Source: Paenibacillaceae bacterium
Lineage (GTDB): Bacteria; Bacillota; Bacilli; Paenibacillales; CANHGK01
DNA length: 45,286 nucleotides
NCBI GenBank assembly: GCA_947460235.1
Contig: CANHGK010000018.1
Span: 1 to 45,286 of the forward strand
Direction of reading: 5' to 3'
In this document: one piece after another, positions 1 through 45,286 of the stretch
Numbering within the stretch: position 1 is the first letter of the stretch
Layout: each line of letters starts with the position of its first letter
Position numbers and translations under genes: made by a program
Notes under the pieces: model-generated
The model's database searches: none
Told to the model about the DNA's origin: nothing
Seen by the model: the letters and a program-made list of their open reading frames with translations, nothing else

Positions 1-378
1 CTGACATCCGCTTTGAGTATGCCGACATCATCTTTTAATTCGCTGACATCGGCTTTGAGTATGCCGACATCATCTTTTAATTCGCTGACATCGGCTTTGA
101 GCAAGCGTACGTCATCTTTCAATTCGCTGACATCAGATTTGAGCAAGCGTACGTCATCTTTCAATTCGCTGACATCAGATTTGAGCAAGCATACGTCATC
201 TTTCAATTCGCTGACATCAGATTTGAGCAAGCATACGTCATCTTTCAATTCGCTGACATCCGCTTTGAGTATGCCGACATCATCTTTCAATTCGCTGACA
301 TCGGATTTGAGCAAGCGTACGTCATCTTTTAATTCGCTGACATCGGATTTGAGCAAGCGTACGTCATCTTTCAATTCG
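1..378. repeat. Nine tandem 42-bp repeats
   Basis: Nine contiguous 42-base units begin at 1, 43, 85, 127, 169, 211, 253, 295 and 337, each starting ctgacatc. Units differ at only a few positions, and two sub-types alternate (one with tatgccgacat, one with caagcgtacgt). There are no spacers, so this is not a CRISPR. Because 42 is divisible by 3, copy-number changes keep the minus-strand coiled-coil frame, adding or removing exactly two heptads. Confidence 0.95.
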
Positions 379-626
379 CTGACATCGGATTTGAGTATGC
401 GGACGTCATCTTTCAATATCTTAATATCTTCTGTATTGCGTGTGACCTGAACTTTCAATTCGCTGACATCCGCTTTGAGTATGCCGACATCATCTTTCAA
501 TATCTTAATATCTTCTGTATTGCGTGTGACCTGAACTTTTAATTCAGCGACATCAACGCGAATTTCTTGCAGGGTATTGTCCATGTTGTTAAGTTTATCT
601 AAGACTTGATAGATTAAATCGCTCAC
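1..626 (-). CDS. Heptad-repeat coiled-coil protein, N-terminal part (runs off left edge)
   Basis: The minus strand reads open from a GTG at 626-624 to the window edge, about 208 codons without a stop. The start is set by a perfect AAGGAGG (complement of 634-640) seven bases upstream. The N-terminus (about 30 residues, beginning MSDLIYQVLDKLNNMDNTL) is followed by repeats of the type SELKDDVRLLKSDV. Each 14-residue repeat is two heptads with Leu and Val at alternating 3/4 spacing, the pattern of a long parallel coiled coil. There is no signal peptide or membrane segment in the visible part. Many Bacillales encode short proteins of this style with unknown function, so I assign none. The plus strand is also open here (13-450), but it gives only low-complexity Ser/Thr repeats and has no ribosome binding site. 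Confidence 0.8.
   Translation of the reverse strand, partial: MSDLIYQVLDKLNNMDNTLQEIRVDVAELKVQVTRNTEDIKILKDDVGILKADVSELKVQVTRNTEDIKILKDDVRILKSDVSELKDDVRLLKSDVSELKDDVRLLKSDVSELKDDVGILKADVSELKDDVCLLKSDVSELKDDVCLLKSDVSELKDDVRLLKSDVSELKDDVRLLKADVSELKDDVGILKADVSELKDDVGILKADV
379..546. repeat. Two 84-bp higher-order repeats
   Basis: Two near-identical 84-base units (379-462 and 463-546) follow the 42-base array. Each is a 42-base unit joined to a variant that encodes KVQVTRNTEDIKIL on the minus strand. They look like the less homogenised N-terminal edge of the same array. Confidence 0.85.
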
Positions 627-633
627 GGCAAGT

Positions 634-640
634 CCTCCTT
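634..640 (-). promoter_or_regulatory. Strong Shine-Dalgarno that fixes the coiled-coil gene start
   Basis: The complement of cctcctt is AAGGAGG, seven bases upstream of the GTG at 626-624. This decides that the repeat array is coding on the minus strand. Confidence 0.85.
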
Positions 641-985
641 ATGACAGATCTTTATCTCTTTCACGAAGAGTGTAAATGAATCATAACGCAATTCACATTT
701 GTTGTGGAGTACTGTTTTTATGCAGTACCTTTGTTTGAAATATGGTTTGCGAAATGATCAACGGAAGGCTTTCTATTGATCGAAAACACTAGAGGACCAT
801 TCGTTGAGGTGCCCACTGATAGTGACCGATCATCACCTTTCCGACATGTAACTTGTTTTATTTTTGGTCATCAAATGGTCAATACGTTTCCTGTTAATAA
901 AATCAGATAATTTAGACTATTTACAGGGTTTTCATGTAACATCTCGAAATTGATTAGGATAGCGAATTAATTAGGGGTGGTTGCG
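641..985. other. Intergenic region between divergent genes
   Basis: About 345 bases separate the minus-strand coiled-coil gene from the plus-strand secreted protein. I see no open reading frame with a ribosome binding site. A short inverted repeat lies near 706-726 (gtactg / cagtac) and a 6-bp one near 758-783 (gatcaa / ttgatc). Both divergent promoters must lie here, but no match to the -35/-10 consensus is good enough to mark. Confidence 0.5.
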
Positions 986-3900
986 TTGGTTCTTACACAG
1001 AAGAAGATCTCATTTTTAACGGCTGTTATGCTTGTCCTTGCAATGCTAGTATCTTTATTTTCTGGGCAATGGGTGCAAAAATCGTATGCGGCAAATTCAT
1101 TAACAATTTATTATAAGTCAGGTTACACAACGCCATATGTACACTATCATCCGCAAGGCGGGTCATGGACGACCGCTCCAGGTGTGGCGATGCAAAAATC
1201 TTTGGTAACTGGTTATTTTATTGCGACGATTAATGCGGGAAATGCGACCTTGGTCGATGTTGCATTCAACAATGGACAAGGGAATTGGGACAGTCGCAAT
1301 GGTGCGAACTATCAGTTTGGCATTGGGACATTTACTTTTGATGCGGGGAAAATCACATCCGGTGCGCCGTTGCCAGTTGCGACTGCTAGTCCGACAACTG
1401 TTCCGGCTACTCCGACCCCAACAGTGAAGGTAACAGCTACGCCGCTTGTAACAGCTACGCCGCTTGTAACAGCTACGCCGCTTGTAACAGCTACGCCGCT
1501 TGTAACGGCTACACCGCTTGTAACAGCTACGCCGCTTGTAACGGCTACACCGCTTGTAACAGCTACGCCAGTAGTAACGTCTACGCCCGTTCCGTCAGTA
1601 GACCCGACAGAAATTATCATCTATTATCGCAAAACTGGTGTGACAAAGCCGACAATTCAATATCGTCAAGTTGGTTCTGCGTATCGTTATAATTTTTATG
1701 GAACATGGACCGATGAACCTGGAGTTCCAATGTTTCCGGCAGAAGTTCCGGGATTTTTCAAAGTGAAAATCAACACATTATCTCAACTCGTCTCTGGTAC
1801 GTATACGTCGATCGATGCGATGTTCTATAACAATAATGGCCAAACCGATGGCACGCAATATTCAATTTTACAAGGAAATACGATCACGATCGATAATGGG
1901 GTGCAAAAAGTCGGAGCGCCAACGAACAATCGTACCGTGATTTATTACAAATCATCTGGTGGAACAAAAATAAAATATCGCCTAACTGGTGGTGATTGGA
2001 TTTCACAACCAGTTGCGTTAGATGCGTCTGATTATGCGGGATATCAACTTGCAACGATCGATACAGGAGCAGCAACATCGGTTGCGGAAGCGGCATTTGT
2101 GAATCCAGCAGGGGTATGGGACAACAATAAAAATGTAAATTATACGTTTCAAAATGGCATTTATACACTTGATGGTGGCGTCTTGAAACTAGGTACGCCT
2201 ACGACGGCGAATGAAATGACGATTTATTATAAAAAAACATCGACATCCGCATATATTCATTTCCGCTTGAATGGTGGAGCATGGACGACGTCCCCAGGAT
2301 TACCAATGGTGAACGCCCCGGTTTCTGGCTATGCGAAAATTACTGTGCCACTTGGAACGTCAAGTGGGCTAGAAGCTGTGTTTAATAATGGTGCTGGGGT
2401 TTGGGACAATAATGGTGGGAAAAATTATTTGCTGAGTAAAGGGACAACGATCATTTCAGGAGCGACGGTTACGAACGGGGTTCCGGTTGTGAAATCGGTT
2501 CAGGCGTCGCCATCTTCGTTACAACTTGGCCAAGGTGCAAGTGCACAATTGCAAATCAATGCGACAGATGTGATGGGTGTATATGATGCGTCGGCGAATA
2601 CTACTTTTGTTTCCAGTAATTCGAATTCGCTTCGTGTAGATTCTCGCGGATATTGTATTGCCGTTCAACCGGGTACTGGTGTTGTGACTGCAAAATTAGG
2701 AACATTTACCTTATCAATTCCGTTCACGGTGACCGCACCTGAACTTCAAGGTTGGTCATTCGTTTCGGATATCAATCCTTTAATACTCACAAAAGGTGAG
2801 CAATCAAAACTTGGTATTTTTGGTCACTTCTCCAACGGTGTAAGAGAGATTTCTAATGAAATCAGTTACAGTACAAGTAATTCTTCCGTGGCTGCGATTG
2901 ATGCGGCGGGAACCATTACGGCAAAATCTGCGGGTTTTTCGATCATTACGTTACGTTCAGGGACGCGAACGAAAACAATTACAGTGGTCGTGAATGAAGT
3001 AAAAATCATGAAATTTAGCCCAGTTTCGTTAACGATTGGCGAAGGGTTAAATGGTTATAGCACACTTTCGGCATTGTTAACTGATGGTAGTGCCAAGGAA
3101 TATATTGGAACAGGTGTGCGCTATGAATCCAATCATCCTGAAATTGCTACGGTTGATGCGTATGGTTCCGTGACTGGAGTGAAACCAGGTCAAGCCACGA
3201 TTACAGCAACCTATGGCGGAAAAACGTGTTCTTTTTCGGTCGCGATCACTCGGCTCCTTCGTTTAGAAGCGTCGCCTGCGAACATTACTGTCGGCGAAGG
3301 ATCGACAAACGGTGGGTATTTTACGGTGAATGGTATTTATGAAGATGGCACAACCCAATCGATTGGAAATGCGGTGTTTACTTCGAATCAAACCGGAATC
3401 GCAGAGGTTTTGAATGGAAATATGATCAAAGGGATATCCAAAGGAACGACGGCGATTCATGTGAAGTTCGGCGCGCAAACGCTGGATGTGCCTGTTGCCG
3501 TGAAAGCGTTAGTGTCACTTGAAGTGCCAGATATTAAACTTTATGAAGCGAATTATGCTACGCCAAATTTGACGATGCACTATGAAGATGGATCGACAGA
3601 TTCGACGATGTATGGATTTGAAATTCAATCGTTGAATCCTGCGGTCGTCAATGTAGTATATGGATCCACGGTTTATGGGGTAAAAGCAGGAAATACCCAA
3701 GTTCGCATCAATTATTCAGGCAAAAATGTGATCGTTCCCGTACAAGTCAGCGGTTTGGTATCAATTAAAATTACGCCAGATCCACTGGTGTTAAAAATGT
3801 TTGTGGCGAATTCGCTGAGTACATTTGGGACGTATGATGATGGCACCGTACAAAGTTTGTATTATAATGATGCGTTTACGTATCAAGTGGCAAATCCTGA

Positions 3901-4786
3901 GCTCATCGAGGTATCACAATATGGCCTAATCCGAGGACTCGTCAAAGGGACAACGTCCTTGACGTTATCGTATAACGGGAAACGTACGTTGACCTCAGCT
4001 CAAGTCATCGATGTTCAATCACTTAGTGCTTCCGTGAACAGCATCGATGTCGGCGAAGGTGGTAGCACGCAAAGTGGAATTACGGTTGGCGCAAAATACA
4101 GCGATGGGACGACGGAATACTTGTATTCTTCAAGCGGACTATCGATGCAATCAGCAGATGAAAGCATCGCTATGGTGAATGCAAATGGAGTCGTTCGAGG
4201 AATTAAACCAGGGAAAACAACGATTGCGGTGAAATTTGCTGGAAAATCGTTGACCATCCCGGTCAATGTAAAGGCGTTAAGTTCCATTGCATCCTTGCAA
4301 AATTCAATTGCAATGGGCATAGGTACGACTTCCTTTACTCAAATTAACGCGTTATATTCTGATAAAACGACAGAAGTCATCATGTCTTCGAATGTGAAGT
4401 TTACAGCCGATGCAACGGGTGTCATCACGGTAGATTCATATGGTGCGATTCGCGCAATCAATCCTGGGACTGCGAATGTTTATGTATCCTATGCTGGAAA
4501 GACGATGACCATTGCTGTTCAAGTGTTTGGACTAACGTCCATCGAACTGAGCCCATCGCCTCTGCAAATGCAAAAAGGGGGCATGTCCAATCTGCTCGTT
4601 TTGGCGACCTTTACGAATAATACGAAACAAGCGTGGAACGGTCCAATTTATTATGTCTCATCGAATGAATCGGTGGTTTCCGCGACGAGTTATGGTATGA
4701 TTTATGGTTCAGGTGTGGGGAATGCTGTAATTACCGCATACATTCGAGATTTACAATCGCAAATTAATGTAACAGTAACTCAATAA
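986..4786 (+). CDS. Large secreted protein with four CBM25-like modules and Ig-like (BIG2) repeats
   Basis: About 1,266 residues. The TTG at 986 fits best, with AGGGGTGG six bases upstream; an in-frame GTG at 977 is the alternative. A signal peptide of about 35 residues (Lys-rich start, hydrophobic core, cleavage near SYA-AN) is followed by a CBM25-like module (about 40-130), a Thr/Pro linker of VTATPL hexapeptides (about 135-205), and three more CBM25-like modules (about 210-315, 318-408, 411-502). These carry the family pattern of an aromatic YYK strand, an SWTTAPG-type loop and GxWDNNxGxNY. The remainder (about 505-1266) is roughly nine Ig-like BIG2 repeats with ITVGEG and GVKPGxxxI signatures. 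There is no glycosidase domain and no LPxTG or S-layer motif that I can see. CBM25 usually binds alpha-glucan, so a starch- or glycogen-binding surface or matrix protein is an inference. Confidence 0.85.
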   Translation: MVLTQKKISFLTAVMLVLAMLVSLFSGQWVQKSYAANSLTIYYKSGYTTPYVHYHPQGGSWTTAPGVAMQKSLVTGYFIATINAGNATLVDVAFNNGQGNWDSRNGANYQFGIGTFTFDAGKITSGAPLPVATASPTTVPATPTPTVKVTATPLVTATPLVTATPLVTATPLVTATPLVTATPLVTATPLVTATPVVTSTPVPSVDPTEIIIYYRKTGVTKPTIQYRQVGSAYRYNFYGTWTDEPGVPMFPAEVPGFFKVKINTLSQLVSGTYTSIDAMFYNNNGQTDGTQYSILQGNTITIDNGVQKVGAPTNNRTVIYYKSSGGTKIKYRLTGGDWISQPVALDASDYAGYQLATIDTGAATSVAEAAFVNPAGVWDNNKNVNYTFQNGIYTLDGGVLKLGTPTTANEMTIYYKKTSTSAYIHFRLNGGAWTTSPGLPMVNAPVSGYAKITVPLGTSSGLEAVFNNGAGVWDNNGGKNYLLSKGTTIISGATVTNGVPVVKSVQASPSSLQLGQGASAQLQINATDVMGVYDASANTTFVSSNSNSLRVDSRGYCIAVQPGTGVVTAKLGTFTLSIPFTVTAPELQGWSFVSDINPLILTKGEQSKLGIFGHFSNGVREISNEISYSTSNSSVAAIDAAGTITAKSAGFSIITLRSGTRTKTITVVVNEVKIMKFSPVSLTIGEGLNGYSTLSALLTDGSAKEYIGTGVRYESNHPEIATVDAYGSVTGVKPGQATITATYGGKTCSFSVAITRLLRLEASPANITVGEGSTNGGYFTVNGIYEDGTTQSIGNAVFTSNQTGIAEVLNGNMIKGISKGTTAIHVKFGAQTLDVPVAVKALVSLEVPDIKLYEANYATPNLTMHYEDGSTDSTMYGFEIQSLNPAVVNVVYGSTVYGVKAGNTQVRINYSGKNVIVPVQVSGLVSIKITPDPLVLKMFVANSLSTFGTYDDGTVQSLYYNDAFTYQVANPELIEVSQYGLIRGLVKGTTSLTLSYNGKRTLTSAQVIDVQSLSASVNSIDVGEGGSTQSGITVGAKYSDGTTEYLYSSSGLSMQSADESIAMVNANGVVRGIKPGKTTIAVKFAGKSLTIPVNVKALSSIASLQNSIAMGIGTTSFTQINALYSDKTTEVIMSSNVKFTADATGVITVDSYGAIRAINPGTANVYVSYAGKTMTIAVQVFGLTSIELSPSPLQMQKGGMSNLLVLATFTNNTKQAWNGPIYYVSSNESVVSATSYGMIYGSGVGNAVITAYIRDLQSQINVTVTQ
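1430..1591 (+). repeat. Nine tandem 18-bp repeats encoding the VTATPL linker
   Basis: Nine 18-base units (gtaacagctacgccgctt and close variants) start at 1430 and encode a Thr/Pro-rich hexapeptide linker between CBM25 modules 1 and 2. The last two units diverge. The unit length keeps frame, so linker length can vary by slippage. Confidence 0.92.
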
Positions 4787-4810
4787 AATTGAAAATGAGG
4801 TCGCCCAACC

Positions 4811-5260
4811 ATGGCAAAATTACATCCGTATTTACACTTTATAAATGCAAAAGAAGCACTTGAATACTACGTGAATGTTTTTGGAGCGAGAATTATCGAT
4901 CACTATCCAGTGCCGCCATCAATGGCAGAGCAATTTGGACTTGTTGAAGAAGCACTTGAAAATAGTACAATGCATGCGGAGTTTGGCATCGAAGGCACAC
5001 GGATTCTCTGTTCCGATCGCATGGGCCACGAAGGAGAGTTCGGTCAAATGATGGCGTTGCTCATTGATTTTGATACCGATATCCAAGAAGAAATTGAAAA
5101 AATGCATACGCTTTGGAATCGAGTTGTCGATAGTGGGACTGTGAGTATTCGAAGTCCGCTTACCCAGCAATTCTGGGGTGGTTGGATGGGTGGGTTGACT
5201 GATCAATATGGCGTTGTTTGGATGATCCATGCACAGCCATTTTCGGTCATTAGACAATAA
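4811..5260 (+). CDS. VOC-superfamily protein, PhnB/glyoxalase-like
   Basis: This 149-residue protein starts HPYLHFINAKEALEYYVNVF, the usual opening of the PhnB-like glyoxalase/bleomycin-resistance (VOC) group. The C-terminal half has FWGGWMGGLTDQYGVVWM, matching the second beta-alpha-beta-beta-beta module. PhnB-like members have no settled reaction; many bind metal or small ligands. It begins 24 bases after the secreted protein gene with a modest GAGG site, so co-transcription is possible but a functional link is not evident. Confidence 0.8.
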   Translation: MAKLHPYLHFINAKEALEYYVNVFGARIIDHYPVPPSMAEQFGLVEEALENSTMHAEFGIEGTRILCSDRMGHEGEFGQMMALLIDFDTDIQEEIEKMHTLWNRVVDSGTVSIRSPLTQQFWGGWMGGLTDQYGVVWMIHAQPFSVIRQ

Positions 5261-5315
5261 GCATGAAGCGCTCATCAAGCGCATACCGTTTGGAATACGA
5301 AAGGTGGTATTTCAA

Positions 5316-5486
5316 ATGGGTAAGAAAAATGGATCAGGCAATGCAAAGTCAGCAGCTCCGATGACTCAGGCGAGTTATATTAAAAATGATTTGAGCGACG
5401 AACACAATCATCGTCCGGGAAGTTCGAAGCAGACGTTTCATCAGAAAACAGATGGTTTAAATGAAACGGAAAATGTAAAAAAATAA
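5316..5486 (+). CDS. Small hydrophilic protein, unknown
   Basis: A 56-residue frame begins at an ATG preceded by AAGGTGG eight bases upstream and is followed by a good terminator. The product is Lys/Asn/Ser/Gly-rich, with no cysteine, membrane segment or recognisable domain (begins MGKKNGSGNAKSAAP). Its size and composition recall minor small acid-soluble spore proteins and similar Bacillales peptides, but no diagnostic motif is present, so this is only a possibility. Confidence 0.5.
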   Translation: MGKKNGSGNAKSAAPMTQASYIKNDLSDEHNHRPGSSKQTFHQKTDGLNETENVKK

Positions 5487-5502
5487 ATCGTAAATTTTCC
5501 TG

Positions 5503-5535
5503 AGCTTGCAACAAGATTGTGAGCTTTTTTCTTTT
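5503..5535 (+). terminator. Rho-independent terminator
   Basis: Stem agcttgcaa (5503-5511) pairs with ttgtgagct (5517-5525), including two G-T pairs, with loop caaga and a following T-rich run. It ends the small gene at 5316-5486 and argues that the SGNH hydrolase gene starts downstream of it. Confidence 0.65.
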
Positions 5536-5553
5536 GGTGAGGAATTTGTTGTG

Positions 5554-6459
5554 ATGAAAGCGAGGTTGTGCCAAATGAATCAGAAGAAATGGATTTATGT
5601 GCTCATGACGCTATGTTGTGTCACGGTTGTTTTTTGGCTTACGGGATTGGTAATGGCGTTTCAGCAAACCGGTTCTGCGGTGCAAGTTGCAGAAGCACCA
5701 GTTACAACGACTGAAGTCAACGCTCAAGCAGTGGCAGTATCGGCAAATGCTGCAGCAATTAAAGATGGTCAACTTCGTGTGGTTGCACTTGGAGATTCGC
5801 TGACGAAAGGAACTGGTGATGCGACAGGCGGAGGCTATGTTGGCTACGTTGAAAAACAGTTGGAGGCAGGTTTTCAAAAGAAAAATATACCGGTTATGAT
5901 GAACAATTTTGGGATCAATGGATATGTTTCAGCGCAGTTACTTGAGTTGCTCGATCAACCGAAGGTTCAGGCTGAATTGAAGGTTGCAGACTTGATTTTG
6001 ATGAGTATCGGCGGCAATGACCTATTCAAGGGTGGCAAAACATTAGCGAATCAAAATCAGCAAGAAGTGGATCAAATTCAGCAAGATTTTCAAAAACAAT
6101 TACTAGCGATCGTTCAAAAAATTCGTAAAATGAATCCGGAATCACCGCTTCTAATGATTGGGCTATATAATCCGTTTGGTCAGTCGAAGGAAGAAGATTG
6201 GACGAACCAAGTGGTACGTCACTGGAATATGGTAACTGCGGACACGCTTTCGGTGGACAAACACACGGTGCTCGTTCCGACGTATGATCTGTTCCAATTG
6301 GAGACGAAACTTTATTTGCATTCGGATCAATTTCATCCAAACGCGGTCGGTTATATGCGCATGGCTCAGCGAGTCATGGAAGCGATGCCTACACATTTAG
6401 AGGGCACATCAATCGTACCGAGTGTGCCTAACAACGCGCCTGGCGGGCAAAAGGAGTGA
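5554..6459 (+). CDS. Membrane-anchored SGNH/GDSL-family hydrolase
   Basis: About 301 residues from the ATG at 5554 (GGTGAGG upstream; ATG 5575 is also possible). An N-terminal hydrophobic segment (about residues 14-36) gives a signal anchor, followed by an Ala/Thr/Val-rich spacer. SGNH blocks are clear: block I VALGDSLTKG with nucleophile Ser82, block II FGINGY, block III SIGGNDLF, and block V DQFHPNAVGY with the catalytic Asp/His pair. The family includes extracellular lipases, esterases and acyl hydrolases (compare Bacillus YpmR); the substrate cannot be told. It sits five bases before an ABC transporter ATPase gene, so the three genes 5554-8349 are probably one operon. Confidence 0.88.
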   Translation: MKARLCQMNQKKWIYVLMTLCCVTVVFWLTGLVMAFQQTGSAVQVAEAPVTTTEVNAQAVAVSANAAAIKDGQLRVVALGDSLTKGTGDATGGGYVGYVEKQLEAGFQKKNIPVMMNNFGINGYVSAQLLELLDQPKVQAELKVADLILMSIGGNDLFKGGKTLANQNQQEVDQIQQDFQKQLLAIVQKIRKMNPESPLLMIGLYNPFGQSKEEDWTNQVVRHWNMVTADTLSVDKHTVLVPTYDLFQLETKLYLHSDQFHPNAVGYMRMAQRVMEAMPTHLEGTSIVPSVPNNAPGGQKE

Positions 6460-6464
6460 GCGCG

Positions 6465-7376
6465 ATGCAAGAAATTACCATGGCAGTTCGCGGATTGCGT
6501 AAAACAATCGGAAAAAAAGAAATCATTCGAGGTATTGATTTTACATTGAAACGCGGTGAAGTTTTCGGATTTCTTGGGCCCAATGGTTCGGGAAAAACGA
6601 CGACAATCCGTATGCTCGTTGGGTTAATTCGTCCGACCGCTGGTTTCATCGAAATCTGTGGGTATGATTTACTGAAGCAATTTCCAGAAGCGATTCGTCA
6701 ACTTGGTTGTATCGTTGAAAATCCGGAGTTGTACTCGTTTCTTAGTGGATGGGATAATCTCGAGTATTTTGCCCGAATGATTGATGGCGTCGATCAAAAG
6801 CGAATTCAAGAAGTCGTAAATCTGGTTAAAATGCAGGCGCGGATACACGATAAAGTGAAGACGTATTCGCTTGGGATGCGTCAGCGCTTGGGAATCGCGC
6901 AGGCGTTACTTGGACGTCCTAAAGTTTTGATCTTAGATGAACCAACGAATGGACTTGATCCATCTGGAATTCGTGAAATGCGCGAATTTATTCGATATTT
7001 AGCAAATACGGAAGGCCTTTCTGTGTTCGTTTCTAGTCATTTACTAAGTGAAATTCAGCAATTGTGCGACCGTGTGGCGATTATTTCTAAAGGTGCTGTG
7101 ATCCATGTGACGGAAGTGGATACGTTGTTGGCTCAAAACGAACGCGCCTTTTGGCGTGTCAATGAACCGGACAAGGCCATTGCGATTTTGGAAGCGAGTT
7201 TTGGTGCGGTCGTTGTTGAAGGTGCATTTTTGATCACAACGTACGATGAACATCTTGTTGCACAGGCGCATCGACAGCTCGTTCAGGCAGGCCTTGCGGT
7301 ATTTGAGATGTCTCGCAAATTATCGACGTTGGAAGAATTGTTCCTTGAACTGACGGGGGGCGAGTCCATTGATTAA
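6465..7376 (+). CDS. ABC transporter ATP-binding protein (ABC-2 exporter type)
   Basis: 303 residues from the ATG at 6465, eight bases after AAGGAG. It has Walker A GPNGSGKTT, ABC signature YSLGMRQRLGIAQALL, Walker B VLILDEPTNGLDP and the switch His in FVSSHLLSEI. It matches the single-domain ATPases of ABC-2 exporters (bacitracin/lantibiotic-immunity or Nos type). The C-terminal about 80 residues are the usual variable extension. Its gene overlaps the permease gene by eight bases, so the two form one transporter. Confidence 0.92.
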   Translation: MQEITMAVRGLRKTIGKKEIIRGIDFTLKRGEVFGFLGPNGSGKTTTIRMLVGLIRPTAGFIEICGYDLLKQFPEAIRQLGCIVENPELYSFLSGWDNLEYFARMIDGVDQKRIQEVVNLVKMQARIHDKVKTYSLGMRQRLGIAQALLGRPKVLILDEPTNGLDPSGIREMREFIRYLANTEGLSVFVSSHLLSEIQQLCDRVAIISKGAVIHVTEVDTLLAQNERAFWRVNEPDKAIAILEASFGAVVVEGAFLITTYDEHLVAQAHRQLVQAGLAVFEMSRKLSTLEELFLELTGGESID

Positions 7377-8349
7377 TCTCATTTACAATGAATTTATTAA
7401 GCTAAGCGGAAAACGGCGGATGGGCGTCATTTTGCTGATTTTAGTGACATTGATTTCGATTTTCACGTATGCGCAATTGCAAAATGCGAAGGAACTAGAG
7501 AAACGCGTCGGGAATGTGGATTGGCGAAAAGCGATGGAAATCCGCATCGAAGGATGGCAATCTCGCATGAATAGCAGTCGGACAGACCCAGAAGAACGCA
7601 CTCGTCTGCAAGTTCGCATTGATCAAAATCAATACTATTTAGATAAAAATATTAATCCTGCCGAAACGGGCGCCCCGACATTTGTGCGAACATTATTGGA
7701 CAACGCTGCGTATTTATTGTTGCCGCTCATGATGATGATTGTCGCTGCGGACATGGTTTCTTCCGAGCAAAGTTCGGGCACGATCAAAGTGTTGCTGACG
7801 CGTCCGATCAGACGCTGGCGCATTTTGCTGGCCAAATACTTGACGTTAGTGATGTCCGTATGTTTTATTTTGACGAGTTTCGTTTTGCTAGCTGCACTCA
7901 TTTCTGGATCGGTATTCGGGTTTAAAGGCTGGGATGCCCCCGTGTTGACTGGATTTTCGATGGCTCAAGATCAATTGGATACGACATCGGTGCGCATGAT
8001 GCCGCAGTGGCAATTTATTTTGATGGAGATTGGACTCGCTGGCGTCGTTTCGCTTACCGTAGCCACCATTTCGTTTATGTTATCTGTGCTTGTACGCAGC
8101 ACGGCGGCAGGGATGGGGATTATGCTTGCCTCGCTGATTGCTGGACTCATTCTTCAAGGACTTGTGGCATCGTGGGATTCAGCGAAATATTTGTTTATGG
8201 TGAATTTGCGTTTGATTAATTATTTAGTCGACGCCGCTCCGCCAGTTGCCGGAATGACACTTGGATTTTCACTATCAGTGCTCGCAATGTGGAGCGCCGG
8301 CGCACTCTTTGTTGCATTCCGCGTGTTTATGAGAAGAGATGTGTTTTGA
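7369..8349 (+). CDS. ABC-2 family transporter permease
   Basis: 326 residues starting at TTG 7369, just behind a G-rich site and overlapping the ATPase gene. It begins INLIYNEFIKLSGKRRM, typical of ABC-2 permeases that insert an amphipathic helix and a first membrane helix. An extracellular loop (about residues 32-105) is followed by at least five hydrophobic segments. The stretch SSEQSSGTIKVLLTRPIRR is the conserved cytoplasmic coupling region of the family. Substrate unknown; lipids, peptides or antibiotics are typical. Confidence 0.9.
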   Translation: MINLIYNEFIKLSGKRRMGVILLILVTLISIFTYAQLQNAKELEKRVGNVDWRKAMEIRIEGWQSRMNSSRTDPEERTRLQVRIDQNQYYLDKNINPAETGAPTFVRTLLDNAAYLLLPLMMMIVAADMVSSEQSSGTIKVLLTRPIRRWRILLAKYLTLVMSVCFILTSFVLLAALISGSVFGFKGWDAPVLTGFSMAQDQLDTTSVRMMPQWQFILMEIGLAGVVSLTVATISFMLSVLVRSTAAGMGIMLASLIAGLILQGLVASWDSAKYLFMVNLRLINYLVDAAPPVAGMTLGFSLSVLAMWSAGALFVAFRVFMRRDVF

Positions 8350-8491
8350 AAAATCGTTTCATTTTTAATCTTTAAATGATTTATTATAGTAATATTTTTA
8401 CATACAATAAAAAGTATGGATATTTCAGGTAGAAAATGCTAAGATATTTTGTATACTTTGAAATATGAAAAAATAAAGGGTTTGATAGACG

Positions 8492-8680
8492 ATGAGCGAT
8501 ACCCGCATTTATTTAGACGACCCGAACCTAATGAAGCAATTGCAACACATTTCGGTTGATAATTTGGTAGAACGCATGCAATGTGTACTCACTTATTATC
8601 AAATAATGGATAGTTATTCGGCTGATCAATTTGATCAGATATTTGAGGAAGTTTTGAAGCTGAATAAAATTCATAAGTAA
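8492..8680 (+). CDS. Small protein of unknown function
   Basis: 62 residues, acidic to neutral, mostly predicted helix, with no membrane segment or cysteine pair. It starts with an ATG 11 bases after AAAGGG and is followed by a strong terminator, so it is a stand-alone transcription unit. It lacks the SQxLD motif of Spo0E-type phosphatases, which share this size, so I do not assign it to that family. Confidence 0.6.
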   Translation: MSDTRIYLDDPNLMKQLQHISVDNLVERMQCVLTYYQIMDSYSADQFDQIFEEVLKLNKIHK

Positions 8681-8714
8681 AATTGATTTACAAAGTTTTC
8701 ACTAATTCAAATAT

Positions 8715-8750
8715 AAACTCACCAATCGATACTGATTTGGTGAGTTTTTT
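8715..8750 (+). terminator. Rho-independent terminator
   Basis: A perfect 11-bp stem aaactcaccaa / ttggtgagttt (8715-8725 and 8737-8747) is followed by a T tract. It terminates the small gene at 8492-8680. Confidence 0.92.
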
Positions 8751-8955
8751 GCAATTTTCTCAGCGATATCGAAGATGTAACATTTCCTCAGTCCCAACGA
8801 TGGATTGCATTTGCTTTTATCGCGTTAAAGGTTCGTGCATGGATCATTCGTCGTGCGTGTTATACTCGAAGTAGATTTCTATTCGCTCCGAAATCGATGT
8901 TTTTGGAATGTTCAAGAAGTATTTTATTTGGACTGACATCGTAACTCGTGTAAAA

Positions 8956-8983
8956 TAGACAAGATCAGATATGATGGTATAAT
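8956..8983 (+). promoter_or_regulatory. Probable sigma-A promoter of trpE(G)
   Basis: TAGACA (8956-8961) and a perfect TATAAT (8978-8983) are separated by 16 bases, with the start codon 32 bases downstream. The leader is too short for a T-box or a typical trp attenuator. Confidence 0.7.
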
Positions 8984-9015
8984 TTAATCAATATTTAGCG
9001 CATGGAGTGATCGAG

Positions 9016-11169
9016 ATGAGCAAAATCAATAGTTCAGATGAATTAAAATATAAAACGTCAACATCGATCGAAATTACTCGTACATCCAAAGCGATCAATG
9101 AATTAGAAGCAGTTGATGATTTGTTATCTCAATTGGATCATTACCGCGGTTTGCTTTTTTCGAGTAGTTATGAGTATCCGGGACGGTATACACGCTGGGA
9201 TATCGGATTTGTGAATCCTCCGCTTGAATTACGTTCGGTTGGTCGTGAATTTACGTTTACGGCGCTGAATGAGCGAGGCAAAGTGATTTTGGATATTTTG
9301 CAACGCAAACTAATTGTGGTTGAAGCGATCGAAGAGATGACGCGTGTTTCTGATGTTGCGATGAATGGTCGAATTCGTGAGCCGAAGCAACTGATTTTTG
9401 AGGAAGAACGCAGTAAACAATTTTCGATTTTCTCGTTGCTTCGTCAAATTATTGCTACTTTTAAGTCAGATCAAGATTCATTCATGGGTCTCTACGGCGC
9501 ATTCGGATATGATCTTGTGTTCCAGTTTGAACAGATGGCGTTGAAACATCCGAGATCTCCTGAACATGCTGAATTGGTGCTTTTCTTGCCGGACGAATTG
9601 ATCGTTATCGATCATCAAGCATACGGTGCATTTAGCTATGCTTACGAGTTCAGTGATGAACATGCTTCAACGGAAGGATTGCCGCGCACTGGTATTTACG
9701 TTCCTTTAATCACCGGTGAACCGGACGTAGGACATGCCTACCAAAAGGGGAAATACGCTGGTTTAGTAGAAGAGTCACTTAAGTCGTTTCGAGTAGGCGA
9801 TATGTTCGAAGTCGTGCCGACGCATTCTTTCTATAAGCCATGCCCGGATACACCGGTTGCGGTGTTTTCGAGACTCAAAAAAATCAATCCGAGTCCATAT
9901 GGATTCATTATCAATTTGGGCAACTCCGAATTCTTAGTGGGATCGTCACCAGAGATGTATGTACGTGTAGAGAATGGCCGAGTGGAAACGTGCCCGATTT
10001 CGGGGACGATCAAAAGAGGGAAAAATGCAATCGAAGATGCAAACCAAATTCGTTTGCTACTCAACTCATCGAAAGATGAAGCAGAATTAACGATGTGTAC
10101 TGACGTTGATCGCAACGATAAATCACGAATTTGTATTCCAGGATCGGTGCGTGTGATCGGTCGACGTCAACCGGAAATTTATTCACATTTAATTCATACG
10201 GTAGACCATGTAGAAGGTTTAATCGCGCCAGAATATGATGCGCTTGATGCATTCATTACGCATATGTGGGCGGTAACGATTACTGGGGCGCCGAAACGTG
10301 CGGCAATTCAATGGATCGAAAATCATGAAGACGAGCATCGCCAGTGGTACGGCGGCGCGGTTGGATATCTCGGGTTTAATGAGAATATCAACACGGGTTT
10401 GATTTTGCGTACAATTCATATGAAGAATCAAATGGCCAAAATCCAAGCCGGTGCAACATTGCTCTATGATTCGAATCCGGTTGACGAAGAAGAAGAGACA
10501 TTAACGAAAGCTGCTGCACTCGTTCAAGCCTTGGAAGGCAAAACGACCGCATTGCCTTCGTATGAAGCGACGAACGAAGCGAACTATTCCGATAAAAACA
10601 TTTTGCTGATCGACCATGAAGATTCATTTATTCATACGCTTGGCAACTACTTCAAACAAACGGGAGCTACGGTGAACACCGTACGCTCGACACATGTCAA
10701 AGAAGCATTGGAAGAGAAAACATATGATCTTGTCGTGTTATCACCTGGACCTGGCAATCCGACGCAATTTAATTTAAGTCGTTCGATTCAGCTTAGTTTA
10801 GCAAAACATATTCCGGTATTTGGCGTATGTCTTGGGTTGCAAGGGTTGATCGAATATTTTGGCGGCACGTTAGGCGTATTGCCGACGCCGCGTCACGGTC
10901 GTAAATATCCCGTGAATACTCAAGTGGAATCTGCATTGTTTAATGGATTTGAAACAAGTTCGATCCAAGTTGGTTTGTATCACTCCCTTTATGCAACGAG
11001 CGTACCTGATTGCCTAAACGTCACTGCGAGAACAGAAGACGGTGTCGTGATGGCGATTGAACATCAAGATTTACCCGTTTGGGCCGTACAATTCCACCCA
11101 GAATCAATTATGACGGCCGACCACAACAACGGACTGCGTATTATCAAGAATGTGTTATCGCGTGTATAA
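9016..11169 (+). CDS. trpE(G): Fused anthranilate synthase TrpE(G)
   Basis: 717 residues from the ATG at 9016 (GGAG eight bases upstream; GTG 9007 is possible). The first about 500 residues are the chorismate-binding synthase subunit, including [13 protein letters not shown] near the N-terminus and PISGTIKRG and [11 protein letters not shown] in the catalytic core. From about residue 525 follows a class I glutamine amidotransferase with [12 protein letters not shown], nucleophile Cys in GVCLGLQ (near residue 604) and His/Glu in QFHPESIM (near 693-695). The fused protein would make anthranilate from chorismate and glutamine, the first step of tryptophan synthesis. Fusions of this kind are best known from rhizobia, and PhzE has the same order. 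No other trp gene lies nearby. Confidence 0.93.
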
Positions 11170-11172
11170 ATT

Positions 11173-11207
11173 ACAAGTCCCATGCGAGTGGGACTTGTTT
11201 TCTTTTG
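11173..11207 (+). terminator. Rho-independent terminator after trpE(G)
   Basis: A perfect 10-bp stem acaagtccca (11173-11182) / tgggacttgt (11189-11198), loop tgcgag, then ttttctttt. Confidence 0.92.
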
Positions 11208-11243
11208 TCATATGATTTCAGTTCACGAATGGAGCTTACAGAC

Positions 11244-11588
11244 ATGTCAACATTACCCAATTGTCCAAAATGCAAATCAGAGTACACGTATGAAGATGGG
11301 AGTTTACTTATTTGTCCAGAATGCGCACATGAGTGGTCGTTAGATGCACAGGCGTCTGACGTGGAAGCGACGAAAGTATTCAAAGATTCGAACGGCAATG
11401 TTTTGTCAGATGGCGATACGGTGACGGTCATTAAAGATTTGAAAGTAAAGGGTAGTTCATCTGTCATCAAAATCGGTACACGTGTCAAAAACATCCGCTT
11501 AATTGACGATGGCGATCACGATATCGATTGCAAAATCGATGGATTTGGCGCGATGAAATTAAAATCGGAATTCGTGAAAAAGGTATAA
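11244..11588 (+). CDS. yjdM: YjdM/PhnA-like zinc-ribbon protein
   Basis: 114 residues from the ATG at 11244, nine bases after GGAG; the length is normal for the family. The N-terminal zinc ribbon has CPKC and CPEC pairs ([18 protein letters not shown], then [11 protein letters not shown]). The C-terminal domain has the VKDSNGN-like turn and [17 protein letters not shown] ending of the family. It was historically linked to alkylphosphonate use, but the role is unproven in most species. It lies just upstream of exonuclease III with a two-base gap, suggesting one transcript. Confidence 0.88.
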
Positions 11589-11590
11589 CG

Positions 11591-12349
11591 ATGAAGTTGA
11601 TTACGTGGAATGTAAACGGCTTAAGATCATGCGTGGGTAAGGGTTTTATTGAGTATTTTGCAAAAATGGATGCAGACCTATTTAGCGTGCAAGAAATTAA
11701 ATTGCAGGCTGGTCAAATCGATTTGAACCTCGACGGCTATGAACAATATTGGAGTTACGCGCAGAAAAAAGGCTATTCTGGCACTGCGATATTCAGTAAA
11801 GTCGAGCCAATATCTGTTTCTGAAGGCATCGGCATTGAAAAATTTGATACTGAAGGCCGAACGCTAACGCTTGAATTCGCTTCTTTTTATCTCGTCAACG
11901 TGTACACGCCTAATTCGCAGCGCGATCTCGCGAGGCTTGATTTTCGAATCGAATGGGAACATGAATTTAGAGCCTACATTTTATCACTAGAGGCGAATAA
12001 GCCTGTGATCATTTGCGGTGACTTGAACGTTGCGCACCACGAAATTGATTTGAAAAATGCAAAGTCAAACTACGGAAATTCTGGTTTTACCGATGAAGAG
12101 CGCGGTGAAATGACGACATTGTTAGATTCGGGATTTGTGGATGCGTATAGACAGTTGTATCCGCATCGAACGGATGTGTATACGTGGTGGTCATTCATGG
12201 CCAAAGTACGGGAACGAAATATTGGCTGGCGGATTGACTATTTTCTCGTTTCGAAGCAACTCTCTGAACAAATTTGCGACGTGGAAATTCATGATCATGT
12301 ATTTGGGAGTGATCATTGTCCGGTGATGTTGGAGATTGCGTTATCATGA
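11591..12349 (+). CDS. exoA: Exodeoxyribonuclease III (ExoA/Xth)
   Basis: 252 residues from the ATG at 11591, preceded by AAAAGG. It is an AP endonuclease of the exonuclease III family, with MKLITWNVNGLRS at the start, the metal-binding Glu in SVQEIKLQ, GDLNVAH, DYFLVS and the terminal GSDHCPV with the catalytic Asp/His. It cleaves DNA at abasic sites during base excision repair. The AlkC-like alkylation repair gene at 28748 is not part of this unit. Confidence 0.94.
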   Translation: MKLITWNVNGLRSCVGKGFIEYFAKMDADLFSVQEIKLQAGQIDLNLDGYEQYWSYAQKKGYSGTAIFSKVEPISVSEGIGIEKFDTEGRTLTLEFASFYLVNVYTPNSQRDLARLDFRIEWEHEFRAYILSLEANKPVIICGDLNVAHHEIDLKNAKSNYGNSGFTDEERGEMTTLLDSGFVDAYRQLYPHRTDVYTWWSFMAKVRERNIGWRIDYFLVSKQLSEQICDVEIHDHVFGSDHCPVMLEIALS

Positions 12350-12509
12350 TTGATTTTTGCGGAAGATTGTTTTATAATCAAAAAAATTATGCACCGAGTG
12401 ATCTGTAGAAGGAATTCAATGGAACGTTTCACGTTTAGCATTTGGCAACCGCTTGGGGGTCAAATGAAGAAGGTTGATGCGACAATTGCGAGTTCGGTTT
12501 ACAATAGAT

Positions 12510-12560
12510 CGGTATATACGTGTTTGGCGTTTGTGCCGGATACGTGTATACCGTTTTTTG
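12510..12560 (+). terminator. Rho-independent terminator after exoA
   Basis: A 14-bp stem (12510-12523 with 12540-12553, two G-T pairs) encloses a loop with its own small ggc/gcc pairing and is followed by TTTTTT. It occupies the end of the otherwise empty 12350-12577 interval. Confidence 0.82.
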
Positions 12561-12577
12561 CATTTTGGGGGTGAAGT

Positions 12578-12943
12578 ATGGAGCGGGAACTTTCTAAAGG
12601 TGAGATGGAGAATCAGTTAAGTAAAGCGCTGACGCAGTGGGAAAAAGAGTACTTAGGCCGCGGTTCGGTGTTAGTGAAAGCTGATATTTTGCGGAATATG
12701 GTGATCGTTGCAATGAAAGGTGTATTGACGCCGGCGGAACAATCATTGGCCAAAACACGCGAAGGGTTGTTATCGATTAAGAAAATACGTGCGGATCTCG
12801 TGGAATCTGGAAGAGAACATCTTGGGGATGTCGTTGGCCAAATTACTGGCGTGCCGGTGATTAGTTTTTTTACGGATATTAGTACAAAAACAGGCGAGCG
12901 AATTATGGTATTCCAACTTGCGGAATCATTGGAAAAGAAATAA
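12578..12943 (+). CDS. DUF2294 family protein
   Basis: 121 residues, with the ATG at 12578 preceded by GGGGGTGAAGT. It matches the DUF2294 pattern: an N-terminal helix (EMENQLSKALTQWEKEYLGRG), a beta strand region (VLVKADILRNMVIVAMKGVLTPAE), a helix with arginines, and GVPVISFFTDISTKTGERIMVFQL at the end (motif near residues 91-113). Members are about 115-125 residues and have no established role. It lies directly upstream of an SbtA-like permease gene with a terminator-like hairpin between them. Confidence 0.82.
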   Translation: MERELSKGEMENQLSKALTQWEKEYLGRGSVLVKADILRNMVIVAMKGVLTPAEQSLAKTREGLLSIKKIRADLVESGREHLGDVVGQITGVPVISFFTDISTKTGERIMVFQLAESLEKK

Positions 12944-12991
12944 GAAAATCAAATCGGTAGATGTTCAAAAGACAAGTTGTCCGTTGAAGAT

Positions 12992-13038
12992 AAACCGGAA
13001 ATGATCTGGCCAAACTGCCGGATTGTTTCCGGTTTTTT
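12992..13038 (+). terminator. Terminator or attenuator between the DUF2294 and SbtA-like genes
   Basis: A perfect 10-bp stem aaaccggaaa (12992-13001) / tttccggttt (13026-13035) with a 24-base loop is followed by TTTTTT. It ends 29 bases before the permease start, so it could terminate the DUF2294 transcript or act as an attenuator in a shared transcript. Confidence 0.8.
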
Positions 13039-13066
13039 ATTTGGAAATTTAGAAGGAGTGGTCGTA

Positions 13067-14044
13067 ATGTTGGAGATGGTTACGGGTAATGTGTTGACGC
13101 CGGCGGTACTATTTTTTGTGATTGGGTTGTTTGCGGCGGTCGTGAAATCGGATTTGAAGTTTCCAAGTGGTTTAAGCGATGCGCTAAGTATTTACTTGCT
13201 AATTTCGATTGGATTAAAAGGTGGAATAGAATTGTCAGAACATCCCGCGGGTGAAATTTTGAAACCTGTCGCGGGGGCGCTCTTTCTTGGTATTGCGATT
13301 CCAATCATTGTATTGTTTATAGGACTTCGAATTGGATTCGATTTGAAAAATGCGGTTGGACTTGCCGCGTGTTATGGATCGGTTAGTATCGTGACGTATG
13401 GCGCGGCGGTGTCCTTTTTGGAAGCGTCAGCGATTTCGTTTGAGTCGTTTATGGGTGCGTTGGTGGTAATTATGGAAGGTCCTGCGATACTGGTGGCGAT
13501 TCTCTTGATGCGCATGATCGAACGGAAACAGGGGAATGGTTCAGCAGCTAGAAATCAAATGGGTGCGGTTATTAGAGAAAGTTTGTTCGGAAAAAGCATA
13601 CTATTATTGGTAGGCAGCTTGGTCATTGGATGGATTTGTGGACATGAAAAATTACCTGTGATTAAGCCTTTATTTATCGACTTATATAGCGGTGTGTTAA
13701 TTTTATTCTTACTTAGTATGGGGTTACAGGCCGGTCAACATCTTGGTGTGCTGAGAACATACGGACTTAAATTACTTGTTGCTGGGATCGGTTTTCCGTT
13801 ATTATTTGGCACGCTTGGTGTGTTGGTCGGTTCGATTTGTGAGTTGTCGGTGGGAGGGATTACACTGCTCGGTGTGCTCGCAGGAAGTGCATCTTATATT
13901 GCCGCACCAGCTGCACTGCGTGCATCAGTCCCCGAAGCGAATCCGTCGATTTACTTAGGGCTCGCGCTAGGCATAACGTTTCCGTTTAATTTGATGTTCG
14001 GAATTCCTATTTATTATCATGTTGCGCAATTTATGATCGGCTAA
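13067..14044 (+). CDS. SbtA-like sodium-dependent bicarbonate transport family permease
   Basis: 325 residues from the ATG at 13067, eight bases after AGAAGGAG. About ten hydrophobic segments arranged as two halves fit the SbtA/DUF897 fold (for example KFPSGLSDALSIYLLISIGL and LSMGLQAGQHLG). Cyanobacterial SbtA is a high-affinity Na+/bicarbonate symporter; in heterotrophic Bacillales the substrate is not established. Its TAA stop shares bases with the stop of the convergent moaA gene, leaving no room for a terminator. Confidence 0.85.
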   Translation: MLEMVTGNVLTPAVLFFVIGLFAAVVKSDLKFPSGLSDALSIYLLISIGLKGGIELSEHPAGEILKPVAGALFLGIAIPIIVLFIGLRIGFDLKNAVGLAACYGSVSIVTYGAAVSFLEASAISFESFMGALVVIMEGPAILVAILLMRMIERKQGNGSAARNQMGAVIRESLFGKSILLLVGSLVIGWICGHEKLPVIKPLFIDLYSGVLILFLLSMGLQAGQHLGVLRTYGLKLLVAGIGFPLLFGTLGVLVGSICELSVGGITLLGVLAGSASYIAAPAALRASVPEANPSIYLGLALGITFPFNLMFGIPIYYHVAQFMIG

Positions 14045-15048
14045 CCACCGATTTGAGACATGCGGCGAACGGTTGGTGTATGCGACAGTTGTTCTTTGAC
14101 AAGTTCTAGCGCCATCTCATGGTTTAGTGGTTTTCGGTCGAGCGCACGGTCAAAAAGATTGGAGATCGCTTCGTCGTTGCCAATATGTTTGCGAACATTA
14201 AACTCATCTGACCAAAACAGACACGCTTTAATGTTTCCATCCGCAAGTAGTCGTAGCCGATTGCATGATTCGCAGAAATGATCACTGATTGGATGAATCA
14301 GTCCGAATGTACCTGCAAATGATTCAATCTGATAATTTTCGGATGGACCATTACCCTTGATTGCACCAGAGCGGATGTAATTCCAACCATGTTGGTTGCA
14401 AACATCGAGTACCGTTGATAGCGGAAGATATCGATTTCGCCATGTGTCATCTGCATGTCCAATCGGCATGTATTCGATAAATCGAACGGTAATCGGTAAA
14501 TCCTTTGTTAACCTTAGAAAATCGACAATCTCGTCATCGTTCATGCCTTTAATGAGTACAACATTTAACTTGATCGGCTGAAACCCAACTTCGATACTTG
14601 CGCGAAGTGCTTCAAGAACCGCGTTAACGTCACCGCCGCGCGTAATTTGTTTGAAACGGTCTGCGCGGAGTGAGTCCAGACTAATGTTGACGCGGGTGAT
14701 CCCTGCACGTTTCAATTCGCGCGCATGTTTGGCAAGAAAAATTCCGTTTGTAGACAACGCAATATCTTCAATACCTTTAATGTTTGAAAGCGTGCTGATC
14801 AGTTCGGTGAGGTTTGGACGGACTAATGGTTCACCACCAGTGATTCGAAGATTGGTGACTCCGCGAGCAGCAAGTACACGCACGACTTGTGTAATTTCAT
14901 CGTTTGAAAGTAATTGATCATGCGGAGTAAATGGCACGCCGTCCTCTGGCATACAATAGACACATTTCAAATTGCAATGATCCGTAACGGAAATGCGTAA
15001 ATAATGATGCAGTCGATTATGTTTGTCGAGTAAAGGGTTTGCAATCAT
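14041..15048 (-). CDS. moaA: GTP 3',8-cyclase MoaA
   Basis: 335 residues from the ATG at 15048, eight bases after GGAGGTGT; an upstream in-frame ATG at 15081 has no such site. This radical-SAM enzyme performs the first step of molybdenum cofactor synthesis. Visible features are the SAM cluster Cys25/29/32 in HCNLKCVYCMP, the GGEP motif (ITGGEPLVRP), the C-terminal cluster CESCNRLRLLADGNIKAC, and a terminal Gly-Gly needed for activity in the family. It is divergent from the moeA-mobB/moaE-moaD operon and convergent with the SbtA-like gene. Confidence 0.96.
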   Translation of the reverse strand: MIANPLLDKHNRLHHYLRISVTDHCNLKCVYCMPEDGVPFTPHDQLLSNDEITQVVRVLAARGVTNLRITGGEPLVRPNLTELISTLSNIKGIEDIALSTNGIFLAKHARELKRAGITRVNISLDSLRADRFKQITRGGDVNAVLEALRASIEVGFQPIKLNVVLIKGMNDDEIVDFLRLTKDLPITVRFIEYMPIGHADDTWRNRYLPLSTVLDVCNQHGWNYIRSGAIKGNGPSENYQIESFAGTFGLIHPISDHFCESCNRLRLLADGNIKACLFWSDEFNVRKHIGNDEAISNLFDRALDRKPLNHEMALELVKEQLSHTPTVRRMSQIGG

Positions 15049-15187
15049 GTCTGTACACACCTCCGAAATTGTAAAATTCATTTTATATCAGCTATCATAT
15101 AACTAACAATTTGGTTCTGCAAATGAAGTGAAATACAAATGCGGTATCGAATAGAACATTACTTTTGTGAGTGGAGTTGCATCGGAA

Positions 15188-16450
15188 ATGAGACGAGAAC
15201 TTACGGATCCAACCTTTCATCGGAAACCGTTGCCAGCGATGGAAGCGCAGGCGTTGATTTTATCGCATCTTATCAAAATGAAATGTGAATCGGTTCCGTT
15301 AGATCAAGCGGTTGGCAGATATTTGGCAGAAGATCTCCTTGCGCCTCATGATTTGCCTCACTTTGCCCGTTCGGGAATGGATGGTTATGCCGTTCGTTCG
15401 GCAGATTTGGCAGGTGCACGGACGGGAATGCCTATTGAATTTGAAGTGATCGAAGATATTCCATGTGGCGCAGTTCCGCAAAAGAAAATAGGCTCGGGTC
15501 AAACGGCTCGGATTATGACGGGAGCAATGTTGCCGGAATGTGCAGACACGGTCGTGATGTTGGAGATGGTCGAAGTTGTTGGCGATCGGATTCGCATCAT
15601 TCGAGAGTTGCCGCTCGGTAGAAATGTAACGGAGCCCGGATTTGAAGTTCGAACTGAAGAAAAGTTGTTGAATCAAGGGACCCGAATCGGTCCAGGGGAA
15701 ATTGCATTGCTTGCGACATTTGGGTTTGCGATCGTCCCTGTTTTTACTCGTCCAGTAGTCGCTGTCATCTCAACGGGAGATGAATTGCTGGAAGTCGATG
15801 CTCATTTGGTACCAGGGAAAATTCGTAATAGCAATCGTGCCATGTTGCAAGCACAAATTGAACTTGCAGGTGCAACAGCACTCATGATGGAGCCGGTTGG
15901 CGATATACTCTCCTCATTGGTAAGTGCGATTGATGATGCATTTTTGAAAGCTGATGTCGTGATTACGACAGGTGGTGTTTCAGTTGGCGATCGAGATGTA
16001 TTGGTGGATTGGTTTGGGCAATGGGACGGAAAGATGCTGTTTAACAAACTCAAAATGCGACCAGGCAGTCCAACAACGGTCGGCGTAAAAAATCATCAAA
16101 TGCTATTTGCACTTTCCGGAAATCCAGGCGCCTGTTTTGTTGGATTTGAATTATTCGTATCGCCAGCGTTGCGTGCAATGATGGGTGCGGTGGATCGAAG
16201 ATTTGAAGATATGGAAGCAGTTTTGACGGAATCTTTTGATAAGCCCAATGCATTTGAGCGGTATGTTCGCGGATGTGTTTCATGGAACGCTGGTCGTCTT
16301 GAAGCGCGGTTAGCGGGCGTTGAACAGTCCTCCATTGTGCGGACAATTGCTCAGGCAAATGCTTTACTTGTGATTCCCGCTGGAGTTGGGTTGCAGGCAG
16401 GGCAATCCATTCGGTTCATACCGCTGCGTGATTGGAAGGGGTGGGCATAA
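15188..16450 (+). CDS. moeA: Molybdopterin molybdenumtransferase MoeA
   Basis: 420 residues from the ATG at 15188, or 427 from a GTG at 15167; the GGAG at 15171 is 13 bases from the ATG, so the start is uncertain. MoeA inserts molybdate into adenylylated molybdopterin. Features are the N-terminal FARSGMDGYAVR signature, ARIMTGAMLPECADTVVMLE, the MoCF-binding domain with STGDEL and TTGGVSVGDRD, and KMRPGSPTTVG plus ALSGNPGACFVGFELF. The C-terminal domain IV is complete. It is the first gene of a tight operon; its stop overlaps the next start as TAATG. Confidence 0.95.
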   Translation: MRRELTDPTFHRKPLPAMEAQALILSHLIKMKCESVPLDQAVGRYLAEDLLAPHDLPHFARSGMDGYAVRSADLAGARTGMPIEFEVIEDIPCGAVPQKKIGSGQTARIMTGAMLPECADTVVMLEMVEVVGDRIRIIRELPLGRNVTEPGFEVRTEEKLLNQGTRIGPGEIALLATFGFAIVPVFTRPVVAVISTGDELLEVDAHLVPGKIRNSNRAMLQAQIELAGATALMMEPVGDILSSLVSAIDDAFLKADVVITTGGVSVGDRDVLVDWFGQWDGKMLFNKLKMRPGSPTTVGVKNHQMLFALSGNPGACFVGFELFVSPALRAMMGAVDRRFEDMEAVLTESFDKPNAFERYVRGCVSWNAGRLEARLAGVEQSSIVRTIAQANALLVIPAGVGLQAGQSIRFIPLRDWKGWA

Positions 16451-17400
16451 TGCGCGTTCCGGTTTTGCAGATTGTTGGTTATAAAAACAGTGGGAAGACG
16501 ACGTTCATTTGTTCATTAATCGAACGATTCGTCGCGAAGTCATTGAGGGTAGCGGTCGTGAAACATGATGCACATGGTTTTAAGGTCGATCAGCCGAATA
16601 CGGATTCATGGAAACACCGTGACGCTGGGGCGGCCGTGACCTTGGTCACCGCTGAAGAAGCAACTGCTCACATGATAGACCAAGCGAATTCCCTGGATGA
16701 AAGTATTGCGAAAATTTCTGATGTGGACGTCATTCTTGTTGAAGGTTTCAAAGATGCGGATTATCCGAAAATCGTGTGCACGAAAAAAGAAGAAGCACTT
16801 GATTTAGATTCGCTCAAACAGGTAATCGGAATTATTGAATTTGATGCTGGTATACATGGTTACCATGACATCTTGCGATTGGTTTCGGAGGAATGGTTTA
16901 CGCGTGAGCAATTAATGATCAAAGAACAATCACGATTTGCTATTTCAAAACGACCGTTAGAACCACGTTCCATCCAAGCGGTTGTTGAACATGAAGGTGC
17001 GGGTGCGGTCGTATTGTTTTGTGGTACGGTACGCGAATGGACCAAAGGCAAACGAACGTTGCGTCTATTTTATGAGGCATATCCTGAAATGGCGATCCGG
17101 CAGTTACATGTCATCGCGGCTGAAATCGGGGAGCGCTGGAACGATGTTCGTATCGCTATTCATCATCGGGTAGGTAGGTTGGAAATTGGTGAACTTGCTG
17201 TTGTTATTGCAACCTCTTCACCACATCGCAAAGCTGCGTACGAGGCGAATGAATATGCAATCGAACGCATGAAACAAATCGTGCCCATCTGGAAAAAAGA
17301 ATATTGGGAAGACGGCGAAGTATGGGTTGGGGATCAATTGGGACGGAGCGCATACCCGGATGGTCAACCGAATGTCGGCGTGATAGGTGAAAAGAAATGA
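16450..17400 (+). CDS. MobB-MoaE fusion protein
   Basis: 316 residues starting within the moeA stop codon. Residues about 1-150 are MobB, a GTP-binding protein with P-loop GYKNSGKTT near residue 10 and the KHDAHGF and DSWKHRDAGA motifs. Residues about 175-316 are MoaE, the large subunit of molybdopterin synthase, with FCGTVREW, HRVGRLEIGE and the catalytic lysine region MKQIVPIWKKEYWEDG. MoaE with MoaD converts precursor Z to molybdopterin; MobB helps late cofactor maturation. Fusions of the two occur in some other bacteria. The next gene, moaD, overlaps by four bases. Confidence 0.93.
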   Translation: MRVPVLQIVGYKNSGKTTFICSLIERFVAKSLRVAVVKHDAHGFKVDQPNTDSWKHRDAGAAVTLVTAEEATAHMIDQANSLDESIAKISDVDVILVEGFKDADYPKIVCTKKEEALDLDSLKQVIGIIEFDAGIHGYHDILRLVSEEWFTREQLMIKEQSRFAISKRPLEPRSIQAVVEHEGAGAVVLFCGTVREWTKGKRTLRLFYEAYPEMAIRQLHVIAAEIGERWNDVRIAIHHRVGRLEIGELAVVIATSSPHRKAAYEANEYAIERMKQIVPIWKKEYWEDGEVWVGDQLGRSAYPDGQPNVGVIGEKK

Positions 17401-17630
17401 TTCGAATTATTTTATTTGCTGGATTACGTGACCGGATTGGACGAGCAGAGCTTGAGGCGCCATTCCAATCGATCGATATTAGTAGCTTGTTAACGTGGGT
17501 TGAATCACAATATCCGGCAGTTACGTTTGATCATGTGATGGTTGCGATTAACGAGCAATGGTCAAACAAACAAAGTGTAGCAAAACAAGGGGATACCGTG
17601 GCCCTTTTACCTCCCGTTAGCGGTGGATAG
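17397..17630 (+). CDS. moaD: Molybdopterin synthase sulfur carrier subunit MoaD
   Basis: 77 residues with the ubiquitin-like MoaD fold: IRIILFAGLRDRIG at the start, a DTVALLPPVSGG ending, and the terminal Gly-Gly that is thiocarboxylated to donate sulfur. The ATG overlaps the TGA of the fused mobB-moaE gene (ATGA), so translation is probably coupled with its MoaE partner. A long hairpin downstream ends the operon. Confidence 0.95.
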   Translation: MIRIILFAGLRDRIGRAELEAPFQSIDISSLLTWVESQYPAVTFDHVMVAINEQWSNKQSVAKQGDTVALLPPVSGG

Positions 17631-17687
17631 TATATTTGAAAACTGAAAACGCAAACAATCCGAACAATAGGATTCGGTATAATACCT

Positions 17688-17738
17688 AAATAAACGAACA
17701 TTAACTCTAAAACAACGAGTTAACGTTCGTTTATTTTT
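17688..17738. terminator. Long terminator hairpin after moaD
   Basis: A 20-base arm (17688-17707) pairs with 17717-17736 with one mismatch and a nine-base loop. The flanks are AT-rich, so it may work in both directions. It separates the Mo-cofactor operon from the nitrite/nitrate operon. Confidence 0.82.
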
Positions 17739-17790
17739 AGTTTATGTTAAAAATAATCACATAACGACTGAGAATAACTATTTTAATCCC

Positions 17791-17854
17791 GAAGTTGTTG
17801 ATAAGATAACTTCAGAGATAAGTTAACGAAAGTTTTAATAACTTGCTTTGTTAT
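17791..17854 (+). promoter_or_regulatory. Candidate structured leader of the nitrate assimilation operon
   Basis: GAAGTTGTT (17791-17799) can pair with GATAACTTC (17805-17813), and TAACTT (17807-17812) can instead pair with AAGTTA (17820-17825), so two hairpins exclude each other. A third small hairpin is ATAAC/GTTAT (17838-17854). The 250-base gap before nirB is long for this compact region. Leader-based control by an ANTAR-type regulator is known for nitrate operons in other bacteria; here it is only an inference. Confidence 0.3.
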
Positions 17855-17888
17855 ATAAACTAACGAACGAACAAGGGGGTGGCAGTGG

Positions 17889-20321
17889 ATGAAACAAAAA
17901 TTAGTGATGATTGGCAATGGAATGGCGGGAGTTAATACGATTGAACAATTAATTAAATTAAATCCCAATAAATATGAAATTACAATTTTTGGTGCAGAAC
18001 CATATCCGAATTACAATCGGATTTTGTTATCTTCAGTGTTAGCTGGGGATGTCGGGATGAAGGACATTACCATAAATGATTGGGATTGGTATGAAAACAA
18101 TCAGATTCGTTTATTAACCGGACAGCGAGTTATTGAGATTGATACAAAGAAGCAAACAGTGAAAAGTAATCTAGGCGCAATTGTGCACTATGATGAAATG
18201 ATTATTGCTACGGGATCATCCCCATTTATGTTGCCGGTTCCAGGTGCAGAGCGAGAAGGTGTCATTGCGTTTCGAGATATTAAAGATTGTGAAACGATGA
18301 TCCAGACCTCAAAAAAATATAAAAACGCAGTGGTCATTGGTGGCGGGCTGTTAGGTCTTGAAGCGGCACGAGGATTACTGAATTTGAATATGAACGTTAA
18401 AGTCGTTCATTTGCACGATTATTTGATGGAACGTCAATTGGATGAGGTTGCAGGGAAAATGCTGCGATCGGAATTAGAAGCACAAGGTATGGAGTTTTTA
18501 ATGAAAAAACAAACGGAGCAAATCATCGGTAAATCTCGAGTTTCTGCGATTCGCTTTACAGACGGGCACACGGTTGAGACGGATTTGGTCGTTATGGCGG
18601 TTGGTATTAAGCCCAATGTCGAGTTGGCAAAAGAGGCAGGAATCGCAGTGAATCGGGGAATTGTCGTCGATGATGATATGCGCACCAATGTTCCAAACAT
18701 CTCCGCAGTTGGTGAGTGTGCAGAACATCGCGGCATAGCATACGGGTTGGTTGCACCACTTTGGGAGCAAGGAGCAGTTCTTTCGAAAAGGTTAGCGGGA
18801 ATTGAAACCGCTCCGTATGAAGGTTCAATTTTATCGACAAAACTAAAAATTTCCGGTGTTGATGTGTTCTCAGTTGGAGATTTTAATGAAAAACCTGGCA
18901 CCAAAACAATACGTGTTCACGATGAATGGCGCGGGATTTATAAGAAATTCATGCTTCGAGAGAATCAGATTGTAGGTGCCGTCCTTTACGGCGATACAAG
19001 TGACAGTAGCAAAATTCTCCAACTTGTAAAACTCGGATCACAAATGACAGAACAGTTGCATGCGCAATTAACCGGTGTTGGGGCCTCGCCTACAGGGAGT
19101 TCACTTGATCTTGTAAAAGCAATGAATGATGAAGAAATTATTTGCGGTTGTAACGGTGTCAGTAAAGGGGTAATTTGTTCGGCAATCCAAAATAATGGAC
19201 TTACTACAGTTGGTCAAATCAAAGATTGTACGACAGCATCCAGATCATGCGGTGGGTGTAAGCCACTTGTCCAACAATTACTGGAACTTACGAATGGTGA
19301 TACAGGATCGGATCTGGTAATTAAAGAAGGAATTTGTGGTTGTACGGACAAAACGCGCGATGAAATTGTTGAAGCGATTCGCACGATGCACCTTACAACG
19401 ATTAAAGAGACAATTCACGTACTTGGATGGAAATCCGAGGGCGGTTGCCCAAAATGTCGACCAGCGCTCAACTACTTCTTATCAATGGTTCATCCGGAAG
19501 ACTATGAGGACCATCGTGATTCACGCGTTGCCAACGAACGCAGACATGCGAACATTCAAAAAGATGGCACGTTTTCCGTCGTGCCGAGAATGTACGGTGG
19601 AGTCACAACGCCGCAAGATTTAAGAAAAATCGCAGATGTTGCTGAGCAATTTAACGTTCCGCTCGTCAAAGTTACTGGTGGTCAGCGATTGGATTTATTA
19701 GGAGTCAAAAAAGAAGATTTACCGAAAATGTGGGAAGCACTTGATATGCCATCAGGATATGCATACGGAAAATCGCTTCGGACCGTGAAAACCTGTGTCG
19801 GATCAACCTTTTGCCGATTTGGAACACAAGACGCGATGGGTATGGGCATCAAGATGGAAAAACGTTTTGAACGACTAGATACACCGGCGAAAGTAAAAAT
19901 GGCCGTATCCGGTTGCCCGCGAAATTGTGCCGAAGCAACGATTAAAGATTTTGGCGTTGTGGCAATTGATGGCGGATGGGAGCTACATGTTGGCGGAAAT
20001 GGTGGTTTGAAAGTTCGAATCACGGATGTCATTACACGTGTAAAAACAGAAGAAGAAGTACTTGAATGGGCGGGCGCTTTTGTGCAGTACTACCGAGAAC
20101 ATGCGAACTGGAATGAGCGAACGTCTGAGTGGGTTGGCCGGGTAGGGCTTGCATCGATTCAAGAAGCGCTGGCAACAGAAGAACAACGACACGTTCTAAA
20201 TGCACGACTCGATGTCACGTTGTCTAAAGTAAAAGATCCATGGAAAGCAGATTTGGAAAAACGTGATGAATTAGAAAAAAGATATGAATCGATTAAAGCA
20301 CAACTGGTCGGTGAATTGTGA
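17889..20321 (+). CDS. nirB: Assimilatory nitrite reductase [NAD(P)H] large subunit
   Basis: 810 residues, ATG preceded by AAGGGGGTGG. Domain order: FAD/NAD(P)-binding pyridine nucleotide oxidoreductase (about 1-400; GNGMAG, AVGECAEHRG), two BFD-like [2Fe-2S] regions (cysteines near 418-457 and 480-521; ICGCNGV, GGCKP, GCPKCRP), then the siroheme/[4Fe-4S] domain with Cys near 635 and 641 (TCVGSTFCRFG) and near 676 and 680 (SGCPRNCAEA). It reduces nitrite to ammonium in the cytoplasm with NirD. It is also called NasD in Bacillus. First gene of a five-gene operon. Confidence 0.96.
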   Translation: MKQKLVMIGNGMAGVNTIEQLIKLNPNKYEITIFGAEPYPNYNRILLSSVLAGDVGMKDITINDWDWYENNQIRLLTGQRVIEIDTKKQTVKSNLGAIVHYDEMIIATGSSPFMLPVPGAEREGVIAFRDIKDCETMIQTSKKYKNAVVIGGGLLGLEAARGLLNLNMNVKVVHLHDYLMERQLDEVAGKMLRSELEAQGMEFLMKKQTEQIIGKSRVSAIRFTDGHTVETDLVVMAVGIKPNVELAKEAGIAVNRGIVVDDDMRTNVPNISAVGECAEHRGIAYGLVAPLWEQGAVLSKRLAGIETAPYEGSILSTKLKISGVDVFSVGDFNEKPGTKTIRVHDEWRGIYKKFMLRENQIVGAVLYGDTSDSSKILQLVKLGSQMTEQLHAQLTGVGASPTGSSLDLVKAMNDEEIICGCNGVSKGVICSAIQNNGLTTVGQIKDCTTASRSCGGCKPLVQQLLELTNGDTGSDLVIKEGICGCTDKTRDEIVEAIRTMHLTTIKETIHVLGWKSEGGCPKCRPALNYFLSMVHPEDYEDHRDSRVANERRHANIQKDGTFSVVPRMYGGVTTPQDLRKIADVAEQFNVPLVKVTGGQRLDLLGVKKEDLPKMWEALDMPSGYAYGKSLRTVKTCVGSTFCRFGTQDAMGMGIKMEKRFERLDTPAKVKMAVSGCPRNCAEATIKDFGVVAIDGGWELHVGGNGGLKVRITDVITRVKTEEEVLEWAGAFVQYYREHANWNERTSEWVGRVGLASIQEALATEEQRHVLNARLDVTLSKVKDPWKADLEKRDELEKRYESIKAQLVGEL

Positions 20322-20335
20322 AAGGAGCGGTGAAC

Positions 20336-20680
20336 ATGAACGGATCCACATCGAATGCCGTTGGAATCGAAATATGTGCCGGACCATTTGATGAGTTACC
20401 AGAAAATATTGGACGGTTACTCGTCTATGAAAATCATCAAATTGCACTTTTTCGATTAGGTGACAATAAAATTCGTGCAATCGCGAATCAATGCCCGCAT
20501 AAACAAGGTCCCTTGGTAGATGGACTCGTCAGTGGTGATTTTGTCTTTTGTCCATTACATGATTGGAAGATTCATATGGGTAATGGTGTTGTGCAAGCAC
20601 CTGATGTCGGTTGTGTACATTCGTATCCCGCTGTGGTGAAAGACGGCAACGTATTTGTATCGCTGCCCGAATCATTATAA
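20336..20680 (+). CDS. nirD: Nitrite reductase small subunit, Rieske-type
   Basis: 114 residues from the ATG at 20336, nine bases after AAAGGAG. The Rieske [2Fe-2S] ligands are CPHKQG and CPLHDW, with normal spacing. As NirD/NasE it associates with the large subunit encoded 14 bases upstream. Its ending (VKDGNVFVSLPE) is typical of the family. Confidence 0.95.
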   Translation: MNGSTSNAVGIEICAGPFDELPENIGRLLVYENHQIALFRLGDNKIRAIANQCPHKQGPLVDGLVSGDFVFCPLHDWKIHMGNGVVQAPDVGCVHSYPAVVKDGNVFVSLPESL

Positions 20681-20706
20681 AATATAAAAATCAAGGAGTG
20701 GTATTC

Positions 20707-21951
20707 ATGGAGATCAAATCATTTCGTAAGGCAGGTCACTTTCCAAGTTTGTTGTCGGCGTTTTTATATTTTGACGTCAGTTTTATGATTTGGGTAATGT
20801 GCGGTGCATTGTCGCTGTACATTACGAAAGATTTCGGATTAACTGATATCCAAAAAGCTACGATGGTTGCCATTCCAGTTCTTGGTGGATCGTTATTTCG
20901 TATCCCAATGGGGATTTTGGGTGATCGTATTGGAAACCGAAAAGCTGGGATTATCGGAATGTTGTTAACGATGATTCCTCTGACATGGGGCTGGCTCGGA
21001 GGAGATACGATCGATCAGGTGCATTGGTTCGGTTTACTTTTAGGGATCGCCGGTGCAAGTTTCGCCGTTTCATTGTCCTTAGCAAGTCGTTGGTATCCGC
21101 CGCAATATCAAGGATTGGCAATGGGGATTGCAGGCGCTGGGAACTCTGGTACGGCACTCGCAACGTTTTTTGCACCAAAATTAGCGGAAGCATATGGTTG
21201 GCATGCAGTTTTTGGATTTGCATTAATTCCGTTGACACTAATTTTATTTGTATACATGTTCCTAGCAAAAGATGCACCGAATCAACCAGCGCCAAAGAAA
21301 TTATCCGATTATTTATCGTCTTTTAAGCATGGTGATACTTGGTGGTTCTGTTTCTTCTATGCGGTAACATTTGGTGGATTTGTCGGTTTTGCGAACTATT
21401 TCCCGATTTACTTCTATGATGTTTACGGTGATAAAGCGATTGTGGGTGGACTAACGAAAGTTGAAGTTGGTTACTTGGTCACGTTAACGGTAATCGCAGG
21501 AAGCTTCTTCCGTCCACTAGGCGGATATATCGCGGATAAAATTGGCGGAATGAGATTTTTGACAATATTATTCGCTGGCGTATCACTTATGTCTTTTGCT
21601 ATTGCTTATGTATTATCAACGCCGGCATTGAACACGTTCGGATTTATGGCGATTTTGACAAGTATGTTGATGGCGATGTTAGGGATGGGTAACGGTTCGA
21701 TTTTTCAAATCATTCCTCAACGATTTCAAAAAGAAATTGGCGTTGTCACTGGTATTGTTGGTGCAGCGGGTGGCCTAGGTGGATTTGCGTTGCCGAAGTA
21801 TATTTTGGGACCATTGAAACAATCTACCGGAGCACACATAACGAGCTTTATGGTCATTGGTATAATTGTATTGGTATCAACTGCAATTTTCTATGCGATG
21901 ACAGTCATGTGGCGCCGTAGTTGGGCTAGTCGTGAAGATGTGAGTTTATAA
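20707..21951 (+). CDS. narK: NarK/NasA-type nitrate/nitrite MFS transporter
   Basis: 414 residues from the ATG at 20707 (AAGGAGTGG upstream). Twelve hydrophobic segments of the major facilitator fold, with nitrate-porter signatures: FLYFDVSFMIWVMCGAL at helix 1, GILGDRIGNRK between helices 2 and 3, the glycine-rich AMGIAGAGNSGTALATFFAP in helix 5 and GVVTGIVGAAGGLGGFALP in helix 11. Between nirD and the nitrate reductase gene, it is expected to import nitrate and possibly export nitrite. Confidence 0.94.
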   Translation: MEIKSFRKAGHFPSLLSAFLYFDVSFMIWVMCGALSLYITKDFGLTDIQKATMVAIPVLGGSLFRIPMGILGDRIGNRKAGIIGMLLTMIPLTWGWLGGDTIDQVHWFGLLLGIAGASFAVSLSLASRWYPPQYQGLAMGIAGAGNSGTALATFFAPKLAEAYGWHAVFGFALIPLTLILFVYMFLAKDAPNQPAPKKLSDYLSSFKHGDTWWFCFFYAVTFGGFVGFANYFPIYFYDVYGDKAIVGGLTKVEVGYLVTLTVIAGSFFRPLGGYIADKIGGMRFLTILFAGVSLMSFAIAYVLSTPALNTFGFMAILTSMLMAMLGMGNGSIFQIIPQRFQKEIGVVTGIVGAAGGLGGFALPKYILGPLKQSTGAHITSFMVIGIIVLVSTAIFYAMTVMWRRSWASREDVSL

Positions 21952-21968
21952 AAGGAGGAGGCAGTTCG

Positions 21969-24122
21969 ATGAATGGACAAGACATGGTTAACCATTTTCA
22001 GCACTTAAAGCATGAAAAGCATGAAATCAAAACGTCAGTTCATGAATCGCGCTGCCCCTACTGTAGTGTGCAATGTACGATGAACGTGCATATCGAAAAA
22101 GAACAACATCATCAAGCCAAATATATTATCGAAGGAAATAAGGCCGACCCAGTAACTGAAGGTCGGCTTTGTGTTAAAGGACTTACTGCGCATCAACCAG
22201 CGATTGACGAACGCCGCGTAAAAAAGCCGCTTGTTAGGCTTGAAAATGGTTTGGAACCCATCGAATGGGGACACGCGTACACGGAAATTGCAGCGAAAAT
22301 TAAAATGATTCAACAAAAATACGGTGACGATGCAATGGGTTGTTATGGTAGCGGCGCGTTGACGAATGAGAAAACATATTTATTTGGGAAATTTGCTCGA
22401 TTAGCACTGCATACGCCATTCATTGATTACAATGGCCGATACTGTATGTCCGCCGCTGCAGCAGGAAGTATTCAAGCATTTGGCGTAGACCGCGGCATGC
22501 CGTTTCCATTGGAAGACGTCCCATTCGCGGATGTGATTATTTTGGCGGGAACAAATCTTGCAGAGTGTCAACCAACGATCATGCAATATTTTCGGAAGAT
22601 GAAACAAAACGGCGGAAAAATTATCGTAATTGATCCGCGTGAAACCGCAACATGCAGTCTTGCAGATATGCATTTACAAGTTCGCCCTGGTTACGATGCC
22701 GCACTCGTAAATGGAATGTTAAAGGTTTTATTAAATGAAGGATATATGAACCGAGAATTCGTCGAGCAGCGTACCATTGGATTTGAAGAATTAAAACAAC
22801 ATCTCGAACACGTTTCCTTGCGCGAGGTTGAACAACTAACGAACGTTTCATTAGAACAAATTCGAGCGGCCGCAAGGCTTTTTGGTGGGGCAAGCAATGC
22901 GATGGTGTTAACTGCACGCGGGGTCGAACAACATGCAAGCGGTGTCCAAAACGTTCGTAATTTTATTAATTTAGTCTTATTAACCGGGAAAATTGGCCGT
23001 CAAGGCAGTGGATATGGAGCAATTACGGGGCAAGCAAATGGTCAAGGCGGTCGCGAGCATGGTCAAAAAGCGGATCAATTACCAGGCTATCGGCTGATCG
23101 AGAATCCAGAACATCGCGCACATGTCGCAAATGTGTGGGGTGTTGACCCAACGTATTTGCCGGGTAAGGGTGTTTCTGCCTATGAATTATTCGAAAAAAT
23201 CGATCGCGGTGAAATCAAAGGGTTAATCGTACTCGCTTCGAATCCCGTTGTTTCTTCACCGAATAGTCATTTGATCGAACGAGCGCTTCGCAAATTGGAA
23301 CTACTTGTGTGTATTGATTTATATGAAAATGAAACGTCTGAAGCGGCGCATTATTTACTTCCGGGGTCAAGTCATATGGAAGACACTGGGACGATGACAC
23401 AACTAGAAGGTCGCGTTGTGTTGCGCCGGGCGATGAAAAAACTGCCTGGAAAAGCCAAAATGGATGGAACGATTTTATGCGAATTGGCTGAGCATCTAGG
23501 TGCTGGTAAGTGGTTTCAATATACGTCTAACGAAGAAGTGTTTAATGAACTACGCCGTGCAACGGCGGGTGGTATTGCCGATTATGCAGGCATTTCATAT
23601 GAACGATTAGAAAAAGGTGAGGCGCTCTTTTGGCCGTGTCCTTCAGAAGATCATCCAGGTACGCCGAGGTTATTTGAAACATCATTTTGGCATGCGGATG
23701 GTAAAGCGCGTTTCGGCGTTGTTGAACATCAAAGTCCGAAAGAAAATCGAGAAATGCGTTATCCGTATCTGTTAACGACGGGCCGAGTGTTACAGCATTA
23801 CAATGCGGGTGTTCTTACTCGGATGTCAAGCGAATTGAATGCACGCGTACCCGAACCACTGTTGGAAATTCATCCTGATGCTGCGTCAGAGATCGGATTA
23901 TTAAATGGCGGCTATGCGAACGTGCAATCCCGCCGAGGAAGCATTGTGTTAAAAGTGAAATTGAGTAAAAAAATTCGTTCAGATACGGTGTTTGTCGGTT
24001 TTCACTGGGGGTCTGAGAAATGCATTAATCGATTGACCAATCCAATGCTCGATCCGACGTGCCGAATGCCTGAATTTAAGGCGTGTGCGGTACGAATTAC
24101 ACCTGCAAAAGGAGTTCGCTAA
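21969..24122 (+). CDS. nasC: Assimilatory nitrate reductase catalytic subunit, molybdopterin oxidoreductase
   Basis: 717 residues, with the ATG at 21969 after AAAGGAGGAGG. The N-terminal [4Fe-4S] site is CPYCSVQC plus the Cys of LCVKG near residue 67, followed by the bis-MGD domains (YNGRYCMSAAAAGSIQAFGV, GTNLAECQPTIMQYFR, GRQGSGYGAITGQANGQGG) and a C-terminal cofactor-binding domain (LTTGRVLQHYNAG). The length is like Bacillus NasC and there is no C-terminal [2Fe-2S] extension. It reduces nitrate to nitrite for NirBD. No NasB-type electron-transfer subunit is encoded in the window, so the electron donor is open. Confidence 0.94.
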   Translation: MNGQDMVNHFQHLKHEKHEIKTSVHESRCPYCSVQCTMNVHIEKEQHHQAKYIIEGNKADPVTEGRLCVKGLTAHQPAIDERRVKKPLVRLENGLEPIEWGHAYTEIAAKIKMIQQKYGDDAMGCYGSGALTNEKTYLFGKFARLALHTPFIDYNGRYCMSAAAAGSIQAFGVDRGMPFPLEDVPFADVIILAGTNLAECQPTIMQYFRKMKQNGGKIIVIDPRETATCSLADMHLQVRPGYDAALVNGMLKVLLNEGYMNREFVEQRTIGFEELKQHLEHVSLREVEQLTNVSLEQIRAAARLFGGASNAMVLTARGVEQHASGVQNVRNFINLVLLTGKIGRQGSGYGAITGQANGQGGREHGQKADQLPGYRLIENPEHRAHVANVWGVDPTYLPGKGVSAYELFEKIDRGEIKGLIVLASNPVVSSPNSHLIERALRKLELLVCIDLYENETSEAAHYLLPGSSHMEDTGTMTQLEGRVVLRRAMKKLPGKAKMDGTILCELAEHLGAGKWFQYTSNEEVFNELRRATAGGIADYAGISYERLEKGEALFWPCPSEDHPGTPRLFETSFWHADGKARFGVVEHQSPKENREMRYPYLLTTGRVLQHYNAGVLTRMSSELNARVPEPLLEIHPDAASEIGLLNGGYANVQSRRGSIVLKVKLSKKIRSDTVFVGFHWGSEKCINRLTNPMLDPTCRMPEFKACAVRITPAKGVR

Positions 24123-24124
24123 CA

Positions 24125-25138
24125 ATGCAAGAATGGATTAAAGAAGTAGCACGTGGCAAACGCGGAGCGAGACATTTAACGTATGAAGAAGCATTCGATT
24201 GTGCAATGGCCATCGTGAATGGTCGTGCTACAGGAATTCAAGTGGCAGCGTTACTTATTGGACTTCGCACAAAAGGCGAAGCGATGGATGAATTTCACGG
24301 GTTTGTAAATGCATTTAGGCAATCAATCCCTGCTTGTCCGGCCAATCCACAAGCGCTAAACTGTTCTGGCCCTTACGACGGACGACATACTTTTCCAGTG
24401 ACGTTACTGGTCAGTTTATTATTGGCCAGCGCAGGATTCCCGCAATTTTTGCACGGAAGTGAAAGCCTTCCTCCAAAATATGGAGTGGCAGTAAAAGATG
24501 TTATGACCGGAATTGGTCTGAATGTTTGTATGACCCCAAACGATTTGGAGCGTTCCATTCGTGCACATAAACTAGGATTTGTCTGGACAGACCGCATGTA
24601 CCCAGTGCTTGGTGGAGTTCGTCAGGCGAGGGAACAAATAGGCGTACGAACGATGATTAACACCGTTGAAAAACTGCTTAATCCAATTGGTGCAAAGCAA
24701 TTGTTGTTCGGTGTTAATCACAAAACAGCAATGGAGCATCTGGTACATCTTGCACCGTTGCTTGGGTTTGAATCCGTGTATGTCGTTCAGGGAATTGAGG
24801 GTTCGGAAGATTTGCCAATCTATAAGCGAAGTGCCGTTCGTAAAATTAATGCGGGCGGAGATGAATCGTTCTTAATTGATCCTTCGTTTTTTGGGTTTAA
24901 GGGCGAAGAATTGCCAAAGATGAATTTGCAACAACAAATCGATACAGCAAAAGAATTGATTGATGGAGTACGATCACCTGTCATCGATAATATCCGGGAA
25001 CATATCGTTTTTAATGCGGGAATGCGCTTATTCTGGTTCGGAAAAGTGAATGCGTACGAAGATGGTTTCCAACGAGCACGGGAAATGCTTGCTCACGGTG
25101 AATTATCTTTTGCATTGACAAGATGGCAACATATTTAA
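24125..25138 (+). CDS. Divergent TrpD-like (anthranilate phosphoribosyltransferase family) protein in the nitrate operon
   Basis: 337 residues from the ATG at 24125, two bases after nasC with AAAAGGAG upstream. The glycosyltransferase family 3 fold is visible: an N-terminal helical domain (EEAFDCAMAIVNGRATGIQVAALLIGLRTKGE) and an alpha/beta domain. The PRPP-site motifs of true TrpD are altered: GTGGD is replaced by SGPYDGR and KHGN by LHGSESLPPKYG. That resembles the YbiB/TrpD2 branch, for which nucleic-acid binding has been reported. Its place as the last gene of the nas operon suggests a nitrate-related accessory or regulatory job rather than tryptophan synthesis; this is inference. Confidence 0.8.
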   Translation: MQEWIKEVARGKRGARHLTYEEAFDCAMAIVNGRATGIQVAALLIGLRTKGEAMDEFHGFVNAFRQSIPACPANPQALNCSGPYDGRHTFPVTLLVSLLLASAGFPQFLHGSESLPPKYGVAVKDVMTGIGLNVCMTPNDLERSIRAHKLGFVWTDRMYPVLGGVRQAREQIGVRTMINTVEKLLNPIGAKQLLFGVNHKTAMEHLVHLAPLLGFESVYVVQGIEGSEDLPIYKRSAVRKINAGGDESFLIDPSFFGFKGEELPKMNLQQQIDTAKELIDGVRSPVIDNIREHIVFNAGMRLFWFGKVNAYEDGFQRAREMLAHGELSFALTRWQHI

Positions 25139-25173
25139 TACGCTTTTCGTAACGGAAGGCGGGGTATCTGACG

Positions 25174-26052
25174 ATGACGAATTATGAATCCATGCGCAAA
25201 GCGCTTTGTTTATTTGTCGCATGTTGGCTATGTGTTCCAGCGATCTTCTCGAATGCGTGTAATGTAAATGAATGCGAAGTGAAAAAAAATGTTGAAAACA
25301 ACATCACTTCGAAAACAAAACCAATTTCAGTATATTTAACATTTGATGACGGACCATCCAAAGTGACAGCGTCCGTCTTAGATATTTTAAAAGAACAAAA
25401 GATTGAAGCGACATTTTTTGTGAATGGTCGTACCGATAAGTTCAGTCTCAGTATGTATAAGCGGATCGCTGATGAACATCACGCCATTGGGAATCATTCC
25501 TATACGCATGATTATAAAGCGATTTATAAAAGTGTGATCGCATTTGAGGAGGACTTTAATCAACTTCAACAATTGCTGAAAGAAACCATAGGTTTCGAAC
25601 CGAAAATTATGCGGTTTCCTGGTGGATCAAATAATTCCATCGCTAAAAAACAATATGGTCAACAAATCATGAATGAAATGATTGATCATATGACGGAATT
25701 GGGTTACCACTATTTTGATTGGAATGTAAGCGCGGGGAACTCGCAAGTTGGATTTGTCGCGTCGGATCGATTGGTGAAAAATGCAACGAATTTGCCACTT
25801 GGACTGCGAACAGTCATATTATTAATCCATGATTCAAAAGGGAAAGAAAGTGTAATCGACGCATTGCCGAAAATCATTGCGTTTTACCGAGGAAAACAGG
25901 CGATTTTTAAAAAGTTGGAAGAAAATTCACCTGTGGTCCATTATTCGAATGGTACGCCTAAAAGTATCATTCCTACGATTGTTTTTGATGTGACACCACG
26001 ACCAACGGCTTTTCCTTTTTACTCAAAACGAATTGATCCAATCAAGAAGTGA
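25174..26052 (+). CDS. Secreted polysaccharide deacetylase (NodB domain)
   Basis: 292 residues; hydrophobic N-terminus (about residues 9-26) gives a signal peptide. The carbohydrate esterase 4 motifs are intact: TFDDGP with Asp58/Asp59, HSYTH with metal ligands His108 and His112, RFPGGSNN and the late VILLIHDS. Such enzymes remove N-acetyl groups from peptidoglycan or other glucosamine polymers outside the membrane; which polymer cannot be told. It follows the nas operon by 35 bases but is probably functionally separate. Confidence 0.92.
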   Translation: MTNYESMRKALCLFVACWLCVPAIFSNACNVNECEVKKNVENNITSKTKPISVYLTFDDGPSKVTASVLDILKEQKIEATFFVNGRTDKFSLSMYKRIADEHHAIGNHSYTHDYKAIYKSVIAFEEDFNQLQQLLKETIGFEPKIMRFPGGSNNSIAKKQYGQQIMNEMIDHMTELGYHYFDWNVSAGNSQVGFVASDRLVKNATNLPLGLRTVILLIHDSKGKESVIDALPKIIAFYRGKQAIFKKLEENSPVVHYSNGTPKSIIPTIVFDVTPRPTAFPFYSKRIDPIKK

Positions 26053-26085
26053 AGAAGTATTTCGATTTTGGAGGGTTTAATTGAC

Positions 26086-26238
26086 ATGTTTAGTTGGTTG
26101 TTCGGAAAAAAATGTGCAATTTGCCATAAGAAAGCAGACGAACCGCGTCATTATTTTGATGAACAGGGCAAAGCGATTGTTGTTTGCTATACGTGTGTTA
26201 CCTATGCCGAACGAAGGGCATTTCGAGTTCGAAAATGA
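26086..26238 (+). CDS. Small zinc-ribbon protein
   Basis: A 50-residue frame with the ATG at 26086, behind TGGAGGG. It starts MFSWLFGKKCAICHKKAD and has a second CYTC pair at residues 34-37, giving a four-Cys CxxC-x20-CxxC site typical of a small rubredoxin-like zinc ribbon. The C-terminus is Arg-rich. It is followed at once by a bidirectional terminator. Function unknown. Confidence 0.75.
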   Translation: MFSWLFGKKCAICHKKADEPRHYFDEQGKAIVVCYTCVTYAERRAFRVRK

Positions 26239-26250
26239 TCTTTGAAAATG

Positions 26251-26293
26251 AAAAGGGCGACGTCGTGTCATATGACATGTTGTCGCCCCTTTT
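26251..26293. terminator. Bidirectional terminator between convergent genes
   Basis: aaaagggcgac (26251-26261) pairs with gtcgcccctttt (26282-26293); an inner tgtcat/atgaca palindrome lengthens the stem. A/T tracts on both sides serve the plus-strand zinc-ribbon gene and the minus-strand phosphoesterase gene. Confidence 0.9.
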
Positions 26294-26294
26294 T

Positions 26295-28583
26295 TTATGG
26301 TGTGCCTGCTTTCACGGTGCCATTATCGAGGGTCCAAATCCCTGGAATAAAGCGATAGTTTTTGCCTGAATTATTATCCCAACCATTCGTTCCATCATTA
26401 AATGCACTCTCTGCAATTCCGTTAGTTGTCGTTGTATTTATAACAATCGTTTTATAGTTAGTTGGTGCACCAATAGAGCTTAATTCAATTCCTGGTGAAG
26501 TCGTCCAAGTAGTCGACCCATCCATACGATAATGGATAAATGTTTTTGATGATTTCACTTTATAGTATATAATCACTTGTTTATTGGTCGTTGCATCTGG
26601 TAGTCCTGCCCGTAAGGAACCGTTTTGAACCGTCCAAACGCCAGTAGGAAAACGATAGTTTTTGGAATTGTTATTGTCCCATGTTCCAGCATTGTTGTTA
26701 AAAGCTGCTTCTGAAATGGAAGTTGAAGAGCCAATATCGATGGTCGCAGTTACATAGCCACTGTATGAAGATGCAGTAAGTTTTACACCGGGCGCCGTTG
26801 TCCAAACACCACCATCAGGACGATAGTGAATGTACATCGAAGCCGAAGAATTGAAGTAATACAATTGAACTTGTTTACTCGATCCGTTTGCTTTTGTTGC
26901 TGTACCCAATAGATTACTTGCACCGGATAGATTGCCTGCGTTGTCGATCGCTCGAACAGAATAAGTGTATGATGTACCTGAAGGTAGTGCACTATCGATA
27001 AAGTTGTTGACTGCACTTGTGCCAATCATCGTCCCATTACGAAATACTTGATATTCTTTAACTCCGTTATTATCTGTGGATAATGTCCAAGATAATGAGA
27101 TGGTCGTATTGGTCTGACTTGAGGATGTAAGCGATGTAGGGATGGAAGGAGCAATGAGATCAACGGTGTATGGTTCACCGCTTCGCACGATCCCGTTTTC
27201 GATTGTCCAAGTCCCATTTAAGAATGAATAATTTTTACCGCCATTATTGTTCCATTGAAAGGAAGAATTATGAAAAGCTGAAGCTACGATTGATTGTCCG
27301 TTCGCATTCCAAATTTGAATGGAGTAATAACCGTTGAAACTGGAAGGAGTCATTTGGAATCCAGGCATCGAAGTCCAGGAATACCCACCTGGTTGATAAT
27401 GGAGCCATTGTGCTTCTGTGCTCTTTAAATAGAGGGTAATTAATTGATTCGATGGTGCGGATGACCATAATGGTAGTTGAACTGCCGAACTTGTTGCCGA
27501 ACGATTACCAACAGCATCGATTGCAACAACTTGGTAACTAACGGAATCAGATTGTGAAATCGTCGAATCGGTATATGTTGATTGGGTTGTTTTACCGATG
27601 GAACTACCGTTGCGATACACTTCATATCCGACAACTTTTTGATTGTCTGTGGACGCACTCCATTGGAAAGAAACGTTCGTCGTGGAACGATGCGTGATCG
27701 CTGGTGTTCCAGGAGCCGTCGGTTTGGTCGTATCTGTTAGATCGACCCAAATTGATCGGAGTGGTTGAACATTAGAACTTCCATTCATTGCTGTTAATCC
27801 GTACATATCGCATAATGTGCGAAGGACGTTAAAATGATTCGAATATTCTGCTGAATTTCCTTGTTTGACCATCGGACCTACAAAAATCATTGGGATTTTA
27901 TTGTTGAACGAATAATCATCTTCGTCCCACGTTAAAATCAACAAGCTATTATTGAGCATTGCCCATTGTACATATTGATCAATCTTAGTTTGAAGCCAAG
28001 TATCTGCTTGATTGATCGTTCCGTCATGCATGTCATTCATTTGGTTTGGTACAACAATGGAAACGGTCGGTAATTGATTATAGTTAGAAGGGAACTCGGA
28101 CAATGTTTTGTTTGCATTGCTTGGCACATTCGTGAAATTGACCCACGGATTATGTTTGCGCCAGTATTGATTACTGTTACAGCCTGTATATCCATTATAT
28201 GGCATATCTTCTGAATAACCTGCGAACGATTGATTGGTGCGAATTAATTCTGACCCCAAGTTGATTCCGTTATACGAATGCGGACAAGAATCGTCACGAA
28301 CACCTTGATTACTTCCAGAGAATAGATCGAGGTAATTCGGTTGACTTGGGTGTTCATTACCGTATGCATTCGTTAATAATGCACCCATTTGCACGAGACG
28401 ATTCATATATGGTGCTTGGCTATTTCCAATTATTGATTGATAAGAGTGGTTTTCCATGACGACGATAACGACATGATCTGGTTTAGGCATGCCATTTGCA
28501 GCATAGGAAACATTCGTCGATGATTTGGGCAAAAATGGTGAAATAAAAAGGGCAACCATAAAAAAGATGAGAAACATGGACAT
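26295..28583 (-). CDS. Secreted phosphoesterase with FN3 and three CBM25-like modules
   Basis: 762 residues from the ATG at 28583. A signal peptide ends near SYAAN (residue 28-30). The phosphoesterase domain (about 32-285; acid phosphatase/phospholipase C superfamily) has VVMENHSYQSIIG, the active-site region HPSQPNYLDLFSG and TWDEDDYSFNNKIPMIFVGP. Then come FN3 (about 288-370), CBM25-like (about 375-470), FN3 (about 475-560) and two more CBM25-like modules (about 565-660 and 665-762) with GTWDNNNSKNY signatures. It probably acts on a phosphate ester held on or near alpha-glucan; the substrate is inferred only from the binding modules. AAGGAG at 28616-28611 sits nine bases before an in-frame CTG (28601), which could be the true start. 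Confidence 0.88.
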   Translation of the reverse strand: MSMFLIFFMVALFISPFLPKSSTNVSYAANGMPKPDHVVIVVMENHSYQSIIGNSQAPYMNRLVQMGALLTNAYGNEHPSQPNYLDLFSGSNQGVRDDSCPHSYNGINLGSELIRTNQSFAGYSEDMPYNGYTGCNSNQYWRKHNPWVNFTNVPSNANKTLSEFPSNYNQLPTVSIVVPNQMNDMHDGTINQADTWLQTKIDQYVQWAMLNNSLLILTWDEDDYSFNNKIPMIFVGPMVKQGNSAEYSNHFNVLRTLCDMYGLTAMNGSSNVQPLRSIWVDLTDTTKPTAPGTPAITHRSTTNVSFQWSASTDNQKVVGYEVYRNGSSIGKTTQSTYTDSTISQSDSVSYQVVAIDAVGNRSATSSAVQLPLWSSAPSNQLITLYLKSTEAQWLHYQPGGYSWTSMPGFQMTPSSFNGYYSIQIWNANGQSIVASAFHNSSFQWNNNGGKNYSFLNGTWTIENGIVRSGEPYTVDLIAPSIPTSLTSSSQTNTTISLSWTLSTDNNGVKEYQVFRNGTMIGTSAVNNFIDSALPSGTSYTYSVRAIDNAGNLSGASNLLGTATKANGSSKQVQLYYFNSSASMYIHYRPDGGVWTTAPGVKLTASSYSGYVTATIDIGSSTSISEAAFNNNAGTWDNNNSKNYRFPTGVWTVQNGSLRAGLPDATTNKQVIIYYKVKSSKTFIHYRMDGSTTWTTSPGIELSSIGAPTNYKTIVINTTTTNGIAESAFNDGTNGWDNNSGKNYRFIPGIWTLDNGTVKAGTP

Positions 28584-28747
28584 TTGACGAAGTGTGATCA
28601 GGGGGATCGACTCCTTAAGTTGGGGATTTACGAGGAATGGGCAAACGTTTGAATTGTGATAAAATTATCATACTAGATGCAATGGATTTATGGCAAGTAA
28701 AAGATTTAAGATAATAATATATAATTGTAATTTAAGGAGATCATCGG

Positions 28748-29830
28748 ATGGCTGAAAGATTACGCGATGTTTTTAGTGAGGATTTTATTGTTCGATTGAT
28801 TCATGCCATACAAAAAGAATATCTACGTTTTGATGCGAATCTGTTTAAAGATTTGGTTTATCAAGACGATTGGGCTGACCTCGCATTGAAAGAACGAATG
28901 CGCCGAATCACGAACAGTTTGAATGAAACACTGCCTAGTAATTATTCTGAAGCATTACAAGTACTGTTTCCGGTGGCGCCGCAATTTAAGGGTGCGTTAG
29001 CTGGCATCATTTTTCCAGATTTCGTGCAAGTTTATGGTTTGGGACATTTTAATGAATCCGTGCAAGCAATGGAATATTTCACATCCTATTCCACGTCAGA
29101 ATTCGCGGTTCGTGTGTTCTTGAATCAAGAAGAAGATCGAATGCTCGAAAAAATGTTGGAATGGACAGCGCATCCGAATGAACATGTACGCAGATTGGCA
29201 AGCGAAGGTAGTCGGCCAAGATTGCCTTGGGGCCTAAGCGTGCCTGGATTGAAAAATCATCCAGAAAAAACAGTTCCGATTTTGGAGCGATTGAAGGCGG
29301 ATGAATCGAGCTATGTTCGAAAAAGTGTGGCGAATCATTTAAATGATTTTTCACATGTAAATCCAACGGAATTGCTTAATCTCGCATCGAAATGGTACGG
29401 CGAGAATGATCGGACCAATTGGATTGTAAAACATGCGTGCCGATCTCTTTTGAAAAAAGGAAATCAACAAGCGATGCGTTTGTTTGGATTTGAGGGATCA
29501 ATCGCTACGGAGATCATTGGGTTATCGATAGATCGTGAAACCATCTCAATCGGTGACGAGTTGACATTTCAATTTGATTTGGTGTCCAATACGTTGGATT
29601 CAATTCGTGTCGAGTATGCAATCGATTATGTGAAATCAAATGGTAGTCGTTCGCGCAAAGTATTTATGCTCGGAAGTAAAATTGATTTGGGTAAAGCGGG
29701 ACATCGAAAAATGCTTAAGAAACATTCATTTAAGGATTTGTCGACCCGAAAACATTATCCAGGGTCACATGTACTTGTGATCATTGTAAACGGTATCGAA
29801 AAAGCGAATGTGATATTTGAGCTGAATTGA
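28748..29830 (+). CDS. AlkC-like DNA alkylation repair protein (YhaZ family)
   Basis: 360 residues, with the ATG six bases after TTAAGGAGATCATCGG-type site. Alpha-helical HEAT-like repeats make up residues about 1-245, including the family signature HPNEHVRRLASEGSRPRLPW and the later SYVRKSVANHLNDFSH. The AlkC/AlkD superfamily are DNA glycosylases that excise N3- and N7-alkyl purines. The C-terminal about 100 residues (ISIGDELTFQFDLVSN) look like a beta-sandwich extension seen in YhaZ-like members. Single-gene unit. Confidence 0.85.
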   Translation: MAERLRDVFSEDFIVRLIHAIQKEYLRFDANLFKDLVYQDDWADLALKERMRRITNSLNETLPSNYSEALQVLFPVAPQFKGALAGIIFPDFVQVYGLGHFNESVQAMEYFTSYSTSEFAVRVFLNQEEDRMLEKMLEWTAHPNEHVRRLASEGSRPRLPWGLSVPGLKNHPEKTVPILERLKADESSYVRKSVANHLNDFSHVNPTELLNLASKWYGENDRTNWIVKHACRSLLKKGNQQAMRLFGFEGSIATEIIGLSIDRETISIGDELTFQFDLVSNTLDSIRVEYAIDYVKSNGSRSRKVFMLGSKIDLGKAGHRKMLKKHSFKDLSTRKHYPGSHVLVIIVNGIEKANVIFELN

Positions 29831-29894
29831 ATAGAAATGGAGTGAACTGGTAATGATATTGGTGTCTGAAACTTTAACTTGGGAGGCACCAACA

Positions 29895-30347
29895 ATGTCA
29901 ATGTCACCGTACGAACCGTTTCGTCAAATCGATAATATGCGCCGCGAGATGGACCGCTATTTCAGCTCGGAATTTCCATTTACTCGTCAAAACGGAGGAC
30001 AACATTCAAAGTCGTTTGGACAATTTCACGTAGACGTTTATGAAACGGAAGGTGAAGTTATTGCGATTTGCGATATTCCTGGCCTTGTTGGACGCGAAGA
30101 TGTGAATATTGATATTCATAATCAAACGTTAACAGTGAGTGGTACGCTAAAGCGTGGTCAAGAATATGCTGCAGAAAATATGCATCATCAAGAACGCTTT
30201 GCAGGACGATTTAACCGTGCGATCCAATTGCCAACCACGGTATCAAATGATGGAACGAAAGCAACGTACCGCAATGGAGTGCTTGAAGTGCGTATGTCCA
30301 AATCGCAAGGTGAAACAAAAAAACGTATTGATGTTCAGTTTCATTAA
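29895..30347 (+). CDS. Hsp20/alpha-crystallin family small heat shock protein
   Basis: 150 residues from the ATG at 29895, eight bases after GGGAGG; an upstream in-frame ATG at 29853 also has a site but would add an atypical 14-residue tail. The alpha-crystallin domain spans about residues 45-145 (VDVYETEGEVIAICDIPGL through YRNGVLEVRMSK) and carries the classic GVLxV motif. It acts as an ATP-independent holdase that binds unfolding proteins. No CIRCE element is seen upstream. Confidence 0.93.
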   Translation: MSMSPYEPFRQIDNMRREMDRYFSSEFPFTRQNGGQHSKSFGQFHVDVYETEGEVIAICDIPGLVGREDVNIDIHNQTLTVSGTLKRGQEYAAENMHHQERFAGRFNRAIQLPTTVSNDGTKATYRNGVLEVRMSKSQGETKKRIDVQFH

Positions 30348-30365
30348 TTTGTGAATATAATTATG

Positions 30366-30396
30366 GTACCCGGTGATTTGTAACGGGTACTTTTTT
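30366..30396 (+). terminator. Rho-independent terminator after hsp20
   Basis: Stem gtacccg (30366-30372) / cgggtac (30384-30390) followed by TTTTTT. Confidence 0.9.
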
Positions 30397-30476
30397 ATTG
30401 GGGAAATTCATATTTGATCCACTGGAGATTTTGATGTGTTTTTTCGGTATACTAAGATGAAAAGGGGTGAAATAAG

Positions 30477-31181
30477 ATGGTTATTTATTGGTTGTCCGTG
30501 ATTATGTATTTACTTGTTGTTGCTGTAAATGGACTTGCTAATGCGCTTCCGATCAATGGTCAAACGACTGGTGATATCGCAAATCGGATATCGGTATTGT
30601 TCACGCCGGCAGGATATGTGTTTAGTATTTGGGGCTTGATTTACATTTTACTTGCAGTTTGGCTTGTGCGTCAGCGGAAATTAGGTGATATCTTTCAAGA
30701 CACAAAATGGTTGTTCATCATTAGTTGTGTGCTTAATATTGGTTGGATCTTGCTTTGGCACTACAATGTTTTTTTATTGACGGTGCCGGTGATGCTTGGA
30801 TTATTGGTGACCTTAATTGCATTGTATTTGAGGATCAAAACTAGCAATTTTACGTTGCTGGATCGCTTGCCGTTTTCCGTGTATCTCGGTTGGATTAGCG
30901 TGGCGACGATTGCTAATATAAGTTATGTACTTGTGGATCAAGGATGGGATGGGTTTGGGATATCCCCTGTAACTTGGACCATTGTCATGTTGGTGGTAGC
31001 TACTGTACTAGGTGTATTATTTCGATTGCGTGAGAATGACCGAGCGTATGTGCTTGTGTTTATCTGGGCTTTTATCGGAATTGCTGTTAGGCAATGGGAT
31101 GATGAGCGAATCATTTCCTATGCGTCACTGATACTCGTTGTGCTGATGTTGGGGAGTCTTTTTGTGAAAAATCGTCGCTAA
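30477..31181 (+). CDS. TspO/MBR-related tryptophan-rich membrane protein
   Basis: 234 residues, with the ATG preceded by AAAAGGGG. About seven hydrophobic segments, with FTPAGYVFSIWGLIYI and SCVLNIGWILLWHYN matching the TspO/MBR signature found in the longer Bacillales members. Short TspO proteins bind tetrapyrroles and related ligands; the role of the long form is not known. It stands alone, followed by about 200 AT-rich bases without a gene. Confidence 0.78.
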   Translation: MVIYWLSVIMYLLVVAVNGLANALPINGQTTGDIANRISVLFTPAGYVFSIWGLIYILLAVWLVRQRKLGDIFQDTKWLFIISCVLNIGWILLWHYNVFLLTVPVMLGLLVTLIALYLRIKTSNFTLLDRLPFSVYLGWISVATIANISYVLVDQGWDGFGISPVTWTIVMLVVATVLGVLFRLRENDRAYVLVFIWAFIGIAVRQWDDERIISYASLILVVLMLGSLFVKNRR

Positions 31182-31381
31182 CCATTCGGCGAAAGCAGTC
31201 TGCTTATTTTGATCACGAGGAGAAATTGCGAGAATCATTGATGATTATGATTTCATGTTGCTGTCCTCTGTGCAGTATTAGGGATCATTCTTTTTCTCCT
31301 TGTAGTTGATTTTTTTCGTTTTTTTGATTTTAATAAGAACGTAAGTAGCTATTGTAGTTGAACGCATGAGGAGAACAATTC
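31182..31381. other. AT-rich intergenic stretch, possible gene debris
   Basis: No start codon with a ribosome binding site is seen. One frame (about 31250-31345) reads a hydrophobic stretch ending in FFDFNKN before a stop, but it has no plausible start, so it is either chance or a remnant of a membrane protein. Confidence 0.4.
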
Positions 31382-32044
31382 ATGAACAAAAAATGGTTTG
31401 CACTGATTGGTTACGGAATTGTCATCACAATGGTTTATCTTCATGCAAACGAAATTTTAGGATGGTTACGCGCGTTTGGACATAGCCATAACCCAATGGA
31501 ATATATATTACATATTGCCGGTGTATTATCAATTTGTATTGTATTTGCAACCGTTCCTGTTATCCCTTATCCGGTCGTTGCGGGAATTATTGGGGCTGCG
31601 TTTGATTTATTGACCGGCTTTTTTCTGGTGTGGACAGGCACATTGATTGCGACAACGATTATGTTTTTAGTGTTTCGATTTCTTATTAAGGATTGGGCAC
31701 GTAAGTTAATCGACCGGCAGGAACATATGCAAAAATGGGTCGGTTTTTTTGAGAAAAATGCATTTGTCGCGATTATGATGGCACGTGCGATTCCGATTAT
31801 CCCTGCATCATTGGTCAATGCGATGGCATCAATTAGTAATATTTCGTTTATCCGTTTTGTCATTGCATCTGGATTAGGTAAGTTTCCGGCAAATTTACTC
31901 TATGTCAGTATTGGTTATGGAATTTCCGGGAATATAAATTTACTAATTATTGTTGTTATTGCATATATTGTTTTTTTAGGCGGCGGTTTAATGTTTTTCC
32001 GTAAAAGAAATCCAGTGAGTACGGATACAAAGCTGGTCTCATAA
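31382..32044 (+). CDS. TVP38/TMEM64 (VTT-domain) family membrane protein
   Basis: 220 residues, with the ATG seven bases after TGAGGAG. Six or so hydrophobic segments; the VTT core runs from VIPYPVVAGIIGAAFDLLTG through ARAIPIIPASLVNAMASIS to the C-terminal helices. Related DedA/VTT proteins include lipid scramblase or transport functions. The terminal tail is cytoplasmic and basic. It is monocistronic as far as can be seen. Confidence 0.88.
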   Translation: MNKKWFALIGYGIVITMVYLHANEILGWLRAFGHSHNPMEYILHIAGVLSICIVFATVPVIPYPVVAGIIGAAFDLLTGFFLVWTGTLIATTIMFLVFRFLIKDWARKLIDRQEHMQKWVGFFEKNAFVAIMMARAIPIIPASLVNAMASISNISFIRFVIASGLGKFPANLLYVSIGYGISGNINLLIIVVIAYIVFLGGGLMFFRKRNPVSTDTKLVS

Positions 32045-32071
32045 TCATTCGTTTATTTACCGACATACTAG

Positions 32072-32092
32072 TGTACGTATTGTATTAGTACA
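32072..32092 (+). promoter_or_regulatory. Possible GntR operator
   Basis: TGTAC (32072-32076) and GTACA (32088-32092) form an inverted repeat spaced by 11 bases, ending 24 bases before the GntR start codon. YtrA-type GntR regulators commonly bind such repeats in their own promoters; binding here is inferred. Confidence 0.35.
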
Positions 32093-32116
32093 AATTCTAC
32101 TTTCAGGTGATTAACG

Positions 32117-32515
32117 ATGAACATCACAATCGATGAATCAAGTGATACGCCAATATGGGAACAAATTGTACAACAAGTGAAACGAATGGTTTTGGCGGGT
32201 ACGCTCGGCAAACGTGATCGATTAGAATCGGTACGCGAATTGTCGGATCGTATAGGTATTAATAAAAATACAGTGGCAAAAGCGTATCAATATTTGGAGC
32301 GGCAAGGCATTATTGAAACGCGTCGTGGTCGTGGGACATTCGTTACAGAGACCTTGGTTTTGCAACGTGATTTAAGGCGTGAACGTAAAATAAAAGATGA
32401 TTTGCGTGTGTTATTGATTGAAGCATCCTATCTAGGGATTAGTTCTGACACGGTGAAGCAATGGGTGGATCAATCGGTGCTTTTGATTGACAAAACAGAT
32501 TCGGTTATAATGTAA
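32117..32515 (+). CDS. GntR-family regulator, YtrA/YhcF subfamily
   Basis: 132 residues. An N-terminal winged helix (about 10-75) has the family pattern PIWEQIVQQVKRMVLAGTL, SVRELSDRIGINKNTVAKAYQYLERQGI and ETRRGRGTFV. The remaining about 55 residues are a short helical tail, as in the YtrA subfamily, with no large effector domain. It precedes a nitroreductase gene by 33 bases and may control it or itself. Confidence 0.9.
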   Translation: MNITIDESSDTPIWEQIVQQVKRMVLAGTLGKRDRLESVRELSDRIGINKNTVAKAYQYLERQGIIETRRGRGTFVTETLVLQRDLRRERKIKDDLRVLLIEASYLGISSDTVKQWVDQSVLLIDKTDSVIM

Positions 32516-32548
32516 GTGGAATGATTCGTGTTTTTGGAGGATATTAAA

Positions 32549-33172
32549 ATGACATCAAGTGTAGATTTTTTTCAAGTGATCGAGGAACGTCGTTCCGTTA
32601 AGGCTTATGATGCTTCCCACAAAATGAACAAAGAGGACATCGTTGATTTGCTCGAAGTGACACAAAAGGCACCATCTTCATGGAATTTACAACAATGGAA
32701 GTTTTTTGTGATCGATGAGCAAGACCAAAAAGATAAGTTACTTTCAATTGCATACGGTCAAAAACAAGTCGTTGAATCATCCGTAACGATTGCAATTCTT
32801 GGTGATCTTGAGGCGAATAAAAATGCAGAAATCATATATGGTGAAGCGCTTGCTCAAGGACGAATTTCTTCAGAAATTAAAGATCGTTTAGTAGGTCAAA
32901 TTAATGGGGCATATTCCAATGCTCAAGTAGCTCGCGATGAGGCATTTTTGAACGCTTCCTTAGCAGGGATGCAATTGATGCTGGCAGCACGCGCAAAAGG
33001 GTATGACACATGCCCGATGGGTGGATTTAATAAACAGGCATTTGTTGAACAATTTGAGATTCCGTCACGTTATGTACCAGTTATGCTTGTCGTCGTTGGA
33101 AAAGCAGCGAAACCGGGATATCCAAGTTCACGGTTCAGTATTGATGATGTTACGGTTTGGAACCAATTTTAA
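32549..33172 (+). CDS. Nitroreductase-family flavoprotein
   Basis: 207 residues from the ATG at 32549, seven bases after TTTGGAGG. The FMN-binding Arg/Ser motif ERRSVKAYD and the TQKAPSSWNLQQWKFFVI region are standard, as is the late YDTCPMGGFNKQAF segment and VVVGKAAKPG near the end. Such NAD(P)H-dependent enzymes reduce nitroaromatics, quinones or similar compounds; the physiological substrate is unknown. Probably co-transcribed with the GntR gene and ended by the hairpin at 33178. Confidence 0.92.
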   Translation: MTSSVDFFQVIEERRSVKAYDASHKMNKEDIVDLLEVTQKAPSSWNLQQWKFFVIDEQDQKDKLLSIAYGQKQVVESSVTIAILGDLEANKNAEIIYGEALAQGRISSEIKDRLVGQINGAYSNAQVARDEAFLNASLAGMQLMLAARAKGYDTCPMGGFNKQAFVEQFEIPSRYVPVMLVVVGKAAKPGYPSSRFSIDDVTVWNQF

Positions 33173-33177
33173 TAGGC

Positions 33178-33224
33178 AACGGCAATTTTTTCGGCAATCG
33201 TGCCCGATAAGTTGCCGTTTTTTT
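33178..33224 (+). terminator. Rho-independent terminator after the nitroreductase gene
   Basis: aacggcaa (33178-33185) pairs with ttgccgtt (33212-33219) across a 26-base loop and is followed by a T tract. Confidence 0.85.
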
Positions 33225-33284
33225 AGAATGAAATTTTCACATTTATTTATGATGATCAAAAAAAAGGATAAGGTGGTGAAAAAT

Positions 33285-33845
33285 ATGAAGGGTATTCGTG
33301 GACTAACGATCTCTCTGTGGGTAGGAACTATCTTTGCGTTCATTTTGCCATGGGTGATCTTTTTACCTGTGTTGTTGCGTTGGTCGATTGCAAGTTCTGT
33401 GTACTTGATTGGTGCGATCATTTGGGCGATTGCGATGTTTATGTATGCCAAGATGCGACCTTTAACCGAAGAACGTTCTTGGCTAATTGTCCGCCGTAAC
33501 CTACGGAATTTAATGATCGTGCATTTGGCGCTGATTCCATGTTTTTGGATTTCAATGGGACTTTATACCGGAATGTGGTTTTCGGCTAAAATGAACGTTT
33601 GGAATGAAGAAGTGAATACCCGCATTTCTCAAATTCAGTTTCCAGATAAACCAGAAGCAGAGATGATGAAACAACAGGTTCACACCGTGTTGGTACTGCG
33701 TACAGCAGCGATGGATCCTGATTTAAATGATTTGCGTTGGTTGTTGGATCATAAGTTACATGTGATTGACGTGCACAAAACTGTTGACCAAGTAGACAAA
33801 ATGATTGCGAATGTAAATCATTCAAATGAAAATGTTGAAAAATGA
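33285..33845 (+). CDS. Membrane protein of unknown function
   Basis: 186 residues from the ATG at 33285, eight bases after AAGGTGG (upstream ATGs at 33249/33252 lack a site). Three hydrophobic segments (about 10-32, 36-55 and 75-98) are followed by a soluble tail of about 90 residues with alternating charges and a possible coiled coil. No known domain is recognised. It is ended by its own terminator and is convergent with the nitrilase genes. Confidence 0.65.
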   Translation: MKGIRGLTISLWVGTIFAFILPWVIFLPVLLRWSIASSVYLIGAIIWAIAMFMYAKMRPLTEERSWLIVRRNLRNLMIVHLALIPCFWISMGLYTGMWFSAKMNVWNEEVNTRISQIQFPDKPEAEMMKQQVHTVLVLRTAAMDPDLNDLRWLLDHKLHVIDVHKTVDQVDKMIANVNHSNENVEK

Positions 33846-33882
33846 AAATCGAATGCAGGAAGTCATAAAACATAATATTTTT

Positions 33883-33917
33883 CCGGATTCGCTTACATTG
33901 GCGGGTCCGGATTTTTT
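33883..33917 (+). terminator. Terminator for the plus-strand membrane protein gene
   Basis: A 10-bp stem (33883-33892 with 33901-33910, two G-T pairs) with an eight-base loop, then ATTTTTTG. Confidence 0.85.
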
Positions 33918-33930
33918 GTGCCCTAAATAT

Positions 33931-33969
33931 AAAAAGAACCCCAATGATTCATAATTAGAATCATTGGGG
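33931..33969 (-). terminator. Terminator for the minus-strand nitrilase genes
   Basis: A perfect 12-bp stem ccccaatgattc (33939-33950) / gaatcattgggg (33958-33969) lies 20 bases beyond the nitrilase stop. Read on the minus strand it is followed by a T-rich run (complement of 33931-33937). Confidence 0.92.
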
Positions 33970-33989
33970 GAAATGTAGGTTCAAAAAAA

Positions 33990-34925
33990 TTAATCCGGAA
34001 TTAAAATAAAATCTGCAGGTTTCATGTACATCTGCGCACGTTCGCGGTCATATAAGGCGGGTCTGCGGTCGAAAAATGGGGCTACTGCACCGCCGCCAGT
34101 TGATCGATTTTGGCGAAGTTCTTGAAAGTTAATGGTTGTTACGATGACGGATGGAACATTGGTTTCCCCGAGCGAATAAATTCCATCCGCATGAAATGGG
34201 ATATCACATGGAGTGAATACGCCAGCTTGGCAATACCCAGAGTCAAGTTGGGGGCGTTCTTCATGTAGATGTCCAACGAGTCCACTTAGTGCAACAAATA
34301 GTTGATTTTCGATTGCGCGTGCTTGCGCGCAATGTCGGACTCGGTAATAGCCGAAAGCGCTGTCTGTGTATGATGGGCATAGAATGAGTTCAACGCCTCG
34401 CTCGGCAGCGATACGAGTTAGTTCTGGGAATTCGATATCGTAACACGTCAAAATGGCGAGCAATCCCCACGGCGAAGCAATGACATTGAGTGTTTGGCCA
34501 GCAACGAGTGGCCAGCGCGTTTGTTCTTCCGGTGTCAAATGTAATTTCACTTGTGTTTCAACGCGACCGTTTGGAAAAAAGAAATAAGCTTGATTCACAA
34601 ATGCATCGCTTTGCCGGCAAATATGTGTGCCAGCGACAATCGACATGTTCGTACGAATTGATTCCATTTTGAAAAAAGTTATATATTCCTCTGTGAATGA
34701 ATCCAGATATTCACAAGCGTCTTCATGGTTCATCACTGGAACTAAACTCAAAAGATGAGCCGTAATGTATTCAGGAAACATAATGAGCTCGGCGTTACTT
34801 GCTTTGGCGTCATCGTTATATTTTCGAATTCCATTCCAAAAGTCATCGGTGCATTGGAGTGAAGATAATCCATATTGTACCGCTGCGATGGTTAATCGGG
34901 TTGGATGGTGTTGATGAATTGTCAT
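33990..34925 (-). CDS. Carbon-nitrogen hydrolase (nitrilase superfamily)
   Basis: 311 residues. The catalytic triad is present: Glu52 in MFPEYIT, Lys127 in TQVKLHLTPEE and Cys161 in ILTCYDIEFPE. Members hydrolyse amides, carbamoyl groups or nitriles of small molecules; the sequence context does not reveal the substrate. It is closely related to the hydrolase half of the upstream GNAT fusion (both have the CAQARAIENQ-type helix), and is separated from it by 35 bases, so the pair look like a local duplication in one operon. Confidence 0.9.
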   Translation of the reverse strand: MTIHQHHPTRLTIAAVQYGLSSLQCTDDFWNGIRKYNDDAKASNAELIMFPEYITAHLLSLVPVMNHEDACEYLDSFTEEYITFFKMESIRTNMSIVAGTHICRQSDAFVNQAYFFFPNGRVETQVKLHLTPEEQTRWPLVAGQTLNVIASPWGLLAILTCYDIEFPELTRIAAERGVELILCPSYTDSAFGYYRVRHCAQARAIENQLFVALSGLVGHLHEERPQLDSGYCQAGVFTPCDIPFHADGIYSLGETNVPSVIVTTINFQELRQNRSTGGGAVAPFFDRRPALYDRERAQMYMKPADFILIPD

Positions 34926-34960
34926 ATCAAAGTAAACTCCTTTATTTATACGGAAAATGG

Positions 34961-36499
34961 TCAGGTCCGGACTTGTAATGAATAAATATCGGTCCGCCTG
35001 TCACGGAACGTAAGCACATCCTTTGACTTTCGATAACGATGTAGTGTTTCTAGATCGAGTTCGGCCATAATCACCGTTTCCGTATTTTCAGTGCATTCAG
35101 CCGCAATTCCATCTCTTGGAAACGAAAAGTCAGATGGCGTATAAATGCCAGATTGTGCATATTGAATGTCGACATTGTCTACATGAGTTAAATTGCCGAC
35201 CGTACCTGATGTAACAATGAACACTTGGTTTTCGATCGCTCGCGCCTGTGAACATGTTTTGATCCGTAAAAAAGTTTGTCTGTCTTCTGCACAAAATGGA
35301 ACAAAAATGATTTGAGCGCCTTCCTCGGCAACAATTCGCGAAATTTCGGGATATTCGATATCACTTCCTGGTTGAATGGAAATTTTTCCGCAATCCGTTT
35401 CAAACACCGCTAGGCCATTACCACCATTAAGTCCCCACCATCGACGTTCATTCGGTGAGATATGCAATTTGAATTGTTGAGCGATGGTTCCATCACGTCT
35501 AAATAACGTTGCTACATTGTACATGCGGTTATGTTGCTCCACAAAATGCGAACCGCCAATGATGTTTACGTTATATTTGACCGCAAGTTCTGTAAATAAT
35601 TCAATGTAATCTTTGGTATACGTACTTAATTTCCGTACTGATAAGCTTGGAGAGCGCTCATCTAGAAATGATAAAAGTTGCATCGTTAAATTTTCTGGAA
35701 ACACTGCGAAATCGGATTTATAATCAGAGGCTACATCTACATAATGTTCGCATTGCGTCGCAAATTCTTCGAAAGAATCGATTTTCTTCATCATATATTG
35801 CACAACACAAATGCGCACGGGAAATGATAATTTATAATGTGTTTTGCTGAATGCAGGCTTATATTCAATGTTGTTCCATTCCAGTAATGTTGCATAATTC
35901 ATTGAATCCTGATCGTCCGACAAGTAATTCGTGATCATCCTTTTCAATGTAAAACCATTCATCATTTGGAATGTAAGCACTGAATCATAAATGTTTTGTT
36001 GAAGAACTTCTTCCGCATATTCTTTAGGTGTCATTTTTTCACTATATTTGTGGTAGCCGGGAATTCGTCCGCCGACAAGAATCGAACGCAAATTCAAATG
36101 CTCAGCCAATTTTTTGCGTGCTTCATACATGCGTCGTCCAATTTTCATTCGACGATACTCTGGATGAACCATGACTTCCATCCCATATAAACTTTCACCG
36201 CGCGGGTTGTGATTGCGAATGTAACCATTGTCTGTGATTTCGGAATAGGTATGCTGTTCCATATAATCGTCAAAGTTTACGAGCAGGCTTGAACAGGAAC
36301 CAATAATTTGCCCATCAAATTCTACGCACAATTGACCTTCTGGGAAATTCCGCACATGGCTTTCAAGCTGCGCGAGTTTCCATGGTTTCATGTTCGGAAA
36401 ACACATATTTTGCAATTCAATGATGTGGTCAAAATCCGAACGTTCTATTTGTCTGATCGTTATTTTTTTTTCGATGGAAATTAGTTGGTCGGATGTCAT
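34961..36499 (-). CDS. GNAT acetyltransferase fused to a nitrilase-like domain lacking the catalytic Cys (YhcX-like)
   Basis: 512 residues, with the ATG at 36499 behind GAGGT. Residues about 10-205 form a GNAT domain with the acetyl-CoA loop region VMVHPEYRRMKIGRRMYE. Residues about 225-500 form a carbon-nitrogen hydrolase domain with Glu269 (VFPEN) and Lys344 (QFKLHIS). At the nucleophile position the normal CYDIEFPE is GSDIEYPE, so Cys is replaced by Gly378 with Ser379 next to it. The same domain order is found in Bacillus YhcX. Either this copy is catalytically inactive in the hydrolase half or it uses another residue. Confidence 0.88.
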   Translation of the reverse strand: MTSDQLISIEKKITIRQIERSDFDHIIELQNMCFPNMKPWKLAQLESHVRNFPEGQLCVEFDGQIIGSCSSLLVNFDDYMEQHTYSEITDNGYIRNHNPRGESLYGMEVMVHPEYRRMKIGRRMYEARKKLAEHLNLRSILVGGRIPGYHKYSEKMTPKEYAEEVLQQNIYDSVLTFQMMNGFTLKRMITNYLSDDQDSMNYATLLEWNNIEYKPAFSKTHYKLSFPVRICVVQYMMKKIDSFEEFATQCEHYVDVASDYKSDFAVFPENLTMQLLSFLDERSPSLSVRKLSTYTKDYIELFTELAVKYNVNIIGGSHFVEQHNRMYNVATLFRRDGTIAQQFKLHISPNERRWWGLNGGNGLAVFETDCGKISIQPGSDIEYPEISRIVAEEGAQIIFVPFCAEDRQTFLRIKTCSQARAIENQVFIVTSGTVGNLTHVDNVDIQYAQSGIYTPSDFSFPRDGIAAECTENTETVIMAELDLETLHRYRKSKDVLTFRDRRTDIYSLQVRT

Positions 36500-36690
36500 T
36501 AGGGTACCTCAATTGTCAATTTTCAATTAGTGTATCAATTGAAGGTAAAGCTAATTCAAGAAAAACGTAAGTTTTGTGTAAAGTAATTAAATATGCACCA
36601 GAAAATCTGGCGGATTTCTTTTTATTGGATACGCTTAGCATACGACGAGTCTATTACAAGTAAAATAGCGGGATGGCGTTAACCCGATGT

Positions 36691-36719
36691 TTGACTTTCG
36701 GTCAATGAGTGATTAGCAT
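36691..36719 (+). promoter_or_regulatory. Promoter with overlapping palindromic operator for the DHA2 exporter
   Basis: TTGACT (36691-36696) and TAGCAT (36714-36719), 17 bases apart, form a plausible sigma-A promoter. TTGAC (36691-36695) and GTCAA (36701-36705) are a perfect inverted repeat over the -35 box, a common place for TetR- or MarR-type repressors of drug exporters. No such regulator gene is adjacent. Confidence 0.45.
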
Positions 36720-36753
36720 AATGAAAAGTGTTATTAATTTTGAGGAGTGAAAA

Positions 36754-38244
36754 ATGATGTCAAAGGACAATGTTACGAATGTAACTTCGAAGGAAGGCGT
36801 TGCACCGCAATCGATCAAAGATATTTTGTCGCCACTAATTGCGATTATTGTAGGATTATTTATGGTGATTTTGGACGGTACCGCTGTGAATGTGGCATTA
36901 CCGAAATTAGTTGAGACATTTAACAGTTCACTGTCCGTATTGCAGTGGACCGTTACCGGTTATGCGCTCGCCCAGGCCGCGGTCATTCCGCTTGCAGGTT
37001 GGTTATCCGATCGATTCGGGGCAAAAAAAGTGTTTTTGATTTCGCTCGTATTATTTACGTTGGGTTCGGTTTTGTGCGCACTCGCGGTTGATCCGGGTCA
37101 ATTGATTTTGTTCCGTGTGCTTCAAGGCTTGGGCGGCGGATTGGTGATGCCAATTGCAATGGCTTTCACGTACCGATTGAGTCCTCCGAATATGGTTGGT
37201 GCGGTAATGGGAATGATGGGGATTCCAATTTTGCTCGCGCCCGCACTAGGTCCGATTGTTGCTGGTTGGTTAGTTGATTTTGCAGCCTGGCAGTGGATTT
37301 TTCTTATTAATATTCCAGTTGGGATCATTGGGTTGGTCATTGGTGTGCGTTCACTTCCTTCAATCGCACCTCAATCGGTTGCAGCACTCGATAAATTGGG
37401 GATGATTCTTGGACCACTTGCGTTCGCAGCACTTTCATATGGGGTGAGTGAAGGCGGAAATGATTGGACTTCTGCAAAGACGTTGACGGGAATTATCGTG
37501 GGCGTTATCGCTTTGATTTTGTTTATCATTGTGGAATTGCGTCAAGAAAATCCGATGTTGGAGTTGCGTGTGTTCAAATCAATGGACTTTGTGCGCGGGA
37601 TTGTGATTCAATGGGTCACGCAAATTGGTTTGTTTGGAACGATGTTTTTGGTGCCATTGTTTTTGCAACAGGCCAAAGGATACAGTGCTTTTGATACTGG
37701 TTTGATCATGTTACCACAAGCTCTTTGTGCTGGATTGTTTATGCCGATCAGTGGGAAATTGTACGATAAAGTAGGGGCAAGGCCACTTGTGATGATTGGA
37801 ATGGCCATTACGACAGGCGCAGCTTATTTGCTCTCAACAGTCGATGCGGGGACGAGTGTTTCCACATTGCTCGTTCCGTTAGCAATGCTTGGTGCGGGAA
37901 TGGGCCTAGCGATGATGCCACTCAACACACATTTGATTATGGCTGCTCCGCAAAATTTAGTGGGACGCGTGACTTCCTTAACTGGAGCGGCGCAACAAGT
38001 CATTAACTCGTTTGCAATTGCGGGTTTGACGACGATTTTGATCCATCATATGAAAACTCAATTGACAGCAGGCGTTACCGAGATGGGTACGGTGTGGTCG
38101 ACGTCTTTTGGAAAAACGTTCATTGTGGTCATGTCGATTGCGGTTGGTGGGTTACTCATAAGCGCGTTACTGAATCGACCGAAACAGTCAGCGGAATTGG
38201 ATGATCAGGCCAAGGCGGAAGCTGCTAGTATGATGGTTGGGTAA
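36754..38244 (+). CDS. DHA2-family (EmrB/QacA) MFS multidrug exporter
   Basis: 496 residues with about 14 hydrophobic segments; the ATG follows TGAGGAG. Helix 1 carries the DHA2 signature (LFMVILDGTAVNVALP), the loop 2-3 motif is GWLSDRFGAKKVFLI, helix 4 has LFRVLQGLGGGLVMP, and helix 5 has the antiporter motif APALGPIVAGWL. It is expected to export drugs or other amphipathic compounds with the proton motive force. Monocistronic, ended by a strong terminator. Confidence 0.92.
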   Translation: MMSKDNVTNVTSKEGVAPQSIKDILSPLIAIIVGLFMVILDGTAVNVALPKLVETFNSSLSVLQWTVTGYALAQAAVIPLAGWLSDRFGAKKVFLISLVLFTLGSVLCALAVDPGQLILFRVLQGLGGGLVMPIAMAFTYRLSPPNMVGAVMGMMGIPILLAPALGPIVAGWLVDFAAWQWIFLINIPVGIIGLVIGVRSLPSIAPQSVAALDKLGMILGPLAFAALSYGVSEGGNDWTSAKTLTGIIVGVIALILFIIVELRQENPMLELRVFKSMDFVRGIVIQWVTQIGLFGTMFLVPLFLQQAKGYSAFDTGLIMLPQALCAGLFMPISGKLYDKVGARPLVMIGMAITTGAAYLLSTVDAGTSVSTLLVPLAMLGAGMGLAMMPLNTHLIMAAPQNLVGRVTSLTGAAQQVINSFAIAGLTTILIHHMKTQLTAGVTEMGTVWSTSFGKTFIVVMSIAVGGLLISALLNRPKQSAELDDQAKAEAASMMVG

Positions 38245-38280
38245 TAATAGATATCGATGTAAGATATGAATCAAAACATA

Positions 38281-38327
38281 AATCCGGTAGTCGATCGAAT
38301 CATAACGGACTATCGGATTTTGATTTT
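38281..38327 (+). terminator. Rho-independent terminator after the exporter
   Basis: A 12-bp stem (38281-38292 with 38308-38319, one G-T pair), loop of 15 bases, then TTGATTTTT. Confidence 0.88.
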
Positions 38328-38372
38328 TAAAAAGTATTGAGAATACATCGTCGTGCTGGAATGAGGTTCGTC

Positions 38373-38684
38373 ATGAAAAAATTAAGACAGATTGTTGCGA
38401 ATATAATTAGTATATTGTTGGCAATCATCACTGCATCACACCATTGGATGCATCTATTGATCCTCATGATTTTGGGAACGTCGACATCGATGATGGCAAT
38501 GATGAGTACTTTTATTTGGGTAAGGCGTTTGATGATTTTGGTCACTGTGATAACGAGTTTGTATAGTTTATATCAATTGTTTACAAACAAACTTCATACG
38601 AATTTTCTGCGTGTTTTTACACTGATTTCTGTGGTCGGAACAATGCTACTCGTTGTTTATTCGTTCATTTCTTTTGGATTTTAA
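38373..38684 (+). CDS. Small integral membrane protein, unknown
   Basis: 103 residues from the ATG at 38373 (AATGAGG upstream). A basic start (MKKLRQIVANII) and three to four hydrophobic segments, with HHWMHLLILMILGTS between the first two. No family is recognised. It is the last apparently intact gene before the insertion-rich zone. Confidence 0.6.
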   Translation: MKKLRQIVANIISILLAIITASHHWMHLLILMILGTSTSMMAMMSTFIWVRRLMILVTVITSLYSLYQLFTNKLHTNFLRVFTLISVVGTMLLVVYSFISFGF

Positions 38685-38789
38685 TTTGTATCTATATTTT
38701 TTCAAATTCAATATACATTTACGGGAATAAGTGTTAAAGAAGCAATCAAGCTTGAATTAGAAAAACGATGACGACGGATCGAAGATTAA

Positions 38790-38879
38790 ATTCGCTGTGT
38801 GATCCAAGAATATGAAAACGGCGGGGATACACGAAAGATTGTTCAGGAAGCAGTTGAATTGCTCATGGGCAGTAAATAA
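38790..38879 (+). pseudogene. C-terminal remnant of a CsoR/CstR-type regulator
   Basis: One frame with no start encodes CVIQEYENGGDTRKIVQEAV and ends LLMGSK before TAA. It resembles the C-terminal helix of DUF156 regulators of the CstR/YrkD group, which end in a similar CV...G-DT...V-EAV-LL pattern. The N-terminal part is missing or scrambled upstream. The neighbouring rhodanese fragment fits, because CstR-type repressors often control sulfurtransferase genes. The identification is tentative. Confidence 0.45.
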
Positions 38880-38907
38880 GAATAATGAAAAAATTGGGGG
38901 GAATATC

Positions 38908-39081
38908 ATGTTTGGATTATTTTCGAAGAAGAAATGGTCGGTCTTATTATCTGATGAGGCAGTGAAGATACTCAATATTGGAGGTTATCAGTGGATTGAC
39001 GTACGTGAACCAAGTGAATACAAAAATGGACATATTCCAGGGAGCAAAAATATTCCTCTTGGGTCATGTAGACGTACTTAG
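38908..39081 (+). pseudogene. Truncated rhodanese-domain protein
   Basis: 57 codons from an ATG behind TTGGGGGG. Residues about 16-54 match the N-terminal half of a single-domain rhodanese (INIGGYQWIDVREPSEYKNG, then HIPGSKNIPLGS in the usual place). After NIPLGS the frame changes to unrelated CRRT and stops, so the catalytic-Cys half is missing. The following 160 bases contain no continuation. It is broken, with the IS256-family element just downstream. Confidence 0.75.
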
Positions 39082-39240
39082 GAACGGTTAAAAATAAAAT
39101 TCTAAAAAGTGAATTGTTTAATTTACACAACATAGTTCATTACAAAGCTCAAAAGAATATAAAATGAGATTCATTGCATCTATCTAATTACAAAATACTA
39201 TTTAACACGTAAACGTAAACGTGGCAGCGTCAAGAATTAT

Positions 39241-40549
39241 GTGTAAATGCAAATAAGGCTTCTCATGTAGAGGAAAGCGTTAGTTTATTGTTGTGAACAT
39301 CTCTTGTAGTTCAGCATGTGCTTGATCAAATCCGATGTGGCAGCGTGTTGTAAAACGTTGGTTGTACCCCTCAAACTGTGAAACTAGAAACTTCTCTAAC
39401 GCTTCTTCGTTTGGAAATTGCTCTTTTCGTTTGGTGTACTTTTTGATTTGTTTGTTGAACGATTCAATCAAATTCGTAGAATAAATACTTCTCCAAATTG
39501 ATTTAGGAAAGCTGTAGAACGTAAACAGATATTCGTTTTCTTTTAGGGATTTGACGACTTTCGGATAAACAGGTTTCCACTTGTCGCAAAACGTTTTAAG
39601 CGCTTCTCGACCAGCCTTTTCGTCTTCTGCGCGGTATACGGATTTGAAATCATCGCAGATTTCACCGCGATCGGATACACGCACTTTATGTGCAATCGAA
39701 CGTGCAACGTGTACGCAGCATGTCTGGAATTTGGCTTTTGGATATACTTGCTCAATTGCAGATGCAATGCCAGATAATCCATCTGAAATAAATAGCAACA
39801 CGTCTTCCGTGCCGCGTGCGCGTACATCCTGTAATAACTCATGCCAAACAAAGGCAGATTCTGTCGGTGCAATCGTATAGGTTAGCACTTCTTTTGATCC
39901 ATCTTCACGGATACCAACGGCTAGATATACGGCTTCTTTAGAGACGGTTTCACGCTTCACAGCAATGAAAGTGGCATCAATATAAACACAAACGTAACGC
40001 TTCTCTAGCGTCCGTTTCGCGAAGGCATCAACGTGCTGAGCCATCACTTTCGTCATGTTAGAGACCGTTTGCGGCGTGTAATGATGTCCGTACATTTTCT
40101 CAATCAGATCAGAAATCTCGGTCATCGTAACACCTTTTTGAAACATGTGAATCACGAAGGATTCTAAGGTATCGTTCGAACGCTTGTAAGGCGCTACCGT
40201 CTGTTGTTTGAACTCTCCGTTGCGATCGCGCGGGATATTGAGCTGAAGATCGCCATATTCGGTATGAAGCGTACGCGAGTACCCGCCATTACGAGAGTTT
40301 CCAGAATTAAAACCAATTCGATCGTACTTTTCATAATCAAGAAATGCAGTTAATTCCGTTTCTAATAAGTGATTCATGGCTATTTCAAGGTGTGAGCGAA
40401 ATACTTCTGTTACGTCCTGTTTTGTGACTAGAGCTTGAACTAAATCTGATGTAAGATGATTCATGGGAAGACCTCTTTCTGTGAATGGTGTTGTGGTGAC
40501 TTCATTCTACAAGAAAAGGTCTTCCTTTTTGCTATTCATCTATTTACAC
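39241..40549 (-). mobile_element. IS256-family insertion sequence (approximate ends)
   Basis: The transposase gene is flanked by GTGTAAAT at 39241-39248 and its complement ATTTACAC at 40542-40549, oriented as inverted ends, with weaker matching further in. No convincing target duplication is visible at these limits, so the exact ends are uncertain. Confidence 0.7.
39280..40464 (-). CDS. IS256-family transposase
   Basis: 394 residues, full length for the family, with the ATG at 40464 behind AAAGAGG. The DDE triad is visible as Asp163 (YIDATFIAVK), Asp228 (FISDGLSGI) and Glu334 (TNLIESFNKQIKK). The conserved C/H segment KFQTCCVHVARSI lies between the second and third residues. Intact and probably capable of being expressed. 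Confidence 0.95.
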   Translation of the reverse strand: MNHLTSDLVQALVTKQDVTEVFRSHLEIAMNHLLETELTAFLDYEKYDRIGFNSGNSRNGGYSRTLHTEYGDLQLNIPRDRNGEFKQQTVAPYKRSNDTLESFVIHMFQKGVTMTEISDLIEKMYGHHYTPQTVSNMTKVMAQHVDAFAKRTLEKRYVCVYIDATFIAVKRETVSKEAVYLAVGIREDGSKEVLTYTIAPTESAFVWHELLQDVRARGTEDVLLFISDGLSGIASAIEQVYPKAKFQTCCVHVARSIAHKVRVSDRGEICDDFKSVYRAEDEKAGREALKTFCDKWKPVYPKVVKSLKENEYLFTFYSFPKSIWRSIYSTNLIESFNKQIKKYTKRKEQFPNEEALEKFLVSQFEGYNQRFTTRCHIGFDQAHAELQEMFTTIN

Positions 40550-40853
40550 AAGATATTTTACGCTCTCTTCAGAAGATAGAGAATCTGAATATTTTGAAGC
40601 AATAAATATAATACTTCAAACTATTTTAGGGGAAGAATGCTATGCTCAAGACATTCAATATGTAACCGTTTAAAAATGCCAGAGGATTTTGAAAAATATA
40701 TTACAATGATTGATTTACCAGATAATTTGAATTGGTATAAATCAAAGAATAGTCATTAATGAATCAAATAAATGAATCAATTTCATAATTGCTCTGACCG
40801 AGTTTTAGAAAAAGAACTCATTCACCGAAAATCATGAGTTTGATTTTTTGAAA
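40550..40853 (+). pseudogene. Unassigned gene debris between two insertion sequences
   Basis: Frame 40557-40673 encodes 38 residues (contains YFEAINIILQTILGEECYAQ) with no start; after its stop, ATG 40676-40759 encodes 27 residues (MPEDFEKYITMIDLPDNLNW and on). The two pieces could be one gene with a small indel around 40665-40676, its front end removed by the IS256-family element. I do not recognise the family. The remainder up to 40853 holds only a weak hairpin (actcat/atgagt, near 40818-40841). Confidence 0.4.
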
Positions 40854-42153
40854 TTAAGCTGCAAGCACATCCAATCGAGCGTTTAATCGATCTAGCGCAA
40901 GTTTGATTCCGTTGTACACCAGTGTGATGAGGTCAAATTGGAATTTGGCTCGTTTGCCGGTGCGATATCGAATCTGATTTAACCCGAAATACTGTTTCAA
41001 GTACGCGAATACTCGTTCAACGGAGGAGCGTTGTTTGAACAACTGTTTCCACCGTTCACTACCACGCGCTGGAGCACAGTATTTTCGTAAATCGGATGTG
41101 ATTTTGACCTTAAACACTTTTTGACACAGGCTATCGTGCGCTAACGGACAGGTTGAACATTCTTTTGGACGGCCGTACTTGATCGTTTGGTACTTCTGAT
41201 CATAGCTATCGTATCGATAGGAATGTTCCCGGACGCAAGTCGGTGCAAAATGTTCGTCAAATCCAACCATTTCTGGTTCCCGCCGTTTGTTATATGCGAT
41301 GATTCCGTGTGCGTTCATCTCTAATATCTGTGCGTAGATTGGTTCATGATCGTATCCGGCATCCAATATCCCATAGCGGATGACATGGTTGGGAAATCGC
41401 GTTTGGATTTGTTTGAGTAACGGAATTGCTGCTTTCCCGTCATTTAGATTCCCGGAAGAAAGTAGCTGGCTAAGCACGTACTGACTTTTCGTTCCGACCG
41501 CAAGTTGAACTTTCTAGCCAAACCAGAAGACGTTTTTGCCTTGACTATTACACTTGATGCCCCATTTCGGGTCAATTGGCATCTGTTCAATTAGCGAATC
41601 GACGGTTTCGTCCAATTGATCTGCGATTTGTTTTTCATAGATTCCTTTTGCAGCATCGTCTGTTGCTTTCTGTTCTTGCAAAGTTGCTTGCGATGCTTTG
41701 GATTAACGTCCACGTTTCTTTGGTTGTTTTATTGGTTTCGTTTCTTTTTGCGGCGCTTGATCGCGTGCCTCAACATGAGTCGCATCAATGGCGACGGCAT
41801 CATCTGCAATAAAACCTTCATTCATTGCCGAGAGAACCAACGGATTGAACAACAAAGACAAACCATTGGACTGATTCAGCATCGTAACTAGGCGCGTGTA
41901 CGAAGATTCCGAAGGAATACGATCATTCAATGAAAAACCGCAATACCAACGAAACGCAACATCGGATTTCAGACGCTTCACCAAATCCGTAACAAAAGGG
42001 ATTCGTTCAACAATTTGTGCCATTTACGATTAGATCATCGCACGATAGTTGATCACTTCTGGCCGAACGGGGCGTTGATTTACGCAGCAAAACGAGCGCA
42101 GGTGTAATGTCGATCGTTGCAAAGATGAGTTCGAATCGATCTTTTTGATCCAT
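40854..42153 (-). pseudogene. IS1182-like transposase with two in-frame stops and an N-terminal frameshift
   Basis: From the ATG at 42023 to the stop at 40854 one minus-strand frame encodes a complete IS1182-type transposase except for TAA at about 41702-41700 (after PKKRGR) and TAG near 41516-41514 (after VFWFG). Upstream, 42153-42025 encodes the usual N-terminal piece (FELIFATIDITPALVLLRKS) in another frame. Visible motifs are AIDATHVEARDQAP, GILDAGYDHEPIY, CSTCPLAHDSLC and RSSVERVFAYLKQYFGLN. The element is dead unless the stops are suppressed. Confidence 0.88.
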
Positions 42154-42344
42154 TTCGAATCATTCTTGCAGGGTAAACAGACTTTCTTGTCGTAAATAGT
42201 ACATGGATTATCAACACTTAACTATTTCGAGATTTGGGGAGATACTGCTTTTTAAATGCCTGAAATTTGTGATAAACACTAAGGTTTGGAATTATGAAAA
42301 TTGATTCAAATAAATTCTTAATTGGGTTTTAAATGGAGGACTGA

Positions 42345-42947
42345 ATGAATCTAGACATATTATCCAAGCGTTGGGCATTGGTCATTGCGCGGGAAAGTAA
42401 TCAACCTGAGCAAGAAGCTGTCATTGCTTTTGGATTGCATTTGGCTCTTCAATTTCTGATCAAAGGATTGTGGATTGGTTTGTGGATGTTGTTCGTTACA
42501 GAGCCAATTCATGTATTAAATATTGCCATTGCGTTTGGTCTGTCTCGGGCAATCATGGGTGGAGTTCACGCTCCAACATTTGTACGTTGCCAAGTGTGGT
42601 CATTGGGCACAATGGGAGTTGCCTGGTTCGCGGCACAAGCATCTAGCCAAGCTTACAGTAATGACTCCATTGCACAAATGAGTATTGCCTTTGTGATGAC
42701 CATTAGCATGATCGTATTTATTGTGAGCAAAGTACCCATCCGTTGGGGTGCAAGATCTTATTCGACTCGAAGAGTATTATGGAGTAAATGGCTTGCTTTT
42801 ATATGGCTTGTAACCATCACGTGCGGAATTGTGATTGGACAAGCTGGGGGCTTTATTTTTCAATGCGCGGTCGATTGTTTCATGGCAACATTTTTCGGTA
42901 TGTTGCTGAATGTGCAGCCAATCTCCAAATGGATGACCAAAAAATAA
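42345..42947 (+). CDS. agrB: AgrB-like peptide-processing membrane endopeptidase
   Basis: 200 residues, with the ATG preceded by ATGGAGGACTGA. The AgrB signature SRAIMGGVHAPTFVRC gives His75 and Cys82, almost the same positions as the catalytic pair of Staphylococcus AgrB. Five or so hydrophobic segments surround it. AgrB cleaves the AgrD tail and closes the peptide ring. The next small gene encodes an AgrD-like peptide, and the following two genes encode an AgrC-like sensor, so the order B-D-C is that of agr loci. Confidence 0.9.
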   Translation: MNLDILSKRWALVIARESNQPEQEAVIAFGLHLALQFLIKGLWIGLWMLFVTEPIHVLNIAIAFGLSRAIMGGVHAPTFVRCQVWSLGTMGVAWFAAQASSQAYSNDSIAQMSIAFVMTISMIVFIVSKVPIRWGARSYSTRRVLWSKWLAFIWLVTITCGIVIGQAGGFIFQCAVDCFMATFFGMLLNVQPISKWMTKK

Positions 42948-42968
42948 AAATTGAAATGGGGAATGGTT

Positions 42969-43097
42969 ATGTTTTTTCTGTTTAGTGTAATTGCGAAAGT
43001 GGTTACTGCATTGGCGCATAGTGGCGTGACAATGAATACTTTTGTTTGGGGTTATGAACCAGAAATACCGATACAATTACAAAAAAAGGGGGAATAA
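42969..43097 (+). CDS. agrD: AgrD-like autoinducer precursor without cysteine
   Basis: A 42-residue frame from the ATG at 42969 (GGGG seven bases upstream; ATG 42963 is possible). It has the three-part AgrD layout: an amphipathic leader (FFLFSVIAKVVTALAHS), a core, and an acidic tail YEPEIPIQL of the type recognised by AgrB (compare YEPKSP in Listeria AgrD). Aligning the tail places the five-residue ring as TFVWG, residues 24-28, with Thr24 at the position of the ring-forming Cys. There is no Cys anywhere in the peptide, so a lactone rather than a thiolactone is expected. Ser18 is too far out for the usual five-residue ring. Confidence 0.8.
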   Translation: MFFLFSVIAKVVTALAHSGVTMNTFVWGYEPEIPIQLQKKGE

Positions 43098-43100
43098 GTA

Positions 43101-43568
43101 GTGGATTTCGGAAAAATATTTTATGCACTGACAATTGTTTTGGATAGCTTTTTGATTTTTGCGATTGGTTTGAAGTTGGTCGATCCAAGAAATAGTTTAC
43201 GAACCTCAAAATTTTGGTTAGCAATCGGAATTTTCAGTACGTTAATTCTATTCGAGCGCTTCATACTAAATGAGTCATTGGCACAGTTGATGGGTATAGT
43301 AAATCTGGGGCTTTATTTGGTCTTTTTCTTGGTGGTCGCAGATGGCAGTATGAAACGAAAGTATTTGGCTTATTTGATCATGATTGTTACACTGATTGCG
43401 TCCGAAATAGTTGCTGGTGTGGGGTATTCGTTTTTTACAGGTTTCGATTTAGGGAAACAATTAACTGATTTCACGATTCGTGCACAAATTACATTGTTGG
43501 CAAATGTCGTGAAATTCGTTGTGTTGGTCATTGTAATCAGATGGAAAGTCCGAGCGTTGGAGAGATAG
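43101..43568 (+). CDS. Membrane sensor part of a split AgrC-like receptor
   Basis: 155 residues from a GTG with AAGGGGG eight bases upstream. Five hydrophobic segments fill almost the whole protein (for example YALTIVLDSFLIFAIGL at the start). It ends at a TAG and lies in the same frame as the following kinase gene, with only CAT GCT between that TAG and the next ATG. Together they would make about 445 residues with a multi-span N-terminus and a kinase C-terminus, the size of a normal AgrC. It may be a separate subunit or the front of an interrupted gene. Confidence 0.7.
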   Translation: MDFGKIFYALTIVLDSFLIFAIGLKLVDPRNSLRTSKFWLAIGIFSTLILFERFILNESLAQLMGIVNLGLYLVFFLVVADGSMKRKYLAYLIMIVTLIASEIVAGVGYSFFTGFDLGKQLTDFTIRAQITLLANVVKFVVLVIVIRWKVRALER

Positions 43569-43574
43569 CATGCT

Positions 43575-44438
43575 ATGAAACATCATATTAAAAAGTTTCC
43601 TTGGTTAGAAACATTCTTAGCTTTAGGGGTAGTTGCTGTCGCTCAATTAATAATGAGTGAGTATATATTGAAAAATACATTGAGTAAAGCGTCAGCATTA
43701 ACGATCATAGCGATTATTGTTGCTCAGGTACTAATCGTTTGGGTAATGATTTCGATGCAAAAAATTCGTGCAAATCAACAGGAGTTGAATATTCAATCAG
43801 AACAAATTCGACAGATTGAGTCACTTTATGCTTCATTTCGCGCGGAGCGTCACGACCTCATCAATCACGTGCAGACAATATACGGATTTTTGTATGCCAA
43901 CAATATTGAACAAGCGAGATCCTATTTAAAAGAATTAAGTGGAGATATGAAGGCGATCAATGATATTTTATTGCCGAATAATCCTTCTTTAAGTGCGATG
44001 TTGCAAGTGAAATCTGCAGAAGCTTCTCGTAAAGGCATTGAATTGGATGTTGCGTTAGAAGATTCCTTAGTGAGTGTCAGTTGGACTTCAACGGAAGGAA
44101 ATACAGTCATTGGGAACATCATCAATAATGCAATCGAAGCCTTTGAAATGGATCCGTTGATCAAAAATAAACGGATTTGGATTCGGTCCCATCGAATTCA
44201 AAATGAGATGCTTGAAATCGTGGTCGGGAATAGTGGTCCATTAATTGAAGAAAATATGCTGTCTAAATTAAAAGATACTGGTGTATCGAGTAAAAAAGGT
44301 CACAGCGGGATTGGATTAGCATCTGTCGCCGATATTGTTTCGCGTAATGGTGGAACATTCGAAATCACAAGCAATGCGATGAATGGGACATGTTTTACCA
44401 TTCGAATGTATGCGAACGAAGTTAGGAAAATTGGTTGA
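43575..44438 (+). CDS. agrC: AgrC-like sensor histidine kinase (GHKL)
   Basis: 287 residues, with the ATG ten bases after GGAGAG. Two hydrophobic segments (about 12-30 and 40-60) and a coiled coil (62-90) lead to the phospho-acceptor His93 in FRAERHDLINHVQTIYG, the H-box of the AgrC-type kinases. The ATP-binding domain has the N-box GNIINNAIEAFE, a GNSGPLI loop and the G-box GHSGIGLASVADIV. It would sense the mature peptide with the membrane protein encoded immediately upstream. No AgrA response regulator gene follows before the terminator. Confidence 0.9.
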   Translation: MKHHIKKFPWLETFLALGVVAVAQLIMSEYILKNTLSKASALTIIAIIVAQVLIVWVMISMQKIRANQQELNIQSEQIRQIESLYASFRAERHDLINHVQTIYGFLYANNIEQARSYLKELSGDMKAINDILLPNNPSLSAMLQVKSAEASRKGIELDVALEDSLVSVSWTSTEGNTVIGNIINNAIEAFEMDPLIKNKRIWIRSHRIQNEMLEIVVGNSGPLIEENMLSKLKDTGVSSKKGHSGIGLASVADIVSRNGGTFEITSNAMNGTCFTIRMYANEVRKIG

Positions 44439-44671
44439 TGCATCATGTTTCAAAAAGCAATTGAAGTTCGGATAATCGTGGGCTTGAGGGAACAACGTTT
44501 CGGATGTTGTTCACCGGTATGATCCTATCGGAAAAAAATGAAAAAAGCTTTTCGGTCAGTAAAAAAACTGATCGAAAAGCTTTTTTCATTCCATCACAAA
44601 CCTGTGACCCGTATCCGTTTTGATGGACAGTCCAGAGTGAGATAAACTTACTATGGAGGGGGCGGGTTTAA
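44439..44671. other. Intergenic region between agrC and the IS3-family element
   Basis: Only short frames without ribosome binding sites occur here. The region contains the strong hairpin at 44537-44590 and, near 44624-44633, TGGACAGTCC, which may belong to the left end of the insertion sequence. Confidence 0.5.
44537..44590. terminator. Very long bidirectional terminator
   Basis: A 24-base arm (44537-44560) pairs with 44567-44590, with a single G-T pair and an A6 loop. The outer part is A-rich on one side and T-rich on the other. It ends the agr locus about 100 bases after agrC and may also stop transcription from the insertion sequence. Confidence 0.9.
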
Positions 44672-44998
44672 ATGGGTACCGAAGGACAACGATATATCAG
44701 TGAATTTAAGGCTGAAGTAATTCGATCGATTAAAGAAAACGGACGCTCGGTAACCGGCATTTGCAAAGATCTAGGTGTAAGTGAACAAACCATCTATCGT
44801 TGGTTAAGTGAAGATAGACAACCTGAACCTAGCGATGACAAGAAGCGAATTGCTGAACTGGAAGAACAACTCAAACAAGAAAAGCGAAAAACAGCAGATC
44901 TCGAAGATTCGGTAAACATCTTAAAAAAGGCAACCGCGCTCACGAGTTTTATAAAAACTCGTGACGCCATTTTTGCAAATCAACAACACCGGAAATGA
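44672..44998 (+). CDS. IS3-family transposase OrfA
   Basis: 108 residues, with the ATG behind GGAGGGGG. An N-terminal helix-turn-helix of the HTH_8 type (YISEFKAEVIRSIKENGRSV, then GVSEQTIYRWLSED) is followed by a leucine-rich coiled coil (KRIAELEEQLKQEKRK) that mediates OrfA/OrfB interaction. It ends after ILKKATALTSFIKTRDAIFA with a non-standard tail. An A_AAA_AAG slippery heptamer lies in frame at 44923-44929. Confidence 0.92.
   Translation: MGTEGQRYISEFKAEVIRSIKENGRSVTGICKDLGVSEQTIYRWLSEDRQPEPSDDKKRIAELEEQLKQEKRKTADLEDSVNILKKATALTSFIKTRDAIFANQQHRK
44923..44963 (+). promoter_or_regulatory. Frameshift heptamer and stem-loop in IS3 orfA
   Basis: AAAAAAG at 44923-44929 is in the A_AAA_AAG phase that supports -1 ribosomal frameshifting in IS3-family elements. 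A 10-bp stem (cacgagtttt / aaaactcgtg, within 44941-44963) follows 11 bases later, a suitable stimulatory structure. The -1 frame nevertheless meets TGA near 44962. Confidence 0.55.
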
Positions 44999-45001
44999 TC
45001 T

Positions 45002-45286
45002 ATGCGCTCGTTTTTGAGCTCAGTTCCGAGCATTCGGTGGCCTAGCGCATTTGTGAACCATAAATGCGCGGGGATGTGCAATTTATTCAAAATCGCTCGG
45101 AGCGGATTTTATCATTGGCTACACAAAAAACCTGGAGAACGTGCAGAATCCAATCAAAAATTACTTCAATTGATCAAAAAATCGCACGATCAGAGCGATG
45201 GTAGATATGGAATAGATAAAATTCTACGTGACGTACACGAAAAGATGTCATGTAGTCGCGGTCGTGTTTATCGAATCATGAAGCAA
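45002..45286 (+). CDS. IS3-family transposase OrfB, N-terminal part, probably disrupted
   Basis: The frame containing ARSGFYHWL and LLQLIKKSHDQSDGRYGIDK is the HTH_21 region of OrfB, including SRGRVYRIMKQ at the window edge. It is open from ATG 45002, but the first about 24 residues do not look like OrfB. The normal opening (MIYALVFELSSEHSV, from ATG 44995 overlapping the orfA stop) is in a different frame that stops at 45043. An indel between about 45040 and 45074 would explain this. The DDE core lies beyond the window. Confidence 0.65.
   Translation, partial: MRSFLSSVPSIRWPSAFVNHKCAGMCNLFKIARSGFYHWLHKKPGERAESNQKLLQLIKKSHDQSDGRYGIDKILRDVHEKMSCSRGRVYRIMKQ

Follow-up and report, generated by a model that had tools for sequence, protein, structure and literature searches.

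The 45,286-nucleotide stretch of a Paenibacillaceae bacterium analysed here (the window) carries an agrB gene with an agrD directly behind it, and this AgrD has threonine in the column that holds the ring-closing residue of the family. That threonine recurs in other AgrDs, the relatives of the system are of the serine type, and the genes run in the order agrB, agrD, membrane-protein ORF and histidine kinase. We consider it probable that they form a functional agr-type quorum-sensing operon. AgrB, through C82 with H75, would cleave AgrD between Gly28 and Tyr29 and retain AgrD(1-28) in a thioester linkage, which the Thr24 hydroxyl would attack to close the five-residue lactone TFVWG; a second protease would trim the leader, and a split AgrC, consisting of a 155 aa membrane sensor and a 287 aa kinase, would read the signal. 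Cleavage, lactone formation, tail length and receptor pairing are each inferred; the features are as follows.

42345..42947, + strand: agrB, 200 aa membrane cysteine peptidase (PF04647, catalytic motif, invariant columns, SD-like GGAGG)
42969..43097, + strand: agrD, 42 aa pro-signal with an N-terminal leader in residues 1-23, T24-F-V-W-G28 as the predicted ring and Y29-EPEIPIQLQKKGE as the C-terminal tail (TIGR04223 match, ring column, alignment with Ser-type sisters)
43038..43040, + strand: Thr24 codon ACT, for the residue predicted to close the ring; the relative G002 has TCT (Ser) here
43101..43568, + strand: 155 aa protein, five membrane spans predicted from hydropathy; putative sensor half of a split AgrC
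43575..44438, + strand: histidine kinase of 287 aa with the Pfam domains SPOB_a and HATPase_c, probably the kinase part of a split AgrC
44530..44592, + strand: terminator-like hairpin with a T-rich 3' arm (fold -34.4 kcal/mol, z -10.9)

The AgrB-AgrD pair and its operon

The agrD ORF runs from ATG to TAA and encodes MFFLFSVIAKVVTALAHSGVTMNTFVWGYEPEIPIQLQKKGE, 42 residues with no cysteine among them. Although the usual description of an AgrD names Cys or Ser as the ring closer and this peptide has Thr24, it still passes the curated cut-off of NCBIfam TIGR04223 (27.3 bits against 19, E 2.9e-6), a model that does not require either residue. The leader is hydrophobic, with a helical moment of about 0.3, and the C-terminal tail, YEPEIPIQLQKKGE, fits the acidic, proline-containing pattern of the family. 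The adjoining PF04647 gene ends 21 bases upstream (52.1 bits, cut-off 23), and its product keeps the catalytic motif GGxHA....C intact as GGVHAPTFVRC, including H75 and C82, together with R68 and A76; in a three-sequence alignment of AgrBs, R68, G72, G73, H75 and C82 are invariant. By profile and context, then, the peptide is a genuine AgrD, and the ORF, both family matches and the motif confirm the preliminary description of a cysteine-free, 42-residue AgrD-like peptide after an AgrB with a His75/Cys82 pair. A search for PDB relatives of AgrB or AgrD by sequence returned none.

An SD-like GGAGG lies directly upstream of agrB, agrD has an SD-like site just upstream as well, and all four genes of the operon (agrB, agrD, the 155 aa ORF and the kinase gene) are open and have such sites. 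The hairpin at 44530..44592 is likely the terminator of this unit. The layout departs from the classical agrBDCA: the sensor-like ORF is not fused to the kinase ORF, and no response regulator or AgrA was found from agrB to the terminator. Insertion sequences flank the operon at 39280-42023 (-) and 44672-45286 (+); they comprise a transposase of the Mutator family, fragments of a DDE transposase, probably broken since DUF772 and DDE_Tnp_1 fall in separate ORFs, and, where the contig ends, an IS3-like element.

Threonine in the ring-closing column

AgrDs from the window's order, class and phylum (Bacillota) were gathered with TIGR04223, profile searches being used because extraction by regular expression was too noisy, and were aligned on a profile anchored on the P..P motif. 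With the unmasked profile the ring column held C 118, S 76 and T 3 in a first count, and C 140, S 97 and T 4 (n=241) after further loci had been added. Since the profile should favour neither Cys nor Ser, the column was masked in the model, which gave C 139, S 103, T 4 and no other residue among 246 distinct AgrDs; the sampled AgrDs were initially found with a Cys/Ser-informed model, so that other ring residues may be under-sampled in these counts. Two of the four Thr-type AgrDs come from the window's own genome, and the others from genomes G756 and G872.

Throughout the 246, the five-residue ring is followed by Y, H, D, N or G and then mostly by Q/E-P. The window's AgrD falls into this frame as T-FVWG-Y-E-P, the conserved Tyr/His-Glu/Gln-Pro cleavage site lying five residues after Thr24, and within the frame only Thr24 can occupy the ring place. 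The preliminary description had put Thr24 there by alignment with Listeria, which the larger alignment upholds. Its further prediction of a five-residue ring TFVWG closed by Thr24 is now well supported, at the level of sequence, by column and spacing, by a second Thr-type AgrD, by Ser-type sisters and by G756; the check it had proposed, a search for Thr in AgrD homologues beside an AgrB, turned up Thr in the second local locus, which contains an AgrB, and in G756, directly behind one.

A probable split receptor

The 287 aa kinase is 37% identical, over 264 aligned positions, to the kinase part of AgrC2 from the genome's second agr locus. The 155 aa protein matched a profile of same-position ORFs in other agr loci weakly (E 5e-5, in a three-sequence search with composition bias), matched no Pfam family, and in a pairwise comparison with AgrC2 gave no significant match. 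Because of this difference in the matches, the kinase is likely the kinase half of a split AgrC, and the 155 aa protein is tentatively taken as its sensor half.

In many agr loci the fused AgrC is replaced by two separate ORFs, the first for a membrane protein of roughly 140-170 aa and the next for a kinase of roughly 280 aa, for example at 43101-44438 of the window, 2582-3899 (-) of L259, 4146-5420 of L260 and 1758-3550 of L037. The idea that a split AgrC goes with a Thr-type AgrD was rejected, since the order agrB-agrD-membrane ORF-kinase is also common with Cys-type AgrDs. The kinase behind the membrane ORF in G002 (426 aa) seems by eye to be of another type, that of the NarL system. Many loci of the window's order (L013, L014, L017, L029 and others) have a protein of about 125-135 aa, LytTR-like by eye, right after agrD and no AgrC at that place.

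A second agr locus and the origin of the threonine

The genome's second agr locus (L036, 2483-5637, -) contains a kinase of 475 aa, the AgrD MKKVMTFVGNALSLLAVSGVGINTSFWLHEPEIPDVLVKDSE, a kinase of 488 aa and an AgrB of 214 aa; two fused AgrC-like kinases thus flank one AgrD, and no response regulator adjoins. This AgrD likewise has Thr in the ring column, with Ser next to it (NTSFWL-HEPEIP), and since Ser25 follows Thr24 a four-residue ring through Ser25 is conceivable there. The two local AgrBs are only 38-39% identical to each other, which marks the two copies as old. As the second locus also encodes a Thr-type AgrD, the threonine of the window is neither a sequencing error nor a lone recent mutation. 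The preliminary description had allowed for a recent mutant among homologues with Cys or Ser: Ser is indeed what the nearest homologues carry, but the lone mutant is not borne out. The genome's third AgrD-like hit (C31, E 0.47) was dismissed as spurious.

Outside the genome, the nearest AgrBs to both local copies are Ser-type. A tree of 215 AgrBs groups the two copies with G002 at a support of 96, the Ser-type G002 clustering with the second local copy at weak support, and the next groups outward contain only Ser-type members, at mixed support. The sister AgrDs (NS-WWTS-YEPEIP, NS-WFVS-YQPEIP and NS-WFFF-HEPKLP) align without gaps with NT-FVWG-YEPEIP, and the ring codons of the window and G002 differ by a single base. 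Given the Ser-type neighbours of both local AgrBs in the tree, a replacement of Ser by Thr is the most likely course in the window's lineage; Thr may have been gained once, before the local copies split, or twice. The window's genome is the only representative of its family in the sample. Profile searches with the AgrB alignment returned only the already known G002 locus from the genome contigs and no related loci from the viral contigs; the plasmid search gave no AgrB and a single AgrD match, by chance.

In G756 the Thr-type AgrD (AT-GFWS-YQPEVP) lies directly behind the only AgrB of that genome, whose nearest AgrBs are Cys-type and whose relatives are mainly so, pointing to a separate origin in a distant lineage. 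The Thr-type AgrD of G872 (AT-TIAA-YQPEVP) has no AgrB beside it; it is found at about 4042-4165 of L260 with a membrane ORF and a kinase, and the two AgrBs of G872 lie elsewhere, each beside its own AgrD. With the threonine of G756 among Cys-type AgrBs and the local threonines among Ser-type ones, the tree suggests that Thr most likely arose at least twice. We somewhat favour the view that Thr-closed lactone AIPs constitute a third recurrent type of agr signal beside thiolactones and Ser lactones, with at least two origins (from Ser here, and separately in G756) and with AgrBs that accept a secondary alcohol.

Alternative readings

Exchange of a thioester for an oxoester is energetically downhill; the threonine hydroxyl, hindered and weakly nucleophilic, could lose out to hydrolysis of the thioester. 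AgrB has been proposed to form a thioester acyl-enzyme through its Cys, and AgrD's ring residue to attack this intermediate (PMC4979651); AgrB removes the C-terminal tail of AgrD and closes the ring while other proteases trim the leader (PMC10196373). Should the leader be cut right before Thr24, the ring closed by Thr24 could undergo an O-to-N acyl shift and leave homodetic cyclo(TFVWG) as the lasting signal. In Listeria, five-residue AIPs that lack a tail do convert to homodetic peptides, and when a synthetic lactone analogue was kept at pH 7 for 22 h, 48% of it rearranged and 36% hydrolysed (PMC11297923); the predicted ring of the window also has five residues, but any N-terminal tail before Thr24 would block the shift, and we regard this outcome as unlikely.

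We see a smaller chance still that the nucleophile has in effect been lost, AgrB cutting and the thioester being hydrolysed to a linear peptide, or that the system is decaying. Threonine is, after all, the weaker nucleophile and rare (4/246), the operon sits among insertion sequences, and no agrA was seen within it. Against decay, however, stand four open genes with SD-like sites and a strong terminator, and the occurrence of Thr in two diverged copies of one genome and in two further lineages; decay should moreover have left Ala, Gly, Asn and the like in the ring column, where the residue that is not Cys or Ser is always Thr. It is very improbable that Ser18 or Thr21 closes the ring, or that cleavage elsewhere produces a larger one. 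Ring size does vary in known systems, with nine residues in Enterococcus faecalis and six in C. acetobutylicum (PMC4916163), but columns -6 and -3 do not keep Cys, Ser or Thr, whereas column 0 does so without exception in all 246 AgrDs, and the Ser-type sisters align gap-free at Thr24. The five-residue lactone closed by Thr24 is the reading that we retain.

Significance and comparison with known systems

The Thr-type AgrD probably represents a rare, recurrent and functional threonine variant of the lactone AIPs; five-residue Ser lactones being known, it adds a rare variant to an established kind and is not a new system. The distinct signal class announced in the preliminary description was overstated, since oxo-lactone AIPs are known and threonine differs from serine by one methyl group. 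If the proposal is true, AgrB esterifies a secondary alcohol, which would widen the chemistry of agr signals and of a compact membrane cyclase, and the Ser/Thr swap would offer a clean natural experiment on the limits of AgrB. Oxo-lactones would escape AIP searches that trap thiolactones. Our limited literature search met no report of a Thr-type AgrD, only Cys and Ser being named as ring residues, for which reason Thr-type signals would be overlooked.

In E. faecalis, fsrD lies within fsrB and the ring of FsrD/GBAP is closed by Ser. This signal resembles ours as a hydroxyl-closed lactone from an AgrB relative, a Ser or oxo-lactone having been reported for GBAP (PMC3673130), and differs by its nine-residue ring against the predicted five. 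The AIP of Staphylococcus intermedius/pseudintermedius is likewise an agr lactone with a hydroxyl residue in place of Cys; unlike ours it carries Ser, is a nine-residue signal with an exocyclic tail and belongs to a staphylococcal agrBDCA (PMC3673130). The preliminary description rightly cited the Ser lactone of the S. intermedius group, but incompletely: Ser occupies 103/246 ring positions in the sample, and Ser or oxo-lactones have also been reported from E. faecalis GBAP (PMC3673130) and from Clostridium thermocellum (PMC5322536).

The closest AgrBs found belong to agr loci of the Ser type in the same class (L079, L080, L085, L086 and L095) and to the MAG Bacillales RE-18aug17-241 (L005/L056), which share the AgrD layout N-S-xxxx-Y/H-E/Q-P and differ by Ser at the ring column. 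Among characterized signals, the C. thermocellum AgrD-type pentapeptide, confirmed by LC-MS/MS, is a five-residue oxo-lactone with Tyr after the predicted cleavage point and a conserved Pro motif, as in the window, but its ring is closed by Ser and its AgrD is not beside an agr operon (PMC5322536). Because this Ser lactone is documented, the ring size, cleavage context and ester chemistry proposed here all have a precedent, and the novel element would be the secondary alcohol.
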